Below, piece by piece: positions 1 to 64,000 of a stretch of DNA of 64,000 nt. Each line of letters opens with the position of its first letter. Position 1 is the stretch's first letter. Under the pieces are notes generated by a model, which was given only the letters and a program-made list of their open reading frames with translations, was not told the origin of the DNA and made no database searches. The translations under genes and the position numbers were made by a program. Origin of the DNA: Nocardioides marmoribigeumensis (lineage in GTDB: Bacteria; Actinomycetota; Actinomycetes; Propionibacteriales; Nocardioidaceae); NCBI RefSeq assembly GCF_031458325.1, contig NZ_JAVDYG010000001.1, forward strand, positions 3,968,001 to 4,032,000. The letters run 5' to 3'.

Positions 1-1
1 G

Positions 2-700
2 GCCGGCAAGCACCTGTTCGTCGAGCTCGCGGGAGAGCGGGTCGTCCACGTCCACCTCGGTCTCATCGGCGCCTTCGACGTCGTCGAGGGACCGGCCCCG
101 GCGCCGGTGGGTGCCGTGCGGCTGCGCCTGGAGCGCGGCGGCGCCCACCCGACGTACGCCGACCTGCGCGGAGCGATCGTGTGCGACCTGGTGACGCCGG
201 AGGAGGCCGCAGCCGTCCGGGCCAGGCTGGGCCCGGACCCCCTCCGGGCCGACGCCGACCCCGACCGGGCCTGGCAGCGCATCCGGCGCAGCGAGCGGAG
301 CATCGGTGACCTCCTCATGGACCAGGCGGTCGTGGCGGGGGTCGGCAACGTCTACCGCGCTGAGGTGCTCTTCCGGCAGCGCATCCACCCGCTGAGGCCC
401 GGGCGCCGGCTCACGCGCGCCCAGTTCCGTGCAGTCTGGGACGACCTGGTGCTCCTCATGGCCGAGGGGGTGCGGACCGGCCGGATCGACACGGTGAGGC
501 CCGAGCACACGCCGGAGGTGATGGGACGTGACCCCCGTCGCGACGACCACGGCGGGGAGGTCTACGTCTACCGCCGGCAGGGTCAGCCGTGCTGGGTCTG
601 CGGGTCACGGATCCGCACCGAGACGCTCAACGGGCGCAACTCCTTCTGGTGCCCACGGTGCCAGCGCCGTCCCCGGCAGGACGCGGGTCGCACCCGATAG
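2..700 (+). CDS. Fpg/Nei-family DNA glycosylase/AP lyase (5' end outside window)
   Basis: The reading frame is open from base 2 with no start, so the N-terminus, including the catalytic Pro of this family, lies outside the window. The visible 232 codons begin with GKHLFVEL and HLGL, typical of the N-terminal beta-sandwich of Nei-type glycosylases. The helix-two-turn-helix segment follows (GDLLMDQAVVAGVGNVYRAE), then a C-terminal zinc finger with CWVC and CPRC pairs. The family removes oxidised bases in base-excision repair and nicks the abasic site. The presence of all four zinc Cys suggests an intact enzyme, probably an actinobacterial Nei-type protein rather than MutM, but the missing N-terminus prevents a firm choice. 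The TAG stop overlaps the promoter box of the next gene. Confidence 0.88.
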   Translation, partial: AGKHLFVELAGERVVHVHLGLIGAFDVVEGPAPAPVGAVRLRLERGGAHPTYADLRGAIVCDLVTPEEAAAVRARLGPDPLRADADPDRAWQRIRRSERSIGDLLMDQAVVAGVGNVYRAEVLFRQRIHPLRPGRRLTRAQFRAVWDDLVLLMAEGVRTGRIDTVRPEHTPEVMGRDPRRDDHGGEVYVYRRQGQPCWVCGSRIRTETLNGRNSFWCPRCQRRPRQDAGRTR

Positions 701-703
701 GGT
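698..703 (+). promoter_or_regulatory. -10 box TAGGGT of a probable leaderless promoter
   Basis: TAGGGT is followed by 6 nt and then the GTG start of the phosphatase gene. This spacing places the transcription start at or next to the start codon. The box shares its TAG with the stop codon of the upstream glycosylase. Confidence 0.55.
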
Positions 704-709
704 CGAGCG

Positions 710-1852
710 GTGATCACAGGCCTGAGGGACGGCTCGGGCCGTTGGCTCCGGGGCGACGAGCGAGGTCTGCGGATCGGTCTCTACGCCGCGGTGGCCGTCG
801 TCGGCCTCGCGATGCTCGCTGCTCCGGACGACGTGGGCGCGATCGTGCTCATGGTGCCGCTGCTGGCCGGGGCCCTGCTGCTCCCCCCGCGGCGCATCCC
901 CCCCTTCGTCCTCACCGTCATCGCCGTCCTGGCGGTGCAGACCCTGATCTCGTTCGAGGAGTCGATCCCGACCCGCCGGGTCGTGGCCTTCGTGGCCGCG
1001 CTCGGCATGGCGGCGCTGGTGCTGGGGTTCAACCGTCGCCGCAGCAGCCTGGGGGTGGCCGGCTACGCCTCGGACGCGCTGCTGACCGAGCTGCGCGCAC
1101 GGCTGGGGCGCCAGGCGGTCATGCCCGCGCTGCCCGCGGGCTGGCGGGCCGAGAGCCACCTCCGTGCCGCCGGCGGCACGCAGTTCGCGGGTGACTTCGT
1201 GCTCACCCACCTCGAACCCGACGAGCGCCTGCGGCTGCTCGTGGTGGACGTGTCGGGCAAGGGGGTGGCGGCAGGTCCCAAGTCGCTGCTCCTCTCGGGT
1301 GCCTTCGGCAGCCTGCTGGCCTCGACCGAGCCGGCGGAGTTCCTCTCCGAGGCCAACCACTACGTCTGGCGCCAGGACTGGCCCGAGGGGTTCGCCACCG
1401 CCGTCCAGCTCACGCTCGACCTCACCACCGGCGACTTCGTCCTGCGGTCAGCCGGGCACCCGCCGACCGTGCAGCTGCACGCCGGGAGCGGTCGCTGGAC
1501 GGTGCACGAGGGCTACGAGGGCGCTGTCCTCGGCCTGCTCGAGGACGAGACGTACGACGCGGTGGTCGGCCGGATGATGCCGGGCGACGTGCTCCTGCTG
1601 TTCACCGACGGCATGGTCGAGGCGCCGGGCCGCGACATGTCGGTGGGCCTGGACCGGTTGCTCGGCGAGGTCGAGCGCACCGTGCACCGCCGTGACGACG
1701 GGTTCGCCCACGACCTGGTGGAGCGGCTGGGGGCGCAGGGTGACGACTGTGCCCTGGTGGTCGTGACCCGGTCGCCCCACGTGGCGGCGGGGCCTGGGGC
1801 GCTCGCCCTGGAGCACCGCATCGGCGGTGCCCCTGGAGGTCCCGGGTCCTAG
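710..1852 (+). CDS. Membrane-anchored PP2C-type (SpoIIE-like) serine phosphatase
   Basis: A 380-residue protein. Roughly residues 20-110 form about four hydrophobic segments with no recognisable sensor domain. From about residue 150 it has a PP2C/SpoIIE phosphatase domain: the stretch GTQFAGDF stands where the family has its metal-binding GGDxxD, followed by VVDVSGKGVAAG, LLLFTDGMVEA and the terminal GDDCALVVV. Such proteins dephosphorylate anti-sigma-factor antagonists in partner-switching pathways, but no anti-sigma kinase or STAS gene lies next to it here, so the substrate is unknown. The GTG start was chosen because a TAGGGT box lies 6 nt upstream and there is no Shine-Dalgarno sequence. 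The first metal motif reads AGD rather than GGD, a mild deviation. Confidence 0.85.
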   Translation: MITGLRDGSGRWLRGDERGLRIGLYAAVAVVGLAMLAAPDDVGAIVLMVPLLAGALLLPPRRIPPFVLTVIAVLAVQTLISFEESIPTRRVVAFVAALGMAALVLGFNRRRSSLGVAGYASDALLTELRARLGRQAVMPALPAGWRAESHLRAAGGTQFAGDFVLTHLEPDERLRLLVVDVSGKGVAAGPKSLLLSGAFGSLLASTEPAEFLSEANHYVWRQDWPEGFATAVQLTLDLTTGDFVLRSAGHPPTVQLHAGSGRWTVHEGYEGAVLGLLEDETYDAVVGRMMPGDVLLLFTDGMVEAPGRDMSVGLDRLLGEVERTVHRRDDGFAHDLVERLGAQGDDCALVVVTRSPHVAAGPGALALEHRIGGAPGGPGS

Positions 1853-1936
1853 GGCCCTGGCCGGCCGCCGACCGGCGGAGCGTCTTGACCTCGTCGGGCT
1901 ATGTCGGCCCCCGGGATGTCGTCCTACGTTCGAGAA

Positions 1937-1965
1937 GTGGGACTCGGCTCAACGCACGGTCCCAC
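1937..1965. repeat. Inverted repeat upstream of the lectin-like gene
   Basis: GTGGGAC (1937-1943) and GTCCCAC (1959-1965) are perfect 7-bp complements with a 15-nt loop, 20 bp before the lectin-like start codon. It could be an operator or a leader hairpin. The rest of 1853-1985 shows no convincing promoter pair. Confidence 0.35.
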
Positions 1966-1985
1966 CACTCCAAGGGGGATCCACC

Positions 1986-3746
1986 ATGACCATCTCACCG
2001 AGCCCGCGTCTCATCGGCCTGGGCGCCGGCACACTTCTCATCGTCGGGCTCCAGCTGGCCACGGCGACCAGCACGCAGGGCGTGCCGCTGCCCGAGCAGT
2101 GCGGCACCACGACGTACGCCGGGTTCGGCGACCCGTTGCCCGCGCCACTGTCGATCAACGGGAACGCCGCCGTGGTCTCCACCTCCGACGGGCCCGTCCT
2201 CCGGGTGACGCCCGCCGCGTACAACCAGGCCGGCTCGGCGTTCACCACCAGCAAGGTCAACCTGGTCAACGGCGGGTCGTTCAGCACCAAGTTCTCCTTC
2301 AGGTTCTCCAGCCAGCTGGGCGGGGGCGCCGACGGCGTCGTCTTCACCGTCCAGAACGTCTCCAGCAACGTCGGCGGGTTGGGCGGCGGGATCGGCTACC
2401 AGGGAGTCGCACAGAGCATCGGCGTCGAGCTCGACAACTGGAACAACGGGTCCATCGACGGCAACAGCGACAACCACGCAGGCATCGATCTCAACGGTGA
2501 CGTCAGCTCCGTGGTGAGGGCTCCGTTGGCGCCCATCAACCTCGACGACCCGTCGGTGGTCCACCGCGCCTGGGTCGACTACGACGGCGCGACCGACGCG
2601 CTCGAGGTGAGGGTCGCCGACTCCGACACCCGCCCGGTGTCCCCGCTCCTGAGCTACACCGTCGACCTGCCGGCCGTCCTGGGCGGGAGCGGCGCTCCGG
2701 CCGACGACGCGTTCATCGGGTTCACCTCGGGCACCGGCGCCGCGGCGGCCAACCACGACATCCTGTCGTGGGAGTTCAGCAACTGCTACCGCCCCGTCGG
2801 CGTGGACAGCCCGCCCTTCGTGGATGCAGGCGGCCCCTACACCGGCGAGGAGGGCGCAGCGGTGGACGTCGCAGGCGCCGCGTCGGACGACCGGACGATG
2901 CCCCTGCCCAGCACCTGGTCCGCCACGGGCCCCGGGACGTGCAGCTTCGGCGACCCCTCGACGGTGACGACCACCGTGACCTGCGACCAGCCGGGGACCT
3001 ACACGCTCACGCTGAGCGCGGACGACGGCGAGAACCCGCCCGTCTCCGACACGGCCACCCTGGAGCTCGCCGCCTCCAACCATGCGCCGGAGGTCGGGGC
3101 GCTCTCGGCCGACGCCACCGGCGCCTGCGCCGTGACCGCGTCCGCCCGGTTCACCGACCCGGACGCGGCCGACACTCACACCGCTGAGTTCTCGTGGGGC
3201 GACACGACCAGCTCGCCGGGCACGGTCGTCGAGTCCGCAGTGACCGGCACCGCCACCGGCACCGCCACCGGCACCCACACCTACGGCTCGGCCGGTTCGT
3301 ACACGATCGGGGTCACCGTCACCGACCAGGACGGATCCTCCGACGCAGAGACTCTGACCTATGCGACCGCCAACGGGGCGGGGGACTTCCTCCCGCCGAT
3401 CAACCAGGGCGGCACGACGCGGAGCGTGTTCAAGAAGGGGAGCACGATCCCGGTCAAGATCGTCGTCAACGACTGCGATGGGAAGCTCGTGACCACCCTG
3501 TCGCCGGTGGTCCAGCTCGACCGGATCGACACCGTCCCTGTCGGCGCGGTCAACGAGACGATGATCGTCGAGTCGGCCACCAACGGGAAGACGATGCGGT
3601 GGGTCGGCGACATGTACCACTACACGCTGTCGACCAAGAACAGCCAGTTCGCCGGCGGCGCCGCCCTGACGGCGGGGACCTACCGCATCACGGTGACCGA
3701 CCCGTCCCTGGCGCACTCCCGGTCGGTGGTCTTCGACCTCAGGTGA
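1986..3746 (+). CDS. Secreted L-type-lectin / PKD / PxKF-domain protein
   Basis: A 586-residue exported protein. The ATG at 1986 is chosen for the AAGGGGGA ribosome site just upstream and because it gives a signal peptide directly (LGAGTLLIVGLQLATATSTQG). Residues about 30-265 resemble a legume-type (L-type) lectin sandwich: FSTKFSFRFS, GGADGVVFTVQN, IGVELDNWNNGS, NSDNHAGID and the closing DDAFIGFTSGTGAAAANHDILSWEF, with Asp/Asn residues of the kind that hold Ca2+ and Mn2+. Two PKD/Ig-like domains follow (about 280-370 and 375-465). The last about 115 residues (FLPPINQGG...VFKKGSTIPVKI) are a PxKF-type module common at the end of actinobacterial secreted proteins. Likely role: binding a glycan outside the cell; the target is unknown. 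It is a single gene ending before a hairpin. Confidence 0.8.
   Translation: MTISPSPRLIGLGAGTLLIVGLQLATATSTQGVPLPEQCGTTTYAGFGDPLPAPLSINGNAAVVSTSDGPVLRVTPAAYNQAGSAFTTSKVNLVNGGSFSTKFSFRFSSQLGGGADGVVFTVQNVSSNVGGLGGGIGYQGVAQSIGVELDNWNNGSIDGNSDNHAGIDLNGDVSSVVRAPLAPINLDDPSVVHRAWVDYDGATDALEVRVADSDTRPVSPLLSYTVDLPAVLGGSGAPADDAFIGFTSGTGAAAANHDILSWEFSNCYRPVGVDSPPFVDAGGPYTGEEGAAVDVAGAASDDRTMPLPSTWSATGPGTCSFGDPSTVTTTVTCDQPGTYTLTLSADDGENPPVSDTATLELAASNHAPEVGALSADATGACAVTASARFTDPDAADTHTAEFSWGDTTSSPGTVVESAVTGTATGTATGTHTYGSAGSYTIGVTVTDQDGSSDAETLTYATANGAGDFLPPINQGGTTRSVFKKGSTIPVKIVVNDCDGKLVTTLSPVVQLDRIDTVPVGAVNETMIVESATNGKTMRWVGDMYHYTLSTKNSQFAGGAALTAGTYRITVTDPSLAHSRSVVFDLR
3243..3275 (+). repeat. 12-bp tandem repeat inside the PKD region
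   Basis: ACCGGCACCGCC occurs twice in tandem followed by a partial third copy. It encodes repeated Thr-Gly-Thr-Ala in a loop of the second PKD-like domain. Slippage could change the loop length in frame by four residues at a time. Confidence 0.7.
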
Positions 3747-3760
3747 CCCAGGAGCCGCAG

Positions 3761-3793
3761 GATCCTGCCCTCGCGATCGCCGGGGGCAGGATC
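3761..3793. terminator. Probable bidirectional terminator hairpin
   Basis: GATCCTGCCC (3761-3770) pairs perfectly with GGGCAGGATC (3784-3793) across a 13-nt loop. It lies between the convergent lectin-like gene and tRNA-Gly. There is no U tract, as is common for terminators in high-GC actinobacteria. Confidence 0.55.
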
Positions 3794-3826
3794 GTGCCGC
3801 TGCCCCGTGCGTCACGCGCCGAGCGG

Positions 3827-3900
3827 TGGAGCGGATGACGGGAATCGAACCCGCGTAGCCAGTTTGGAAGACTGGGGCTCTACCATTGAGCTACATCCGC
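3827..3900 (-). tRNA. tRNA-Gly (anticodon TCC)
   Basis: Read on the minus strand it begins GCGGATG and closes with CATCCGC, a perfect 7-bp acceptor stem, followed by discriminator T and an encoded CCA. The anticodon stem CCAGT/ACTGG encloses the loop CTTCCAA, so the anticodon is TCC (reads GGA/GGG). The T arm carries GGTTCGATTCC. U73 is the usual discriminator of bacterial tRNA-Gly. Confidence 0.95.
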
Positions 3901-3967
3901 GCGGCGTCCGAGGACGCGCGTCGTCATCCTTCCACACGGCTTCCGAGGGCTGTCGTGGACCGTCGTT

Positions 3968-3996
3968 TCGACAGTGCGCGGGGCGCTGACTAGACT
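3968..3996 (+). promoter_or_regulatory. Sigma-70-type promoter of tRNA-Pro
   Basis: TCGACA (3968-3973) and TAGACT (3991-3996) are separated by exactly 17 nt, 39 bp before the tRNA-Pro 5' end. This is one mismatch from TTGACA and a good actinobacterial -10 box. The region 3901-4035 between the two divergent tRNAs holds no gene. Confidence 0.65.
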
Positions 3997-4035
3997 CCGG
4001 TGGGTTCACCACCGTGTCCACGACGGTCCCGGTGA

Positions 4036-4108
4036 CGGGGCGTAGCGTAGTGGCTAGCGCGCCTGCTTTGGGAGCAGGAGACCGCAGGTTCGAGTCCTGT
4101 CGCCCCGA
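4036..4108 (+). tRNA. tRNA-Pro (anticodon TGG)
   Basis: The acceptor stem CGGGGCG pairs with CGCCCCG; the discriminator is A and CCA is not encoded. The anticodon stem CCTGC/GCAGG encloses TTTGGGA, giving anticodon TGG (reads CCA/CCG). The T arm is AGGTTCGAGTCCT. A small hairpin (ACAGCC/GGCTGT, 4119-4134) follows and may end the transcript or process it away from tig. Confidence 0.95.
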
Positions 4109-4204
4109 CTTCCCACGCACAGCCACCGGGCTGTGGGCACGGGGGTCCCGCAGGCAGCCTCCTGGCGCGGGCCCCACCTGACACACCGATCGAGGAGTAC
4201 ATCT

Positions 4205-5596
4205 GTGAAGAGCGCCGTCGAGACCCTGAGCCCCACCCGGGCCAAGCTCACCGTCGAGGTGCCCTTTTCCGAGCTGAAGCCCAGCCTGGACGCGGCGTAC
4301 CGCAAGATCGCCCAGCAGATCAACGTCCCGGGCTTCCGCAAGGGCAAGGTCCCCGCCGCGATCATCGACCGCCAGGTCGGCCGCGGGGCGGTGCTCGACG
4401 AGGCGATCAACGACGCCCTGCCGCAGCTCTACGTCCAGGCGCTGCAGGACAACGACCTGGAGCCACTGGCCCAGCCCGAGGTCGACATCACCCGCCTCGA
4501 GGACAACGACAGCCTGGAGTTCACCGCCGAGGTCGACGTCCGTCCCACCCTCGAGCTGCCCGACCTGACCGGCCTCGAGGTCTCCGTCCCCGACGCGGTC
4601 GTCACCGACGAGGACGTCGAGACCCAGGTCCAGGCCCTGCGCGAGCGCTTCGGCACGCTGGTCGACGTGGACCGCGCCGCGGGCGAGGGCGACTACGTCG
4701 TGCTCGACCTGGTCGCGACCCGGGACGGCGAGCCGGTCGAGGGCGGCGAGGCCAGCGGCATCAGCTACCAGATCGGCAGCGGCGGCATGATCGACGGCCT
4801 CGACGAGGCCGTGACCGGCAAGTCCGCCGGGGACGAGACGACCTTCGTCTCCACCCTGGCCGGGGGCGACCTCGCCGGGCAGGACGTCGACATCGCGGTG
4901 ACCGTGAGCGGGGTCAAGGAGCAGCAGCTGCCCGAGCTCGACGACGAGTTCGCGCAGATGGCCTCGGAGTTCGACACCGTCGCCGAGCTGACCGACGACG
5001 TCCGCGTGCGCCTGGCCAACGGCAAGCGCCTGGAGCAGGCTGCCCAGGCCCGCGACGCGCTGGTGGAGAAGGTCCTCGACCTGGTCGAGGTGCCGATCCC
5101 CGAGACCCTGGTGACCTCCGAGATCCAGGCCCGCCGTCAGAACGTCGAGCAGCAGCTGGCGATGCAGGGACTCGACCTGCAGGGCTACCTCGACGCCGAG
5201 GAGCAGACCATCGACGAGTTCGAGGGCGACCTGGAGAAGTCCGCCCGCGACTCGGTCGCCGCGCAGTTCATCCTCGACCAGCTGGCCAAGAGCCAGGAGA
5301 TCCAGGTCGAGCAGCAGGAGCTCACCGAGCACATGCTGCGCCGCGCCCAGCAGTCGGGCCAGAACCCCAACGAGTTCGTCAAGCACATGGTCGAGCACAA
5401 CCACGTGCCCGAGATGGTCGCCGAGATCGTCCGGGGCAAGGCGCTGGCGACGCTGGTGGAGTCCGCGACCGTCAAGGACGCCTCGGGCAACGTCGTCGAC
5501 CTGAAGAACCTGCGTGGCGACGGCACGGTCGGCGAGCCGGAGGACGCGGCGGCCGAGGCCGGCGACAGCGCCGAGGTCACCGACTCCGAGTCCTGA
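4205..5596 (+). CDS. tig: Trigger factor, ribosome-bound chaperone and prolyl isomerase
   Basis: A 463-residue protein of normal family length. Trigger factor binds ribosomal protein L23 at the exit tunnel and shields nascent chains. The N-terminal ribosome-binding domain has the signature PGFRKGKVP near residue 40. The FKBP-type isomerase domain follows at about 150-240 (VVLDLVATRDG...GSGGMIDGLDEAVTGKSAGDE). A helical C-terminal domain ends in an acidic tail rich in Glu, Asp and Ala. The GTG at 4205 was chosen because CGAGGAG lies just upstream and the protein then begins VKSAVETLSPTRAKLTVEVP, the usual start. It stands immediately upstream of the Clp protease genes, as in other actinobacteria, with two extra genes inserted between. 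Confidence 0.95.
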   Translation: MKSAVETLSPTRAKLTVEVPFSELKPSLDAAYRKIAQQINVPGFRKGKVPAAIIDRQVGRGAVLDEAINDALPQLYVQALQDNDLEPLAQPEVDITRLEDNDSLEFTAEVDVRPTLELPDLTGLEVSVPDAVVTDEDVETQVQALRERFGTLVDVDRAAGEGDYVVLDLVATRDGEPVEGGEASGISYQIGSGGMIDGLDEAVTGKSAGDETTFVSTLAGGDLAGQDVDIAVTVSGVKEQQLPELDDEFAQMASEFDTVAELTDDVRVRLANGKRLEQAAQARDALVEKVLDLVEVPIPETLVTSEIQARRQNVEQQLAMQGLDLQGYLDAEEQTIDEFEGDLEKSARDSVAAQFILDQLAKSQEIQVEQQELTEHMLRRAQQSGQNPNEFVKHMVEHNHVPEMVAEIVRGKALATLVESATVKDASGNVVDLKNLRGDGTVGEPEDAAAEAGDSAEVTDSES

Positions 5597-5607
5597 CCGG
5601 CGTGTCG

Positions 5608-5639
5608 CATTGTCAGTGCACATCTGTTCACTGACAATG
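5608..5639. promoter_or_regulatory. Promoter embedded in a perfect palindrome (candidate operator)
   Basis: CATTGTCAGTG (5608-5618) and CACTGACAATG (5629-5639) are perfect 11-bp inverted repeats around a 10-nt centre, unusually AT-rich for this genome. They contain a promoter pair: TTGTCA (5610-5615), 17 nt, GACAAT (5633-5638), then 6 nt to the GTG of the hydrolase gene. A dimeric repressor bound here would cover both promoter boxes. It could also act as a terminator for tig, but there is no U tract. Confidence 0.6.
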
Positions 5640-5644
5640 GTGCG

Positions 5645-6952
5645 GTGAGCTCGCACGACACCGCGCCCCTGGCCCACGGCGCTCGGCTCGTCCGACCGGA
5701 CGGCGCCGAGCAGACCCTGCCGCTCCCGCCCCTCCACGGGGCGGGTGCGCGCGGCGCCTCGCGCGTCGTGCCCGAGCAGCCGGTGCCGGGCGTGGTCGAC
5801 GCGCTCGCGCTCGGGGCGGCGTACGCCGAGGAGCTGCTGGTCGGCACCGCGCGCGACACCCACCGGGCCTTGGCCGACCGGGTCTTCGGCACCGCCGACC
5901 GCCTGGGAGCCGGCACCGTCGTGGCGGCCCCGAGGCTGCTGCACGACGGCATCGCGGCCACGGTCTACGGCTCGATCGCCCTGGCGCTGAGGGCTGCGGG
6001 GGAGGGCTTCTCCCGCCTCTCGCGGGCCGGGGTCTCCGGGCCCGCGCTCGACGACAGCGCCCCCGGGCGTGCGGTGCAGTCCGCGGTCAACGGGCTGATC
6101 GGGGAGAAGCTGAGCGAGGAGCACCCCCACCTGGCGCTGCCGCTCGTGGTCCGGGCCTCCGGCCGCACGGTGCCGGTCGAGCGGGAGGCCCTGCGTGCGG
6201 CGTTCCCGCACGCGAGCAACCGCGTGCTGGTCTTCGTGCACGGACTGGGGGAGCATGAGGGCATCTGGGACCTGAGGCGCGAGGAGGTCGGGGGCTCCTA
6301 CGGCTCGCGGCTGGAGATGGCGGCCGGGTGGACCCCGGTCTACCTGCGGGTCAACACCGGCATGCCGGTGGCGCACAACGGCGTCTCGCTGACCGCGCTG
6401 CTCCAGGACCTGGTCGACCAGTGGCCGGTCGACGTCACGCGCGTCGCCCTCGTCGGCCACTCGATGGGCGGCCTGATCATCCGCGCGGCGTGCTCGGTGA
6501 CCACCGAGCACCGGCGCCCGTGGGTGGAGCGGCTCAGCGACGTGGTCACGCTCGGCACCCCCCACCTGGGCGCCGACCTGGCCAAGGGCGTGAAGCACGG
6601 AGCCCGCTTCCTCGGCGTCACCAAGGAGTCCGCGGCCTTCGGACGCATCCTCGACCACCGGTCGGCCGGCATCCGCGACCTCGAGCACGGCCTGCCCGAG
6701 CTGCCGCCGCTGCCGCACGTGCGCTACCGCCTGGTCTCCGCCGCGATCGGCTCGCCGCGCAGCCCGCTCGGACGCCTGTTCGGCGACCTGCTCGTCCGCC
6801 GGGGGTCGGCGACCGGCCAGAGCCCGCCCTTCAGCAGGCGCATGCTGCGGCTCTTCCCCGACGCCGACCTGCTGCACGTCGCCGAGACCAACCACTGGGG
6901 GCTGCTCAACCACCCCGAGGTCTACCGCGCGATGACACACTGGCTCGCGTGA
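5645..6952 (+). CDS. Alpha/beta-hydrolase, esterase/lipase-like
   Basis: A 435-residue protein. The first about 190 residues (AVVQ-type Ala/Gly-rich helices, no known domain) precede an alpha/beta-hydrolase domain that starts at RVLVFVHGLGEHEGIW. The nucleophile elbow is ALVGHSMGGLI (Ser near residue 275), and a C-terminal HVAETNHWGLL supplies the likely catalytic His. The arrangement resembles PGAP1/EstA-type lipases that act on lipid or wax-ester substrates, but the substrate cannot be read from sequence. The GTG start sits 6 nt after a -10-like box within the palindrome, so the mRNA is probably leaderless. It overlaps the SRPBCC gene by 4 bp, so the two are made together. Confidence 0.75.
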   Translation: MSSHDTAPLAHGARLVRPDGAEQTLPLPPLHGAGARGASRVVPEQPVPGVVDALALGAAYAEELLVGTARDTHRALADRVFGTADRLGAGTVVAAPRLLHDGIAATVYGSIALALRAAGEGFSRLSRAGVSGPALDDSAPGRAVQSAVNGLIGEKLSEEHPHLALPLVVRASGRTVPVEREALRAAFPHASNRVLVFVHGLGEHEGIWDLRREEVGGSYGSRLEMAAGWTPVYLRVNTGMPVAHNGVSLTALLQDLVDQWPVDVTRVALVGHSMGGLIIRAACSVTTEHRRPWVERLSDVVTLGTPHLGADLAKGVKHGARFLGVTKESAAFGRILDHRSAGIRDLEHGLPELPPLPHVRYRLVSAAIGSPRSPLGRLFGDLLVRRGSATGQSPPFSRRMLRLFPDADLLHVAETNHWGLLNHPEVYRAMTHWLA

Positions 6953-7476
6953 GCGACCCCCGCACCGGCACCGTGTCCGACCCGCGCCGCGAGCTGCGCG
7001 TCGAGCTCGAGGTCGCGGCTCCGCGCGGGCGGGTCTGGGAGGTCCTCACCGACTTCTCCCGCATGCCCGCCTGGAGCCCCGAGCTGGTGCGCATGGTCCC
7101 GCTGCGGCGCGGCGGGCTCCGGCTCGGTCAGCAGTACGTCGGGATCAACCGCCGCGGCCCGGTGGTCTGGCCCACCCGCAGCGTGGTCTGCGCGCTCGCG
7201 CCGGGCTCGCTGGTCGCCTGGGACACGGTGAGCAGCGGCGCGCGGTGGATCTGGGAGCTCAGCGACGTGAGCGACGGCAGCGGTGCCGCCGGTGGTGCCG
7301 GTGGCTCGCGGACCCGGGTCGTCCACCGCCGCCAGGTCCCGCGCGACCTGACGCTCGGGTCGCGGGTCGTCGCGCCCCTGCTCCTCGGCGGCACGCCCGA
7401 GCACGCCGACGAGCTCGAGGTCGGGATGGGCACGACGCTGGAGCGTCTGAGGGCCGAGGTCGAGGGCTCCGCCTGA
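6949..7476 (+). CDS. SRPBCC-family (START-like) ligand-binding protein
   Basis: A 175-residue protein with the SRPBCC/polyketide-cyclase-like pattern: VELEVAAPRGRVWEVLTDFSRMPAWSPELVRM, then LRLGQQYVGINRRG, VVWPTRSVV and a C-terminal helix DELEVGMGTTLERLRAEVEG. These proteins form a helix-grip fold with a hydrophobic cavity. The GTG start overlaps the hydrolase stop (GTGA), which indicates translational coupling and a shared job, perhaps lipid handling. The stretch DGSGAAGGAGGS looks like a flexible loop insertion between strands. The actual ligand is unknown. Confidence 0.75.
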   Translation: MSDPRTGTVSDPRRELRVELEVAAPRGRVWEVLTDFSRMPAWSPELVRMVPLRRGGLRLGQQYVGINRRGPVVWPTRSVVCALAPGSLVAWDTVSSGARWIWELSDVSDGSGAAGGAGGSRTRVVHRRQVPRDLTLGSRVVAPLLLGGTPEHADELEVGMGTTLERLRAEVEGSA

Positions 7477-7504
7477 GGTCGGGGCCGCGTCGCGGGGCCC
7501 TCTC

Positions 7505-7521
7505 GTCCGCTGTCCGCGAAC
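7505..7521. promoter_or_regulatory. Candidate ClgR-binding site upstream of clpP1
   Basis: GTCCGC, 5 nt, GCGAAC resembles the ClgR operator described in Streptomyces as GTTCGC-N5-GCG, with one mismatch in the left half and a full right half. ClgR activates clpP operons in several actinobacteria. The centre is about 60 bp before the clpP1 start. The site was found by eye and its binding is unproven. Confidence 0.5.
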
Positions 7522-7559
7522 ACGGGGGGATTGGCCGTGGAACTGTCCGGCCCGGCGGC

Positions 7560-7565
7560 TAGGGT
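7560..7565 (+). promoter_or_regulatory. -10 box TAGGGT of clpP1
   Basis: TAGGGT followed by 7 nt and the GTG start of clpP1. No Shine-Dalgarno is visible, so a leaderless mRNA is likely. Confidence 0.5.
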
Positions 7566-7572
7566 CGGTCCC

Positions 7573-8196
7573 GTGACTGACATCTCGATGAATGCCGGGG
7601 CGGCGTCGTACGGCCTCGACGACAACGTCTACCAGCGTCTGCTGCGCGAGCGGATCGTGTTCCTGGGCTCGGAGGTCCGCGACCAGAACGCCAACGCCAT
7701 CTGCGCGCAGATGCTCCTGCTCAACGCCGAGGACCCCGACGCGGACATCTTCCTCTACATCAACTCCCCGGGCGGCTCGGTCGACTCCGGGATGGCGATC
7801 TACGACACGATGAACTACATCTCCAACGACGTCGCCACGGTGGCCATGGGCCTCGCGGCGTCGATGGGGCAGTTCCTCCTGTGCGCCGGCGCCGCGGGCA
7901 AGCGCTACGCGCTGCCCCACGCGCGGATCATGATGCACCAGCCCTCGGGCGGCATGGGCGGCTCGGCCTCCGACATCAAGATCCAGGCCCAGCAGTCGTT
8001 GCACATCAAGAAGGTGCTCTTCGAGCTGATCAGCCAGCACACCGGCCAGCCGCTGGAGCAGGTGGAGCAGGACGCCGACCGCGACCGCTGGTTCACCGCG
8101 GAGCAGGCCAAGGAGTACGGCTTCATCGACAGTGTCGTGGCCAACGCCGGCCAGGTGGCCGAGCAGGGCCGTCCCGCTCACACTTCCAAGAACTGA
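7573..8196 (+). CDS. clpP1: ATP-dependent Clp protease proteolytic subunit, first copy
   Basis: A 207-residue serine protease subunit. The catalytic Ser is in [11 protein letters not shown] (about residue 97), the His in MMHQPSGG (about 122) and the Asp lies near 171 in QDADRDRWF. Actinobacteria carry two non-identical subunits that form mixed ClpP1P2 tetradecamers; ClpX or ClpC feeds substrates in. The GTG at 7573 was preferred because a TAGGGT box lies 7 nt upstream; an ATG five codons later is the alternative. It is followed by the second subunit after 8 bp. A possible ClgR site upstream would link it to proteolytic-stress control. Naming P1 versus P2 follows gene order only. Confidence 0.93.
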
Positions 8197-8204
8197 GGAC
8201 TGAC

Positions 8205-8807
8205 GTGAACTACTACATCCCCCAGTGGGAGGAGCGGACGTCCTACGGCTTCCGCCGGATCGACCCCTACGCCAAGCTGTTCGAGGAGCGCATCATCTAC
8301 CTCGGCACGCCGATCTCCGACGACGTGGCCAACGCCGTCATCGCCCAGCTGCTGTGCCTGCAGTCGATGAACCCCGAGCAGGACATCAGCATCTACATCA
8401 ACAGCCCGGGCGGCTCGTTCACGGCCCTCACCGCGATCTACGACACGATGCGCTTCATCAAGCCCGACATCCAGACCGTCTGCCTGGGCCAGGCTGCGTC
8501 CGCGGCCGCGATCCTGCTGGCGGCCGGCACGCCCGGCAAGCGCATGGCGCTGCCCAACAGCCGCATCCTGATCCACCAGCCCTACACCGAGGGCTCCTAC
8601 GGCCAGACCTCCGACATCGAGATCCAGGCCAACGAGATCCTGCGGATGCGCGAGCTGCTCGAGCAGATGATCGCCGACGCCTCCGGCAAGACGACGGAGG
8701 AGGTCAGCAAGGACATCGAGCGCGACAAGATCCTGACCGCCCAGGCCGCAGTGGAGTACGGCCTGATCGACTCGATCCTGCAGTCGATGAAGGAGCTCCC
8801 GGCCTGA
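8205..8807 (+). CDS. clpP2: ATP-dependent Clp protease proteolytic subunit, second copy
   Basis: A 200-residue ClpP paralogue. The N-terminus VNYYIPQWEERTSYGFRRIDPYAKLFEERIIYLG is typical of the second actinobacterial subunit. The catalytic Ser lies in GQAASAAAILL (about residue 99), the His in RILIHQP (about 124) and the Asp further on in KDIERDK. Start GTG 8205 follows GAGGACTGAC, 8 bp after the clpP1 stop, so it is co-transcribed and probably assembles with ClpP1 into one mixed protease. About 150 bp separate it from clpX. That gap holds a 6-bp hairpin (8913-8928) and no gene. Confidence 0.93.
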   Translation: MNYYIPQWEERTSYGFRRIDPYAKLFEERIIYLGTPISDDVANAVIAQLLCLQSMNPEQDISIYINSPGGSFTALTAIYDTMRFIKPDIQTVCLGQAASAAAILLAAGTPGKRMALPNSRILIHQPYTEGSYGQTSDIEIQANEILRMRELLEQMIADASGKTTEEVSKDIERDKILTAQAAVEYGLIDSILQSMKELPA

Positions 8808-8912
8808 CCGGCCCGGGGACACCCAACGGGACGGATCAACCACCGTGTCCTGGTCCCCAAAGGGCCTCCGGCGGGGTAATTTCGCCCTAGGCCCTCGGAC
8901 GAGACCCGTCGA

Positions 8913-8928
8913 ACCCGCGACAGCGGGT
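8913..8928. repeat. Short hairpin in the clpP2-clpX gap
   Basis: ACCCGC/GCGGGT with a 4-nt loop, 29 bp before the clpX start. It could be a weak terminator or processing site between clpP2 and clpX. The remainder of 8808-8956 contains no gene. Confidence 0.35.
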
Positions 8929-8956
8929 CGGCCCGAGATGATGAGGAGGCGTGCCA

Positions 8957-10236
<1,280 letters not shown>

Positions 10237-10240
<4 letters not shown>

Positions 10241-10266
10241 GCCCAGGTCGACCCGGCGCGGCTCAG
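10237..10266. terminator. Bidirectional hairpin overlapping both stop codons
   Basis: CTGAGCC (10237-10243) pairs with GGCTCAG (10260-10266). Each arm contains the stop codon of one of the convergent genes, clpX and the response regulator. No U tract. Confidence 0.45.
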
Positions 10267-10940
10267 GGCGAGTCCGCGCCACCGACGCTGATCAGGCCCG
10301 TCTCGTAGGCGAGCACGACCAGCTGCACCCGGTCGCCCAGGTCGAGCTTGGTGAACAGCCGTGAGACGTAGGTCTTCACGGTCGCCTCGCTGAGGAAGAG
10401 CTCGGCCGCGATCTCCTGGTTGGACCGGCCCCGGGCGACCTCGACCGCCACTGCGCGCTCGCGCTCGCTGACGCGGTCCCACACCGCCGCACCGGGCGAC
10501 GGCCCCGGGGGGTGGGTGGCGAAGCGCTCGAGGAGCCGGCGGGCCAGCGCAGGCGCGACCATCGACTCGCCACGGGCCACGACGTCCACGGCGTGGACCA
10601 GGTCGCCGGGACGCGCGTCCTTGAGCATGAAGCCGCTGGCGCCCGCGCGGACCGCGTCGACGACGTACTCGTCGAGGTCGAACGTGGTGAGCACGAGCAC
10701 CCGGGTGCCCGGTGCCTCGCTGACGACGGCACGCGTCGCGCCGATCCCGTCCAGCCGCGGCATGCGCACGTCCATCAGCACCACGTCCGGACGATGCTCA
10801 CGGGCCAGCTCGACCGCCTCGACCCCGTCACGGGCCTGGCCGACCACCTGCGCCCCGGCACGCTCGAGGATCATGGCGAAGCCCTCGCGGACCAGGTCCT
10901 GGTCGTCGGCGACGAGCACCCGCCACGCCGGCCGGGTCAC
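10263..10940 (-). CDS. NarL/LuxR-family response regulator
   Basis: A 225-residue two-component regulator. The receiver domain has the acidic pair DD (12-13), phospho-acceptor Asp57 in VVLMDVRMP and the conserved switch and Lys regions ([13 protein letters not shown]...GFMLKDA). The C-terminal LuxR-type helix-turn-helix is [27 protein letters not shown]. The GTG start at 10940 overlaps the stop of the kinase gene by 4 bp, so both are made from one message and form a pair. Targets are unknown; the nearest plausible one is the divergent membrane-protein gene at 12203. Confidence 0.92.
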
Positions 10941-12094
10941 CGCGCACCTGTCAGGGGCAGCTCCGCGATGACCACGAACCCCCGGTCCGCGGCCGGGCCG
11001 GACCGCACGGTCCCGCCGTACAGCGCGGCCCGCTCGGTCATCCCGACCAGGCCGTGCCCGCGGGGTCCGGTGCTCGCCGAGGATCCGCACCCGTCGTCGG
11101 AGACGTCGACCCGGACGCCGCGGGCGTCGTAGGCGAGGCGGACCAGGACCCGGGTCGCGTGCGCGTGACGCCGCACGTTGGTCAGAGCCTCCTGCACGAT
11201 GCGGTAGACCGCGAGGTCGAGGCCGGGGGAGAGCGGCACGACCTCCCCCTCGGTGACCCACTCGACGTCCAGGCCCTGCGCACGGGCCTCGGCGAGCAGA
11301 CCAGGGATCAGCCCCACCCCTGGTTGCGGGGCGAGAGCGCCCGCGTCCCCCTCCTGGCGCAGGATCGCCACGACGCGTCGCATCTCCTCCAACGCCTCCG
11401 AGCCGCTGGTGCGGATCGTCTCGAGACGCGCGCGGACGTAGGCCGGGTCGCTCTCGACGACCTGCTCCGCCGCGCCCGCCTGGACCACGATCGAGCTGAC
11501 CGCGTGGGCGACGACGTCGTGCAGCTCGCGGGCGATGCGGGTGCGCTCGTCGACGATCGCCTGCAGGACGGCAGAGGCGGCGCTGACCTCGGCGTCGACG
11601 GCGCGCTGCAAGTGCAGCAGCGAGCGGCGCTCGTGGACCGCGAGGGCGCGGCCGGCGGACCAGGTCAGGGCGAACACCGCCCAGTGGAAGACGATCTCGG
11701 AGGCGCCCTGGAGCGCGTCGACCCGCAGGTCGAAGAACAGCAGCGCGGCCGCCCCGAGCGCCGCTCCGGCGTACGGCGCCCGGCCGCGCCCGTGCCGTGC
11801 CACGGAGAACAGCGCGATCGCCATCGGGACGAACTGGCCCCAGAACAGCACGTAGAGCGGGGTGAGCGAGAACAGCGCGGGCCAGGCGAGCAGGGCCACC
11901 GCCGCGGTGGCGAGCGGGGCGACCCGGCGCAGGCAGAGGACGCCACCGACCACGACGACGGCGGCCGAGGTGACGGCCCGTGACCCGGAGCCCTGGACCG
12001 ACGCGAACGGCACGAGGAGCTCGGCGAGCCCGGCCGCGACGACGGCGGCGGCCAGGGCACCGTCGAGGACCGATCGTCGGCTCGCTGCGCTCAC
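10937..12094 (-). CDS. HisKA_3-type sensor histidine kinase
   Basis: A 385-residue kinase. About five or six hydrophobic segments span residues 10-150 (AVVAAGLAELLVPFA, VTSAAVVVVGGVLCL, ATAAVALLAWPALFS and others) without an extracellular domain. The dimerisation/phosphoacceptor block is TRIARELHDVVAHAVSSIVV with the His in ELHD. The ATP-binding domain has N-box TNVRRHAHATRV, DVSDDGCG and GHGLVGMTERAALYGG. Such small DesK-like kinases sense envelope or antibiotic stress. The start at 12094 is chosen because TAGGGT lies 7 nt upstream; a GTG 9 bp further up overlaps that box and is less likely. Confidence 0.9.
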   Translation of the reverse strand: MSAASRRSVLDGALAAAVVAAGLAELLVPFASVQGSGSRAVTSAAVVVVGGVLCLRRVAPLATAAVALLAWPALFSLTPLYVLFWGQFVPMAIALFSVARHGRGRAPYAGAALGAAALLFFDLRVDALQGASEIVFHWAVFALTWSAGRALAVHERRSLLHLQRAVDAEVSAASAVLQAIVDERTRIARELHDVVAHAVSSIVVQAGAAEQVVESDPAYVRARLETIRTSGSEALEEMRRVVAILRQEGDAGALAPQPGVGLIPGLLAEARAQGLDVEWVTEGEVVPLSPGLDLAVYRIVQEALTNVRRHAHATRVLVRLAYDARGVRVDVSDDGCGSSASTGPRGHGLVGMTERAALYGGTVRSGPAADRGFVVIAELPLTGAR

Positions 12095-12101
12095 GGGACT
12101 C

Positions 12102-12107
12102 ACCCTA
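12102..12107 (-). promoter_or_regulatory. -10 box TAGGGT of the kinase-regulator operon
   Basis: On the minus strand TAGGGT is followed by 7 nt and the GTG at 12094, the leaderless spacing seen repeatedly in this window. Confidence 0.5.
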
Positions 12108-12202
12108 GGTTCCCCAGGTCGACGCCGTGGTCATCCTGCGGTTGACGCCGTTGTCGACCGGGGAGGGACGCGGTGACCGGCCCGCGCCGCTTCGCTGGGG
12201 AC

Positions 12203-12892
12203 ATGACAACCTCGACCTTCCGGCGCGACGTCGCCGCCACCTCCCTCGTCGTCACGGCCGTGCTCAGCGCGGTCTCCACCGCCACGGCCCCCGAGTTCCC
12301 CAGCGGCTACACCGACCGCCTGGCTGCCATCGACCAGGCGGGCGCGCTGTCGTGGGTCTCGGCCCTGACGTTCACGCTCGCCCAGCTGCCGTTCCTGGTC
12401 GCGGTCCTGGGTGTCGGGCACCTCCTGCGCGACGAAGCGTCCCGCCTCTCGGTGGTCGGCGTCTGCCTGGCCTCCGTGGGTGCCTTCGGCCACGCGGTGT
12501 TCGGCGGTGTCTCCCTGGTCAGCGTGGTCATGGCGCAGGACGCCGCCACGCGGTCCACCTCCGCCGCGCTGCTGGCGGACGTGGAGGGTTCGCCGGTGAT
12601 GCTCTTCGCCGCCATGGGACTGCTCGGCACCGTGTTCGGCCTCCTCGTGCTGGCTGCCGCCTTGTGGCGCACCCAGGTGGCCCCCCGGTGGGTGCCGGTC
12701 CTGGTCGCCGCCTTCCTCGTCGTCGAGTTCGTCGGGGGGAACCTCGCGAGCTGGGCGCCCCAGCTCTCCGCGGTGCTCTACCTGGTCGCCTTCGGCGCGC
12801 TCGCACGGACCGTCCACGCGCAGGCGACGGACGACGCTGCGTCCCGCACGGGGCTCGGTCACGACGTCCCTGCCCCCGCGGTCCCGGCGTAG
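12203..12892 (+). CDS. Multi-pass membrane protein of unknown function
   Basis: A 229-residue protein with about six hydrophobic helices: SLVVTAVLSAVSTATA, LTFTLAQLPFLVAVLGVG, VVGVCLASVGAFGHAVFGG, MLFAAMGLLGTVFGLLVLAAAL, VPVLVAAFLVVEFVGG and LSAVLYLVAFGAL. The layout resembles small DUF4386-like membrane proteins, but I do not recognise a defining motif. ATG 12203 is used since TGGGGAC lies just upstream and the encoded N-terminus leads directly into the first helix. It is divergent from the two-component operon (109 bp apart) and may be its target. It ends 13 bp from the valS stop. Confidence 0.7.
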   Translation: MTTSTFRRDVAATSLVVTAVLSAVSTATAPEFPSGYTDRLAAIDQAGALSWVSALTFTLAQLPFLVAVLGVGHLLRDEASRLSVVGVCLASVGAFGHAVFGGVSLVSVVMAQDAATRSTSAALLADVEGSPVMLFAAMGLLGTVFGLLVLAAALWRTQVAPRWVPVLVAAFLVVEFVGGNLASWAPQLSAVLYLVAFGALARTVHAQATDDAASRTGLGHDVPAPAVPA

Positions 12893-12905
12893 CAGTCGCC
12901 GTGGC

Positions 12906-15536
12906 TCAGGACGGCGGGGCGACCTCGGCGCGCGCCACGAGCACGTCGCCGTCGGACTGCTCGAGCGTGAGGCCGCCGACGACCTTCAGCGCCGCGCAGA
13001 GGTCCTCCCGAGCCGCCTCGACCCGGGAGAGCGAGGCCGCGGAGCCCGAGACGACGGCGTCGGTCAGCTCGGTGCGCATCGAGACCTTGGCCGCCGACTT
13101 GACCCCGCGCAGCGCCGCGAGCGCCTCGGCGACCGCGCCGAGGAGCTCGGGGTCGCCCTCGACGCCACCGAGGTCGGCAGTGGTCGGCCAGGGCTGGTGG
13201 TGGACCGAGCCCTCCTGCCACCACGACCAGACCTCCTCGGTCACGTAGACCAGGAACGGAGCGAGCAGGCGCAGCTGGACGTGCAGCGCGGTGGCGAGGG
13301 TCGCCCGCGCCGAGCGGGCCGCCTCCTCGCCGCGGGCGCCGTAGGCCCGCTCCTTGACCAGCTCGACGTAGTCGTCGCAGAAGGACCAGAAGAACCGCTC
13401 GGTCACCTCGAGCGCCGTGGTGTAGTCGTACGCCGCGAACGCGGCCGTGGCGCGCTCGACCACCTGGGCCAGGCCCGCCAGCAGGGCCCGGTCCACCGGG
13501 TCGGTGGCCGCGGCCGGGTCGACCTCGCCGGCACCGGGGCCGCTGAGCACGAACTTGGAGGCGTTGAGCACCTTCATCGCCAGACGGCGGCCGACCTTCA
13601 TCTGCGACTCGTCGAACGGGGAGTCCAGCCCCGGCCGGGCCATCGCCGCCCGCCAGCGGACGGCGTCGGCGCCGTACTTGTCGAGGATCTCGGTGGGGAC
13701 GACCACGTTGCCCTTGGACTTCGACATCTTCTTGCGGTCGGGGTCGACCACGAAGCCGGACATCATCGCGTGGGTCCACGGGACGACGCCGTGCTCGAAG
13801 TGGGAGCGGACGACCCGCGAGAACAGCCAGGTGCGGATGATGTCGTGGGCCTGGGTGCACAGGTCCATCGGGAAGACGCGGGAGAACAGGTCGTCGTCGC
13901 TCTCCCAGCCGGCCGCGATCTGCGGGGTGAGCGACGAGGTGGCCCAGGTGTCCATCACGTCGGGGTCGCCGATGAAGCCGCCCGGCCTGCCCCGCTGGTC
14001 GGCGGAGTAGCCGGAGGGCGCGTCGGTCGAGGGGTCGACCGGCAGGTCGGCCTCGCGGGGGAGCAGCGGGTGGTCGTAGTCGGGCTCGCCCTCGGCGGAG
14101 AGGGGGTACCACACCGGGAACGGGATGCCGAAGAACCGCTGGCGCGAGACCAGCCAGTCGCCGTTGAGGCCGCCGACCCAGTTGTCGTAGCGGTGGCGCA
14201 TGTGCGGCGGCAGCCACTGCAGCTCGCTGCCGCGCTCGACCAGCTCGTCGCGCAGGGCCGTGTCGCGGCCGCCGTTGCGGATGTACCACTGGCGGGTGGC
14301 GACGATCTCGAGCGGCTTGTCGCCCTTCTCGTAGAAGTTCGCCATGCGCTGCGTGGGCCGGGGCTCGCCGTCGAGGTCGCCGGACTCGCGCAGCAGCGCG
14401 ACCATCGCCTCGCGGGCCGAGAACGTGGTCTTGCCCGCCAGCTCGGCGTACGCCGTCGCCGCGGGCTCGGCGCTCAGCCACTCGGGGGTCTCCCGGTGCA
14501 GGCGGCCGTCGCGGCCGACGACCGTGCGGACCGGGAGGTCGAGCTCACGCCACCACGTCACGTCGGTGAGGTCACCGAAGGTGCAGCACATCGCGATGCC
14601 GGCGCCCTTGTCGGGCTCGGCGGCCTCGTGCGCGACGACCGGGATCTCGACGCCGAAGACCGGCGAGGTGACGGTGGTGCCGAACAGCGCCTGGTAGCGC
14701 TCGTCGTCGGGGTGGGCGATCAGTGCGACGACCGCGGGGATCAGCTCGGGGCGCGTGGTCTCGATGTGGACCTTCCCGGTGGTCGAGCCTGTCGAGACCG
14801 GGCCGTGGAACGCCACCCGGTGGTAGGCGCCGGGGTACTCCCGGGCCTCCAGCTCGGCCTGGGCGACCGCGGTCTGGAACGTGACGTCCCACAGCGTGGG
14901 CGCCTCCTGCAGGTAGGCCTCGCCGCGGGCGAAGTTGCGCAGGAACGCGCGCTGGGAGACGGTCTGCGCCTTCTTGCCGACCGTGGTGTAGGTCTGGGTC
15001 CAGTCGACGGAGAGGCCGAGCTGGCGCCACAGCGCCTCGAAGGCCTTCTCGTCCTCGACGACCAGCTTCTCGCAGAGCTCGATGAAGTTGGGCCGGCTGA
15101 TCGGGACCTGACGCTTGGGGTCCGGCTTCTCGGGCGCGACGAAGTCGGGGTCGTAGGGCAGTGACGGGTCGCAGCGCACGCCGTAGTAGTTCTGCACCCG
15201 GCGCTCGGTGGGCAGGCCGTTGTCGTCCCAGCCCATCGGGTAGAAGACCTCCTTGCCGCACATCCGCTGGAAGCGGGCGACCAGGTCGGTGTGGGTGTAG
15301 GAGAAGACGTGCCCCACGTGCAGCGACCCCGAGACGGTCGGCGGGGGAGTGTCGATGGCGTAGACCTGCTCGCGGGTCTTCGACCGGTCGAAGCGGTAGG
15401 TGTCCTGCTCCTTCCACCGCGCCGACCACGTCGCCTCGAGGCCCTCCAGCGCCGGGCGGTCGGGTACGACGACGCCGCGGTCGGGCGTCGACGTGTCCGG
15501 GGCCGTGCCCATGGCGGGGCGCTGGGTGTCAGTCAT
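12906..15536 (-). CDS. valS: Valyl-tRNA synthetase
   Basis: An 876-residue class I synthetase that charges tRNA-Val. The HIGH signature appears as [16 protein letters not shown] near residue 80, and the KMSKS loop as [13 protein letters not shown]. The editing (CP1) domain includes TTRPEL and GTGIAMxCTFGD-like residues ([12 protein letters not shown]). A tRNA-binding helical domain ([22 protein letters not shown]) and a C-terminal coiled region follow. The ATG at 15536 is preceded by TAGGAT with 7 nt spacing, so the mRNA is probably leaderless. An oddity: an interspersed repeat (14778-14799) lies in frame in the editing-domain region and contributes the peptide VSTGSTT just before [12 protein letters not shown]. 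The frame is intact, so the enzyme should work. Confidence 0.95.
14778..14799. repeat. Interspersed 22-bp repeat, copy 1, inside valS
   Basis: The 22 bases are identical to 25238-25259. Core: GGTCGAGCCTGTCGAGACC, an imperfect palindrome. It lies in the valS coding region without breaking the frame. Similar short elements are known as dispersed repeats in Nocardioides-like genomes. Confidence 0.7.
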
Positions 15537-15543
15537 GGGCCGA

Positions 15544-15549
15544 ATCCTA
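15544..15549 (-). promoter_or_regulatory. -10 box TAGGAT of valS
   Basis: Minus-strand TAGGAT, then 7 nt, then the valS ATG at 15536; leaderless geometry. It lies in the 102-bp gap shared with the divergent sigma-factor gene. Confidence 0.5.
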
Positions 15550-15638
15550 CGAAGCGCCCGGCGAAGCGCGCGCACCAGTTCCGCAACGAGACCGCCGGCC
15601 CGTTCGTCGGGACAGGTGTGGAGCGAGAACATGGCCCG

Positions 15639-16175
15639 ATGAGGCCGGGCGAGGACGACCGCGCGTCGCTGGACGCGGAGTTCAGCGACCTCGTGGCCGC
15701 CGGTTGGCGGCGGTGGACGCACGCGGCCTGGCTGCTGACCCGCGACCGGGACGACGCGGAGGACCTGGTGCAGCAGGTGCTCACCCGGACCTACGCCGCC
15801 TGGCCGCGCGTCCGGACCCTGGACGCCCATGCCTACGTGCGGCGGGCCCTGGTCAACGCCTACCTCGACGGCTACCGGCGGCGCCGCCTGCTGCGGTTCG
15901 TCCCGGCCTCGCACGACGACCGGCTGCTCGACCGCCGCCTCGACGACGAGGGCGAGGCGGCCGGTGACCGCACGGACCTGCGCGCCCTCCTGGCGACCCT
16001 GACCCCGCGGGAGCGGGCGGTGGTCGTGCTGCGTCACTACCTCGACCAGTCCCAGGCGGAGACGGCCGAGAGCCTCGGGCTGCCCCCGGGGACCGTCGCC
16101 GCCACCCTCAAGCGCGCGCTGGCCAGGCTCCGCGTCGCCGCGACCGACCCGACCCCGCAGGAGGTCCCCCGATGA
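15639..16175 (+). CDS. SigE-family (ECF) RNA polymerase sigma factor
   Basis: A 178-residue sigma-70-family protein. Region 2 reads [48 protein letters not shown] (shown in part), with the polymerase-binding DAEDLVQQV segment. Region 4 reads [44 protein letters not shown], a helix-turn-helix for the -35 box. This is the ECF group called SigE-family in Streptomyces. ATG 15639 is the most conservative start; a GTG 21 bp upstream is possible. The gene overlaps its downstream neighbour by 4 bp (ATGA), the usual sign of a sigma/anti-sigma pair. The stimulus is unknown. Confidence 0.9.
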
Positions 16176-16957
16176 CGAGCACAGTTCAGGACCTGCGCGA
16201 CGCGTTGGCCGACGAGCCGTTCGAGCTGCGGGCCCCCGACGTCGACGCCGTCATGGCCGGCGGGCGCCGCCTGCGCCGCCGGCGTACGACGACCCGCGCG
16301 CTGGGCGCGGTCGCCGCGGCCGCGCTCGTGGTCGCCGGCGTGGCGGGGGTGACCCACCTCCGGGCGCCCGGGGCCGGGGCGGTGCTGGGCTCGCCCGACT
16401 CGGTGGCCGAGCACGCGGCTCTCGCGCGGGCCGCGCACGAGGAGGCGGACTCCGCGGTGCGGCGCTTCGTGCGGGTCCCGCTGGACGTCGCCGCCTGGTC
16501 GGGCACGCGGCCCGACGGTGAGCAGGGCAGCCGGGCGCTGCCGCGCGACGACCGCGAGTGGGCCACGCTGCAGTGGCTGCGCTTCCGGGCCGACCTGCCG
16601 TCGGGGGGCTCGGTCTTCGTGCTGACCCAGAACGAGCCCCCGTCGGACGCGGCTGCCGGCCCGCCGACCGGGCAGGAGGACCGCGCCTGCACCCACGTCT
16701 ACCTCTCCTGCACCACGACCCGGGTCCCCGGCGGGGTCGTCGCCCTCGAGCACGGCCGCACCGACGACGGTGAACGCGGCCTGCGGGCCTCGTTCACCCC
16801 GGACGACCCGTCGGGCTCCTGGGTGCTGGTCGAGGTGTCGAGGCCGGCGGCCGCCCCGTCGCCGTACACCTCGGACCAGCTGGTGGCCCTCGCCACCGAC
16901 CCCGCGATGTCCCTGCCGGTGCCGCTGGCGGCCGACGACGTGCGCGCCCAGGACTGA
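16172..16957 (+). CDS. Single-pass membrane protein, probable anti-sigma partner
   Basis: A 261-residue protein translated with the sigma factor through an ATGA overlap. Residues 1-40 are cytoplasmic ([30 protein letters not shown], then RRLRRRR), followed by one membrane segment ([21 protein letters not shown]). About 195 residues outside the membrane contain two Cys in CTHVYLSC that could form a disulfide. The position and topology fit an anti-sigma factor that holds the ECF factor at the membrane, but the cytoplasmic part lacks a clear zinc-binding HxxxCxxC motif, so the function is inferred from context. Confidence 0.65.
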
Positions 16958-16961
16958 GCCC

Positions 16962-16967
16962 TAGACT
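16962..16967 (+). promoter_or_regulatory. -10 box TAGACT of folC
   Basis: TAGACT is 9 nt before the folC ATG. No ribosome-binding site is visible, so translation probably starts at or very near the 5' end. Confidence 0.4.
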
Positions 16968-16976
16968 CGGGGGGTC

Positions 16977-18338
16977 ATGCAGACCACCCCCCGCGAGCCG
17001 TCCGAGTCCTACCGCCAGGTCGAGTCGGCCCTGCTCCGCCGCTGGCCCGAGTCCCGTCTCGAGCCGAGCCTCGACCGCATCCAGGCGCTGGTCGAGCTGC
17101 TCGGCGACCCGCAGAGCGCCTACCGCGTGGTCCACCTGACCGGCACCAACGGCAAGACGTCCACCGCCCGCATGGTCGACCGGCTGCTGGTCGCGGCCGG
17201 GCTCCGCACGGGTCGCTTCACCAGCCCGCACGTCGAGTCGATGACCGAGCGCATCAGCCTCGACGGTGAGCCCGTCGACGAGGAGGCGTTCGTGCGCGCC
17301 TACGAGGACGTGGCGCCCTACCTCCAGATGGTCGACGAGACCGAGGCCCACCCGGTGAGCTTCTTCGAGGCGTCGGTCGCGATGGCCTACGCCGCCTTCG
17401 CCGACGCCCCCGTCGACGTCGCCGTGGTCGAGGTCGGCATGGGCGGGGCCTGGGACGCCACCAACGTCGCCGACGGCGACGTGGCGGTCGTGACGCCGAT
17501 CGCGATCGACCACGCGCGCTACCTCGGCGACCGCCCCGAGCTGATCGCGGTCGAGAAGGCCGGGATCATCAAGCCCAACGCGCAGGTCGTCGTCGCCCAC
17601 CAGACCGAGCAGGTCATGGCCGTCCTCGCCGAGCGCTGCCGCGAGGTCGGGGCCACGATGCTCGTCGAGGGGCTCGACTTCGGCGTGGTGAACAGCGTGC
17701 CGGCCGTCGGCGGCCAGCTGATGAGCCTGCGGGTCGGCGACCTGTCCTACGACGACGTCTTCCTGCCGCTGTTCGGTCACCACCAGGCCCAGAACTCCGC
17801 TCTCGCCCTCGCGGCGGTCCACGCCCTCCTCGGCGACGGGGCGCTGACCGGCCAGGTCGTGGGGGAGGCGTTCAACGGCGCCACCTCGCCCGGGCGCATG
17901 GAGGTCGTGCGCCGCGGCCCGACCGTCCTGCTCGACGCGGCCCACAACCCCCATGGCGCCGAGGCGGCCGTGGAGGCGGTGCGCGAGTTCTTCACCTTCG
18001 ACCCGCTGGTCGGCGTCGTCGGCATGATGGCCGACAAGGACGTCGAGGCGTTCTTGGCGGTCCTCGAGCCCGTCCTGTCCGAGATCGTGTGCACCCAGAG
18101 CGCCACGCCGCGCGCGATGCCGGCCCACGAGCTCGCGCTGGTCGCCGCCGACATCTTCGGCGAGCACCGTGTGCGCATCGCGCCCGGCCTGGACGACGCG
18201 ATCGAGCAGGCCGTCACGCTGGCCGAGACCGGGGGAGCCATGGGCGAGTCGATCGGGTCCGGCGGCGTGCTCGTCACCGGCTCGGTGGTGACCGTGGGCG
18301 AGGCCCGGGTGCTCCTGCGGCGTGCGGGCGAGCGATGA
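16977..18338 (+). CDS. folC: Folylpolyglutamate synthase / dihydrofolate synthase
   Basis: A 453-residue Mur-ligase-superfamily enzyme that adds glutamate to dihydropteroate and to folates. The P-loop is VHLTGTNGKTSTARMV (about residues 50-65). The folate-binding loop region reads GRFTSPHVESMTERI and the acyl-phosphate site is FEASVAMAYAAFADAPVDVAVVEVGMGGAWDATNV (in part). The Mur central motif PGRMEVVRRGPTVLLDAAHNPHG is present. It overlaps the DUF4233 gene by 4 bp. The valS-folC neighbourhood of actinobacteria is preserved except that the sigma/anti-sigma pair stands between them. Confidence 0.94.
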   Translation: MQTTPREPSESYRQVESALLRRWPESRLEPSLDRIQALVELLGDPQSAYRVVHLTGTNGKTSTARMVDRLLVAAGLRTGRFTSPHVESMTERISLDGEPVDEEAFVRAYEDVAPYLQMVDETEAHPVSFFEASVAMAYAAFADAPVDVAVVEVGMGGAWDATNVADGDVAVVTPIAIDHARYLGDRPELIAVEKAGIIKPNAQVVVAHQTEQVMAVLAERCREVGATMLVEGLDFGVVNSVPAVGGQLMSLRVGDLSYDDVFLPLFGHHQAQNSALALAAVHALLGDGALTGQVVGEAFNGATSPGRMEVVRRGPTVLLDAAHNPHGAEAAVEAVREFFTFDPLVGVVGMMADKDVEAFLAVLEPVLSEIVCTQSATPRAMPAHELALVAADIFGEHRVRIAPGLDDAIEQAVTLAETGGAMGESIGSGGVLVTGSVVTVGEARVLLRRAGER

Positions 18339-18757
18339 CCCACCTGCAGCGCACCATGTGCGCGGGCATCCTGCTGCTCCAGACCATCGCCCTGGTCCCG
18401 TTCGCGGCGGTCCTCCTGCCGCTGACCGACCTGTCGACGCCGGCGGCGGTCGCCCTCGGGGTCGGGCTGCCGTTGGCCAGCCTCGTCGCGGCCGGTGCCC
18501 TGCGCACGCGGGCCGGGGTGTGGCTCGGCTGGTCGGTGGAGGTCGGCACGATCGCGACCGGCGTCGTCGTACCCCTCATGTTCGGGCTGGGCGCGGTCTT
18601 CCTCGCGCTGTTCGCCGGGTCGTGGTTCCTGGGCCGCAGGATCGACCGCGAGCGCGCCGAGCGCACGGCCGCGTGGGAGGCCGAGCAGGAGCCCGAGCAG
18701 AAGTCGGAGCAGGAGTCGGAGCGGGCGGCGGGTCCGGTGCCCGAGCCCGGGCACTAG
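18335..18757 (+). CDS. DUF4233-family small membrane protein
   Basis: A 140-residue protein with three to four hydrophobic helices (MCAGILLLQTIALVPFAAVLLPL, AAVALGVGLPLASLVAAGAL, LGWSVEVGTIATGVVVPLMFGLGAVFLALFAGSWFLG) and a hydrophilic Glu/Gln-rich tail (EAEQEPEQKSEQESE). The start ATG overlaps the folC stop. A DUF4233 gene between folC and ndk is a conserved actinobacterial arrangement; its function is not known. The acidic tail looks disordered. Confidence 0.85.
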   Translation: MTHLQRTMCAGILLLQTIALVPFAAVLLPLTDLSTPAAVALGVGLPLASLVAAGALRTRAGVWLGWSVEVGTIATGVVVPLMFGLGAVFLALFAGSWFLGRRIDRERAERTAAWEAEQEPEQKSEQESERAAGPVPEPGH

Positions 18758-18760
18758 GCT
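18755..18760 (+). promoter_or_regulatory. -10 box TAGGCT of ndk
   Basis: TAGGCT followed by 7 nt and the ndk ATG. The box contains the TAG stop codon of the DUF4233 gene. Confidence 0.5.
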
Positions 18761-18767
18761 CCGCCCC

Positions 18768-19187
18768 ATGTCCGAGCACCCCATGCAGCGCACGCTCGTC
18801 CTCCTCAAGCCCGACGCCGTGCGTCGTGGCCTGGTGGGCGCGATCCTCTCCCGCTTCGAGCAGCGAGGCCTGCGCATCGTCGCGCTCGAGCAGCGCGTGA
18901 TCGACGGCGCCCAGGCCGACCGCCACTACGCCGAGCACGTCGAGCGTGACTTCTACCCGCCGCTGCGCGACTTCGTCACCTCCGGCCCGCTGGTGGCGCT
19001 GGTGCTCGAGGGCGACTCCGCCATCGAGGTGGTCCGCGGCATCAACGGCGCCACCGACGGACGCAAGGCCGCCCCCGGGACGATCCGCGGCGACCTCTCG
19101 CTGTCCAACCGGGAGAACCTCGTGCACGGCTCCGACTCCCCGGAGTCCGCCGAGCGCGAGATCGCGATCTGGTTCCCCGGCCTCTGA
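18768..19187 (+). CDS. ndk: Nucleoside-diphosphate kinase
   Basis: A 139-residue enzyme that balances NTP and dNTP pools by phosphate transfer through a histidine. Signature segments: RTLVLLKPDAVRRGLVGAIL, the HY motif in ADRHYAEHVERDFYP, GATDGRKAAPGTIRGD, and the active-site NLVHGSDSPESAEREI with the catalytic His in VHGSDS. Normal family length. A second ATG five codons downstream could serve, but the first is placed 7 nt after a TAGGCT box. Confidence 0.95.
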   Translation: MSEHPMQRTLVLLKPDAVRRGLVGAILSRFEQRGLRIVALEQRVIDGAQADRHYAEHVERDFYPPLRDFVTSGPLVALVLEGDSAIEVVRGINGATDGRKAAPGTIRGDLSLSNRENLVHGSDSPESAEREIAIWFPGL

Positions 19188-19300
19188 CACCTGACCTGCT
19201 CCGCGCGGGCGTGCGTGTCCTCCCGGATCGGGGGGTCGTCGCTGCCTACGCTTCCCCGGAGACACGTGTGACGTGAGTGCTACGGGAGTGCGGAGCAGGG

Positions 19301-20326
19301 ATGGCGAACAGCTTCATCGGCCGGGACATGGCGGTCGACCTCGGAACGGCCAACACACTCGTCTACGTCCGCGGCAAGGGCGTGCTGCTCGACGAGCCGA
19401 GCGTCGTCGCCCTCAACGCCTCGACCGGTGAGGTGCTGGCCGTCGGCCACGAGGCCAAGCGCATGCTCGGCCGCACGCCCGACAACATCACCGCGATCCG
19501 ACCGCTCCAGGACGGCGTCATCGCCGACTTCGACGCCACCGAGCAGATGCTGCGGTTCTTCATCCAGCAGGTGCACCGCCGCCGCTACTTCGCCAAGCCC
19601 CGCCTGGTGATCTGCGTGCCCAGCGGCATCACCGCGGTCGAGCAGCGGGCGGTCAAGGAGGCCGGCTACCAGGCCGGCGCGCGCCGGGTCTACATCATCG
19701 AGGAGCCCATGGCCGCCGCGATCGGCGCCGGGCTTCCGGTCCACGAGGCCACCGGCAACATGGTCGTCGACGTCGGTGGCGGCACCACCGAGGTCGCGGT
19801 GATCTCGCTGGGCGGCATCGTGACCAGCCTGTCCATCCGCACGGCGGGCGACGACCTCGACCAGGCGGTCATCGCCTGGATGAAGAAGGAGCACTCGCTC
19901 ATGCTGGGCGAGCGCACGGCCGAGGAGATCAAGATGACCCTCGGCACGGCCTTCCCGCTCACCAAGGAGCCCGAGGCCGAGATCCGCGGGCGCGACATGG
20001 TCACCGGCCTGCCCCGCACCGTCGTGGTCTCGAGCAGCGAGGTGCGCCACGCGATCGAGGAGCCGCTCAACGACATTGTCGACGCGGTCCGCACCACGCT
20101 CGACCAGACGCCCCCCGAGCTCGCCGGCGACATCATGGACCGCGGGCTGGTCCTCACCGGTGGCGTCGCCCTGCTGCGCGGTCTCGACGAGCGCCTGCGC
20201 CACGAGACCGGCATGCCGGTCCACGTCGCCGAGGACCCCCTGCACTCCGTCGCCCTGGGCGCGGGCAAGTGCGTCGAGGAGTTCGAGGCCCTCCAGCAGG
20301 TGCTCGTCACCGAGAACCGTCGCTGA
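19301..20326 (+). CDS. mreB: Rod-shape-determining actin homologue MreB
   Basis: A 341-residue actin-family ATPase that guides lateral wall synthesis. Phosphate-1 motif GRDMAVDLGTANTLVYVRGKG, phosphate-2 VVDVGGGTTEVAVISLGGIV, adenosine motif LVLTGGVALLRGLDERL, and the conserved ARRVYIIEEPMAAAIGAGLP. The ATG at 19301 follows GGAGCAGGG and is preferred over an upstream ATG (19277). It heads an operon mreB-mreC-mreD-mrdA-rodA with gaps of 1-11 bp or overlaps. MreB implies rod-shaped cells, unlike actinobacteria that grow only from the poles. Confidence 0.95.
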   Translation: MANSFIGRDMAVDLGTANTLVYVRGKGVLLDEPSVVALNASTGEVLAVGHEAKRMLGRTPDNITAIRPLQDGVIADFDATEQMLRFFIQQVHRRRYFAKPRLVICVPSGITAVEQRAVKEAGYQAGARRVYIIEEPMAAAIGAGLPVHEATGNMVVDVGGGTTEVAVISLGGIVTSLSIRTAGDDLDQAVIAWMKKEHSLMLGERTAEEIKMTLGTAFPLTKEPEAEIRGRDMVTGLPRTVVVSSSEVRHAIEEPLNDIVDAVRTTLDQTPPELAGDIMDRGLVLTGGVALLRGLDERLRHETGMPVHVAEDPLHSVALGAGKCVEEFEALQQVLVTENRR

Positions 20327-20337
20327 GGAGTCGACCG

Positions 20338-21282
20338 ATGGCACCCCGCACCCGTCGTCCCCGCACCAAGGAGGACCGCCAGCGGCGCGGCTCGCGCTCG
20401 CTGCTCGCCGTGCTCTCCCTGGCCAGCGTGACCGTGATGGCCGTCGACGCCCAGGGCGGTGACGGCTCGCCCGTGGAGTCCGCCCGCTCCGCGGTCGGCG
20501 ACCTCCTCGCCCCCGTGCAGAGCGGGGCGTCCACCGTGGCGCGCCCGTTCCGCGAGGTGCCGGAGTTCTTCACCAGCAACCGCGACCTGCGCGCCGACCT
20601 GCACCGGCTCGAGGCCGAGAACGCCAACCTGCGCGGCCAGGTCAACACCACCTCCCAGGTGCGCTTCCGCGCCGCCGAGCTCGACGGGCTGCTGCGCTCC
20701 AGCCGGCGCAGCGGGCTCGCCCTGGTCCCCGCCCGTGTGATCGCGATCGGTCCCGCCCAGAGCTTCAGCCAGACGGTGACCATCGACGCCGGCACCGCCG
20801 ACGGCGTCCACCCCGACCTCAGCGTGCTCAACAACGACGGTCTCGTCGGCCGCGTGATCGCCGCGGGCCGCCACTCCGCGACGGTGCTGCTCATCGTCGA
20901 CGAGCGGTCCATGGTCGGGGCACGCCTCGGCTCCAACGCCGAGGTCGGGTTCCTCACCGGGCGCGGCTCCCTCGACGGTGACAGCCCGCTCGACCTCGAC
21001 CTCGTCGACGACTCGGAGACCCCGGGCAAGGACGACGTGGTGGTCACCTGGGGCAGCCGGGGCGGCTCGCCCTACGTCGCGGGCGTGCCGATCGGCAGCG
21101 TCACCAAGGTCTACTCCACCCCGCGCGAGCAGGCCAAGCACGCGGTGATCGACCCCTACGTCGACTTCTCCTCCCTCGACGTCGTGGGTGTCGTGGTCGA
21201 CGCGCGCACCAAGGGCGACCGGGCCGTCATCCGGGCCGGCGACGTCGACACCGGCACCCGCTCCGACCAGGAAGGACGCTGA
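20338..21282 (+). CDS. mreC: Rod-shape-determining protein MreC
   Basis: A 314-residue membrane-anchored scaffold. A positively charged N-terminus (RTRRPRTKEDRQRRGSR) precedes a single membrane segment, then a coiled coil (NRDLRADLHRLEAENANLRGQV) and the two-lobed beta domain (VIAIGPAQSFSQTVTIDAGTADGV, LVGRVIAAGRHSATVLLIVD). It links MreB to PBP2 and RodA in the elongation complex. It starts 12 bp after mreB behind GAGGAG. Confidence 0.92.
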   Translation: MAPRTRRPRTKEDRQRRGSRSLLAVLSLASVTVMAVDAQGGDGSPVESARSAVGDLLAPVQSGASTVARPFREVPEFFTSNRDLRADLHRLEAENANLRGQVNTTSQVRFRAAELDGLLRSSRRSGLALVPARVIAIGPAQSFSQTVTIDAGTADGVHPDLSVLNNDGLVGRVIAAGRHSATVLLIVDERSMVGARLGSNAEVGFLTGRGSLDGDSPLDLDLVDDSETPGKDDVVVTWGSRGGSPYVAGVPIGSVTKVYSTPREQAKHAVIDPYVDFSSLDVVGVVVDARTKGDRAVIRAGDVDTGTRSDQEGR

Positions 21283-21283
21283 C

Positions 21284-21799
21284 ATGCGCGTGGTCCGGGG
21301 ACTCGTCTTCCTCGCCGTGATCCTGCTCGCGGTCGTGCTCCAGGTGAGCTTCTTCGCCGCCTTCTCCCTCGACGGCGTCGTGCCCAACCTCGCCCTGCTC
21401 GTCGTCGTCGCCGCCGCGCTCACCCGCGGCCCCGAGTTCGCCGCGCTCCTCGGCTTCGTCGGCGGCCTGGCGGTCGACCTCGTGCCGCCGGCCGACCACC
21501 TGGCCGGGCGCTGGGCGCTCGCGCTGGTGGTCGTGGGCTACCTCGCCGGGCGGGTCCGCGCCGACGCCGAGCGCTCGACCGTCGGGGCCCTGGTGACCGT
21601 CGCCGCCTGCTCGTTCGTCGGAGCCTCGGTCTTCGCGCTGAGCGGTTTCGTCCTGGAGGACAGCGGCGTGCCGGTCACCGAGGCGCTGCGGGTGATCCCC
21701 GAGGCGGTGCTCTACGACCTCCTGCTCGCCCCGTTCGTGCTCCCGCTGGCGATGCGGCTCTTCCGCCGGCTGCGGCCCGAGCCCGCGATGGCCGTCTAG
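21284..21799 (+). CDS. mreD: Rod-shape-determining membrane protein MreD
   Basis: A 171-residue protein with about five membrane helices ([88 protein letters not shown]). It follows mreC after 1 bp behind GAAGGACG. The PNL(A/L)LL and G(F)xxGLxxDL patterns are typical of MreD. It is a component of the elongasome. Confidence 0.88.
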
Positions 21800-21802
21800 C
21801 CC

Positions 21803-24013
21803 ATGGCCACGCTGACCGCCTTCTGGTCCTCCGGGTCGCCGTCCACCGCCGGCACACGCACGCGCCTGGTGGGGCGCAACCGGCTGTGGGTGATCCAGGT
21901 CCTCGTGCTCATGCTGTTCCTGACCCTGCTCGGCCGGCTGTGGTACCTCCAGGTCGACAGCGGCGCCGACTACCAGGCCAAGGCCGCCGACCAGTCGATC
22001 CGCGAGGTCGTCGTGCAGCCCGCCCGCGGCCTCATCGTCGACGACATGGGCCGGCCCCTGGTCGCCAACCGCACCTCGTGGGTCGTCACCGTCGACCGCA
22101 CGCTGCTCAACCGGCTCGACGAGACCCAGCAGGACAAGCTGCTGCGACGCATCGGCAAGGCGGTCAAGCAGCGTCCCAAGGTCATCCGCCAGCGGCTCGT
22201 GCTGTGCGGCCAGCCGGGGTCGGTCAGCGGCACCTGCTGGAACGGCTCCCCCTACCAGCCCGTCCCGATCGCCAAGGACATCCGGCAGCGCACGGCCCTG
22301 GCGATCATGGAGCAGAACGAGGACTACCCCTCGGTCATCGTCGAGCGGCAGAACGTCCGCGCCTACCCCTCGCCGTTCGGCATCAACGCCGCCCACGTGC
22401 TGGGCTACCTGAGCCCGATCACCAAGGACGAGCTCGACCGGGCCGAGGCCAAGGGTGACGAGTCGGTGCACGGCGCCTCCGTCGTCGGCCGGGCCGGCCT
22501 GGAGAAGGAGTACGACGCCTACCTCCGCGGCTTCCCGGGCTACAAGAACGTCGCGGTGGACTCGATGGGCCGGGTGCTCGGCGACTCCGGCGAGGTCAAG
22601 GGCAAGGTCGGCGACACCCTGGTGACCTCGCTCGACGCGCGCGTGCAGTCGGTCGTGGAGCAGCAGCTGCAGCAGATGATCCAGGTCGCCCGCGGCACGA
22701 TGGACCCGGTGACCGGGCGACGCTACGCCGCCGACTCGGGGGCCGCCGTGGTGATGGAGGCCAAGACCGGCCGCGTGGTCGCGATGGCCAGCCAGCCGAC
22801 GTACGACCCCGACGTGTGGACCGACGGCATCAGCTCCAAGCAGCTCGAGCGGCTCTACTCCACCGACGCGGGCACGCCGCTGCTGTCCCGGGCGACGCAG
22901 GGGCAGTTCGCCCCGGGCTCGACCTGGAAGCCGTTCATGACGATCGGCGCGCTGCAGAACGGCTACAGCCAGTCGACCTCGCTCCCGTGCTCCTCGAGCT
23001 TCCAGGTCGGCAACCGCCCCTTCAAGAACTTCGAGTCCGGCTCCTACGGCAACATCGGCTTCCAGAAGGCCCTCGAGGTCTCCTGCAACACCTTCTTCTA
23101 CCGCGTGGGCTTCAACTTCTGGCAGAAGTACGGCTCCGACGTCGCCGACGTGAACGCCAAGGACCCACTGGTCGAGATCGCCAAGACCTTCGGGTTCGGC
23201 AAGCGCACCGGCATCGACGTGCCGGGCGAGACCACGGGTCGCATCGCCGACCGCAGGTGGAAGCGCGCCTACTACGACTCGATGAAGGACTACTACTGCC
23301 GCATCGGCAAGAAGCCGGGCTACGACTTCCTGCACCGGTTCGCCCGGGAGTTCTGCGTCGAGGGCTACGCCTACCGCGCCGGTGACGCGGTCAACTTCGC
23401 CATCGGCCAGGGCGACACCGCGGTCACCCCGATCCAGCTGGCCCGGGGCTACGCCGCGATCTCCAACGGGGGCACGCTGTTCGAGCCGCGGGTGGCCAAG
23501 GCGATCGTCGGCCCCGACGGCAAGGTCGTCCGCGAGATCCCGCCCGAGGTCCAGGCCAAGGTCAAGATCTCCAAGAGCGACCTCGACTTCGTCCGCACCG
23601 GTCTCAGCTGGGTCGCCTCCGAGCCCCACGGCACGATGAACTGGCGTTTGCAGGGCTTCCCGCTCGACAAGGTGCACCTGCACTGCAAGACCGGGTCCGC
23701 GGAGGTCACCGGCAAGCAGACGACGTCGTGGGTGGCGTGCTTCGACAAGGAGTACGTCACGGTGATGATGATCAGCCAGGCCGGCACCGGCTCCGGCGCC
23801 TCGGGCCCCGGCATCCGCAAGATCTGGGAGGCCCTCTACGGCATCGAGGGCGACAAGGTCCGCAAGCGTGACGCCGCCATCCCCGGCACCAAGCCTCCGG
23901 CGACGCTGCCGGTCTTCGCCCGCGACGGCTCGATCCTGCCGCCGGCCACCCGGCACCACCGTGCCCACCCACGCGCCCACCGCCGGGCCACGCACGCCGA
24001 AGGGGAGTCATGA
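21803..24013 (+). CDS. mrdA: Penicillin-binding protein 2 (elongation transpeptidase)
   Basis: A 736-residue class B PBP. One N-terminal membrane helix ([24 protein letters not shown]) precedes the dimerisation region ([24 protein letters not shown]). The transpeptidase domain has the catalytic Ser in PGSTWKP (about residue 373), SCN in VSCNTFF (about 427) and KTG in HCKTGSAEV (about 629). It crosslinks lateral wall peptidoglycan with RodA, whose gene overlaps its stop (ATGA). A His-rich tail ([12 protein letters not shown]) is unusual but probably flexible. Confidence 0.94.
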
Positions 24014-25227
24014 GCACCCTCGCCCCGACGCGCCTGCGCGCCGCGGCCCGGACGGAGTCGTCCTGGGCGCGCGTTCCGCGCGTGGACTGGCCGCTGCTGC
24101 TGGCGACCGCCGCGCTGCTCGTGATCGGCACGCTCCTGGTGTGGTCGGCGACCGCGCAGCGCGACACGCTCACCGAGGGTGACCCGCAGGCCTACCTCCG
24201 CCGTCACCTGGTCAACATCGCGATCGGGATCGTGCTGGCCGTGCTCGTGGCCGCCACCGACCACCGCTGGGTGCGCATCCTCGCGCCCGTGCTCTACGCC
24301 GGGTCGCTGGTCGGGCTCGCGCTGGTCTTCGTGATGGGCTCGACCATCAACGGCTCGCGGTCGTGGATCGTGCTGGGCGGCATGTCCATCCAGCCCTCCG
24401 AGTTCGCCAAGCTCTCGGTCGTGGTGATGATGGCGCTGGTCGTGGCCGAGCGCACCGAGGGCTCGTGGCGCCAGCGCGAGGTCCGCCACCTCGACGTGGT
24501 GGGCATGCTCGCCGTGGCCGCCCTGCCCGCGGCGATGATCCTGCTCCAGCCCGACCTCGGCACGGTGCTCGTCCTGACCGCCACCGTGTTCGGCGTCATC
24601 GCCGCCTCCGGTGCGCCCCGCCGCTGGCTGGGCGGCCTGGCCGTCGGCGGCATCGCCGTGGCGACGGTCGCGGTGGTCGGGGGAGTGCTCAAGCCCTACC
24701 AGATCGACCGGTTCATGGCGTTCACCAACCCCGCGCTCGACCCGCGGGGCGCGGGCTACAACACCGAGCAGGCGCGCATCGCGATCGGCAACGGCGGCAT
24801 CTTCGGCCAGGGGCTCTTCCATGGCTCCCAGACCCGTGCCGGGTTCGTCCCCGAGCAGCAGACCGACTTCATCTTCACCGTCGCGGGGGAGGAGCTCGGC
24901 CTGCTCGGTGCCGGCCTGCTGATCCTGCTGCTCGCCGTGGTGATCCGCCGGGCGCTGTCGATCTCGCTGCACTCCGAGGACCTCTTCGGCCGGCTCGTCG
25001 CGGCCGGCATCGCCTGCTGGTTCGGCTTCCAGGCCTTCCAGAACATCGGCATGTGCCTGGGCATCATGCCGGTCACCGGCGTGCCCCTGCCTCTGGTCTC
25101 CTACGGCGGCACCTCGATGTTCGCCAGCCTCATGGCGGTCGGTCTGCTGCACAACATCCACGCGCGCAACCAGCGCTCGCTCGGCCTCGGCGTCTCCAGC
25201 ACCTACCAGTCGCGCTCGCGCTACTGA
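24010..25227 (+). CDS. rodA: SEDS peptidoglycan glycosyltransferase RodA
   Basis: A 405-residue polytopic protein of the SEDS family (FtsW/RodA/SpoVE) that polymerises lipid II. About ten helices are visible. Conserved residues include GSTINGSRSWIVLGG, the STP-like QPSEFAKLSVV, LLQPDLGT, QTDFIFTVAGEELG and GVPLPLVSYGGTSM. Its gene overlaps mrdA, consistent with a PBP2-RodA pair. It is the last gene of the elongasome operon; a dispersed repeat follows 11 bp after the stop. Confidence 0.94.
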   Translation: MSTLAPTRLRAAARTESSWARVPRVDWPLLLATAALLVIGTLLVWSATAQRDTLTEGDPQAYLRRHLVNIAIGIVLAVLVAATDHRWVRILAPVLYAGSLVGLALVFVMGSTINGSRSWIVLGGMSIQPSEFAKLSVVVMMALVVAERTEGSWRQREVRHLDVVGMLAVAALPAAMILLQPDLGTVLVLTATVFGVIAASGAPRRWLGGLAVGGIAVATVAVVGGVLKPYQIDRFMAFTNPALDPRGAGYNTEQARIAIGNGGIFGQGLFHGSQTRAGFVPEQQTDFIFTVAGEELGLLGAGLLILLLAVVIRRALSISLHSEDLFGRLVAAGIACWFGFQAFQNIGMCLGIMPVTGVPLPLVSYGGTSMFASLMAVGLLHNIHARNQRSLGLGVSSTYQSRSRY

Positions 25228-25237
25228 GCCACACCAC

Positions 25238-25259
25238 GGTGGTCGAGCCTGTCGAGACC
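25238..25259. repeat. Interspersed 22-bp repeat, copy 2, after rodA
   Basis: Identical over 22 bp to 14778-14799 in valS. It sits in the 80-bp gap between rodA and the radical-SAM gene, close to the rodA stop, and could fold into a weak hairpin (GGTCGA / TCGAGACC). Confidence 0.7.
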
Positions 25260-25307
25260 ACGCGCCCGTTATCCTGGGGAGTCCCCTAGATCTCCGGAGA
25301 GTGCTGC

Positions 25308-27263
<1,956 letters not shown>

Positions 27264-27302
27264 CCGCGGCGCGCGAGGCCGGCCGGCCCCGCGCGGGCGC
27301 CA

Positions 27303-27361
27303 CGTACTCCGCCGTACGCGTTGCGCGTGTCCGATTTGTCCAGCGCGTACGTCGGAGTACG
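27303..27361. repeat. Long inverted repeat (18-bp arms, 23-nt loop)
   Basis: Arms 27303-27320 and 27344-27361 are complementary at 17 of 18 positions (left arm CGTACTCCGCCGTACGCG). It lies between the ends of two convergent genes, 40 bp after one and 20 bp after the other, so a bidirectional terminator is one reading. The stem is longer than usual for a terminator and has no U tract; it may be a dispersed palindromic element. Confidence 0.6.
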
Positions 27362-27380
27362 CGGGTGGGGTTGCGGGCGG

Positions 27381-28154
27381 TCAGAGGCCGGAGACGAGCA
27401 GGGCGAGCCCGATGATGAGGACGACCCCGACCACGAGCAGCCCCACCATGAGCGCGGTGCGGCCGGCCGATGCCGGGGGCGGGTCGGCCCAGGCGCGCTG
27501 GACGCGGTCCTCGGGCAGTCCGGTCGGGGGTCCGGGGTAGGACGGCGACTCGGCGACGCTGCCGGGGTCCCCCGGGTCGCCGGGCGCGTAGGACTGCGGA
27601 GCGGCCGGCGGCGGGGGAGCTGGACGCTCGTCGCTGCCGGGGTAGCGGAACTGCGCGGGCTGGGCCGGAGGCTCAGGAGCCCCGGCGGCGGTCGGGCCTG
27701 ACGCTGCGGGCGGGGGAGGGGACACACCAGGTGGCGTGGGTGCCGGCGGGACCGGACCCGCCGCAGGGTCGCCCGGCGTGCCGTCCCAGCCGTTGTCCCC
27801 ACGCTGGAGGACGCCGTCGCCGGAGTACAGGTAGGACCACGCCTGACCGTCCTCGCCGCGCACGTGGACCTCGCCCTCGCGCACGAAGCTGCCGAGGCTG
27901 CGGTAGAACTCGCTGGCCTGCTCCGACCACTTGGGGTCGCCGTCGGTGTCGGTGCCGACCAGCAGCCACTCGCCCTCGCGCCGGACCTGCGCCGCGGCGT
28001 ACGGTGCGAGCTCCTCGAGCGAGTCGACGTGGACCTGGTCGGCGTCGAACCAGCCGCCGCGTGCGCCCATGCGCACCTCGAGGACCGTCAGAGCCTGACG
28101 CTCGAGCTCCTGGGGGAGCTTGAGGCGGCCGGAGGTCTCGACGAGGTAGCCCAC
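27381..28154 (-). CDS. Unknown protein with Pro-rich linker and C-terminal membrane anchor
   Basis: A 257-residue protein, not recognised. Residues 1-120 look like a small alpha/beta domain (TVLEVRMGARGGWFDADQVHVDSLEELAPYAAAQVRREGEWLLVG..., in part). Residues about 125-225 are Pro/Ala/Gly-rich and probably disordered (PPAPTPPGVSPPPP). The last about 22 residues form one membrane helix (ALMVGLLVVGVVLIIGLALLV), so the protein is tail-anchored with its domain in the cytoplasm. GTG 28154 has TAGCCT 6 nt upstream. It splits the radical-SAM pair and points the other way, so it is a later insertion into that cluster. Confidence 0.7.
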   Translation of the reverse strand: MGYLVETSGRLKLPQELERQALTVLEVRMGARGGWFDADQVHVDSLEELAPYAAAQVRREGEWLLVGTDTDGDPKWSEQASEFYRSLGSFVREGEVHVRGEDGQAWSYLYSGDGVLQRGDNGWDGTPGDPAAGPVPPAPTPPGVSPPPPAASGPTAAGAPEPPAQPAQFRYPGSDERPAPPPPAAPQSYAPGDPGDPGSVAESPSYPGPPTGLPEDRVQRAWADPPPASAGRTALMVGLLVVGVVLIIGLALLVSGL

Positions 28155-28160
28155 GCGGTC

Positions 28161-28166
28161 AGGCTA
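28161..28166 (-). promoter_or_regulatory. -10 box TAGCCT of the tail-anchored protein gene
   Basis: Minus-strand TAGCCT with 6 nt to the GTG start. The divergent promoter at 28179-28184 is only 12 bp away, so the two start points lie back to back. Confidence 0.45.
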
Positions 28167-28178
28167 CGTGAGCGCCAG

Positions 28179-28184
28179 TAGGGT
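28179..28184 (+). promoter_or_regulatory. -10 box TAGGGT of the TIGR03936-type gene
   Basis: TAGGGT with 8 nt to the GTG at 28193. No Shine-Dalgarno is visible. Confidence 0.5.
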
Positions 28185-28192
28185 GGCCCCCC

Positions 28193-28933
28193 GTGCGTGA
28201 CCAGCCCGAGCAGCAAGCCCCACCGGTGCAGCGCCTGCGCCTGCACTACGCCAAGCGCGGCCGCCTCCGTTTCACCAGCCACCGCGACTTCTCCCGCGCC
28301 TTCGAGCGCGCGCTGGTGCGGGCGGGGGTGCCGATGGCCTACTCCTCCGGCTTCCACCCGCACCCGCGCATCTCGTACGCCGGCGCGTCGCCCACCGGGG
28401 CCGCCTCGGAGGCGGAGTACCTCGAGATCGGCCTGGCGCGCGAGATGGACCCCGAGGAGCTGCGGCGCCTCATCGACGAGTCCCTGCCTCCCGGGCTCGA
28501 CGTGCTGGAGGTCGTGGTCGCCCACGGCGGGTCGCTCCCGGACCGGATGGAGGCGAGCCACTGGCGGGTCCGGCTGCCCGACGTGCCGGTCGCGGAGGCG
28601 GCCGACGCGGTCCGCGCGTTCCTCGCCGCGGAGGAGGTGACCGTCGAGCGGATGACCAAGCGGGGCCTGCGGACCTTCGACTGCCGCGCCGCGGTCGTGC
28701 GCCTCGCGGTCGCCGACGACGCCTCCGCGGAAGCGGGGTGTGCCATACTCGACACGGTCTTGCGACACGCCACACCGTCTGTGAGACCCGACGACGTCCT
28801 CGCTGGACTACGCGAGATCTCTGGGCTGCGCACCGGCAGTGGAGCGCTGCTGGAACGACTGGCCCAGGGACCGCTCGACGCGGAAGCCGGCACAGTGGGG
28901 GACCCGTTGGCACCAGACCGCGACGCGGTGTGA
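28193..28933 (+). CDS. TIGR03936/DUF2344-type radical-SAM-linked protein
   Basis: A 246-residue protein. The characteristic start is RLRLHYAKRGRLRFTSHRDFSRAFERALVRAGVPMAYSSGFHPHPRISYAG (in part), with EAEYLEIGLAREMDPEELRRLID downstream. Proteins of this type are fused to, or encoded beside, TIGR03960 radical-SAM enzymes and often precede ribonuclease E/G, as here. The function is unknown; the basic N-terminal HRDFSRAFERAL segment suggests RNA contact, which is speculation. It is expressed from its own leaderless promoter. Confidence 0.85.
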   Translation: MRDQPEQQAPPVQRLRLHYAKRGRLRFTSHRDFSRAFERALVRAGVPMAYSSGFHPHPRISYAGASPTGAASEAEYLEIGLAREMDPEELRRLIDESLPPGLDVLEVVVAHGGSLPDRMEASHWRVRLPDVPVAEAADAVRAFLAAEEVTVERMTKRGLRTFDCRAAVVRLAVADDASAEAGCAILDTVLRHATPSVRPDDVLAGLREISGLRTGSGALLERLAQGPLDAEAGTVGDPLAPDRDAV

Positions 28934-28963
28934 CCCGGAGGTGACAGCTCCGGCCCATCCCCG

Positions 28964-28977
28964 CTGACCGCGGTCAG
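28964..28977. repeat. 14-bp perfect palindrome upstream of rne
   Basis: CTGACCGCGGTCAG lies in the 146-bp gap before the ribonuclease gene, 103 bp from its start. It may be an operator or a small transcript-end hairpin. No other strong feature was found in the gap. Confidence 0.4.
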
Positions 28978-29079
28978 TGTCCTCGGTCCTTCGCGACCCC
29001 CGTTCCGGGATCCCGGGGCGTCGCCGCAACCGTAGGCTTACTGACTGCGCACGTCTGCGACGGGCGCCAAGGGAGTTCC

Positions 29080-32000
29080 ATGCTCGACGAGCAGACCCCG
29101 GACGAGTCCGGGAACGACACCACCAGCGCCCAGCAGGGCACCGACCTCGGCTCCGGCTCGGAGGCGCCCGGCGCCCCCGAGGCCACCGAGGCCTCGACTC
29201 CGGTGGTCAAGAAGACCACCCGCAAGCGTGCTCCGGCCAAGAAGGCCGCGCCGGCGGCGCAGGCGCCCGGGGACACCCCCGACCCGGCGGCCGACGCCCC
29301 GGACGCCGAGGCGGCACCGGTCAAGAAGGCCGCACCGCGCAAGCGCGCGGCCAAGAAGACGGCGCCCGCAGCGGAGGCGCCCCCGGCGGCTGACACGCCC
29401 GCCGCCGAGCCCGGTGGCACCCCGGACACGCCGGGCGACACGCCCGAGGCTCCGGTGGTCAAGAAGACCACCCGCAAGCGCAGCACCAAGAAGGCCGCCG
29501 CCGAGCCGGCACCGGCCCAGACCGACGCGGGCGCCGACGACGACGGGTCCGCGGTGCCAGCCGCTGCGACGTCGCTGCTGTTCCAGGCCCCGCCCGCCGC
29601 CCCGGCGCCCCGCAAGCGCACCACCAAGAAGGCGGCCGCCCAGGCTCCCGACGGCGCGGACACCGGCGAGACCGCTGGGACCGCCGACGCGAGCGCCGCC
29701 GGTGACGGCGACGCGACGGCCCCTCCCGCCAAGAAGACCGCGGCGAGGAAGACGGCCGCCAAGAAGACGGCCGCACGCAGGACGGCCGGTGGCGCGACGC
29801 CCGGTGGCGCCTCCTCCGGCGAGCCGGACGACTCCGCCGAGGACGGCACGGTCGAGAAGGCAGTCGACAAGGCGGCCGACAAGGCGGCCGACAAGGCGGC
29901 CGACCGCGCGGCCGACCGGGCCGCCGAGGACCAGACGGCCGACGACCAGGAGCCGGGTGACGACGCCGAGGGCGAGGGCGACGACTCCCAGGGCGGCACC
30001 CGGCGCAGGCGCCGTCGTGGAGGCCGACGCCGCCGTGGTGGCGGTGGCGGCGGGGGCCAGGGCGGCTCCGACAACGGCGGGGACTCCTCCGAGGGTTCCG
30101 GCGACGACCAGGGCTCGGACGACGACAGCAGCGCCGACGCGGACAGCGGCGACAGCGAGTCCGGCAGCGAGGGGCAGGGCGGCACCAGCCGTCGCCGCCG
30201 TCGCCGCCGCCGCGCGGGCGAGGGCGACGACGAGCCCACCGACGACCCGGAGAACACCGTCGTCCGGGTCCGCACCGCCCGGCAGGCCGAGGACGAGATC
30301 ACCTCGTTCACCGGCTCCACCCGCCTGGAGGCCAAGAAGCAGCGCCGCCGCGAGGGTCGCGAGGCCGGCCGGCGCCGCGCCCCGGTCATCAGCGAGGCCG
30401 AGTTCCTCGCCCGGCGCGAGGCTGTCGACCGCAAGATGGTCGTCCGCCAGCGCGGTGACCTCACCCAGATCGCGGTCCTCGAGGACAAGGTCCTGGTCGA
30501 GCACTACGTCGCCCGGGAGTCCCAGACCTCGCTCATCGGCAACGTCTACCTCGGTCGTGTGCAGAACGTCCTGCCCTCGATGGAGGCAGCCTTCATCGAC
30601 ATCGGCAAGGGGCGCAACGCGGTCCTCTACGCCGGTGAGGTCAACTGGGACGCGCTCGGCGCCAAGGACGGCGGCCAGCGCAAGATCGAGCAGGTGCTCA
30701 AGCCCGGCCAGTCCGTCCTGGTGCAGGTCACCAAGGACCCGGTGGGCCACAAGGGCGCGCGCCTGACCAGCCAGATCAGCATCCCCGGCCGCTTCCTGGT
30801 CTACGTCCCCGAGGGCAGCACCTCCGGGATCTCCCGCAAGCTCCCCGAGACCGAGCGCAACCGTCTCAAGTCGCTGCTCAAGGAGATCGTCCCGTCCTCG
30901 GCGGGCGTCATCGTGCGCACCGCGGCCGAGGGCGCGGCCGAGGACGAGCTGCGCCGCGACGTGCAGCGGCTCACCGCCCGCTGGGAGGACATCTCCTCCA
31001 AGGTCGAGGGTGGCAACGCACCGCAGTGCCTCTACTCCGAGCCCGACCTGACCCTCAAGGTGGTGCGTGACCTCTTCACCGAGGACATCGCCGAGCTCGT
31101 CGTCGCCGGCGCCGACGCGTGGGACATGGTCGAGACCTACGTCAAGCAGGTCGCACCCGACCTCGAGGAGCGCCTGACGAGGTACGACGACGCGGAGCAC
31201 GGCGGGGCGGACGTCTTCGCCGCCTACCGGATCGACGAGCAGATCAACAAGGCGCTGGACCGCAAGGTGTGGCTGCCTTCCGGCGGCTCGCTGATCATCG
31301 ACCGCACCGAGGCGATGACCGTCGTCGACGTCAACACCGGCAAGTTCACCGGCTCCGGGGGCAACCTCGAGGAGACGGTCACCAAGAACAACCTCGAGGC
31401 CGCGGAGGAGATCGTCCGCCAGCTCCGGCTGCGCGACATCGGCGGCATCATCGTCGTGGACTTCATCGACATGGTGCTCGAGAGCAACCGTGACCTCGTG
31501 CTGCGCCGCCTGATCGAGTGCCTGGGCCGTGACCGCACGCGTCACCAGGTCGCCGAGGTCACCTCGCTGGGCCTGGTGCAGATGACCCGCAAGCGCATCG
31601 GCACCGGCCTGCTCGAGGCCTTCAGCGAGAGCTGCGAGCACTGCCAGGGCCGCGGCCTCGTGGTCCACGCCGAGCCCGTCGAGGCCAAGAAGGGCGGCGG
31701 GGGCGGCAAGTCCGACGGCGAGGAGTCCTCGCGTCGCGGACGCCGTCGGCGCGGCAAGGGCAGCGACGACATCGGCGACAACGGCGACACCGGCGGCAAC
31801 GGCGGCAGCGGGAACGGCCACGCCGGCGCGCAGCCCGCCCACGGCGCGGAGGAGTCGCCGAAGCGCCCGACGCCGGCGGAGTTCGCCGCGATGGCGGCCA
31901 AGTCCGCCGAGAAGGCCAAGGACGAGGTCGCCGAGGTGGCGGCCGGCACCGCCGAGCCCCACAAGGTCACCGACGCGGTCGGCAAGGTCGTCAGCGACGC

Positions 32001-32328
32001 GGTCACCGAGGCCGGCAACGTGCTGCACGGCTCCGGTGACGGCGACGCCCCCGGCTCGGAGGCCTACGAGGCTGCCGGGACCGAGCCGACGCCCACCACC
32101 GAGCCGGCGCCCGAGCCCAGGACTGCTGCGGAGCCGACCCCCGAGGTGACCCCCGAGCCGGAGCCGACGCCGGGGGCCACCTCTCCGGTCGAGACCCCGG
32201 GCGAGGGCGGTGCCACCCCGGAGCCGACCCCGGAGCCCGTGTCGACCGAGCCGCGGATCATCACCTCGACGCGCCGACGGGGGGCCCGCCGCGCGGCGGG
32301 ACCGCCCAAGGCCGTCGAGGACGAGTGA
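29080..32328 (+). CDS. rne: Ribonuclease E/G family endoribonuclease with long disordered arms
   Basis: A 1082-residue protein. Its first about 390 residues are disordered: histone-H1-like Lys/Ala/Pro repeats (KKTTRKRAPAKKAAP, KKAAPRKRAAKKTAP), a run of DKAA units, and arginine/glycine blocks (RRRRRRGGRRRRGGGGGGG). The catalytic core begins near 447: S1-like RNA-binding domain (SLIGNVYLGRVQNVLPSMEAAFIDIGKGRNAVL, in part), the DNase-I-like active site with VVDVNTGKF (Asp about 749) and GGIIVVDFIDM (Asp about 795), then the zinc-link CEHCQGRG (about 852-859). A 220-residue acidic/Pro tail follows. It processes rRNA precursors and degrades mRNA. ATG 29080 follows AAGGGAG. Actinobacterial RNase E places its catalytic core centrally like this. 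Confidence 0.94.
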   Translation: MLDEQTPDESGNDTTSAQQGTDLGSGSEAPGAPEATEASTPVVKKTTRKRAPAKKAAPAAQAPGDTPDPAADAPDAEAAPVKKAAPRKRAAKKTAPAAEAPPAADTPAAEPGGTPDTPGDTPEAPVVKKTTRKRSTKKAAAEPAPAQTDAGADDDGSAVPAAATSLLFQAPPAAPAPRKRTTKKAAAQAPDGADTGETAGTADASAAGDGDATAPPAKKTAARKTAAKKTAARRTAGGATPGGASSGEPDDSAEDGTVEKAVDKAADKAADKAADRAADRAAEDQTADDQEPGDDAEGEGDDSQGGTRRRRRRGGRRRRGGGGGGGQGGSDNGGDSSEGSGDDQGSDDDSSADADSGDSESGSEGQGGTSRRRRRRRRAGEGDDEPTDDPENTVVRVRTARQAEDEITSFTGSTRLEAKKQRRREGREAGRRRAPVISEAEFLARREAVDRKMVVRQRGDLTQIAVLEDKVLVEHYVARESQTSLIGNVYLGRVQNVLPSMEAAFIDIGKGRNAVLYAGEVNWDALGAKDGGQRKIEQVLKPGQSVLVQVTKDPVGHKGARLTSQISIPGRFLVYVPEGSTSGISRKLPETERNRLKSLLKEIVPSSAGVIVRTAAEGAAEDELRRDVQRLTARWEDISSKVEGGNAPQCLYSEPDLTLKVVRDLFTEDIAELVVAGADAWDMVETYVKQVAPDLEERLTRYDDAEHGGADVFAAYRIDEQINKALDRKVWLPSGGSLIIDRTEAMTVVDVNTGKFTGSGGNLEETVTKNNLEAAEEIVRQLRLRDIGGIIVVDFIDMVLESNRDLVLRRLIECLGRDRTRHQVAEVTSLGLVQMTRKRIGTGLLEAFSESCEHCQGRGLVVHAEPVEAKKGGGGGKSDGEESSRRGRRRRGKGSDDIGDNGDTGGNGGSGNGHAGAQPAHGAEESPKRPTPAEFAAMAAKSAEKAKDEVAEVAAGTAEPHKVTDAVGKVVSDAVTEAGNVLHGSGDGDAPGSEAYEAAGTEPTPTTEPAPEPRTAAEPTPEVTPEPEPTPGATSPVETPGEGGATPEPTPEPVSTEPRIITSTRRRGARRAAGPPKAVEDE

Positions 32329-32354
32329 GCCCGGCGGGCCCGACCAGGACGGGC

Positions 32355-32386
32355 GGCGGGTCACCACCGTGGCGTTTTGACCCGCC
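32355..32386. repeat. Inverted repeat overlapping the rplU promoter
   Basis: GGCGGGTCA (32355-32363) and TGACCCGCC (32378-32386) are perfect 9-bp complements. The right arm covers the -35 box. It may end the rne transcript or bind a regulator of ribosomal-protein expression. Confidence 0.45.
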
Positions 32387-32405
32387 CCCCACCCACCCGT
32401 AGAAT
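32377..32405 (+). promoter_or_regulatory. Sigma-70-type promoter of rplU-rpmA
   Basis: TTGACC (32377-32382), 17 nt, TAGAAT (32400-32405): the best consensus match in the window. The transcription start would be near 32412, giving a leader of about 130 nt before rplU. I see no known L21 leader structure in it. Confidence 0.75.
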
Positions 32406-32540
32406 CGACCAGCGGTGCGCTCGCGCGCGCCCTTCGTCGTGCCGTCGGAACCAGACGGCGCCCTCCGAGATCCCACCAGGTCGCGGAGCCGTGCCCGGCC
32501 CGACGCCCCAGATCCGCATCAACGAGGAGAGTGAGTCGCG

Positions 32541-32852
32541 GTGTACGCGATCGTGCGCAGTGGCGGGACCCAGCAGAAGGTCGCCGTGGGTGACGTCATC
32601 GAGATCGACAGGGTGCAGTCGGCCGCCGGCGACAGCGTGAGCCTCCCGGTCCTGCTCCTGGTCGACGGCGCCGAGGTCACCTCCGACGCCGACCGGCTCG
32701 CCAAGGCCTCGGTCACCGCCGAGGTGCTCGGCGCGACCAAGGGCCCCAAGATCACGATCCTGAAGTACAAGAACAAGACCGGCTACCGCAAGCGTCAGGG
32801 TCACCGCCAGAAGTACACCCAGGTCAAGGTCACCGACATCTCCGCCAGCTGA
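32541..32852 (+). CDS. rplU: 50S ribosomal protein L21
   Basis: A 103-residue ribosomal protein binding 23S rRNA. It begins [25 protein letters not shown] and ends with the basic [25 protein letters not shown] motif. GTG 32541 lies behind GAGGAGAG. It is co-transcribed with rpmA, 29 bp downstream. Confidence 0.97.
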
Positions 32853-32881
32853 GCGGAACCCACGAGAACGAGGACTGAGCG

Positions 32882-33139
32882 ATGGCACACAAGAAGGGCG
32901 CGGCGTCCACCAAGAACGGTCGCGACTCCAATGCACAGCGCCTGGGCGTCAAGCGCTACGGCGGCCAGGTCGTCAACGCCGGCGAGATCATCGTCCGCCA
33001 GCGTGGCACCCACTTCCACCCCGGCGCCGGCGTCGGCCGTGGCGGGGACGACACCCTGTTCGCGCTGGTCGCGGGCAGCGTCGAGTTCGGCACCAAGCGC
33101 GGTCGCCGCGTGGTGAACATCGTCCCGGCCGGCGAGTGA
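32882..33139 (+). CDS. rpmA: 50S ribosomal protein L27
   Basis: An 85-residue protein of the peptidyl-transferase area. The N-terminus [27 protein letters not shown] is characteristic and starts at the mature position, with no N-terminal extension of the kind cleaved in Firmicutes. The operon ends with a strong hairpin downstream. Confidence 0.97.
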
Positions 33140-33179
33140 GCCAGCGGGACACCCGACACGCCTGAATGCATCCGACGGG

Positions 33180-33217
33180 CGCCCTGCTGATGATCAGCAG
33201 GGCGTTCGTCCTTTTCT
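33180..33217 (+). terminator. Rho-independent terminator of rplU-rpmA
   Basis: CGCCCTGCTGA (33180-33190) and TCAGCAGGGCG (33194-33204) form a perfect 11-bp stem with a 3-nt loop, followed by TTCGTCCTTTTCT. Confidence 0.85.
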
Positions 33218-33265
33218 CCTGACCGTCCCGCCCCACCCCTGACCCGAACCCGGAGGACCACCACC

Positions 33266-34822
33266 ATGGCCGTGCCGACCTTCGTCGACCGCGTCGTGCT
33301 GCGCGTCTCCGCCGGACGCGGGGGCAACGGTGTCGCGAGCGTGCACCGCGAGAAGTTCAAGCCGCTCGGCGGCCCGGACGGGGGCAACGGCGGGCCGGGC
33401 GGCTCGATCGTGCTGCGCGTCGACCCCGACGTGACCACGCTCGTGGACTACCACCACAGCCCGTCCCGTCGCGCCGAACACGGCGGGCACGGCGCCGGCG
33501 GCCACCGCAACGGCGCCCACGGGTCCGACCTCGTGCTGCCCGTCCCGGACGGCACCGTCGTGATGACCGAGGACGGCCACGTGCTGGCCGACCTGGTCGG
33601 TGCCGGCAGCGAGGCCGTCGTGGCGCAGGGCGGCCGCGGGGGACTGGGCAACGCCGCTCTGGCCTCGGCCCGCCGCAAGGCGCCGGGCTTCGCCCTCCTC
33701 GGTGAGCCGGGCGAGGAGCGCAGCATCGCGCTCGAGCTCAAGGTCGTCGCCGACGTCGGGCTGGTCGGCTTCCCCAGCGCCGGCAAGTCGAGCCTGATCG
33801 CCGCGCTCAGCCGCGCGCGGCCCAAGATCGCCGACTACCCCTTCACCACCCTCGTGCCCAACCTCGGGGTCGTCACCGCCGGCGACGTGACGTTCACGGT
33901 CGCCGACGTGCCCGGCCTGATCGAGGGCGCCGCCGAGGGGCGCGGCCTCGGCCACGACTTCCTGCGCCACATCGAGCGCTGCGCCGCGATCGTGCACGTC
34001 ATCGACACCGCGACGATGGAGACCCAGCGCGACCCGCTGGGCGACCTCGACGTGATCGAGCGCGAGCTCGCGGCGTACGGCGGGCTGGAGGACCGGCCCC
34101 GCCTGGTCGCCCTCAACAAGATCGACGTGCCCGACGGCCGCGACCTGGTCGACCTCGTGCGGGGCGACCTCGAGGCCCGCGGGCTCCAGGTGTTCCCGGT
34201 CTCAGCCGCCAGCCACGAGGGGCTGCGCGCCCTGTCCTTCGCGATGGCCAGGATCGTCGCGCAGGCCCGCGCCGACAAGCCGGTGGTCGAGAGCACGCGC
34301 ATCGTGCTGCGTCCCACCGCGGCCGACGGGGGCGGGTCGTTCGAGGTCAGCCCGCTCGACGACGGCACCGGCCACCCCGCCTGGCGGGTGCGCGGCGACA
34401 AGCCGGAGCGCTGGGTGCGTCAGACCGACTTCTCCAACGACGAGGCCGTCGGCTTCCTCGCCGACCGGCTCAACCGGCTCGGGGTCGAGGACCGGCTGCT
34501 CGAGCTCGGTGCCGAGGAGGGCGACACCGTCGTCATCGGTCCCGACGAGAACAGCGTCGTCTTCGACTTCAAGCCCATGGTCGACGCCGGGGCCAGCACC
34601 CTGGGCAGCCGGCGCGGCGAGGACAACCGCTTCGCCGAGGAGCGCGACTCCGTGGCCAGGCGCCGGGCCATCGACGAGGCCTACGCCGGCCGCGGCGAGG
34701 GCGAGGCGCGCGCCGACGTCGCCCGCAGGCTCCGCGGTCAGGGCCCGGCCTCGGAGGACGGCGACGACGGGGTCGAGGTGGTCTGGGACCAGGGCGAGGT
34801 CTGGTCGGAGGACGAGGACTGA
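33266..34822 (+). CDS. obg: GTPase Obg/CgtA
   Basis: A 518-residue ribosome-assembly and stress GTPase. The glycine-rich Obg fold comes first ([29 protein letters not shown]). The G domain starts near residue 168 with [11 protein letters not shown] (G1), continues with [11 protein letters not shown] (G2), DVPGLIEGA (G3) and NKIDVPDG (G4). The C-terminal OCT domain is about residues 345-430 ([23 protein letters not shown]). An acidic tail closes it. ATG 33266 has GGAGGACC just upstream. Its stop shares one base with the proB start. Confidence 0.95.
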
Positions 34823-35964
34823 TGAGGTCGGAGGTCCTCGGCGCCGAGCGGGTCGTGGTCAAGGTCGGCTCGTCGTCGCTGGCCTCCGCCGACGGGGGCA
34901 TCGACCAGGCCCGCGTGGCCGCGATCGTGGACGACCTGGCCGCCGCACGCGCGAGGGGCGCCGAGGTGGTGCTCGTCTCGTCCGGTGCGATCGCGGCCGG
35001 GCTCACCCCGCTCGGGCTCAAGCGCCGCCCACGCGACCTCGCCACCCAGCAGGCCGCGGCCTCCGTCGGGCAGGGCCTGCTGATGCACCGCTACACCGAG
35101 GAGTTCGCGCGCCACCGGCTCACCGTCGGCCAGGTGCTGCTCACCGTCGACGACGTCACCCGCCGCAGCCACCACCAGAACGCCTACCGCACGTTCGGCC
35201 GGCTGCGCGAGCTGGGCGTCGTACCCGTCGTCAACGAGAACGACACCGTCGCCACCACCGAGATCCGCTTCGGTGACAACGACCGCCTCGCCGCCCTCGT
35301 GGCCCACCTCGTCCACGCCGACCTCCTGGTCCTGCTCAGCGACGTCGACGGGCTGTACGACGGCCACCCGCGCGAGGCGGGCACCTCCCTGGTCACCGAC
35401 GTGCGCGGGGAGGCCGACCTGGAGGCGGTCCGCATCGGCAGGGCCGGCGCCGCCGGGGTGGGCACGGGCGGCATGCAGACCAAGGTCGAGGCCGCCCGGA
35501 TCGCGACCGGTGCGGGCATCCCGGTCGTGCTGACCTCGGCCGACCAGGCGGGGGAGGCGCTGCGGGGGGAGCAGGTCGGCACGCTGTTCCACCCCACCGG
35601 CCGACGGCGCCCCACGCGGCTGCTGTGGCTGGCCCACGCCACCGAGGGGCGCGGCCAGGTCGTCCTCGACGACGGGGCCGTCCGCGCCGTGACCGAGCGG
35701 CGCGCGTCCCTGCTCCCCGCGGGCATCACCGCGGTCACCGGCACCTTCACCGCCGGCGACCCCGTCGACCTCACCGACCAGGCCGGACGACTCATCGCCC
35801 GCGGACTGGTCAACTACGACGCCGAGGAGCTCCCCGCCCTGGTGGGGCGCTCCACCCGCGAGCTCGCGCGGGAGCTCGGCGCCTCCTACGAGCGGGAGGT
35901 CGTGCACCGCGACGACCTCGTGGTCCTCACCGGGCCCGGCTCGGCCGGGCCAGGTCCCGCCTGA
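34822..35964 (+). CDS. proB: Glutamate 5-kinase
   Basis: A 380-residue enzyme for the first step of proline synthesis. The amino-acid-kinase domain begins AERVVVKVGSSSLASADGG, with LVSSGAIAAGLTPLG, VVPVVNENDTVATTEIRFGDNDRLAALVA (in part) and LLSDVDGLYDGHPR. GVGTGGMQTKVEAARIAT is the closing motif. A C-terminal PUA domain (about 285-370, RRASLLPAGITAVTGTF) completes the bacterial long form. Translation is coupled to obg through TGATG. proA, the next enzyme, lies 609 bp further on with one small gene and a foldback element between. Confidence 0.95.
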   Translation: MRSEVLGAERVVVKVGSSSLASADGGIDQARVAAIVDDLAAARARGAEVVLVSSGAIAAGLTPLGLKRRPRDLATQQAAASVGQGLLMHRYTEEFARHRLTVGQVLLTVDDVTRRSHHQNAYRTFGRLRELGVVPVVNENDTVATTEIRFGDNDRLAALVAHLVHADLLVLLSDVDGLYDGHPREAGTSLVTDVRGEADLEAVRIGRAGAAGVGTGGMQTKVEAARIATGAGIPVVLTSADQAGEALRGEQVGTLFHPTGRRRPTRLLWLAHATEGRGQVVLDDGAVRAVTERRASLLPAGITAVTGTFTAGDPVDLTDQAGRLIARGLVNYDAEELPALVGRSTRELARELGASYEREVVHRDDLVVLTGPGSAGPGPA

Positions 35965-36037
35965 CGGGACTGTGGACGACGAATTCCGTCGTACGCGGAC
36001 GATTTGCGCGGTCTTCCGTCGGTTTCGCTGACGCGTG

Positions 36038-36059
36038 GCCTGCTGAGAAGGCAGGCTTT
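36038..36059 (+). terminator. Weak terminator-like hairpin after proB
   Basis: GCCTGC, 7-nt loop, GCAGGC, then TTT. It lies 35 bp before the next small gene, so it may separate that gene from proB or act in its leader. Confidence 0.4.
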
Positions 36060-36093
36060 GACGCGAGGGCAGCCTGACCGAGGCAAGGGGACG

Positions 36094-36438
36094 ATGAGCA
36101 AGCGCGCACGGCTCTGGCACGTCACCGTGACAGTGGCCGGTGAGGCGATGGAGCCGCTCATGGTGCGGGCTGCGCTGGCGCGGCTCAGCCAGGAGCGGCC
36201 GTTCATCAGCGCCCTGCGGTTCAACTCCGAGCGGGCCGAGATCACCTACTGGGACGAGGCCGAGCTCATCGTCGACGCGGGCTCGCTCGCCCTGCGCCTG
36301 TGGAACGAGCACCGCGACTCCGCCCGCCTGCCCGACTGGGAGGTGATCGGGCTGGAGATCGTCGAGCGCACGCTGCACCTGGACCGGTCGGCGTACGAGA
36401 ACATGGCCGACCTGAGCGTCGTACCCCAGCCGTTCTGA
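36094..36438 (+). CDS. Conserved-looking small protein of unknown function
   Basis: A 114-residue soluble protein beginning SKRARLWHVTVTVAGEAMEPLMVRAALARL. It has an alternating beta-alpha pattern (VTVTVAG, RFNSERAEITYWDEAELIVDAGSLAL, WEVIGLEIVERTLH) that could be an ACT- or ferredoxin-like fold, but I recognise no family. ATG 36094 lies behind CAAGGGGACG. A 90-bp foldback element starts 7 bp after its stop. Confidence 0.7.
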   Translation: MSKRARLWHVTVTVAGEAMEPLMVRAALARLSQERPFISALRFNSERAEITYWDEAELIVDAGSLALRLWNEHRDSARLPDWEVIGLEIVERTLHLDRSAYENMADLSVVPQPF

Positions 36439-36444
36439 GGGGGT

Positions 36445-36534
36445 CGGTTTCACTAGGTACCTAGTGACAGTGACACTTCCCGAGCGAAGTTTCGCTCGGG
36501 AAGCGAGAACATCACTAGGTACCTAGTGAAACCG
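36445..36534. repeat. 90-bp length-symmetric foldback element (MITE/REP-like or operator pair)
   Basis: The element is built as 23-8-28-8-23. Outer arms 36445-36467 and 36512-36534 are perfect 23-bp inverted repeats, and each contains the 18-bp palindrome TCACTAGGTACCTAGTGA. In the middle, CTTCCCGAGCGAA (36476-36488) and TTCGCTCGGGAAG (36491-36503) form a perfect 13-bp stem. The two 8-nt spacers, CAGTGACA and CGAGAACA, are not complementary. The palindromes are 62 bp apart, about six helical turns. There is no coding capacity, no obvious target duplication, and no second copy in this window. It ends 26 bp before the -10 box of proA. Confidence 0.85.
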
Positions 36535-36560
36535 CACCCAGCGCTGCTCGCCGGGCCGCC

Positions 36561-36566
36561 TAGGCT
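36561..36566 (+). promoter_or_regulatory. -10 box TAGGCT of proA
   Basis: TAGGCT with 6 nt to the proA ATG; leaderless spacing. The foldback element lies just upstream of the expected -35 region (near 36538-36543). Confidence 0.5.
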
Positions 36567-36572
36567 TGGGAC

Positions 36573-37826
36573 ATGAGTGACCTCGAGACCCTGGTGCTGG
36601 ACTGCGCCCGACGCGCTCGTACGGCGGCGCACGAGCTGGCGGTGGCGACGCGGGCGAGCAAGGACACGGCGCTCCACGCGATGGCCGACGCGCTGGTCGC
36701 TCACCAGGACGCGATCCTGGCCGCCAACGCCGAGGACGTGCAGCGGGCCCGCGACAACGGCACGCCCGAGTCGCTGGTCGACCGGCTGCGGCTCGACGAG
36801 GGACGGGTCGCGGGCATGGCGCAGGGACTGCGCGACGTCGCGGGCCTGGCCGACCCGGTCGGCGAGGTGCTGCGCGGCTCGACCCTGGCCAACGGGCTCG
36901 AGCTGCGCCAGGTGCGGGCGCCGTTCGGGGTCGTCGGCATCATCTACGAGGCGCGGCCCAACGTCACCGCCGACGCCGCCGGCATCTGCCTCAAGAGCGG
37001 AAACGCTGCGCTGCTGCGGGGCTCGACCAGCGCCCTGGCCTCCAATCGGGCGATCGTCGAGGCCCTGCGCGGGGCCGTCCAGGCCTCGGGCCTGCCCGCC
37101 GACGCGGTGCAGCTGGTGCCGGGGGAGGGCCACGACGCGGCCAAGGTCCTCATGCGGGCCCGGGGGCTCGTCGACGTGCTCGTCCCGCGCGGTGGTGGGG
37201 GGCTGATCCGGTCGGTGGTCGAGGAATCGACCGTCCCCGTGATCGAGACCGGCGTCGGCAACTGCCACGTGTACGTCGACGCCGAGGCCGACCTCGACAT
37301 GGCGCTGGCCATCGTGCTCAACGCCAAGACCCACCGGCCGTCGGTGTGCAACGCCGCGGAGTCGCTGCTCGTGCACGCCGACGTGGCCGAGGAGTTCGTG
37401 CCCCGCGTGGTCGCGGCGCTGCAGGACGCCGGGGTCACCGTGCACGGCGACGAGCGGTTCGCCGCGCAGGAGGGCGTCGAGCCGGCCACCGAGGCCGACT
37501 TCGACACGGAGTACCTCTCCCTCGACATCTCCGCCGCCGTCGTCCCCTCGCTCGAGGACGCGGTCGCCCACATCCGCCGGCACTCCTCGGGACACACCGA
37601 GGCGATCGTGACCCGCTCGCAGGCGGCGGCCCGCCGCTTCGTCGCCGCGGTCGACTCGGCCGCGGTGATGGTCAACGCCAGCACGCGGTTCACCGACGGC
37701 GGCGAGTTCGGGTTCGGGGCGGAGATCGGGATCTCGACCCAGAAGCTGCACGCCCGAGGCCCGATGGGGCTGCCCGAGATGACCTCCTCGAAGTACGTCG
37801 TCACCGGCGACGGGCACGTGCGCTGA
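36573..37826 (+). CDS. proA: Gamma-glutamyl phosphate reductase
   Basis: A 417-residue NADPH-dependent aldehyde-dehydrogenase-family enzyme, second step of proline synthesis. Key segments: [28 protein letters not shown] (in part), [33 protein letters not shown] (in part), the catalytic Cys in [15 protein letters not shown] (about residue 260), and [11 protein letters not shown]. Normal length. Its own leaderless promoter separates it from proB. Confidence 0.95.
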
Positions 37827-37843
37827 CGGGCCGCTCGGCGCGA

Positions 37844-37849
37844 TAGGCT
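37844..37849 (+). promoter_or_regulatory. -10 box TAGGCT of the small membrane protein gene
   Basis: TAGGCT, 6 nt, ATG at 37856. The identical box and spacing are used by proA. Confidence 0.5.
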
Positions 37850-37855
37850 CCGCTC

Positions 37856-38014
37856 ATGCCGCTGCAGACCCCTGTCCTCGCCCTGGCCCGCCTCGCGGAG
37901 GAGGGCCACTCCGGAGGCGTCAACCCCTGGATCATCGGGGCGACGGCCCTCGGCATCCTGCTGTTCCTGCTGTTCGTCGTCGTCGCCATCGGCGGCGGCC
38001 GCGACCACACCTGA
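37856..38014 (+). CDS. 52-residue single-pass membrane protein
   Basis: The frame encodes [17 protein letters not shown], then [26 protein letters not shown] and a short RDHT end. The membrane helix covers about residues 25-45, with a Gly-rich exit. It is supported by a leaderless promoter immediately upstream and by an intact frame that fills the proA-nadD gap (22 bp before nadD). Its function is unknown. Standard gene finders with a length cutoff would miss it. Confidence 0.7.
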
Positions 38015-38036
38015 GCACCCGACCCCCTGGACCTCC

Positions 38037-38705
38037 GTGACTGACGCCGCGCCTTCCCCCGTCGCCGACGGGAGGCGCCGTCGGCGCCTCGGGGTCATGG
38101 GCGGCACGTTCGACCCGATCCACCACGGGCACCTCGTGGCCGCCAGTGAGGTCCAGTCCTGGTTCGACCTCGACGAGGTGGTGTTCGTCCCCACGGGCGA
38201 GCCCTACCAGAAGGCCGAGCGCGAGGTCTCGACCGCCGAGCACCGCTACCTGATGACGGTCATCGCGACCGCCTCCAACCCGCGGTTCACCGTCTCGCGC
38301 GTCGACGTCGACCGCGACGGGCCGACGTACACCGTCGACACGCTGACCGACCTGCACGCGCAGCACCCCGACGCCGACCTCTACTTCATCACCGGCGCCG
38401 ACGCGCTCTCCAACATCCTGACCTGGCGTGACTCCGAGGAGCTGTTCGCGCTCGCCGAGTTCGTCGGCTGCACGCGGCCCGGCTATGCCATGGACGCCTC
38501 CACTCTCGACGGCATGCCGCACGACCGCGTGACGATCGTGGAGATCCCGGCGCTGGCGATCTCCTCCACCGACTGCCGCGAGCGCACCGGACGGGGCGAG
38601 CCGGTGTGGTACCTCGTGCCCGACGGCGTCGTCCAGTACATCTCCAAGCACGGTCTCTACGCCCGCGCCCACCTCGACACCACCACCCGGGAGGAGAGCG
38701 CGTGA
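38037..38705 (+). CDS. nadD: Nicotinate-nucleotide adenylyltransferase
   Basis: A 222-residue enzyme that makes deamido-NAD. The nucleotidyltransferase motif is [18 protein letters not shown] and the C-terminal ATP motif is [21 protein letters not shown] (ISSTxxR type). GTG 38037 is used although the first about 15 residues ([12 protein letters not shown]-like) are unusual; a later in-frame start would remove the Arg run. It overlaps rsfS by 4 bp. Confidence 0.93.
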
Positions 38706-39082
38706 GCGCGACCGACCACGCCCTGACCCTTGCCAGGACCGCCGCCGAGGCGGCCTCCGACAAGCTGGCCGAGGACATCATCGCCTTCGACGTGAGCGAG
38801 CAGCTCGTCATCACCGACGTCTTCGTGCTCTGCTCGGCCAAGAACGACCGCCAGGTCAAGTCGATCGTCGACGAGGTCGAGGACCGCCTGCGCGAGCTCG
38901 GCGCCAAGCCGATCCGGCGTGAGGGCGAGCGCGACGGGCGCTGGGTCCTCATCGACTACGGCGACGTCGTGGTCCACGTGCAGCACGAGGAGGAGCGGCA
39001 GTTCTACGCCCTCGAGCGGCTGTGGCGCGACTGCCCGTTGGTCGAGCTGCCCGCGTCGGTCACCGCGGCCACGGACGCGTGA
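38702..39082 (+). CDS. rsfS: Ribosomal silencing factor RsfS
   Basis: A 126-residue protein binding L14 on the 50S subunit and blocking subunit joining when nutrients are low. Motifs: [39 protein letters not shown] (in part) and [28 protein letters not shown] (in part). It overlaps both neighbours by 4 bp (GTGA), forming the tight nadD-rsfS-phosphatase operon found across actinobacteria. Confidence 0.93.
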
Positions 39083-39720
39083 GCGGGCCCTCCCGGCTGG
39101 TCCTGCTGCGTCACGGGCGCACCGAGTGGAACCACGTGCGCCGCGCCCAGGGCCACGCCCCGGTGCCGCTCGACGAGGTGGGCCACCAGCAGGCCAAGCG
39201 GGCTGCGGTGCTCCTCGCCGACCTCGCGCCGGTGCGCCTGTGGTCCAGCGACCTCGAGCGCGCCGCCCAGACCGCCGGACACGTCGCCGAGGCGGTCGGC
39301 CTGGAGGTCGAGTGGGACGAGCGCCTGCGGGAGTTCGCGGTCGGAGAGCGACAGGGGCTGACCTTCGACGAGGCCCTCGAGCGTTGGCCCCACCTCGCCG
39401 GCGCCGAGGGCTTCCACGAGACGCTGCGCGGCATCCCCGGCGCGGAGTCCGAGCACGACGTCGTACGCCGGGTGGTTCCGGCGCTGCAGGAGGCGCTCGA
39501 CTCGCTGGACCCGGGGGAGACCGGCGTCGTGGTCACCCACGGCGCCGCCCTCAAGGTCGGGCTCTGCGGGCTGCTGGGCTGGCCGGTCGAGCAGGCGACC
39601 GACCTCGGCGTGCTGGACAACTGCGCCTGGGCCTCCGTCGTACGGCGGGACGGCGCTCGTGGGGTCAGGCTGGAGTCCTACGGCAGGGGCGATTTCGCAT
39701 CGCCGGAGGGCATTGGCTAG
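39079..39720 (+). CDS. Histidine phosphatase, probable glucosyl-3-phosphoglycerate phosphatase
   Basis: A 213-residue phosphoglycerate-mutase-like enzyme. The catalytic RHG lies in LVLLRHGRTEWN near residue 10, with a second Arg in SSDLERAAQTA and the second His in VVVTHGAALKV. In Mycobacterium the gene following nadD and rsfS encodes GpgP, which makes glucosylglycerate for methylglucose lipopolysaccharide. Position suggests the same here, but the broad family prevents certainty. Its TAG stop lies in a putative tRNA-Ala promoter. Confidence 0.85.
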   Translation: MSGPSRLVLLRHGRTEWNHVRRAQGHAPVPLDEVGHQQAKRAAVLLADLAPVRLWSSDLERAAQTAGHVAEAVGLEVEWDERLREFAVGERQGLTFDEALERWPHLAGAEGFHETLRGIPGAESEHDVVRRVVPALQEALDSLDPGETGVVVTHGAALKVGLCGLLGWPVEQATDLGVLDNCAWASVVRRDGARGVRLESYGRGDFASPEGIG

Positions 39721-39723
39721 GAT
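39694..39723 (+). promoter_or_regulatory. Probable promoter of tRNA-Ala
   Basis: TTCGCA (39694-39699), 18 nt, TAGGAT (39718-39723), with the TAG stop of the phosphatase inside the -10 box. The tRNA starts 27 bp later. The -35 matches four of six positions. Confidence 0.45.
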
Positions 39724-39750
39724 TCCCGGGTTGCCTCGTGAGGGGCATGC

Positions 39751-39825
<75 letters not shown>

Positions 39826-39837
39826 GATCGACACGCA

Positions 39838-39876
39838 GAGCCCGGTTCCCACCTTCGTGGGGCCGGGCTCGTTGCG
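39838..39876 (+). terminator. Terminator of tRNA-Ala
   Basis: GAGCCCGG (39838-39845) pairs with CCGGGCTC (39863-39870), with an inner CCCAC/GTGGG stem, followed by GTTGCGTTGTT. Confidence 0.75.
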
Positions 39877-39905
39877 TTGTTCCGGACCAGTGGAACCCGT
39901 CCGAC

Positions 39906-39952
39906 ACTTGAAGGAACAACCATTGGTGTGAGATGGTTACTTGAAGCGTCAA
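39906..39952. promoter_or_regulatory. Candidate regulator site: paired ACTTGAAG motifs
   Basis: ACTTGAAG occurs at 39906-39913 and again at 39939-39946, 33 bp or about three helical turns apart. Each is followed by CAACCA after a few bases. The second copy also forms TTGAAGCGTCAA (TTGA/TCAA half-sites). The region is AT-rich for this genome and lies 37-83 bp before the NAD(P)-binding protein gene. It looks like an operator of a MarR- or HxlR-type factor, not encoded nearby. Confidence 0.45.
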
Positions 39953-39988
39953 CCAAATCGGTGGACGACCACGGTCCAGGAGCACCTC

Positions 39989-40564
39989 ATGACCAACCTC
40001 AGCATCATCGGCAGCGGCAACATGGGCACCGCCATCGCAGGCGTCGCCCGCAAGGGCGGGCACGACGTCCAGGTGCTCGGCCGCGCCGACCAGGACCAGG
40101 CCCTCACCGGCGACGTCGTCGTGCTGGCCGTGCCCTACCCCTCGGTCGCCGACATCGTCGCCCAGCGCCGCGAGGAGCTGGCCGGCAAGGTCGTGGTCGA
40201 CCTGACCAACCCGCTGGACTTCGAGACCTTCGACTCGCTCGTCGTCCCCGCCGACTCCTCGGCCGCTGCCGAGATCGCCGCCGCGCTGCCCGACTCGCGG
40301 GTCGTGAAGGCGTTCAACACCAACTTCGCCGCCACGCTGGCCTCCGGCGAGGTGGGCGGCCGTCCCACCACCGTGATCGTGGCCGGGGACGACACGGACG
40401 CCAAGGCCGTGGTCCGCGACGTCGTCACCTCCGGCGGCCTGGTCGCCCTCGACGCCGGCGACCTGCGTCGCGCCCGCGAGCTCGAGGCGATCGGCTTCCT
40501 CCAGATCAAGCTCGCGGCGTCCGAGCAGGTCCCGTGGACCGGCGGCTTCGCCGTCCAGTCCTGA
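39989..40564 (+). CDS. NAD(P)-binding F420:NADP-oxidoreductase-like protein
   Basis: A 191-residue Rossmann protein. NLSIIGSGNMGTAIAGVARKGGHDVQVLGR (in part) is the dinucleotide site; VVVLAVPYPSVADIV and KVVVDLTNPLDF follow, as in small F420-dependent NADP reductases. VVKAFNTNFA and the closing IGFLQIKLAA are typical of the family. ATG 39989 follows CCAGGAGC. It is first in a three-gene operon with a VOC protein and an alpha/beta-hydrolase, a set resembling quinone-response operons. Confidence 0.82.
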   Translation: MTNLSIIGSGNMGTAIAGVARKGGHDVQVLGRADQDQALTGDVVVLAVPYPSVADIVAQRREELAGKVVVDLTNPLDFETFDSLVVPADSSAAAEIAAALPDSRVVKAFNTNFAATLASGEVGGRPTTVIVAGDDTDAKAVVRDVVTSGGLVALDAGDLRRARELEAIGFLQIKLAASEQVPWTGGFAVQS

Positions 40565-40591
40565 CCCACCCCGCTGACAGGAGCACCCGCC

Positions 40592-41101
40592 ATGCCCGTC
40601 TCACCCGTCCGGCTCAACCACGCCGTGCTGTTCGTGGCCGACCTCGCCCGTTCCGAGCGCTTCTACACCGAGGTGTTCGGGATGGAGGTCGTCGCTCGCG
40701 AGCCGCGGGCGAACGCCGCGTTCCTGCGCCTCCCGCGCTCGGGCAACCACCACGACCTCGGGCTGTTCGGGGTCGGGGAGCAGGGGCCGCGGCGCCGTGG
40801 GGCGATCGGGCTCTACCACCTGGCGTGGCAGCTCGACACGATCGACGAGCTCGTCGAGGCCCGGGCGACGCTGGTGGCCGCCGGTGCCTTCACCGGGGAG
40901 TCCAGCCACGGCGCGACCAAGAGCGTCTACGGGGCCGACCCCGACGGCAACGAGTTCGAGATCATGTGGATGCTCCCGCGCGAGTCGTGGGGCGAGTTCG
41001 AGAACGCCGCCCCCGTCGAGCGGCTGGACCTGGCCGCCGACGTCGAGCGGTGGACCGGTGTGCGCAGCGCCGGCCGCATCGTCCAGGAGGAGGTCCGATG
41101 A
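40592..41101 (+). CDS. VOC-family (glyoxalase/extradiol-dioxygenase-like) metalloprotein
   Basis: A 169-residue vicinal-oxygen-chelate protein. Two beta-alpha-beta-beta-beta units are visible: VRLNHAVLFVADLARSERFYTEVFGMEVV and LYHLAWQLDTIDELVEARATL...SHGATKSVYGADPDGNEFEIMW (in part). Likely metal ligands are His10 (NHAV), the second-unit His in LYHLAW and Glu in NEFEIMW. Such proteins open or isomerise catechols and quinones, or protect against thiol-reactive compounds. The gene has GACAGGAG before ATG 40592 and overlaps the next by 4 bp. Confidence 0.85.
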   Translation: MPVSPVRLNHAVLFVADLARSERFYTEVFGMEVVAREPRANAAFLRLPRSGNHHDLGLFGVGEQGPRRRGAIGLYHLAWQLDTIDELVEARATLVAAGAFTGESSHGATKSVYGADPDGNEFEIMWMLPRESWGEFENAAPVERLDLAADVERWTGVRSAGRIVQEEVR

Positions 41102-41742
41102 GCTTCGGCACCCCGACGGTCGCCTGGTCGGCCCCGGACGACCCGAGCCGGCCCCTGGTCGTCCTGCTCCACGGGCGGGGAGCCGACGAGGCCGGGATCA
41201 TCGGGCTGGCCGACCACCTGCCGCAGGGGTCGTCGTACGCCGCGGTGCGGGCGCCGATCGCGGAGGGCGGTGGCTACGCCTGGTTCGCCAACCGCGGGAT
41301 CGGGCGCCCGGTCGCGGAGTCGCTGGCCGAGACGACCGCCTGGTTCCGCACCTGGCTCGACGAGTTGGCCCCGCCGGGCCGCCAGGTCGCGCTGGTCGGG
41401 TTCAGCGGAGGCGCGGCCTTCGCCGGCGCCCTGCTGCTCCAGGACCCGTCCCGCCTGGCCGGTGCGGCCATCCTGCTCGGCACGCTGCCCTTCGACGCGG
41501 GCCTCGACGTGACGCCCGGGCTGCTCGCCGGCACACAGGTGCTCGTCGCGCAGGGGGAGCGGGACACCGTGATCCCACGTGAGCTGCTGGACCGCACCTG
41601 GGACTACCTCACCGACGGGTCCGGCGCGCAGGCGCGCGCTCATCGCGACCCGGGCGGACACCAGATCACCGGGGCCACCGTGGCGGTCCTCGGCTCGTGG
41701 CTGGATGGCCTCTGGGGGACTGCGGACGTGGCCCGGGCCTGA
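41098..41742 (+). CDS. Phospholipase/carboxylesterase-type alpha/beta-hydrolase
   Basis: A 214-residue hydrolase. VVLLHGRGADEAGII carries the oxyanion loop, ALVGFSGGAAFAGALLL the catalytic Ser (about residue 105), GERDTVIP the Asp and PGGHQI the His. The size and motifs match the YodD/MhqD group, which in Bacillus sits with VOC dioxygenases in the MhqR quinone regulon. The ATGA overlap couples it to the VOC gene. The 124-bp gap after it contains no gene. Confidence 0.85.
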   Translation: MSFGTPTVAWSAPDDPSRPLVVLLHGRGADEAGIIGLADHLPQGSSYAAVRAPIAEGGGYAWFANRGIGRPVAESLAETTAWFRTWLDELAPPGRQVALVGFSGGAAFAGALLLQDPSRLAGAAILLGTLPFDAGLDVTPGLLAGTQVLVAQGERDTVIPRELLDRTWDYLTDGSGAQARAHRDPGGHQITGATVAVLGSWLDGLWGTADVARA

Positions 41743-41866
41743 CCCACCACGCCGGACGGGGTGACAGGCACGGCGCAGGCGGTGAGGACTGGTTGCTGAG
41801 GCTGGTGAGCGTGCCCGAGACGTTGCGGCGCTGCGTCCGCGACGACTTCCGAGCGCTCCCCGTGCC

Positions 41867-43057
41867 TCACCCCACGACGAGCGGCACGCTCGTGGGCCGG
41901 CGTACGTAGGCGCCGTCGGCCCAGGTGACGGCGTCCAGGTCGACGTCGAAGGACGGGAACCTGGTCAGCAGCTCCTCGAGCGCGACCCGCGCGGTCATCC
42001 GCGCGGCCGCCGCACCCAGGCAGTGGTGCGGGCCGTGGGAGAAGGTGAGGACCTGCCGGGGCTGCCGGGCCACGTCGAGCGAGTCGGCGTCGGGACCGAA
42101 GGCCTCGGGGTCGCGGTTGGCCGCGGCGTAGCACATCAGCACCTTGCGCCCCGCCGGGACGCGGACGCCCCGCACCTCGACGTCGCGGGTGGTGAGCCGG
42201 GCCAGGCCCTGCACCGGGCTGGTCAGCCGGAGCAGCTCCTCGACCGCGGCGGCGGGGTCCTGCCGGGCGAGCGCGCGCTGGTCGGGGACCGCGGCCAGGA
42301 GCTGCACCCCCGACCCGAGCAGCCCCGTCGTCGTGTCGTTGCCGCCGGTCACCATCGTGAAGGTGAAGGCGAGCACGCGCAGGAGCCCGTCGGCGTCGTC
42401 GGCCTGTCCGGCCGCGACCAGGTGGGACACGGTGTCGTCGCCGGGGTGCTCGCGCCGGTGCCCCACGAGCCAGGTGAAGTAGGTCATCAGCTCGGCCACC
42501 GCGTCCGCCGCTCCGGCAGCGGCCAGGGAGCCCGTCGCGCTCGCGGCGACGATCGCGTCGGTCCAGGCGTCGAAGCGGGCCCGGTCGGGCTCGGGCACGC
42601 CCAGGTAGTGGGCGACGACCATGCTCGGCAGGGGCTTGAACAGCCGCGCCACCACGTCACCGCCCCCGTCGGCGCGCATCGCCTCCAGCCGCTCCGCGAC
42701 GAAGGCCCGCACCGGCGGCTCGACCGCCTCGACCTGGCGCGGCGTGAACCCGCGGGAGACCAGCCGGCGGAAGGTGGTGTGCGCCGGGGGGTCGGTCATC
42801 ACCATCGGCGGGTTGTCCTGCAGCCCGATCCGCTCGAGCTCGTCGTACGCCACGGTGAGGCCGGCCGCCGACGACCACGTCGCCGGGTCCCGCACCGCCG
42901 CGAGGACGTCGGCGTGCCGGGTGAGCACCCAGAAGTCACCGTCGGCGACGTGGTGGACCGGGTCGTGCTCGCGCAGCGCGGCGTAGAGCGGGAACGGGTC
43001 GGCCCATGTCCCGGCGTCGAACAGGCGGTACGACGGACGCACGGGCACGGTCGGCAT
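41867..43057 (-). CDS. Cytochrome P450
   Basis: A 396-residue soluble P450. The I-helix oxygen site is FTMVTGGNDTTTGLL, with GGNDTT in place of AGxDTT. The ExxR motif is in AVEELLRLTSP. The heme loop is FSHGPHHCLGAAAARM, with the axial Cys at about residue 346. ATG 43057 has GCAGGGTGGCGCC upstream. No ferredoxin or reductase gene accompanies it, so electrons must come from proteins encoded elsewhere. The substrate cannot be predicted. Confidence 0.92.
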   Translation of the reverse strand: MPTVPVRPSYRLFDAGTWADPFPLYAALREHDPVHHVADGDFWVLTRHADVLAAVRDPATWSSAAGLTVAYDELERIGLQDNPPMVMTDPPAHTTFRRLVSRGFTPRQVEAVEPPVRAFVAERLEAMRADGGGDVVARLFKPLPSMVVAHYLGVPEPDRARFDAWTDAIVAASATGSLAAAGAADAVAELMTYFTWLVGHRREHPGDDTVSHLVAAGQADDADGLLRVLAFTFTMVTGGNDTTTGLLGSGVQLLAAVPDQRALARQDPAAAVEELLRLTSPVQGLARLTTRDVEVRGVRVPAGRKVLMCYAAANRDPEAFGPDADSLDVARQPRQVLTFSHGPHHCLGAAAARMTARVALEELLTRFPSFDVDLDAVTWADGAYVRRPTSVPLVVG

Positions 43058-43123
43058 GGCGCCACCCTGCTGGTCCGGACCCCCGCTGTCCAGGGCGTTT
43101 GCCCCGATCGGCCAAGGGAGACA

Positions 43124-45548
<2,425 letters not shown>

Positions 45549-45664
45549 GACGCCCGCGGGGCCTGTCCCGCAGGTTGTCCCCAGGCGGTCCGGCCGCACG
45601 CGGGACTTGTCCGTCCCGTGCGTGAGCCTTCCGGGAATCGCTCCGACTCCTGGAAGGACCCGTC

Positions 45665-46363
45665 ATGACCCTCATCGACCTGCCCACGCCCACGACCACG
45701 CCCACGCGTCGCCCGGACCGCCCGGACCGCCCGGCCCGGTCTGGCCAGCCCTGGACCGAGGAGTGCCACGTCGAGCTCGTCGAGCTCGTCGGGGCCGGGC
45801 TCACGCTGCCTGAGGTCGCCGACACGGCCGGGCGTCAGCCCTCGACCGTGCTGCCCCGTCTGCGTCGCATGCTGCCCGTCGACGAGCGGGGGTGCCCCGA
45901 GCACCTCGTGCTGCCGCGGCTGCGGGAGCTGCTCGAGTCGGGCGACCACGACTGGCGGCGCGCCATGCTCAAGGACACCCCCAAGGCCCCGGTCGTGCGC
46001 CCGCCGGCCGTCCACCGCGACGGCGTCCCCGGGCTCGAGGACGACGACCTCCTCGAGGTCGCCGATGCGCTGGTCCGCACCCAGGCCCGCGACGAGGACC
46101 TGCTCGGGCGTGTGCGTCAGCAGGTCGTCGACCGGCGCCTGGGGGACCGGCTCGTCGACCGCCGGGTCCGCGAGCTGGTCCGGGCCACGCCGACCTACCA
46201 CCACGAGGAGGAGTTCCGGATGGCGGCCGAGCAGTGGGTCAGCAACGGCCTCGGGGGCCCGGTCGGCCCGGTCGGCCCGGTCGGCCCGTCGTGGCCCACC
46301 GCGCCGTACGGCCGCCGGGACCGCTGGGACCGCTGGGACGAGGACGAGCCGTGGCTGCGGTGA
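45665..46363 (+). CDS. Unknown protein with possible N-terminal helix-turn-helix
   Basis: A 232-residue protein, not recognised. A Pro/Arg/Thr-rich start (TPTTTPTRRPDRPDRP) is followed by a possible helix-turn-helix (TEECHVELVELVGAGLTLPEVADTAGRQPSTVLPRLRRM, in part), a charged helical middle and a C-terminal (GPV)3 repeat encoded by three copies of a 9-bp unit near 46258, ending in RWDRWDEDEPWLR. ATG 45665 follows GGAAGGACCC. An imperfect CCTTCC/GGAAGG inverted repeat straddles the leader, and its right arm is the ribosome site. The Pro/Trp/Arg tail suggests a disordered end. Confidence 0.55.
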   Translation: MTLIDLPTPTTTPTRRPDRPDRPARSGQPWTEECHVELVELVGAGLTLPEVADTAGRQPSTVLPRLRRMLPVDERGCPEHLVLPRLRELLESGDHDWRRAMLKDTPKAPVVRPPAVHRDGVPGLEDDDLLEVADALVRTQARDEDLLGRVRQQVVDRRLGDRLVDRRVRELVRATPTYHHEEEFRMAAEQWVSNGLGGPVGPVGPVGPSWPTAPYGRRDRWDRWDEDEPWLR

Positions 46364-46366
46364 GGC

Positions 46367-47145
46367 TCAGGTGATCGTCACGCCGCCGTCGACCGCGATG
46401 GTCTGGCCGGTGACGTAGCCCCCCGCGGGCCCGGCGAGCCACACCAGGGTCGCCGCGAGCTCGCGCGGGTCACCGACGCGGCCCATCGGCACGCGCTGGA
46501 GCATCTGCTCGAGGTAGCCCGGCTGGTAGGAGTCGGTCATCTCGCTCTCGAACCAGCCCGGGGCGAGCGCGTTGACCCGGATGCCCTTGCGCCCGGTCCA
46601 CTGCTGGGCGAGGTCGCGGGTCAGCCCGATGACGGCCGCCTTGGACGCGGAGTAGGCCGCCTGGGGGAGTCCCGCTGTGGTGAGCCCGAGGACGGAGGAG
46701 ATGTTGACGATCGACGACCCGGGCTGCATCACGCGCGCCGCCGCCTGGGCCATCCAGTAGGTCCCGTGCAGGTTGATCTCGACCACGCTCGAGAACTGCT
46801 CCGGGGTCTCCTTGGTGGCCGGGACGGCGGTGCCGATGCCGGCGTTGTTGACCAGCACGTCGACGCGGCCCAGCTGCTCCATGGCGGCCGCGACCATCGC
46901 CGTGCAGTCCTCCGGCCGCGTGACGTCGGTCTGCACGGCGACCGCACGCCGGCCGAGGGCCTCGACCTTGGCCTTGGTCTCCTCGAGCCGGTCGACCCGG
47001 CGGGCGCCGAGCACGACGTCGGCGCCGGCCTCGGCGAGCGTCTCGGCGAAGAACACCCCGAGGCCCGAGGACGCCCCGGTGACCAGGGCCACGCGGCCGT
47101 CGAGACGGAAGAGGTCGGCCAACGGGGTCGGCTGGGAGGTGGTCA

Positions 47146-47146
<1 letters not shown>
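46367..47146 (-). CDS. Short-chain dehydrogenase/reductase
   Basis: A 259-residue classical SDR. The cofactor motif is VALVTGASSGLG, the NNAG motif VDVLVNNAGIG, and the active site YSASK with a Ser in NISSVLG. The end (GGYVTGQTIAVDGGVTIT) is canonical. ATG 47146 lies behind CAGGAGTCCTG and shares one base with the galE stop (TGATG), so both are co-translated. The substrate is unknown. Confidence 0.9.
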
Positions 47147-48129
<983 letters not shown>

Positions 48130-48204
48130 TCCGGCCTCCTCCTCGGTCGTCCAGGACCCTTGAGTCAACCAGAGAGGGGCGCGGGGGAGCAGGCGCCACC
48201 CTGG

Positions 48205-48210
48205 TAACCT
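48205..48210 (+). promoter_or_regulatory. -10 box TAACCT of the leuS leader
   Basis: TAACCT with 6 nt to the leader-peptide ATG. Flanking it are GGCGCCA and TGGCGCC, a 7-bp inverted repeat (48193-48199 and 48210-48216). Confidence 0.55.
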
Positions 48211-48216
48211 GGCGCC

Positions 48217-48252
48217 ATGTGGACCGGCCTGCTCCTTGGTCAGCCGCTCTGA
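48217..48252 (+). CDS. leuS leader peptide (11 residues, [11 protein letters not shown])
   Basis: A tiny frame starting 6 nt after a -10 box and encoding [11 protein letters not shown]. It has three consecutive leucine codons (CTG CTC CTT) and a fourth, CTC, just before TGA. Its last codons and stop lie in the 5' arm of a 9-bp hairpin, and a U-tract terminator follows before leuS. Lack of charged tRNA-Leu would stall the ribosome on the Leu codons and change which hairpin forms. It is too short for ordinary gene calling. Confidence 0.8.
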
Positions 48253-48278
48253 GACCCGGGGTTCCGGACCAGAGCGGC
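48243..48278 (+). promoter_or_regulatory. Attenuator hairpin of leuS leader
   Basis: GCCGCTCTG (48243-48251) pairs perfectly with CAGAGCGGC (48270-48278). The 5' arm contains the leader-peptide end. A ribosome stalled at the Leu codons would cover part of this arm. A weak alternative pairing is GGGGT (48258-48262) with ACCCT (48280-48284), which would disrupt the terminator. Confidence 0.65.
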
Positions 48279-48280
48279 CA

Positions 48281-48304
48281 CCCTCCCGCGAGGAGGGTTT
48301 TTTT
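48281..48304 (+). terminator. Intrinsic terminator (attenuator) before leuS
   Basis: CCCTCC, CGCGA, GGAGGG, then seven T. It lies 49 bp before the leuS ATG and after the leader peptide. It is the clearest U-tract terminator in the window, placed where it can only regulate leuS. Confidence 0.88.
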
Positions 48305-48352
48305 GTGCCCGGGGGCAGGTCAGCCGACGACGAGAGACCACGAGGACGAGGG

Positions 48353-50839
48353 ATGAGCGAGCAGGACGGCCGCAGCCGCGAGCAGGACCAGCGCTACGAC
48401 GTGCGCGCGACCCAGGACAAGTGGCGTCCGGTGTGGGAGAAGCTCGACCCGTTCCGCGCGGTGGACGACGGGTCCAAGCCGCGACGCTACGCGCTCACGA
48501 TGTTCCCCTACCCCAGCGGCGACCTGCACATGGGTCACGCCGAGGTGATGGCGCTGCACGACGTCCTGGCCCGCCACTGGCGCCAGCTGGGCTACGACGT
48601 GATGAACCCGATCGGCTGGGACTCCTTCGGCCTGCCCGCCGAGAACGCCGCGATCAAGCGCGACGAGCACCCCGCGACCTACACCTACGCCAACATCGAG
48701 ACCCAGGCCGAGTCGTTCAAGCGCTACGGCATCTCCTTCGACTGGTCGCGCCGGCTGCACACCTCCGACCCGGAGTACTACCGCTGGACCCAGTGGCTGT
48801 TCCTGCGGTTCCGCGACCGCGGCCTGGCCTACCGCAAGCACAGCCCGGTCAACTGGTGCCCCAACGACCAGACCGTGCTGGCGAACGAGCAGGTCGTGCA
48901 GGGCATGTGCGAGCGCTGCGGCGCCGAGGTGACCAAGCGCGAGCTGTCGCAGTGGTACTTCAAGGTCACCGACTACGCCCAGCGCCTGCTCGACGACATG
49001 GTGCAGCTCGAGGGCTCCTGGCCCGAGCGCGTGCTGGCGATGCAGCGCAACTGGATCGGTCGCAGCGAGGGCGCACACGTCGCCTTCGAGGTCGAGGGCC
49101 GTGACGAGCCGGTCACGGTCTTCACGACGCGGCCGGACACGCTCTACGGCGCGACGTTCTTCGTCGTGGCCGCCGACGCCAAGCTGGCCTCGGAGCTGGT
49201 GACCGACGAGCAGCGCCCGGCGCTGGAGGCGTACGTCGACGAGGTGCGCAAGGCGACCGACATCGACCGCCTGGCCACCGACCGGCCCAAGACCGGCGTC
49301 TTCCTGGGCGTCCACGCGACCAACCCGGTCAACGGTGAGCGGCTGCCGGTGTGGGCGGCCGACTACGTGCTGGCCGACTACGGCACGGGCGCGGTGATGG
49401 CCGTGCCGGCCCACGACCAGCGCGACCTGGACTTCGCCAGGACCTTCGACCTGCCGGTGCGCATGGTCGTCGACACCGGCGAGGAGGACCCGGCCCAGAC
49501 GTTCGTGGCGACCTCCGGTGACGGCACCTACGTCAGCTCGGGTCCCCTGGACGGGCTGAGCGACAAGGCAGCCGGCATCCGCACGATCGTGGAGCGGCTG
49601 GAGGCCGAGGGCCACGGCAAGGGCGCGGTCAACTTCCGCCTGCGCGACTGGCTGCTCTCGCGCCAGCGCTTCTGGGGCTGCCCGATCCCGATCGTGCACT
49701 GCGACTCCTGCGGCGACGTCGCCGTCCCGGACGACCAGCTCCCGGTCGAGCTGCCGGACCTGCGCGGCGCCGACCTCAAGCCCAAGGGCGTCTCCCCGCT
49801 GGCCGCGGCCGAGGACTGGGTGAACGTCGAGTGCCCGCAGTGCGGTGCCCCCGCCAAGCGCGACAGCGACACGATGGACACCTTCGTGGACTCGTCGTGG
49901 TACTTCCTGCGCTACTGCTCCCCGCACGACGACACCGCGGCGTTCGACGTCGACAAGGTGCGCGACTGGATGCCCGCCGAGCAGTACGTCGGCGGCGTCG
50001 AGCACGCGATCCTGCACCTGCTCTACAGCCGGTTCTTCACCAAGGTCCTGCACGACATGGGCCTGGTCGACTTCGTCGAGCCGTTCAAGGCGCTGCTCAA
50101 CCAGGGCCAGGTGATCAACCAGGGCAAGGCGATGAGCAAGTCGCTGGGCAACGGCGTCAACCTGGGCGAGATGATCGACGAGTTCGGCGTCGACGCCGTG
50201 CGGCTCACCCTGGTGTTCGCCGGCCCGCCCGAGGACGACATCGACTGGGCCGACCTGTCGCCCGGCGGCTCGCTGAAGTTCCTGCAGCGCGCGTGGCGCC
50301 TGAGCGGCGACGTGACCAGCCCGGCGGGCACCGACGTCTCCACCGGTGACACCGACCTGCGCAAGGTCACCCACCGCACCGTGCACGAGGCCGCCCAGCT
50401 GATCGAGTCCCACCGCTTCAACGTGATGGTGGCCCGGGTGATGGAGCTGGTCAACGCCACCCGCAAGGCGATCGACTCGGGCTGCGGCCCGGCCGACCCG
50501 GCCGTGCGGGAGGCGGTCGAGACCGTCGCGGTCCTGCTGAGCCTCGTCGCGCCGTACACCGCGGAGGAGATGTGGGAGCGGCTGGGCCACGAGCCGACCG
50601 TCGCGACGGTGCCGTGGCCGGTCGTCGACGAGGCCCTGCTCGTCGAGGACACGGTGACCGCCGTCGTCCAGGTGCAGGGCAAGGTCCGTGCACGGCTGGA
50701 GGTCGCCCCGTCGATCACTGCGGCCGAGCTCGAGGCGGCCGCGCTGGCCGACCCCGGCGTCGTGCGGGCGCTCGAGGGCAGGACGGTCCGCAAGGTGATC
50801 GTGCGCGAGCCCGGTCTCGTCAACGTCGTCGCCGGCTGA
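48353..50839 (+). CDS. leuS: Leucyl-tRNA synthetase
   Basis: An 828-residue class I synthetase of bacterial type. HIGH is HMGH in [20 protein letters not shown] is AMSKS in [12 protein letters not shown]. Editing-domain motifs include [16 protein letters not shown] and [15 protein letters not shown], and the zinc knuckles HCDSCGD and VECPQCG are visible. ATG 48353 follows GAGGACGAGGG. A leader peptide and terminator upstream indicate control by charged tRNA-Leu. Confidence 0.96.
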
Positions 50840-50868
50840 GCCCGCGCGCCGTCGCACCGAGCCCACCC

Positions 50869-51735
50869 GTGTCCGTCGCGGTCGTCACCGACAGCACCGC
50901 CGGCCTCACGCCCGAGGAGGCGGAGAAGGCCGGCGTCACGGTGGTGCCCCTGCAGCTGGTGATCGCCGGCGCGTCGTACGACGACGGGGTCGACCCCGAG
51001 GCCACTCCGGAGCACCTCGCCGAGGCGTTGCGGGAGTTCAGGCCGGTCAGCACCTCACGGCCCTCGCCGCAGGTGGTGCTGGAGACCTACGAGGACCTCG
51101 CCGAGACCGGGGTCGAGGCCATCGTCTCGGTGCACCTGAGCAGCCAGCTGAGCGCGACCTACGAGTCCGCGCAGCTCGCCACGCGCCGGTGCTCGATCCC
51201 CGTCGTCCCGGTCGACACGCGACAGATCGGCGCCGCGACGGGCTACGCCGCCCTCGCAGCGGCCCGGGCGGCGGCGCTCGGCGCACCGGTCGAGGAGGTC
51301 GCCGAGGTCGCGCGCCGCCAGGCCGAGCGGATCACCTCGCTGTTCTACGTCGACACCCTGGAGTACCTCCGCCGCGGTGGCCGGGTCGGGGCCGTCGGCG
51401 CGCTCGTCGGCTCGGCCCTGGCGGTCAAGCCGATCCTCCAGGTCGAGGACGGGCGCATCGTGACGCTGGAGAAGGTGCGCACGTCGGTGCGGGCGATCGC
51501 CCGCCTCGAGGAGCTCGCCATGAAGGCCGCCCACGGGGAGGCGGTCGACGCCGTCGACGTGACCGTGTGCCACCTCGCCAACCCCGAGGGGGCCGAGCGC
51601 CTCGCGGCTGGTCTCTCGGCCCGTCTGGGCAGCCTGCTGCACGGCGAGGACGTCGCCGTGCAGGAGGTCGGAGCGGTGCTCGGCGCCCACGTGGGCCCTG
51701 GCCTGCTCGGCGTCGTCGTCGCACCCCGGCTCTGA
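50869..51735 (+). CDS. DegV-family fatty-acid-binding protein
   Basis: A 288-residue protein. VAVVTDSTAGLTPEEA is the N-terminal DegV motif and REFRPVSTSRPSPQVVLE holds the second fatty-acid-contact site; IVSVHLSSQLSATYESAQLA and VDTLEYLRRGGRVG are also typical. DegV/FakB proteins present fatty acids to a kinase (FakA); no fakA lies here. The GTG at 50869 is the first codon of the VSVAVVTDST start. Confidence 0.88.
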   Translation: MSVAVVTDSTAGLTPEEAEKAGVTVVPLQLVIAGASYDDGVDPEATPEHLAEALREFRPVSTSRPSPQVVLETYEDLAETGVEAIVSVHLSSQLSATYESAQLATRRCSIPVVPVDTRQIGAATGYAALAAARAAALGAPVEEVAEVARRQAERITSLFYVDTLEYLRRGGRVGAVGALVGSALAVKPILQVEDGRIVTLEKVRTSVRAIARLEELAMKAAHGEAVDAVDVTVCHLANPEGAERLAAGLSARLGSLLHGEDVAVQEVGAVLGAHVGPGLLGVVVAPRL

Positions 51736-51798
51736 GTCGCGCCGGTCGCCCGGCCGCGCCGGACCGGGCGTACGACGCCCGCCTGGCAGCATGAGCCC

Positions 51799-52419
51799 AT
51801 GGGCTGGCTCGGCGGACTCGGGACGACGCAGCTGGTGCTGCTCGTCCTCGGCGGGCTCCTGGTCCTCCTGGTCGCGGCCGCGCTCCTGACCCGGGTGCTG
51901 GTCAAGGTGGGGCTGCGCACGCCGTGGGTGATCCGCCTGCTCAACCGCCTCCGGGACCGCATCGTCGGCCTGGTCAAGCGGCCGGTCACGATCATGGTGC
52001 TCGACGAGGTGGCCGCGGTGATCCAGACCGGCCACTACACCCAGAACATCTCCGACGCCCTGCTGGAGAACCACGACCAGCTCAAGTCCCTGGTCGCGGA
52101 GAAGGTGGCCGCGGACCCCAACACCCGGCTGGTGTCGAAGATCCCGGGCTACGACACCGTCGTCTCGGAGACCACCGAGATGGTGATGCGGGTGCTCATC
52201 GACATGCTCAGCGACCCCCGCACCGACGAGCTGGTCTCGGACCTGCTGCGCAACAACCTCCAGCAGATCAAGCGGGCCGTCCGCGACCGCGACCACGAGG
52301 CCGTCGACGCCTTCGACCGGCCCGACGAGCTGTCGCCGACGGCTCAGCAGCTGCGCGACCGGGAGCCGGCCCGGCGTCCCCGGAGGGCCGACCGCCGGTG
52401 GGGGAGCTGGGGGACCTGA
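51799..52419 (+). CDS. Unknown single-pass membrane protein
   Basis: A 206-residue protein. One N-terminal helix (QLVLLVLGGLLVLLVAAALLT) anchors a cytoplasmic helical domain (VTIMVLDEVAAVIQTGHYTQNISDALLENHDQLKSLVAEKVAAD, in part), ending in an Arg-rich tail. No family is recognised. It lies between degV and comEA in place of the small genes seen in other actinobacteria. A small GGGCGT/ACGCCC hairpin is in its leader. Confidence 0.65.
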   Translation: MGWLGGLGTTQLVLLVLGGLLVLLVAAALLTRVLVKVGLRTPWVIRLLNRLRDRIVGLVKRPVTIMVLDEVAAVIQTGHYTQNISDALLENHDQLKSLVAEKVAADPNTRLVSKIPGYDTVVSETTEMVMRVLIDMLSDPRTDELVSDLLRNNLQQIKRAVRDRDHEAVDAFDRPDELSPTAQQLRDREPARRPRRADRRWGSWGT

Positions 52420-52470
52420 GGGTTCTCCACAGCCGGGCCGGCGACGGCGTCGCGGGCGCCCCTGCGTCCC

Positions 52471-52476
52471 TACGGT
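52471..52476 (+). promoter_or_regulatory. -10 box TACGGT of comEA
   Basis: TACGGT, 7 nt, ATG at 52484. Confidence 0.4.
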
Positions 52477-52483
52477 GCCTGTC

Positions 52484-53488
52484 ATGCGCACCCGTGACCG
52501 CGACGAGGACTGGATCGAGGAGCTCGGCCGGCGCCGGCTCGAGGCCCTGATCGCCGAGCTGACGCCGTCCGGCGAGCCCCCGCCGCCCTCGGCTCCTTCA
52601 TCGCCGCTGCCGTCGCCCTCGCCGCTGCCGCCGCCCTCGCCGCTGCCGGCGTCCCGCGGCTCCTCGCCGGACCGGCCCGCGGCGGAGCCGGCCCTCGAGC
52701 CCGGGCGCCCGGTGGACGTGACCGTCCTCGAGGAGCCGCCGGGTCGGCACGCCCGCCGCGCCCTCGCGCCGAGCGGCCGCGTCCGCGGCTGGCTCGCCGA
52801 CCGCCTGCCGGAGGTCACGGGCAGGCAGGCGCTCCAGCAGGGCCACGTCGGGGTCCTCGCGCTGGTCCTGGCGACGGCGCTCGTGCTGGGTGGCTGGGCC
52901 TGGATGCGCTCGTCGTCGGGCGCGCCGGCCCCGGTCGCCGCCCCGGTCGTGACCTCGTCGGGAGCGTCGCCCGCCGCCACCGGGTCGCCTGCGCTCCTGA
53001 ACCCGTCCTCGGGCACGCCGGGTGCCCCAGGTGCCGCGGGTGCCTCGCCCGCGACCGAGGTCGTCGTGCACGTGGCCGGCAAGGTGCGGCGCCCCGGCAT
53101 CGTGGTGCTCCCGGTCGGCTCGCGCGTCGTGGACGCCGTGCGGAGGGCGGGCGGCTTCGCCGCGGGCGTGGGTCCGCGGAGCGCGTCGCTCAACCTCGCG
53201 CGGGTCCTGGTCGACGGCGAGCAGATCGTCGTCGGTGCTGCCGCCTCCCCCGCCGCGGGCCCGGTCCTCGCGCCGACCGACGGGGCCTCCGCGGGCCCCT
53301 TGGTCAGCCTCAACACCGCCGACCAGACCGCGCTCGAGTCGCTGCCGGGCGTCGGTCCGGTGACGGCCACCGCGATCCTCCAGTGGCGCAGCGAGCACGG
53401 GCCGTTCACCGCCGTGGAGGAGCTGCTGGAGGTCTCCGGCATCGGCGAGGCAACCCTCGCCGAGATCGAGCCCCACGTCACGCTCTGA
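52484..53488 (+). CDS. comEA: ComEA-type DNA-binding protein
   Basis: A 334-residue protein. A cytoplasmic Pro/Ser-rich segment (PPPSAPSSPLPSPSPLPPP) precedes one membrane anchor (GVLALVLATALVLGGWAWM, about 124-142). After a linker come an SLBB domain (EVVVHVAGKVRRPGIVVLPVGSRVVDAVRRAGGF, in part) and a C-terminal helix-hairpin-helix (VSLNTADQTALESLPGVGPVTATAILQWR, in part). ComEA binds incoming double-stranded DNA outside the membrane and hands it to ComEC. comEC starts 7 bp later. The cytoplasmic N-terminus is longer than in classical ComEA. Confidence 0.9.
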   Translation: MRTRDRDEDWIEELGRRRLEALIAELTPSGEPPPPSAPSSPLPSPSPLPPPSPLPASRGSSPDRPAAEPALEPGRPVDVTVLEEPPGRHARRALAPSGRVRGWLADRLPEVTGRQALQQGHVGVLALVLATALVLGGWAWMRSSSGAPAPVAAPVVTSSGASPAATGSPALLNPSSGTPGAPGAAGASPATEVVVHVAGKVRRPGIVVLPVGSRVVDAVRRAGGFAAGVGPRSASLNLARVLVDGEQIVVGAAASPAAGPVLAPTDGASAGPLVSLNTADQTALESLPGVGPVTATAILQWRSEHGPFTAVEELLEVSGIGEATLAEIEPHVTL

Positions 53489-53495
53489 CCGGGCC

Positions 53496-55820
53496 GTGGT
53501 CGACTCCGCGGCCCGGGGTCGCGACCTCCGTCTCCTCGCTCCGGCCACCGCGGCATGGGGTGGGGCCCTGGCCGGCGGGGCGGTGGCCGGCCACGTGCCC
53601 ACGGGGCCGCTGGTCGTCCTCCTGTCGCTCGGGCTCGTGGGGCTCGCGGTGCTCACCCGTCGTGCGCTGCCCCTCACCCGCACCGTCGCGGCCGTGCTGC
53701 TCGTCGCCGTCGCGCTGGCGCTCGTCGCCCTGCTGCGGGCCGCGGGCGCGGTCGACGGGCCCGTCGCGGCGCTGGCCGGGGCCCGTCCGCTCGCGGAGGC
53801 GTCCGGCTCGGTCCGCGCCGACCCGCGGGTGCTGCACGGTCGCTTCGCCGACCAGGTGGTGTTCCCGGTCTCCGTCGACCGGGTGGTCACGAGGACGGGC
53901 ACCACCACGGCGCGGGCACGGGTGCTGGTCCTGGCGGCCGCGGACCTGCCGCGGCCGTCGTACGGCGAGCGGGTGCGGGTCTCCGGCCGGCTCGCCCCGA
54001 GCGACGAGGCGGGGACCGCGGCCCTGCTCGACGCGCGCGGGGTGACCACCCTCGCCCGGCCCTCGTGGGTGCACCGGGCGGCCGACCGGGTCCGTGCGGG
54101 CATCCGCGCGGCCGCCCGCGGGCCCGACCCCGGCTCCGCGCTGGTCCCGGCCCTGGTCGACGGCGACGACGCCCGGATGCCGGACGGGCTCGTCGACGAC
54201 TTCAGGACCTCGGGGCTGACCCACCTGACCGCGGTGTCGGGGGCCAACCTCACGCTGGTGCTCGCCTTCGTGCTCCCGGTGGCGCGGCGGTGCGGGGTCC
54301 GTGCGCGGGGCCTGCTCCTGGTGGGGCTGCTCTGCAGCGTCTGCTTCGTGCTGCTCGCTCGCCCCGAGCCGTCCGTGCTCCGGGCCGCCGTGATGGGAGC
54401 GGTCGCCCTGGTGGGCCTGGGCGTCGGCGGCCGGCGCCTCGGGATCCGTGCCCTGTCCGCGTCGGTCGTCCTCCTCCTGGCGGTCTCGCCCGGGCTGGCG
54501 GCCTCGGCCGGGTTCGCGCTGTCGGTGCTGGCCACCGGCGGCATCCTCCTGGGTGCCCCGCCGCTGCGGCGCACGCTCGCCGCGCACGTCCCCGGACCGG
54601 TCGCGGACGCGGTCGCCGTGCCGGTCGCCGCCCAGCTGGCCTGCACGCCCCTGGTGGCGGTGCTCTCGGCCCAGGTCTCGCTGGTCGCGGTCGCGGCCAA
54701 CCTGGCGGCCGCGCCGCTCGTGGGCCCCACGACCGTCCTCGGGCTGGTCGGCGGGCTGCTGGCGACGGTCTGGACCCCGCTCGGCCGGCCGGCGGGCTGG
54801 GTCGCCGCCTGGTGCGCGCAGGGCATCGTCGAGGTGGCGGAGGTCTCGTCCGCCCTCCCGGGTGCCGCTCTGGACTGGGCGACGACCCCCGCGTCCCTGG
54901 GGCTCCTGACGGTCCTGTGCCTGGTCCTGCTGGTCGGCCTCCCGGTGGTGCTGCGGCGGCGCGGGGCCGCCGTGGGGCTCGCCCTGCTCATGGTGGTGGC
55001 GGTCCTGCGGCCGATGCCCGCGGGCGCCGGCTGGGTGGGCCGGATCCTGCCGGGACCCGACTGGCCGCCGCGCGGCTGGGTCCTGGTCGCGTGCGACGTC
55101 GGGCAGGGCGACGCGCTGGTCCTCCACGCGGGGCCGCACCGGGCGGTGGTGGTCGACGCGGGGCCCGAGCCGCGGCTGGTGGACCGCTGCCTGGGCCGTC
55201 TGGGGGTGCGGGAGGTCACCGCCGTCGTCCTCACCCACTTCCATGCCGACCACGTCGACGGGCTCGAGGGGGTGCTGCGGGGCCGGCGGGTGGGGGAGAT
55301 CCAGGTCACCGGGTTCGCCGAGCCGGCCTACGGCGCCGCCTACGTCTCGCGCCTGGCCGCCGCGCGCGGCATCCCCGTCCGCGTGCCGGCGTACGCCGAG
55401 GTGGTGCGCGCCGGTGCGCTCACCTGGCAGGTCGTGGCCCCGCAGCACCTGGTCGACGACAACCCCAACGACGCCTCGCTGGTCCTCCTGGTCGTCACCC
55501 GGGGCCTGCGGCTCCTGCTCGCCGGCGACGTCGAACCGCCGTCGCAGGCGCCCCTGGTCAGGCTCGACGGGCTCGCCCCGGTCGACGTCATCAAGGTGCC
55601 CCACCACGGCAGCGCCCACCAGGACGACCGGCTGCTGCAGGGCCTGGGCGCGTCGCTCGGGCTGGTGTCGGTGGGGGAGGACAACGACTACGGCCACCCG
55701 TCCGCGCGGACCCTGGCGCTGCTCCGCGCCGCCGGCACGCAGGTCCACCGCACCGACCTCGAGGGCGACCTGGCGGTCGTGCCAGGTCCGGACGGTCCGT
55801 CGGTCGTGGGCCGTGGCTGA
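53496..55820 (+). CDS. comEC: ComEC/Rec2 DNA-uptake channel
   Basis: A 774-residue polytopic protein. N-terminal hydrophobic helices and an OB-fold-like loop are followed by the competence domain (about 230-490: GLTHLTAVSGANLTLVLAFVLPVARR) and a C-terminal metallo-beta-lactamase domain from about residue 525 (VACDVGQGDALVLHAG, VVLTHFHADHVDGLEG, VIKVPHHGSAHQDDR). It is the complete three-domain form. With ComEA it forms the inner-membrane part of natural DNA uptake. Whether the organism is competent depends on pilus genes outside the window. Confidence 0.92.
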   Translation: MVDSAARGRDLRLLAPATAAWGGALAGGAVAGHVPTGPLVVLLSLGLVGLAVLTRRALPLTRTVAAVLLVAVALALVALLRAAGAVDGPVAALAGARPLAEASGSVRADPRVLHGRFADQVVFPVSVDRVVTRTGTTTARARVLVLAAADLPRPSYGERVRVSGRLAPSDEAGTAALLDARGVTTLARPSWVHRAADRVRAGIRAAARGPDPGSALVPALVDGDDARMPDGLVDDFRTSGLTHLTAVSGANLTLVLAFVLPVARRCGVRARGLLLVGLLCSVCFVLLARPEPSVLRAAVMGAVALVGLGVGGRRLGIRALSASVVLLLAVSPGLAASAGFALSVLATGGILLGAPPLRRTLAAHVPGPVADAVAVPVAAQLACTPLVAVLSAQVSLVAVAANLAAAPLVGPTTVLGLVGGLLATVWTPLGRPAGWVAAWCAQGIVEVAEVSSALPGAALDWATTPASLGLLTVLCLVLLVGLPVVLRRRGAAVGLALLMVVAVLRPMPAGAGWVGRILPGPDWPPRGWVLVACDVGQGDALVLHAGPHRAVVVDAGPEPRLVDRCLGRLGVREVTAVVLTHFHADHVDGLEGVLRGRRVGEIQVTGFAEPAYGAAYVSRLAAARGIPVRVPAYAEVVRAGALTWQVVAPQHLVDDNPNDASLVLLVVTRGLRLLLAGDVEPPSQAPLVRLDGLAPVDVIKVPHHGSAHQDDRLLQGLGASLGLVSVGEDNDYGHPSARTLALLRAAGTQVHRTDLEGDLAVVPGPDGPSVVGRG

Positions 55821-55905
55821 GCAGTGGGCGAGGGGGAGCGGGGAGGCGCGTCAGGGACGCGGACGTCACCGCGGACCCGTCGGCGCGGTGTGGCACGCTG
55901 ACCGC

Positions 55906-56910
55906 ATGCCAGCCCCCACCGCGACCTCACCGTCCGGCCAGGCGCTCCAGCCGCTGGGGCGGGTCGTGCTGGTCAGCGGGCCGGAGGAGTTCCTCAACGA
56001 GCGCGTCGTGACCGCCGTCCGCGCGGCGGTCCGCCGGGCCGACCCCGAGGCCGAGGTCAGCGCCACCGACGGGCAGCAGCTGACGCCGGGGACCCTCGGT
56101 GAGCTCTCCGCGCCCTCGCTGTTCTCGACCACCAGGTGCGTGGTCGTCCGCGGGGTGCAGGACGTCGACGACTCGCTGTTCGACGGCCTGGTCGCCTACG
56201 CCGAGGCCCCCGAGCCCGACATCGCGCTGGTGCTGGTCCACGAGGGCGGGCAGAAGGGCGCGGGCCTGCTCAACCGGCTGCGCAAGCTGCCAGGGGTCGA
56301 GGAGCACAAGTCGGAGAAGCCCAAGGGCAACGCCTACCTCGACTTCGTCGGCGTCGAGGCCAGGTCGCACGGCGCTCGGATCGACCGTGACGCGGCGGAG
56401 TACCTCGTCCGCGCCGTCGGCTCCGACCTGCGCGGCCTCGCGGCCGCGGTGCAGCAGCTGGCCGACGACTACCCGCAGGAGCAGCTCACCACCGAGCTGG
56501 TGAGGCGCTACTACGCCGGCCGGGCCGACGTGAAGGGCTTCGACATCGCCGACCTGGCGATGGCCGGACATCCGGCCGAGGCCCTCGCCGAGCTGCGCTG
56601 GGCGATGGAGACCGGGGGCGAGGCGCCGGCGATCACCGGGGCGTTCGCGTTCAAGGTGCGGCAGCTGGCCCGGCTCAAGGGGGCCCCGCGGGGCCAGCGC
56701 GACGCCGACCTGGCGCGCGAGATCGGGGCGGCGCCCTTCATGGTCCGCAAGCTGCGCGACCAGCTGCGCGGGTGGGACGAGGACGGCCTGGCGACGGTCG
56801 TGCGCGCCGTGGCGACCGCCGACGCCGCGGTCAAGGGCAATGCCGCCGACCCGGCGTACGAGCTCGAGCGCCTCGTGCTCGCCATCGTCCGCGCACGCGG
56901 CGCCGGCTGA
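55906..56910 (+). CDS. holA: DNA polymerase III delta subunit
   Basis: A 334-residue clamp-loader subunit. VVLVSGPEEFLNERVV is the usual opening, LSAPSLFSTTRCVVVRGVQD the next strand, and PPKGN-like EKPKGNAYLDFVGVEARSHG is typical of actinobacterial HolA. The collar domain has FAFKVRQLARLKGA and KGNAADPAYELERLVLAI. It lacks the Walker A motif, as expected for delta. It is followed by a converging rpsT, as in Mycobacterium. Confidence 0.92.
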   Translation: MPAPTATSPSGQALQPLGRVVLVSGPEEFLNERVVTAVRAAVRRADPEAEVSATDGQQLTPGTLGELSAPSLFSTTRCVVVRGVQDVDDSLFDGLVAYAEAPEPDIALVLVHEGGQKGAGLLNRLRKLPGVEEHKSEKPKGNAYLDFVGVEARSHGARIDRDAAEYLVRAVGSDLRGLAAAVQQLADDYPQEQLTTELVRRYYAGRADVKGFDIADLAMAGHPAEALAELRWAMETGGEAPAITGAFAFKVRQLARLKGAPRGQRDADLAREIGAAPFMVRKLRDQLRGWDEDGLATVVRAVATADAAVKGNAADPAYELERLVLAIVRARGAG

Positions 56911-56931
56911 GGTCCGCAGCGCGAGAGGACA

Positions 56932-56963
56932 AGGACCCCGCCGGCCGAGGCCTACGGGGTCCT
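56932..56963. terminator. Bidirectional hairpin between holA and rpsT
   Basis: AGGACCCCG (56932-56940) and CGGGGTCCT (56955-56963) pair perfectly with a nested GGCC/GGCC loop. It lies between convergent genes. Confidence 0.65.
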
Positions 56964-56988
56964 GCAGGTCCTGCTCAGGCTCCTCGGC

Positions 56989-57249
56989 TCAGAGGGAGGA
57001 GGCCTTCTTGGCGATCGCCGACTTGCGGTTGGCGGCCTGGTTCTTGTGGATCACGCCCTTGGAGGCGGCCTTGTCGAGCTTGCGGCTCGCCGCAGCGGCG
57101 AGCTCCTTGGCCTTGGTGGCGTCACCGGACTCGGCGGCCTCGCGGAAGCTGCGGATCGCGGTCTTGAGCGCGGACTTGACCGACTTGTTGCGCTCGTGCG
57201 CGACGATGTTCTGCTTGTTGCGCTTGATCTGGGACTTGATGTTCGCCAC
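56989..57249 (-). CDS. rpsT: 30S ribosomal protein S20
   Basis: An 86-residue basic helical protein: [34 protein letters not shown] (in part) and [21 protein letters not shown]. The start codon is GTG with only a weak ribosome site; S20 of E. coli also uses a non-AUG start as part of its autoregulation. It is on the opposite strand to holA and lepA, as in other actinobacteria. Confidence 0.97.
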
Positions 57250-57378
57250 GGAGCAGGCCTCGGTGTCTCTCGTTCGTCAGGGAAGGGTCTCGGGCGGCGC
57301 CAACGTGCGGCACACGCAGCCAGACACGATACCGGGTGGGTTGCGCCGTCCCCAAATCGGCGGTGACGCGGGTGTCGT

Positions 57379-57396
57379 CGCCTGGTGTATCAGGCG
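57379..57396. repeat. Inverted repeat CGCCTG-N6-CAGGCG
   Basis: Perfect 6-bp arms around GTGTAT, 69 bp before the secreted-protein start and 130 bp before the rpsT start on the other strand. It may be an operator. The rest of 57250-57464 holds no gene. Confidence 0.35.
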
Positions 57397-57464
57397 GTGC
57401 CGACCCGCCTCCTCGGTCCACGCCGGGTCACCAGGACCCCGCGACAGCTCACCAGGAGACCACC

Positions 57465-57968
57465 ATGAACCGTCCGCAGCTCCCCAGGTCCGTCACCGTC
57501 CTCGGCGCCGTCGCGGCCGCCGCGATCCTCGTGCCCACGGCGGCCTCGGCGACCGGATCGCTGGTGACCATCTCGGACGCCTCCAGCTCGAACGCCGCCC
57601 GCGTGAGCACCGACGGCCGGCTCAAGACCGACGCCGGCGGCACCGAGCTGGCCTTCCGCACCCCGGCCGGGGCCGTCTCGTTCCCGGCCGGCACCAGCAG
57701 GCTCCTCGGCAAGGTCGACGTCTCGGACTACAGCAGGATCCGGATCATGGCCGACGAGCGCGCCGGCTCGGCGTCCAACATCTCGTTCCGGGTCACGACC
57801 ACGGAGGGCAACGAGCTCGTGGCCCAGCTGGCGACCTTCACCCTCACCCCGCACAGCCAGCGGACCTTCGTGGTCGACGTACCGACCAAGGTCGTCTCGA
57901 TCTACGCCGACGCCGCCCCCGGTTCCGGCAACGTCGCGACCGACTTCCTGGTCTACGGGAGCCGGTGA
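57465..57968 (+). CDS. Secreted protein of unknown function
   Basis: A 167-residue protein with a signal peptide ([21 protein letters not shown], cleaved after ASA). The mature part has alternating strands (ISDASSSNAARVSTDGRLKTD, FPAGTSRLLGKVDVSDYSRIRIMAD, LTPHSQRTFVVDVPTKVVSIYAD in part) suggesting a jelly-roll or beta-sandwich. No Cys, no LPXTG and no lipobox, so it is probably released. ATG 57465 follows CAGGAGACC. No family is recognised. Confidence 0.7.
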   Translation: MNRPQLPRSVTVLGAVAAAAILVPTAASATGSLVTISDASSSNAARVSTDGRLKTDAGGTELAFRTPAGAVSFPAGTSRLLGKVDVSDYSRIRIMADERAGSASNISFRVTTTEGNELVAQLATFTLTPHSQRTFVVDVPTKVVSIYADAAPGSGNVATDFLVYGSR

Positions 57969-57995
57969 CGAGGCACCACCGGCGGCCGCGACCGG

Positions 57996-58958
57996 CTACC
58001 AGCCGCGCCTGGAGGCGAGCCAGGACCAACAGGCCGCGGCCCACCAGCGCCGGTGGGTGCCCAGGTGCGGGGAGGTGGTCGGGACGGGGCGCAGGTCCGC
58101 CTCGGCCATGAAGCCGCCGAGGGCGGCGACGAAGGAGTCCACGTGGTCGTCGGGCACCCCTGCGGTGACGGGGTGCTCGGCGAGCAGTCGGGTCACGTCC
58201 CGTCCGTCGCCGTGGACCGAGACGAGCAGGTGGACCACGTCGACCCAGCGGGGCGCGAGCGCCGGCCAGTTCCAGTCGCACAGCAGGGCGGTGCCGTCGG
58301 GCCGCACCAGGAAGTTGTCGTCGCGGCCGTCCAGGTGGGCGAAGTGCTCGGCGTCGGGCAGCTCGGGGTAGGCGTGCGCCAGCTCGCTGAGCTCGGCCAC
58401 GTGGGGCCAGTCGATCCCGGCGTAGTCGGCGGTGTCCCAGCCGGTCACGAACGTCGGCAGGTCCTCGTGCAGCGGCTTCAGGTCCAGCGGCTCGGGGTCG
58501 GGGTCGACCTCGGCCACCCGCGCCAGCGCGTCCAGGCACGCGGTGACGTCGTCGTCCTCCCACGGCCGGTGCGGCGGGCGCCCGTCGACGTCCTCGAACG
58601 CCACGACCGTCCAGCCCTCGAGGTCGTTCTCCCACCACCGCAGGGCGGGTGCCGGCAGGTCGTCCATCGGCAGGCTGCGGAGCACCCGCACCTCCTGGGC
58701 GTACGCCGCGGCGTACGCCTTCTGCGCGGTGCGGTGGGCGGCCTTGAGGAACAGCCGCTGACCGTCGCGGCCGACCAGACGCGAGGCGAAGCCGGGGGTG
58801 AACCCCGAGTCCTGCGACGTGGCGCTCGCGACGGGGCTGCCGAGCCGCCGCTCGACCTCGCGGCGCACCAACGGGGGCAGGTGCTCCCAGTGCAGCCGCA
58901 TCGCGGTGCCGGCGTGGGGGACGCGGCCCACGTCGGCGGGGTGGAGAGGGGGATGCAT
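57996..58958 (-). CDS. Aminoglycoside-phosphotransferase-like kinase
   Basis: A 320-residue APH-fold protein. [20 protein letters not shown] carries the ATP-anchoring Lys, [11 protein letters not shown] the catalytic Asp (HxDxxxxN in place of HGDxxxxN) and [17 protein letters not shown] the Mg-binding Asp. This family phosphorylates small molecules from antibiotics to homoserine or choline; the substrate is unknown. ATG 58958 is used; an internal ATG ([10 protein letters not shown]) could be the real start. It is divergent from lepA (69 bp). Confidence 0.85.
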
Positions 58959-59027
58959 GGCTGCGATCCAACCACTCCTGCTGTGGGAGACTTGGCGGGT
59001 CCCCTGACGCCTCGACGAGAGCTGACC

Positions 59028-60896
<1,869 letters not shown>

Positions 60897-60897
60897 G

Positions 60898-60924
60898 CCC
60901 CGCCCCGTCGGGGGGCCGGCGGGG
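60898..60924 (+). terminator. GC-rich terminator-like hairpin after lepA
   Basis: CCCCGCC (60898-60904) and GGCGGGG (60918-60924) with an inner CC-GG pairing; no U tract. Further on, GTGAC recurs at 60976, 60990 and 61008 upstream of the next gene, of unknown meaning. Confidence 0.5.
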
Positions 60925-61072
60925 TGTGAGCGAGGCCATCCGGGCCCGTGCGGCGTGTCCGCTGGAGTCCGTTTCGTGACTTCGGCAGTGTGACACCTGG
61001 GACTCGTGTGACCTGTGAGATGGGGCCACGGTCCCGGTGCCCCGGTCGCTTCCCCGCTCGACAAGGACCTCC

Positions 61073-62572
61073 ATGTCGCTCCCGTCCCGCCGCCCCTCCC
61101 CGCAGGGCCGTGCCGCCGTCCTGGCCGTGCCCCTGCTCGCGCTCGTGGTCGGTCTGCTCGCCGCGCCCGCCCTGACCGGTGGCGCCCAGGCGCGCCCGCG
61201 TGCCGCGACCTCGGTGCGCAGCGAGGCCGCCGTCGTCGACAGCGTGGCCTGGCTCGAGCGCCGTGTCGGCGACTCCACCCACCTGGTCAACGCCCCGTCG
61301 CGGCGCGCCAAGGTCCGCGTCGTCCTCCCCGCCAGGTCCCCCCAGTCCGGGAAGGCCGGCAAGAAGGCGACCGGCAAGCGGGTGCGCTGGGTGACGCGCT
61401 CGGTGCCCGGCCCGGCCTACCCCAGCCTCAGCGTCGACGTCGCCATGGCGCTGCGCCGGCTCGACCCCGGCGACGGGACGCGGCTCGCCATGGTCAAGGC
61501 GCTGCAGGCCCCCTCCCGCCGCTACGTCCACTACCGCGAGGGCGAGCTGCAGGGCCGCTACGCCGAGGCCACGGCGCGCATGGTCTACCTCGCCGCGACC
61601 TCGGGGCTCCGCCTCTCGTCGTACGCCGACGGGCGCCTGCGGCGCTCGCTGGCCGGGATGATCTACCAGGTCGAGCGCAGCCCGCAGCGCGGCCGGGTCA
61701 TGGACTCGGGCTGGGGCGGCGACACCAGTGACACGATCTCCCAGGCCTGGGCCGTCCAGGCCCTCGCCGCGGTGCACAGCCGCTCGCTCCCGATCGTGGC
61801 GCGCTTCCTGGCCCGCCAGGCCTGCCCCGCCGGCCACTTCCGGCCGATGCTGGACTCCGCGGACTACACCTGCAAGGGCAGCACCGAGATGCGCAACCGG
61901 ATCTCGAGCGTCGACTCGACCGCGATGGCGATCCTGGCGCTGCGCGCGGCCCGCAGCCAGGGCGTGCGGCACCTCGGCGACGAGATCGTCGCCGCGTCCC
62001 GGTGGCTGGCCCGGCAGGTCGGGCCCAACGGCGGCGTGGCCGAGGACGAGGGCCAGCCGGTCAACGCCCGCAGCACCGCCCTGGCCGCCATCGCCCTCAA
62101 GGCGACCGGGCGCCTGGGGCCGGCCGGCAACGCCGCGACGTGGCTGCTGCGCCACCAGGTCGACGACCGGATGATCAAGCACCACCCCGTCCTGCGGGGC
62201 CAGCGGGGCGCGATCGCGTGGAGCCGTCGCGCCCTGGTCCGGGCGCAGCGGGTCGGCATCACCCGCGCCACGCGCAAGTCGTGGGTGCAGTCCACCTCGC
62301 TCGCAGCACCCGGCCTGACGGCACTGCTGCCGGAGCGCACGCTCGGGGTCAGCGCGACGCGCTGGCACCGCAAGCTGCTGGTCCGGCTCAGCGGCCTGGC
62401 CGTGGGGGAGCGCTACGCCCTCGAGCGCGACGGCAAGGTCGTCGCGTCGGGCACCGCCGGGGCCCGGGGCCGGGTGCAGGTGGTGCTCCGCGCGACGCGC
62501 CGCACCACGCGCCTGGTCGCGTTCGGCAACCGCAAGGGCCGCGCCGGTGTGACCGTGGTCTCCTCCCGCTGA
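61073..62572 (+). CDS. Secreted alpha/alpha-toroid protein, upstream paralogue
   Basis: A 499-residue exported protein. A basic start (SLPSRRPSPQGR) precedes a hydrophobic signal (AAVLAVPLLALVVGLLAAPAL). Residues about 120-430 have paired helices with Gly/Ala-rich ends typical of an alpha/alpha-barrel (YAEATARMVYLAATSG, SVDSTAMAILALRAARSQG, NARSTALAAIALKATGR). Two Cys (QACPAG and DYTCKG) are conserved in the gene downstream. The C-terminal about 80 residues look like a small beta domain (RWHRKLLVRLSGLAVGERYALERDG, in part). It is clearly related to the riboswitch-controlled gene, but no riboswitch precedes it. Ligand unknown. Confidence 0.75.
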   Translation: MSLPSRRPSPQGRAAVLAVPLLALVVGLLAAPALTGGAQARPRAATSVRSEAAVVDSVAWLERRVGDSTHLVNAPSRRAKVRVVLPARSPQSGKAGKKATGKRVRWVTRSVPGPAYPSLSVDVAMALRRLDPGDGTRLAMVKALQAPSRRYVHYREGELQGRYAEATARMVYLAATSGLRLSSYADGRLRRSLAGMIYQVERSPQRGRVMDSGWGGDTSDTISQAWAVQALAAVHSRSLPIVARFLARQACPAGHFRPMLDSADYTCKGSTEMRNRISSVDSTAMAILALRAARSQGVRHLGDEIVAASRWLARQVGPNGGVAEDEGQPVNARSTALAAIALKATGRLGPAGNAATWLLRHQVDDRMIKHHPVLRGQRGAIAWSRRALVRAQRVGITRATRKSWVQSTSLAAPGLTALLPERTLGVSATRWHRKLLVRLSGLAVGERYALERDGKVVASGTAGARGRVQVVLRATRRTTRLVAFGNRKGRAGVTVVSSR

Positions 62573-62603
62573 GCGGGCGCGGACGGCGGTCTCGGGGGCA
62601 GGC

Positions 62604-62755
62604 CCCGGTGCTACTGTGAAGCGCCGCCGATCGGCGGCAGACAACCTCACCGCACGCACCAGGGGAAGCCGGTCCGAGTCCGGCGCTGACCCGCAACCGT
62701 AGCCCTCCGACCACGTCGACCGACGTCCTCGGCGGAGGGGAGCCGGAGCACCTGG
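62604..62755 (+). promoter_or_regulatory. Cobalamin riboswitch
   Basis: The core reads GGGGAAGCCGG, GAGTCCGGCGCTGACCCGC and AACCGTA (62662-62702), matching the conserved GGGAA...GAATCCGGC.CTG.CCCGCAACTGT block of B12 riboswitches. The 3' B12 box AGCCGGAGCACCTGG is at 62741-62755. A closing P1 helix forms between 62604-62612 and 62747-62755 (8 of 9 pairs). A 16-bp palindrome, 62623-62638, lies in its 5' part. It controls the secreted toroid gene at 62859. Confidence 0.88.
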
Positions 62756-62822
62756 TCGGGCGGGGACCGACCTCACGCTGTCGTGGATCGCAGGGTGGGA
62801 CCGTGGCCCCCGGGCCCTCCGT

Positions 62823-62851
62823 GTCCTGTCCCGTAGTGCAGCGGGAAGGAC
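62823..62851 (+). promoter_or_regulatory. Shine-Dalgarno-sequestering hairpin (expression platform)
   Basis: GTCC (62823-62826) pairs with GGAC (62848-62851) and TCCCG (62829-62833) with CGGGA (62842-62846), with small bulges. The stem hides the GGAAGGA ribosome site 8 nt before the ATG. Cobalamin binding would favour this closed form and block translation. Confidence 0.6.
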
Positions 62852-62858
62852 TCCTCTC

Positions 62859-64000
62859 ATGTCACACCTCCGTGCGCGCACCCGCGCGCCGCGCCGCGCG
62901 CTCCTGGTCTCCGGGACCGTGCTCGGGCTCGCCCTGGCCGCCGTACCGGCACAGGCCCTCACCGCCGCCGACGTCGAGACCGGCGCCACCGCCGGCTCGC
63001 GGTCCGCGGACTACCTCTCCCGTCAGCTCGGCAAGGACGACCTGGTCCACGGGGAGTACGAGTACCCCGCCGGCACCTGGAACCCCACCACCGACCACGG
63101 CCTCTCGCTGGACCTGGTCTACGCCTTCCGCCGCCTCGGCGGGCACGCCGCGGAGCAGCGGGCGATCCTGGACGCGATGGCGGGCCAGGCGGACGCCTAC
63201 ACCGGCCAGGGTGCGTACGCCGGCCCGCTCGGCAAGCTGGTCCAGGTGGCGGTGAGCGCCGGCCGCGACATCGACTCCTACGCCGGCGGGAAGCTCGACG
63301 ACGAGCTGCGTGACCGCGTGGTGACCGGTGCCTCCAGCGAGCACGGCCGCGCCAAGGACCGCGTGGACCCCACCGACCAGTACTCCGCCGACTACTCCAA
63401 CACCATCGGGCAGGCGTTCGTCGTGCGTGCGTTCGCGGCGCTGCACGACGGTCTCCTCGACGACACCACCGCGTTCCTGCTCCAGCAGCAGTGCGCCGCG
63501 GGCTGGTTCCGTGAGGGCATGGACGGGGCCGACCACACGTGCGACGGCGCCCCCGAGGCGCAGAGGTCGCCCAGCGTCGACGCCACGGCCCACGGCATCC
63601 GCGCCCTCCTCGCGGCCAGGGCCGCAGGCGTCAAGGGCCTCACCGACGACATCGACGACGCCGTCTCCTGGCTGGTCCGTCGCCAGCGCATCGACGGCTC
63701 GTTCGTGGGCAACGGGGTCGCCAACGCCAACTCCACGGGCCTCGCGGCCTACGCCCTGGCCTCGACCGGCCACCCGGGCCCGGCCGGCACCGCCGCAGCC
63801 TGGGTCCGCCGGCACCAGGTCGACGGGCTGACCATCAAGCAGCACCCGAGGCTGAAGGGCTACAACGGCTCGGTCGCCTACAGCGACACCGACCTCGCCG
63901 ACGGCAAGAAGGACGGCGTCTCCCGTGGCGCGAAGCGGACCTGGCAGCGCGCCGCTGCCGAGGGCGCCCTCGCGCTGCCCTCGCTGCTGCCCAGGCGCAC
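62859..64000 (+). CDS. Secreted alpha/alpha-toroid protein under B12 control (3' end cut)
   Basis: At least 380 residues, running off the window. Signal peptide: RALLVSGTVLGLALAAVPAQA. The mature part contains repeated helix pairs of the toroid fold (YSNTIGQAFVVRAFAALHDG, SVDATAHGIRALLAARAAG, NANSTGLAAYALASTGH). Cys in QQCAAGWF and DHTCDG align with two in the paralogue at 61073, suggesting a shared disulfide. Animal transcobalamin and intrinsic factor have the same fold, and bacterial relatives are found under B12 riboswitches, so a surface cobalamin-binding or uptake role is likely but inferred. Its downstream genes are outside the window. Confidence 0.8.
   Translation, partial: MSHLRARTRAPRRALLVSGTVLGLALAAVPAQALTAADVETGATAGSRSADYLSRQLGKDDLVHGEYEYPAGTWNPTTDHGLSLDLVYAFRRLGGHAAEQRAILDAMAGQADAYTGQGAYAGPLGKLVQVAVSAGRDIDSYAGGKLDDELRDRVVTGASSEHGRAKDRVDPTDQYSADYSNTIGQAFVVRAFAALHDGLLDDTTAFLLQQQCAAGWFREGMDGADHTCDGAPEAQRSPSVDATAHGIRALLAARAAGVKGLTDDIDDAVSWLVRRQRIDGSFVGNGVANANSTGLAAYALASTGHPGPAGTAAAWVRRHQVDGLTIKQHPRLKGYNGSVAYSDTDLADGKKDGVSRGAKRTWQRAAAEGALALPSLLPRR

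Follow-up and report, generated by a model that had tools for sequence, protein, structure and literature searches.

Palindromic P-S Repeats Paired with an AbiEi-Vsr Gene Unit in Nocardioidaceae: A Possible Jumping Repeat of a Type Not Described Before

The 90-bp foldback element upstream of proA in Nocardioides marmoribigeumensis is probably a non-autonomous dispersed repeat of the REPIN/BIME kind, a reading to which we give a probability of about 0.6. Its full-size relative is a unit of ~1.2 kb, in which two inverted sets of the same palindromic modules bracket a gene (P-S-[AbiEi-Vsr]-S-P). The gene encodes an AbiEi-type winged-helix protein whose C-terminal domain, in its predicted fold, resembles Vsr and homing endonucleases. 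The element perhaps also functions as a bidirectional transcript end. Taken together, the P-S repeats and the AbiEi-Vsr unit suggest a type of jumping repeat that has not been described before.

Structure of the Foldback Element at the proA Locus

The window is the 64,000-nucleotide stretch of the N. marmoribigeumensis genome in which the element was noticed. The foldback at 36445-36534 was borne out exactly as the initial annotation described it, and shuffle controls indicate that the layout is not due to chance. Perfect 23-bp inverted repeats occupy 36445-36467 and 36512-36534. Each contains the 18-bp palindrome TCACTAGGTACCTAGTGA (36450-36467 and 36512-36529), and the two palindromes are 62 bp apart from start to start. 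The center is a perfect 13-bp stem at 36476-36503 with 2 bases between the arms. With up to 3 mismatches allowed, the palindrome has 2 matches in the window and none in 100 shuffles. The predicted fold of a 101-nt strand with the foldback has a free energy of -74.6 kcal/mol (z -13.7), which was equaled by 0 of 200 shuffles.

The comparison with other copies sets the bounds of the modules. The left copy of the palindrome module P, with the core TCACTAGGTACCTAGTGA, is at 36447..36470, and the right copy, inverted relative to the left, is at 36509..36532. Between them is the 38-bp central palindrome module S (36471..36508), a stem with compensatory changes across copies. The left outer end of the element (36440..36446) is G-rich, and the right outer end is at 36533..36539. 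When the G000 copies (G000 is the genome of the window) are read side by side, many of them have a GGGTNC-type left end and an ACCC-type right end.

This copy sits between co-directional genes, both on the forward strand. The upstream one is a hypothetical gene (36094..36438, start codon picked by eye), which matches no Pfam family at E ≤ 0.001. Its stop at 36438 is 6 bp before the 23-bp repeat and 8 bp before P. The downstream one (36573..37826) starts at 36573, and we take it to be proA from its sequence; the DNA of this region has matches in 38 of 39 genomes. The initial annotation placed a proA promoter just after the element, and a consensus scan of 36000-37000 found no sigma-70-type promoter there. 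A T-tract terminator scan of the same 1 kb (criterion: 5 T in 8) also returned 0, and Rfam 15 over 35900-37000 gave 14 sub-threshold matches, none of which reached the gathering threshold.

The comparison of empty sites, proposed in the same annotation, showed that nine relatives with the hypothetical gene next to proA lack the element at this site (gap read by eye). In a tenth relative (L094 in G014), the two genes are ~1.3 kb apart, and the proA side alone was read by eye. A script searching for P-S pairs found none in all 10 fetched proA-region loci. None of the empty sites is close enough in sequence to reveal the exact ends of the element.

Dispersed Copies and the P-S Architecture

G000 is a single contig of 4.44 Mb. 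The search of this genome for the 18-bp palindrome, another check proposed at the outset, found 62 copies at up to 2 mismatches and 0 with the reversed-pattern control, so the palindrome is not confined to the proA locus. The 62 palindromes make up 40 elements, 22 of them P-S-P (full) and 18 P-S alone (half). Full and half copies number 12 and 14 in the loci read from G002, and 10 and 15 in those read from N. speluncae (presumably G277). P is a 24-bp palindrome and S is a 38-bp palindrome, as judged from the comparison of copies, and their centers are 31 bp apart. Thus, the two modules abut without a linker.

The architecture was counted at 135 P sites, namely the 62 of G000, 38 from G002 (20 loci), and 35 from N. 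speluncae (23 loci). The 20 loci are part of the G002 total, and the strict pattern counts 41 palindromes in that genome; the 23 loci are those found by an exact pattern. The S axis lies 31 bp from P on one side at 62/62 sites in G000, 38/38 in G002, and 23/35 in N. speluncae, whose S is more imperfect. The threshold in this count was at least 12 of 19 paired positions, which 0.4% of random positions pass. At the same threshold, none of the 135 P sites has S on both sides. Half elements, with no second P, account for 47 of the 135 sites. P is nearly invariant within G000, where 52 of the 62 18-mers are identical. The spacing between the two P of full copies is fixed at 62 bp in the three genomes, with one N. 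speluncae copy at 61.

The inward end of half elements is a partial S-like stretch. A GTAC-containing stretch then follows in 11/18 halves of G000 and 11/14 of G002, versus 15% at random, and in 2/15 of N. speluncae. At the inner ends of the G000 and G002 halves, a GTACGACG-like stretch is seen after S at variable distance.

Sequence Dialects in Nocardioidaceae

One architecture with genome-specific sequence dialects is present in many Nocardioidaceae. The exact 16-bp core occurs in only 3 of 294 genomes of the family. In the named collection, from which the window's own genome may be absent, the searched pattern was found in N. speluncae only. In contrast, 146 of 341 Nocardioidaceae genomes have a match at E ≤ 0.001 to a covariance model built from the unit. 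At the order level and E ≤ 1e-7, the model matches 30 of 245 genomes, one of which (G733) is outside the family. The per-genome counts with this model are lower bounds (at most 12 candidates scored per genome in the family and 18 at the order level). The strict P pattern GTTTCACNNGNNNNCNNGTGAAAC is found in 59 of 341 family genomes, with a control of 0. At the class level, it is found in 6 of 394 genomes, and all six belong to the same family.

Thirty-three loci were read from these genomes. Most of their cores are palindromic, and the sequences change from one genome to the next. Two axes at a distance of 31 bp were found in 32 of the 33 loci (thresholds 9/12 for P and 12/19 for S; in L207, for example, at 258/289), and in 21 at the stricter threshold of 10/12 for both. 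The one locus with no such pair is L228. In G010, the two P are separated by 84 bp instead of 62, and one extra 22-bp module accounts for the difference. The palindrome of G031 has the same C-C mismatch in all places listed, giving it a fixed polarity.

An AbiEi-Vsr Gene Bracketed by P-S Modules

One kind of gene, with an AbiEi_4 domain, is flanked by facing half elements in two genomes, at 334 kb in G000 and in the interval from ettA to a thiolase gene in G002. Homologs were sought in seven genomes, and all 22 loci obtained were read for P-S modules. Six of them have P-S on both sides at threshold: two in G092 and one each in G000, G002, G277, and G010. Two others have modules on one side and degenerate remains on the opposite side, which are L259 in G277 (10/12 and 11/19) and L262 in G010 (fragments, at a contig end). 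All eight homologs with modules fall among the 10 best ones. Bracketing modules are absent from the remaining two of these 10, in G001 and at L256 in G092; at the latter, a single pair inside the neighboring gene was taken as chance. They are likewise absent from all 12 weaker homologs. With the thresholds unchanged, a pair was found anywhere in 2 of 56 control loci, some of which overlap. Fisher's test of homolog against control loci gives 3e-7, and 1e-5 without the two loci that prompted the idea.

The converse count was made around P-S sites of other genomes. The AbiEi-Vsr gene was found at 5 of 55 such loci (two of which are one G092 unit), while the control count was 1 of 52, namely the G001 copy. 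A further two units, in G177 and G008, were encountered at P-S sites and carry modules on both flanks. Seven of the eight units measured have 1158-1249 bp between their P axes. The exception is a G092 unit of 1744 bp with a second gene inside; most units have room for a single gene. In each of G092, G010, and G277, two AbiEi-Vsr genes are found that differ in palindrome type. A bracketing variant also occurs as dispersed copies in G000, G002, G092, and G010. The main dispersed dialect of N. speluncae, CACTAGGTACCTAGTG, is found at neither of its bracketed genes, and the sole AbiEi-like match at its 23 P loci is weak and partial, covering 65 residues; both observations count against the proposed link.

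The initial annotation offered a very small non-autonomous mobile element as one of two readings. The dispersed copies, the empty site in relatives, and the gene-bearing unit of ~1.2 kb with the same ends support this reading well.

Other genes are also seen between facing halves. A methyltransferase gene is in place of AbiEi-Vsr in G002 (L152:1014-1961), and a sigma-factor gene with a weakly DUF6281-like gene in G000 (L051:554-1946). These cases are possibly cargo, or two independent half elements. The gap between ettA and the thiolase gene (L063 in G000, L153 in G002, L174 in G001, and L171 in G003) is a variable site. It contains the AbiEi gene in G001 and G002, ~200 bp between half elements with no AbiEi gene in G000, ~55 bp in G003, and other genes in G008 and G010. 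Close to its end, the AbiEi-like protein of G001 (L273:943-1857, no modules) ceases to follow the family, as a broken reading frame might cause.

The idea that facing halves are the borders of a swapped gene cassette was rejected in its simple form, as the halves point inwards from a stop codon and the G001 gene lies between ettA and the thiolase gene without modules. It was revived in a changed form when homologs elsewhere turned out to be bracketed by their own dialects.

The Predicted Protein and Its Co-Grouping with Palindromes

All 10 proteins examined match Pfam AbiEi_4 at the N-terminus at E ≤ 1, with the best value at 5.8e-10. The AlphaFold model of the whole protein has a pLDDT of 88. 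Its best PDB match is the AbiEi antitoxin 6y8q (E 5.5e-6), followed by Rv2827c (2e-4), and against Vsr it gives a probability of 1.00 and an E of 0.016. The C-terminal domain alone was modeled with a pLDDT of 90. The model resembles the catalytic domain of I-Bth0305I (3r3p; TM 0.63/0.73, E 4.5e-3, probability 1.00) and Vsr (1cw0; E 6.3e-3, probability 1.00). I-Bth0305I is an endonuclease of the EDxHD type. All PDB matches of this domain lie above E 0.001, and a Toxoplasma mitoribosome protein ranks first among them.

The motif EFDGxxKY is invariant in the nine aligned C-terminal domains, and the G008 protein has EADGxxKY. L273, without modules, was left out of alignment A3. The conserved acidic and lysine residues are putative catalytic residues, and with the predicted fold they mark the domain as a putative PD-(D/E)XK/Vsr-like nuclease. 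At the sequence level, the only match to solved structures is one stray at 0.92. NCBIfam gave one stray match at 0.023 in one member. PADLOC assigned AbiEi models and, weakly, ZorE and mREase models.

Proteins group by palindrome type across genomes. In a tree of 13 proteins, one group (99/97) unites the four proteins of the CCCC...GGGG type, which come from four genomes. The CACCGG/CATCGG (100/99), CACAAG-like (99/98), and CACTAG (100/99) types also form groups, and the deeper forks are weak. L246, which is cut by the locus end, entered the second tree as a partial protein. The Mantel correlation between protein and palindrome is 0.43 (p 0.0018), and 0.39 (p 0.011) without G000. Within GTTTC-type palindromes alone (6 rows), p is 0.09.

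Placement at the 3' Ends of Genes

Elements are placed preferentially behind genes. Of the 135 P edges in the three genomes, 79 lie at most 25 nt behind the stop of a gene that points towards P, versus 1.8% of random positions and 10.8% of random intergenic positions. Full copies between two stops number 9/22 in G000, 7/12 in G002, and 4/10 in N. speluncae (20/44 overall). Genes were called for these counts with our own script based on third-position GC. At four gene 3' ends, an element is common to G000 and G002, with both flanks shared in three of them, so part of the element set is inherited. Some ORFs run into P and have their stop inside it (L048:812, L049:512, and L054:428 in G000, and others, at a distance of -14 or -6). 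In these cases, the element may have replaced the native gene end.

The S helix varies in a way that is consistent with a hairpin. Across 90 units, 11 of 17 pairs have changed on both sides somewhere, and the number of double-change cells is 160 versus 66.8 in shuffles (0 of 500 as high), which supports, without proving, a hairpin function, as related sequences inflate such tests. When the S partner is slid, pairing falls from 90% to 30-45%. T is enriched just after S across copies (2.8-3.4 of 8 versus 1.1 at random).

The same data could be read as those of a host-useful element. The copies would be bidirectional terminators or stabilizers of mRNA 3' ends, kept alike through gene conversion and selection with no dedicated mobilizing enzyme, and the AbiEi-Vsr gene would simply tend to lie between such copies. 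The position behind stop codons, the full copies between two stops, the covariation of the S stem, and the T enrichment all favor it, as does an apparent ordinary hairpin, seen by eye, in the ettA-thiolase gap of G003. It leaves unexplained, however, why one genome has two dialects, each bracketing its own gene copy, and why the proteins group by palindrome type across genomes. The patchy distribution of the dialect (3 of 294 genomes) and the lack of a T-tract terminator in the scanned stretch of the window also speak against it. We regard this explanation as unlikely, though it deserves to be considered ahead of the other alternatives.

Comparison with Known Repeat Systems

Terminal inverted repeats, small size, many copies, and empty sites in relatives would also be expected of an ordinary MITE, left behind by a DDE-type insertion sequence that was lost or escaped detection. 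However, target-site duplication shows no consistent excess over re-paired flanks (43 of 44 full copies, 19 offsets, 4 lengths). The unit with the spacing of 61 bp (L127:1719) was left out of this analysis and of alignment A1 (90 of 91 units). Old copies could have lost their target duplications. The gene between such ends in the units read, in addition, is no DDE transposase by Pfam or by fold; it encodes AbiEi-Vsr. A DDE-type origin is improbable.

The P-S family is similar to REPs and REPINs in that short extragenic palindromes are dispersed in inverted pairs and have genome-specific variants (excerpts of PMC2817692 and PMC3116915). It shares with the REP/RAYT system, as presented in parts of PMC2817692, a gene bracketed by two inverted copies and the co-grouping of proteins with palindromes. 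It differs from RAYT systems in its gene, which is AbiEi-Vsr-like with no Y1 transposase, and in its host family, Nocardioidaceae. It also differs from REPs in that P-S consists of two different palindromes of fixed length 31 bp apart. In the excerpts of PMC2817692, RAYTs are tied to REPs by the bracketed gene, the co-grouping, and matching dispersed copies. Bracketing and co-grouping are found here for AbiEi-Vsr, and matching dispersed copies in G000, G002, G092, and G010; in N. speluncae, such copies are not clearly seen.

A classical REPIN mobilized by a RAYT, a Y1 tyrosine transposase, would fit the inverted palindrome pair, the 3'-end placement, the copy number, and the dialects, and the evidence is of the same kind as in the excerpts of PMC2817692 and PMC3116915. 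The Y1_Tnp domain (PF01797, E ≤ 0.001), however, was found in 0 of 10 genomes, five of which have the strict P pattern, and the same search was positive in 5 of 14 control genomes. A GTRG tag within 8 nt of the 24-mer is present in 7 of 135 units, under the 11% expected at random. Mobilization by a RAYT is thus very improbable. The P-S family works like a REP/REPIN system, yet it does not belong with the RAYT systems.

AbiEi antitoxins are autoregulators. This property, together with the winged-helix protein bracketed by palindromes and the fixed 62-bp spacing in full copies of three genomes (61 in one N. speluncae copy), would suit the second reading of the initial annotation, a two-site operator whose regulator works by DNA looping. 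The regulator might be AbiEi, with proA and further genes as its targets. The position of 79 of 135 P edges behind stop codons, the 47 of 135 P in half elements, and the 84-bp spacing in G010 leave the operator hardly any probability.

Several other families are comparable. Like BIMEs, described in parts of PMC2817692, the P-S repeats are a mosaic of palindromic units and other motifs in alternating orientation. The sequences and the partner gene are different. Like CGTC-tagged REPs, they are small palindromes with no known tie to a transposase, often less than 20 bp from convergent 3' ends (excerpts of PMC3733652). Those REPs differ in being 20-40 bp long with a CGTC tag. The same excerpts state that most convergent REPs in two genomes are less than 20 bp from both stops, and the placement here is similar. 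The CGTC type has no dedicated transposase, and in these excerpts its mobilizer is left open. The retrieved text of PMC3733652 contains no match for "actino" or "Nocardi". The Bor, Ype, and Efa families, according to portions of PMC1590033, are repeated stem-loops near gene 3' ends and possible terminators or mRNA stabilizers, as P-S may be. They differ in belonging to other phyla and in having no bracketed nuclease gene in those portions.

Caulobacter CIRs have an inverted-repeat layout. They and other MITEs resemble the P-S elements in being strictly intergenic, as described in parts of PMC10969869. Unlike P-S, CIRs are tied to CcrM methylation sites.

The N-terminal AbiEi_4 domain is shared with the AbiEi antitoxins of type IV toxin-antitoxin systems, in which an AbiEii toxin gene lies nearby, and the C-terminal predicted fold with Vsr and I-Bth0305I. 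In contrast to both, the two parts are fused here and bracketed by palindromic modules. Among the matches listed, all from open-licence papers, there is no report of an association between a palindrome and AbiEi-Vsr. The word pattern ACTAGGTACCTAGT has no match in the open-licence papers searched.

A Possible Mechanism and Its Implications

A mechanism can be proposed for the REPIN/BIME-like repeat and its AbiEi-Vsr unit. The AbiEi part would recognize the dialect-specific palindrome, either as duplex or as extruded hairpin, and the nuclease part would nick at the site or next to it. The module set would then be copied to new places through repair or strand transfer, with 3' ends of genes preferred. 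P-S-P copies would derive from the unit by interior loss. The S hairpin, flanked by GAAAC...GUUUC, would act as a bidirectional transcript end, and this would explain the persistence of copies behind stop codons.

In its widest form, the proposal is a class of mobile elements without a known transposase. A fusion of the AbiEi winged helix with a Vsr-like nickase would act on its own bracketing palindromes by a homing-like nick-and-copy process, without target duplications and with 3'-end targeting, and it would shed dialect-specific P-S-P copies that the host uses as bidirectional terminators. We hold this only tentatively, at a little under even odds. If it is true, it would answer, in one lineage, how REP-like repeats spread without a RAYT. 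Mobile-element enzymes would then be encoded by some of the "orphan" AbiEi/Vsr-type genes that antitoxin and defense models currently match.

This REP-like family, in which no Y1 gene was detected, is associated with a gene from a different enzyme class that is both bracketed and co-grouping, so the question of the mobilizer could be put to the test with a single protein and a single 24-bp site. The constant 24/38/31-bp geometry with changing sequence provides matched pairs of protein and site for work on specificity.

Matches in Plasmids and Viral Contigs

A search of plasmids gave one weak match in Collinsella. A link to phages was considered and rejected: six viral contigs with CACTAGGNNCCTAGTGA are without S by pattern, and these matches look like chance. 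Three viral contigs (L141:8885, L143:2441, and L146:500) share CACTAGGCGCCTAGTG, possibly an attachment site. It adjoins what is presumably, from the motif, the 3' end of a tmRNA gene.
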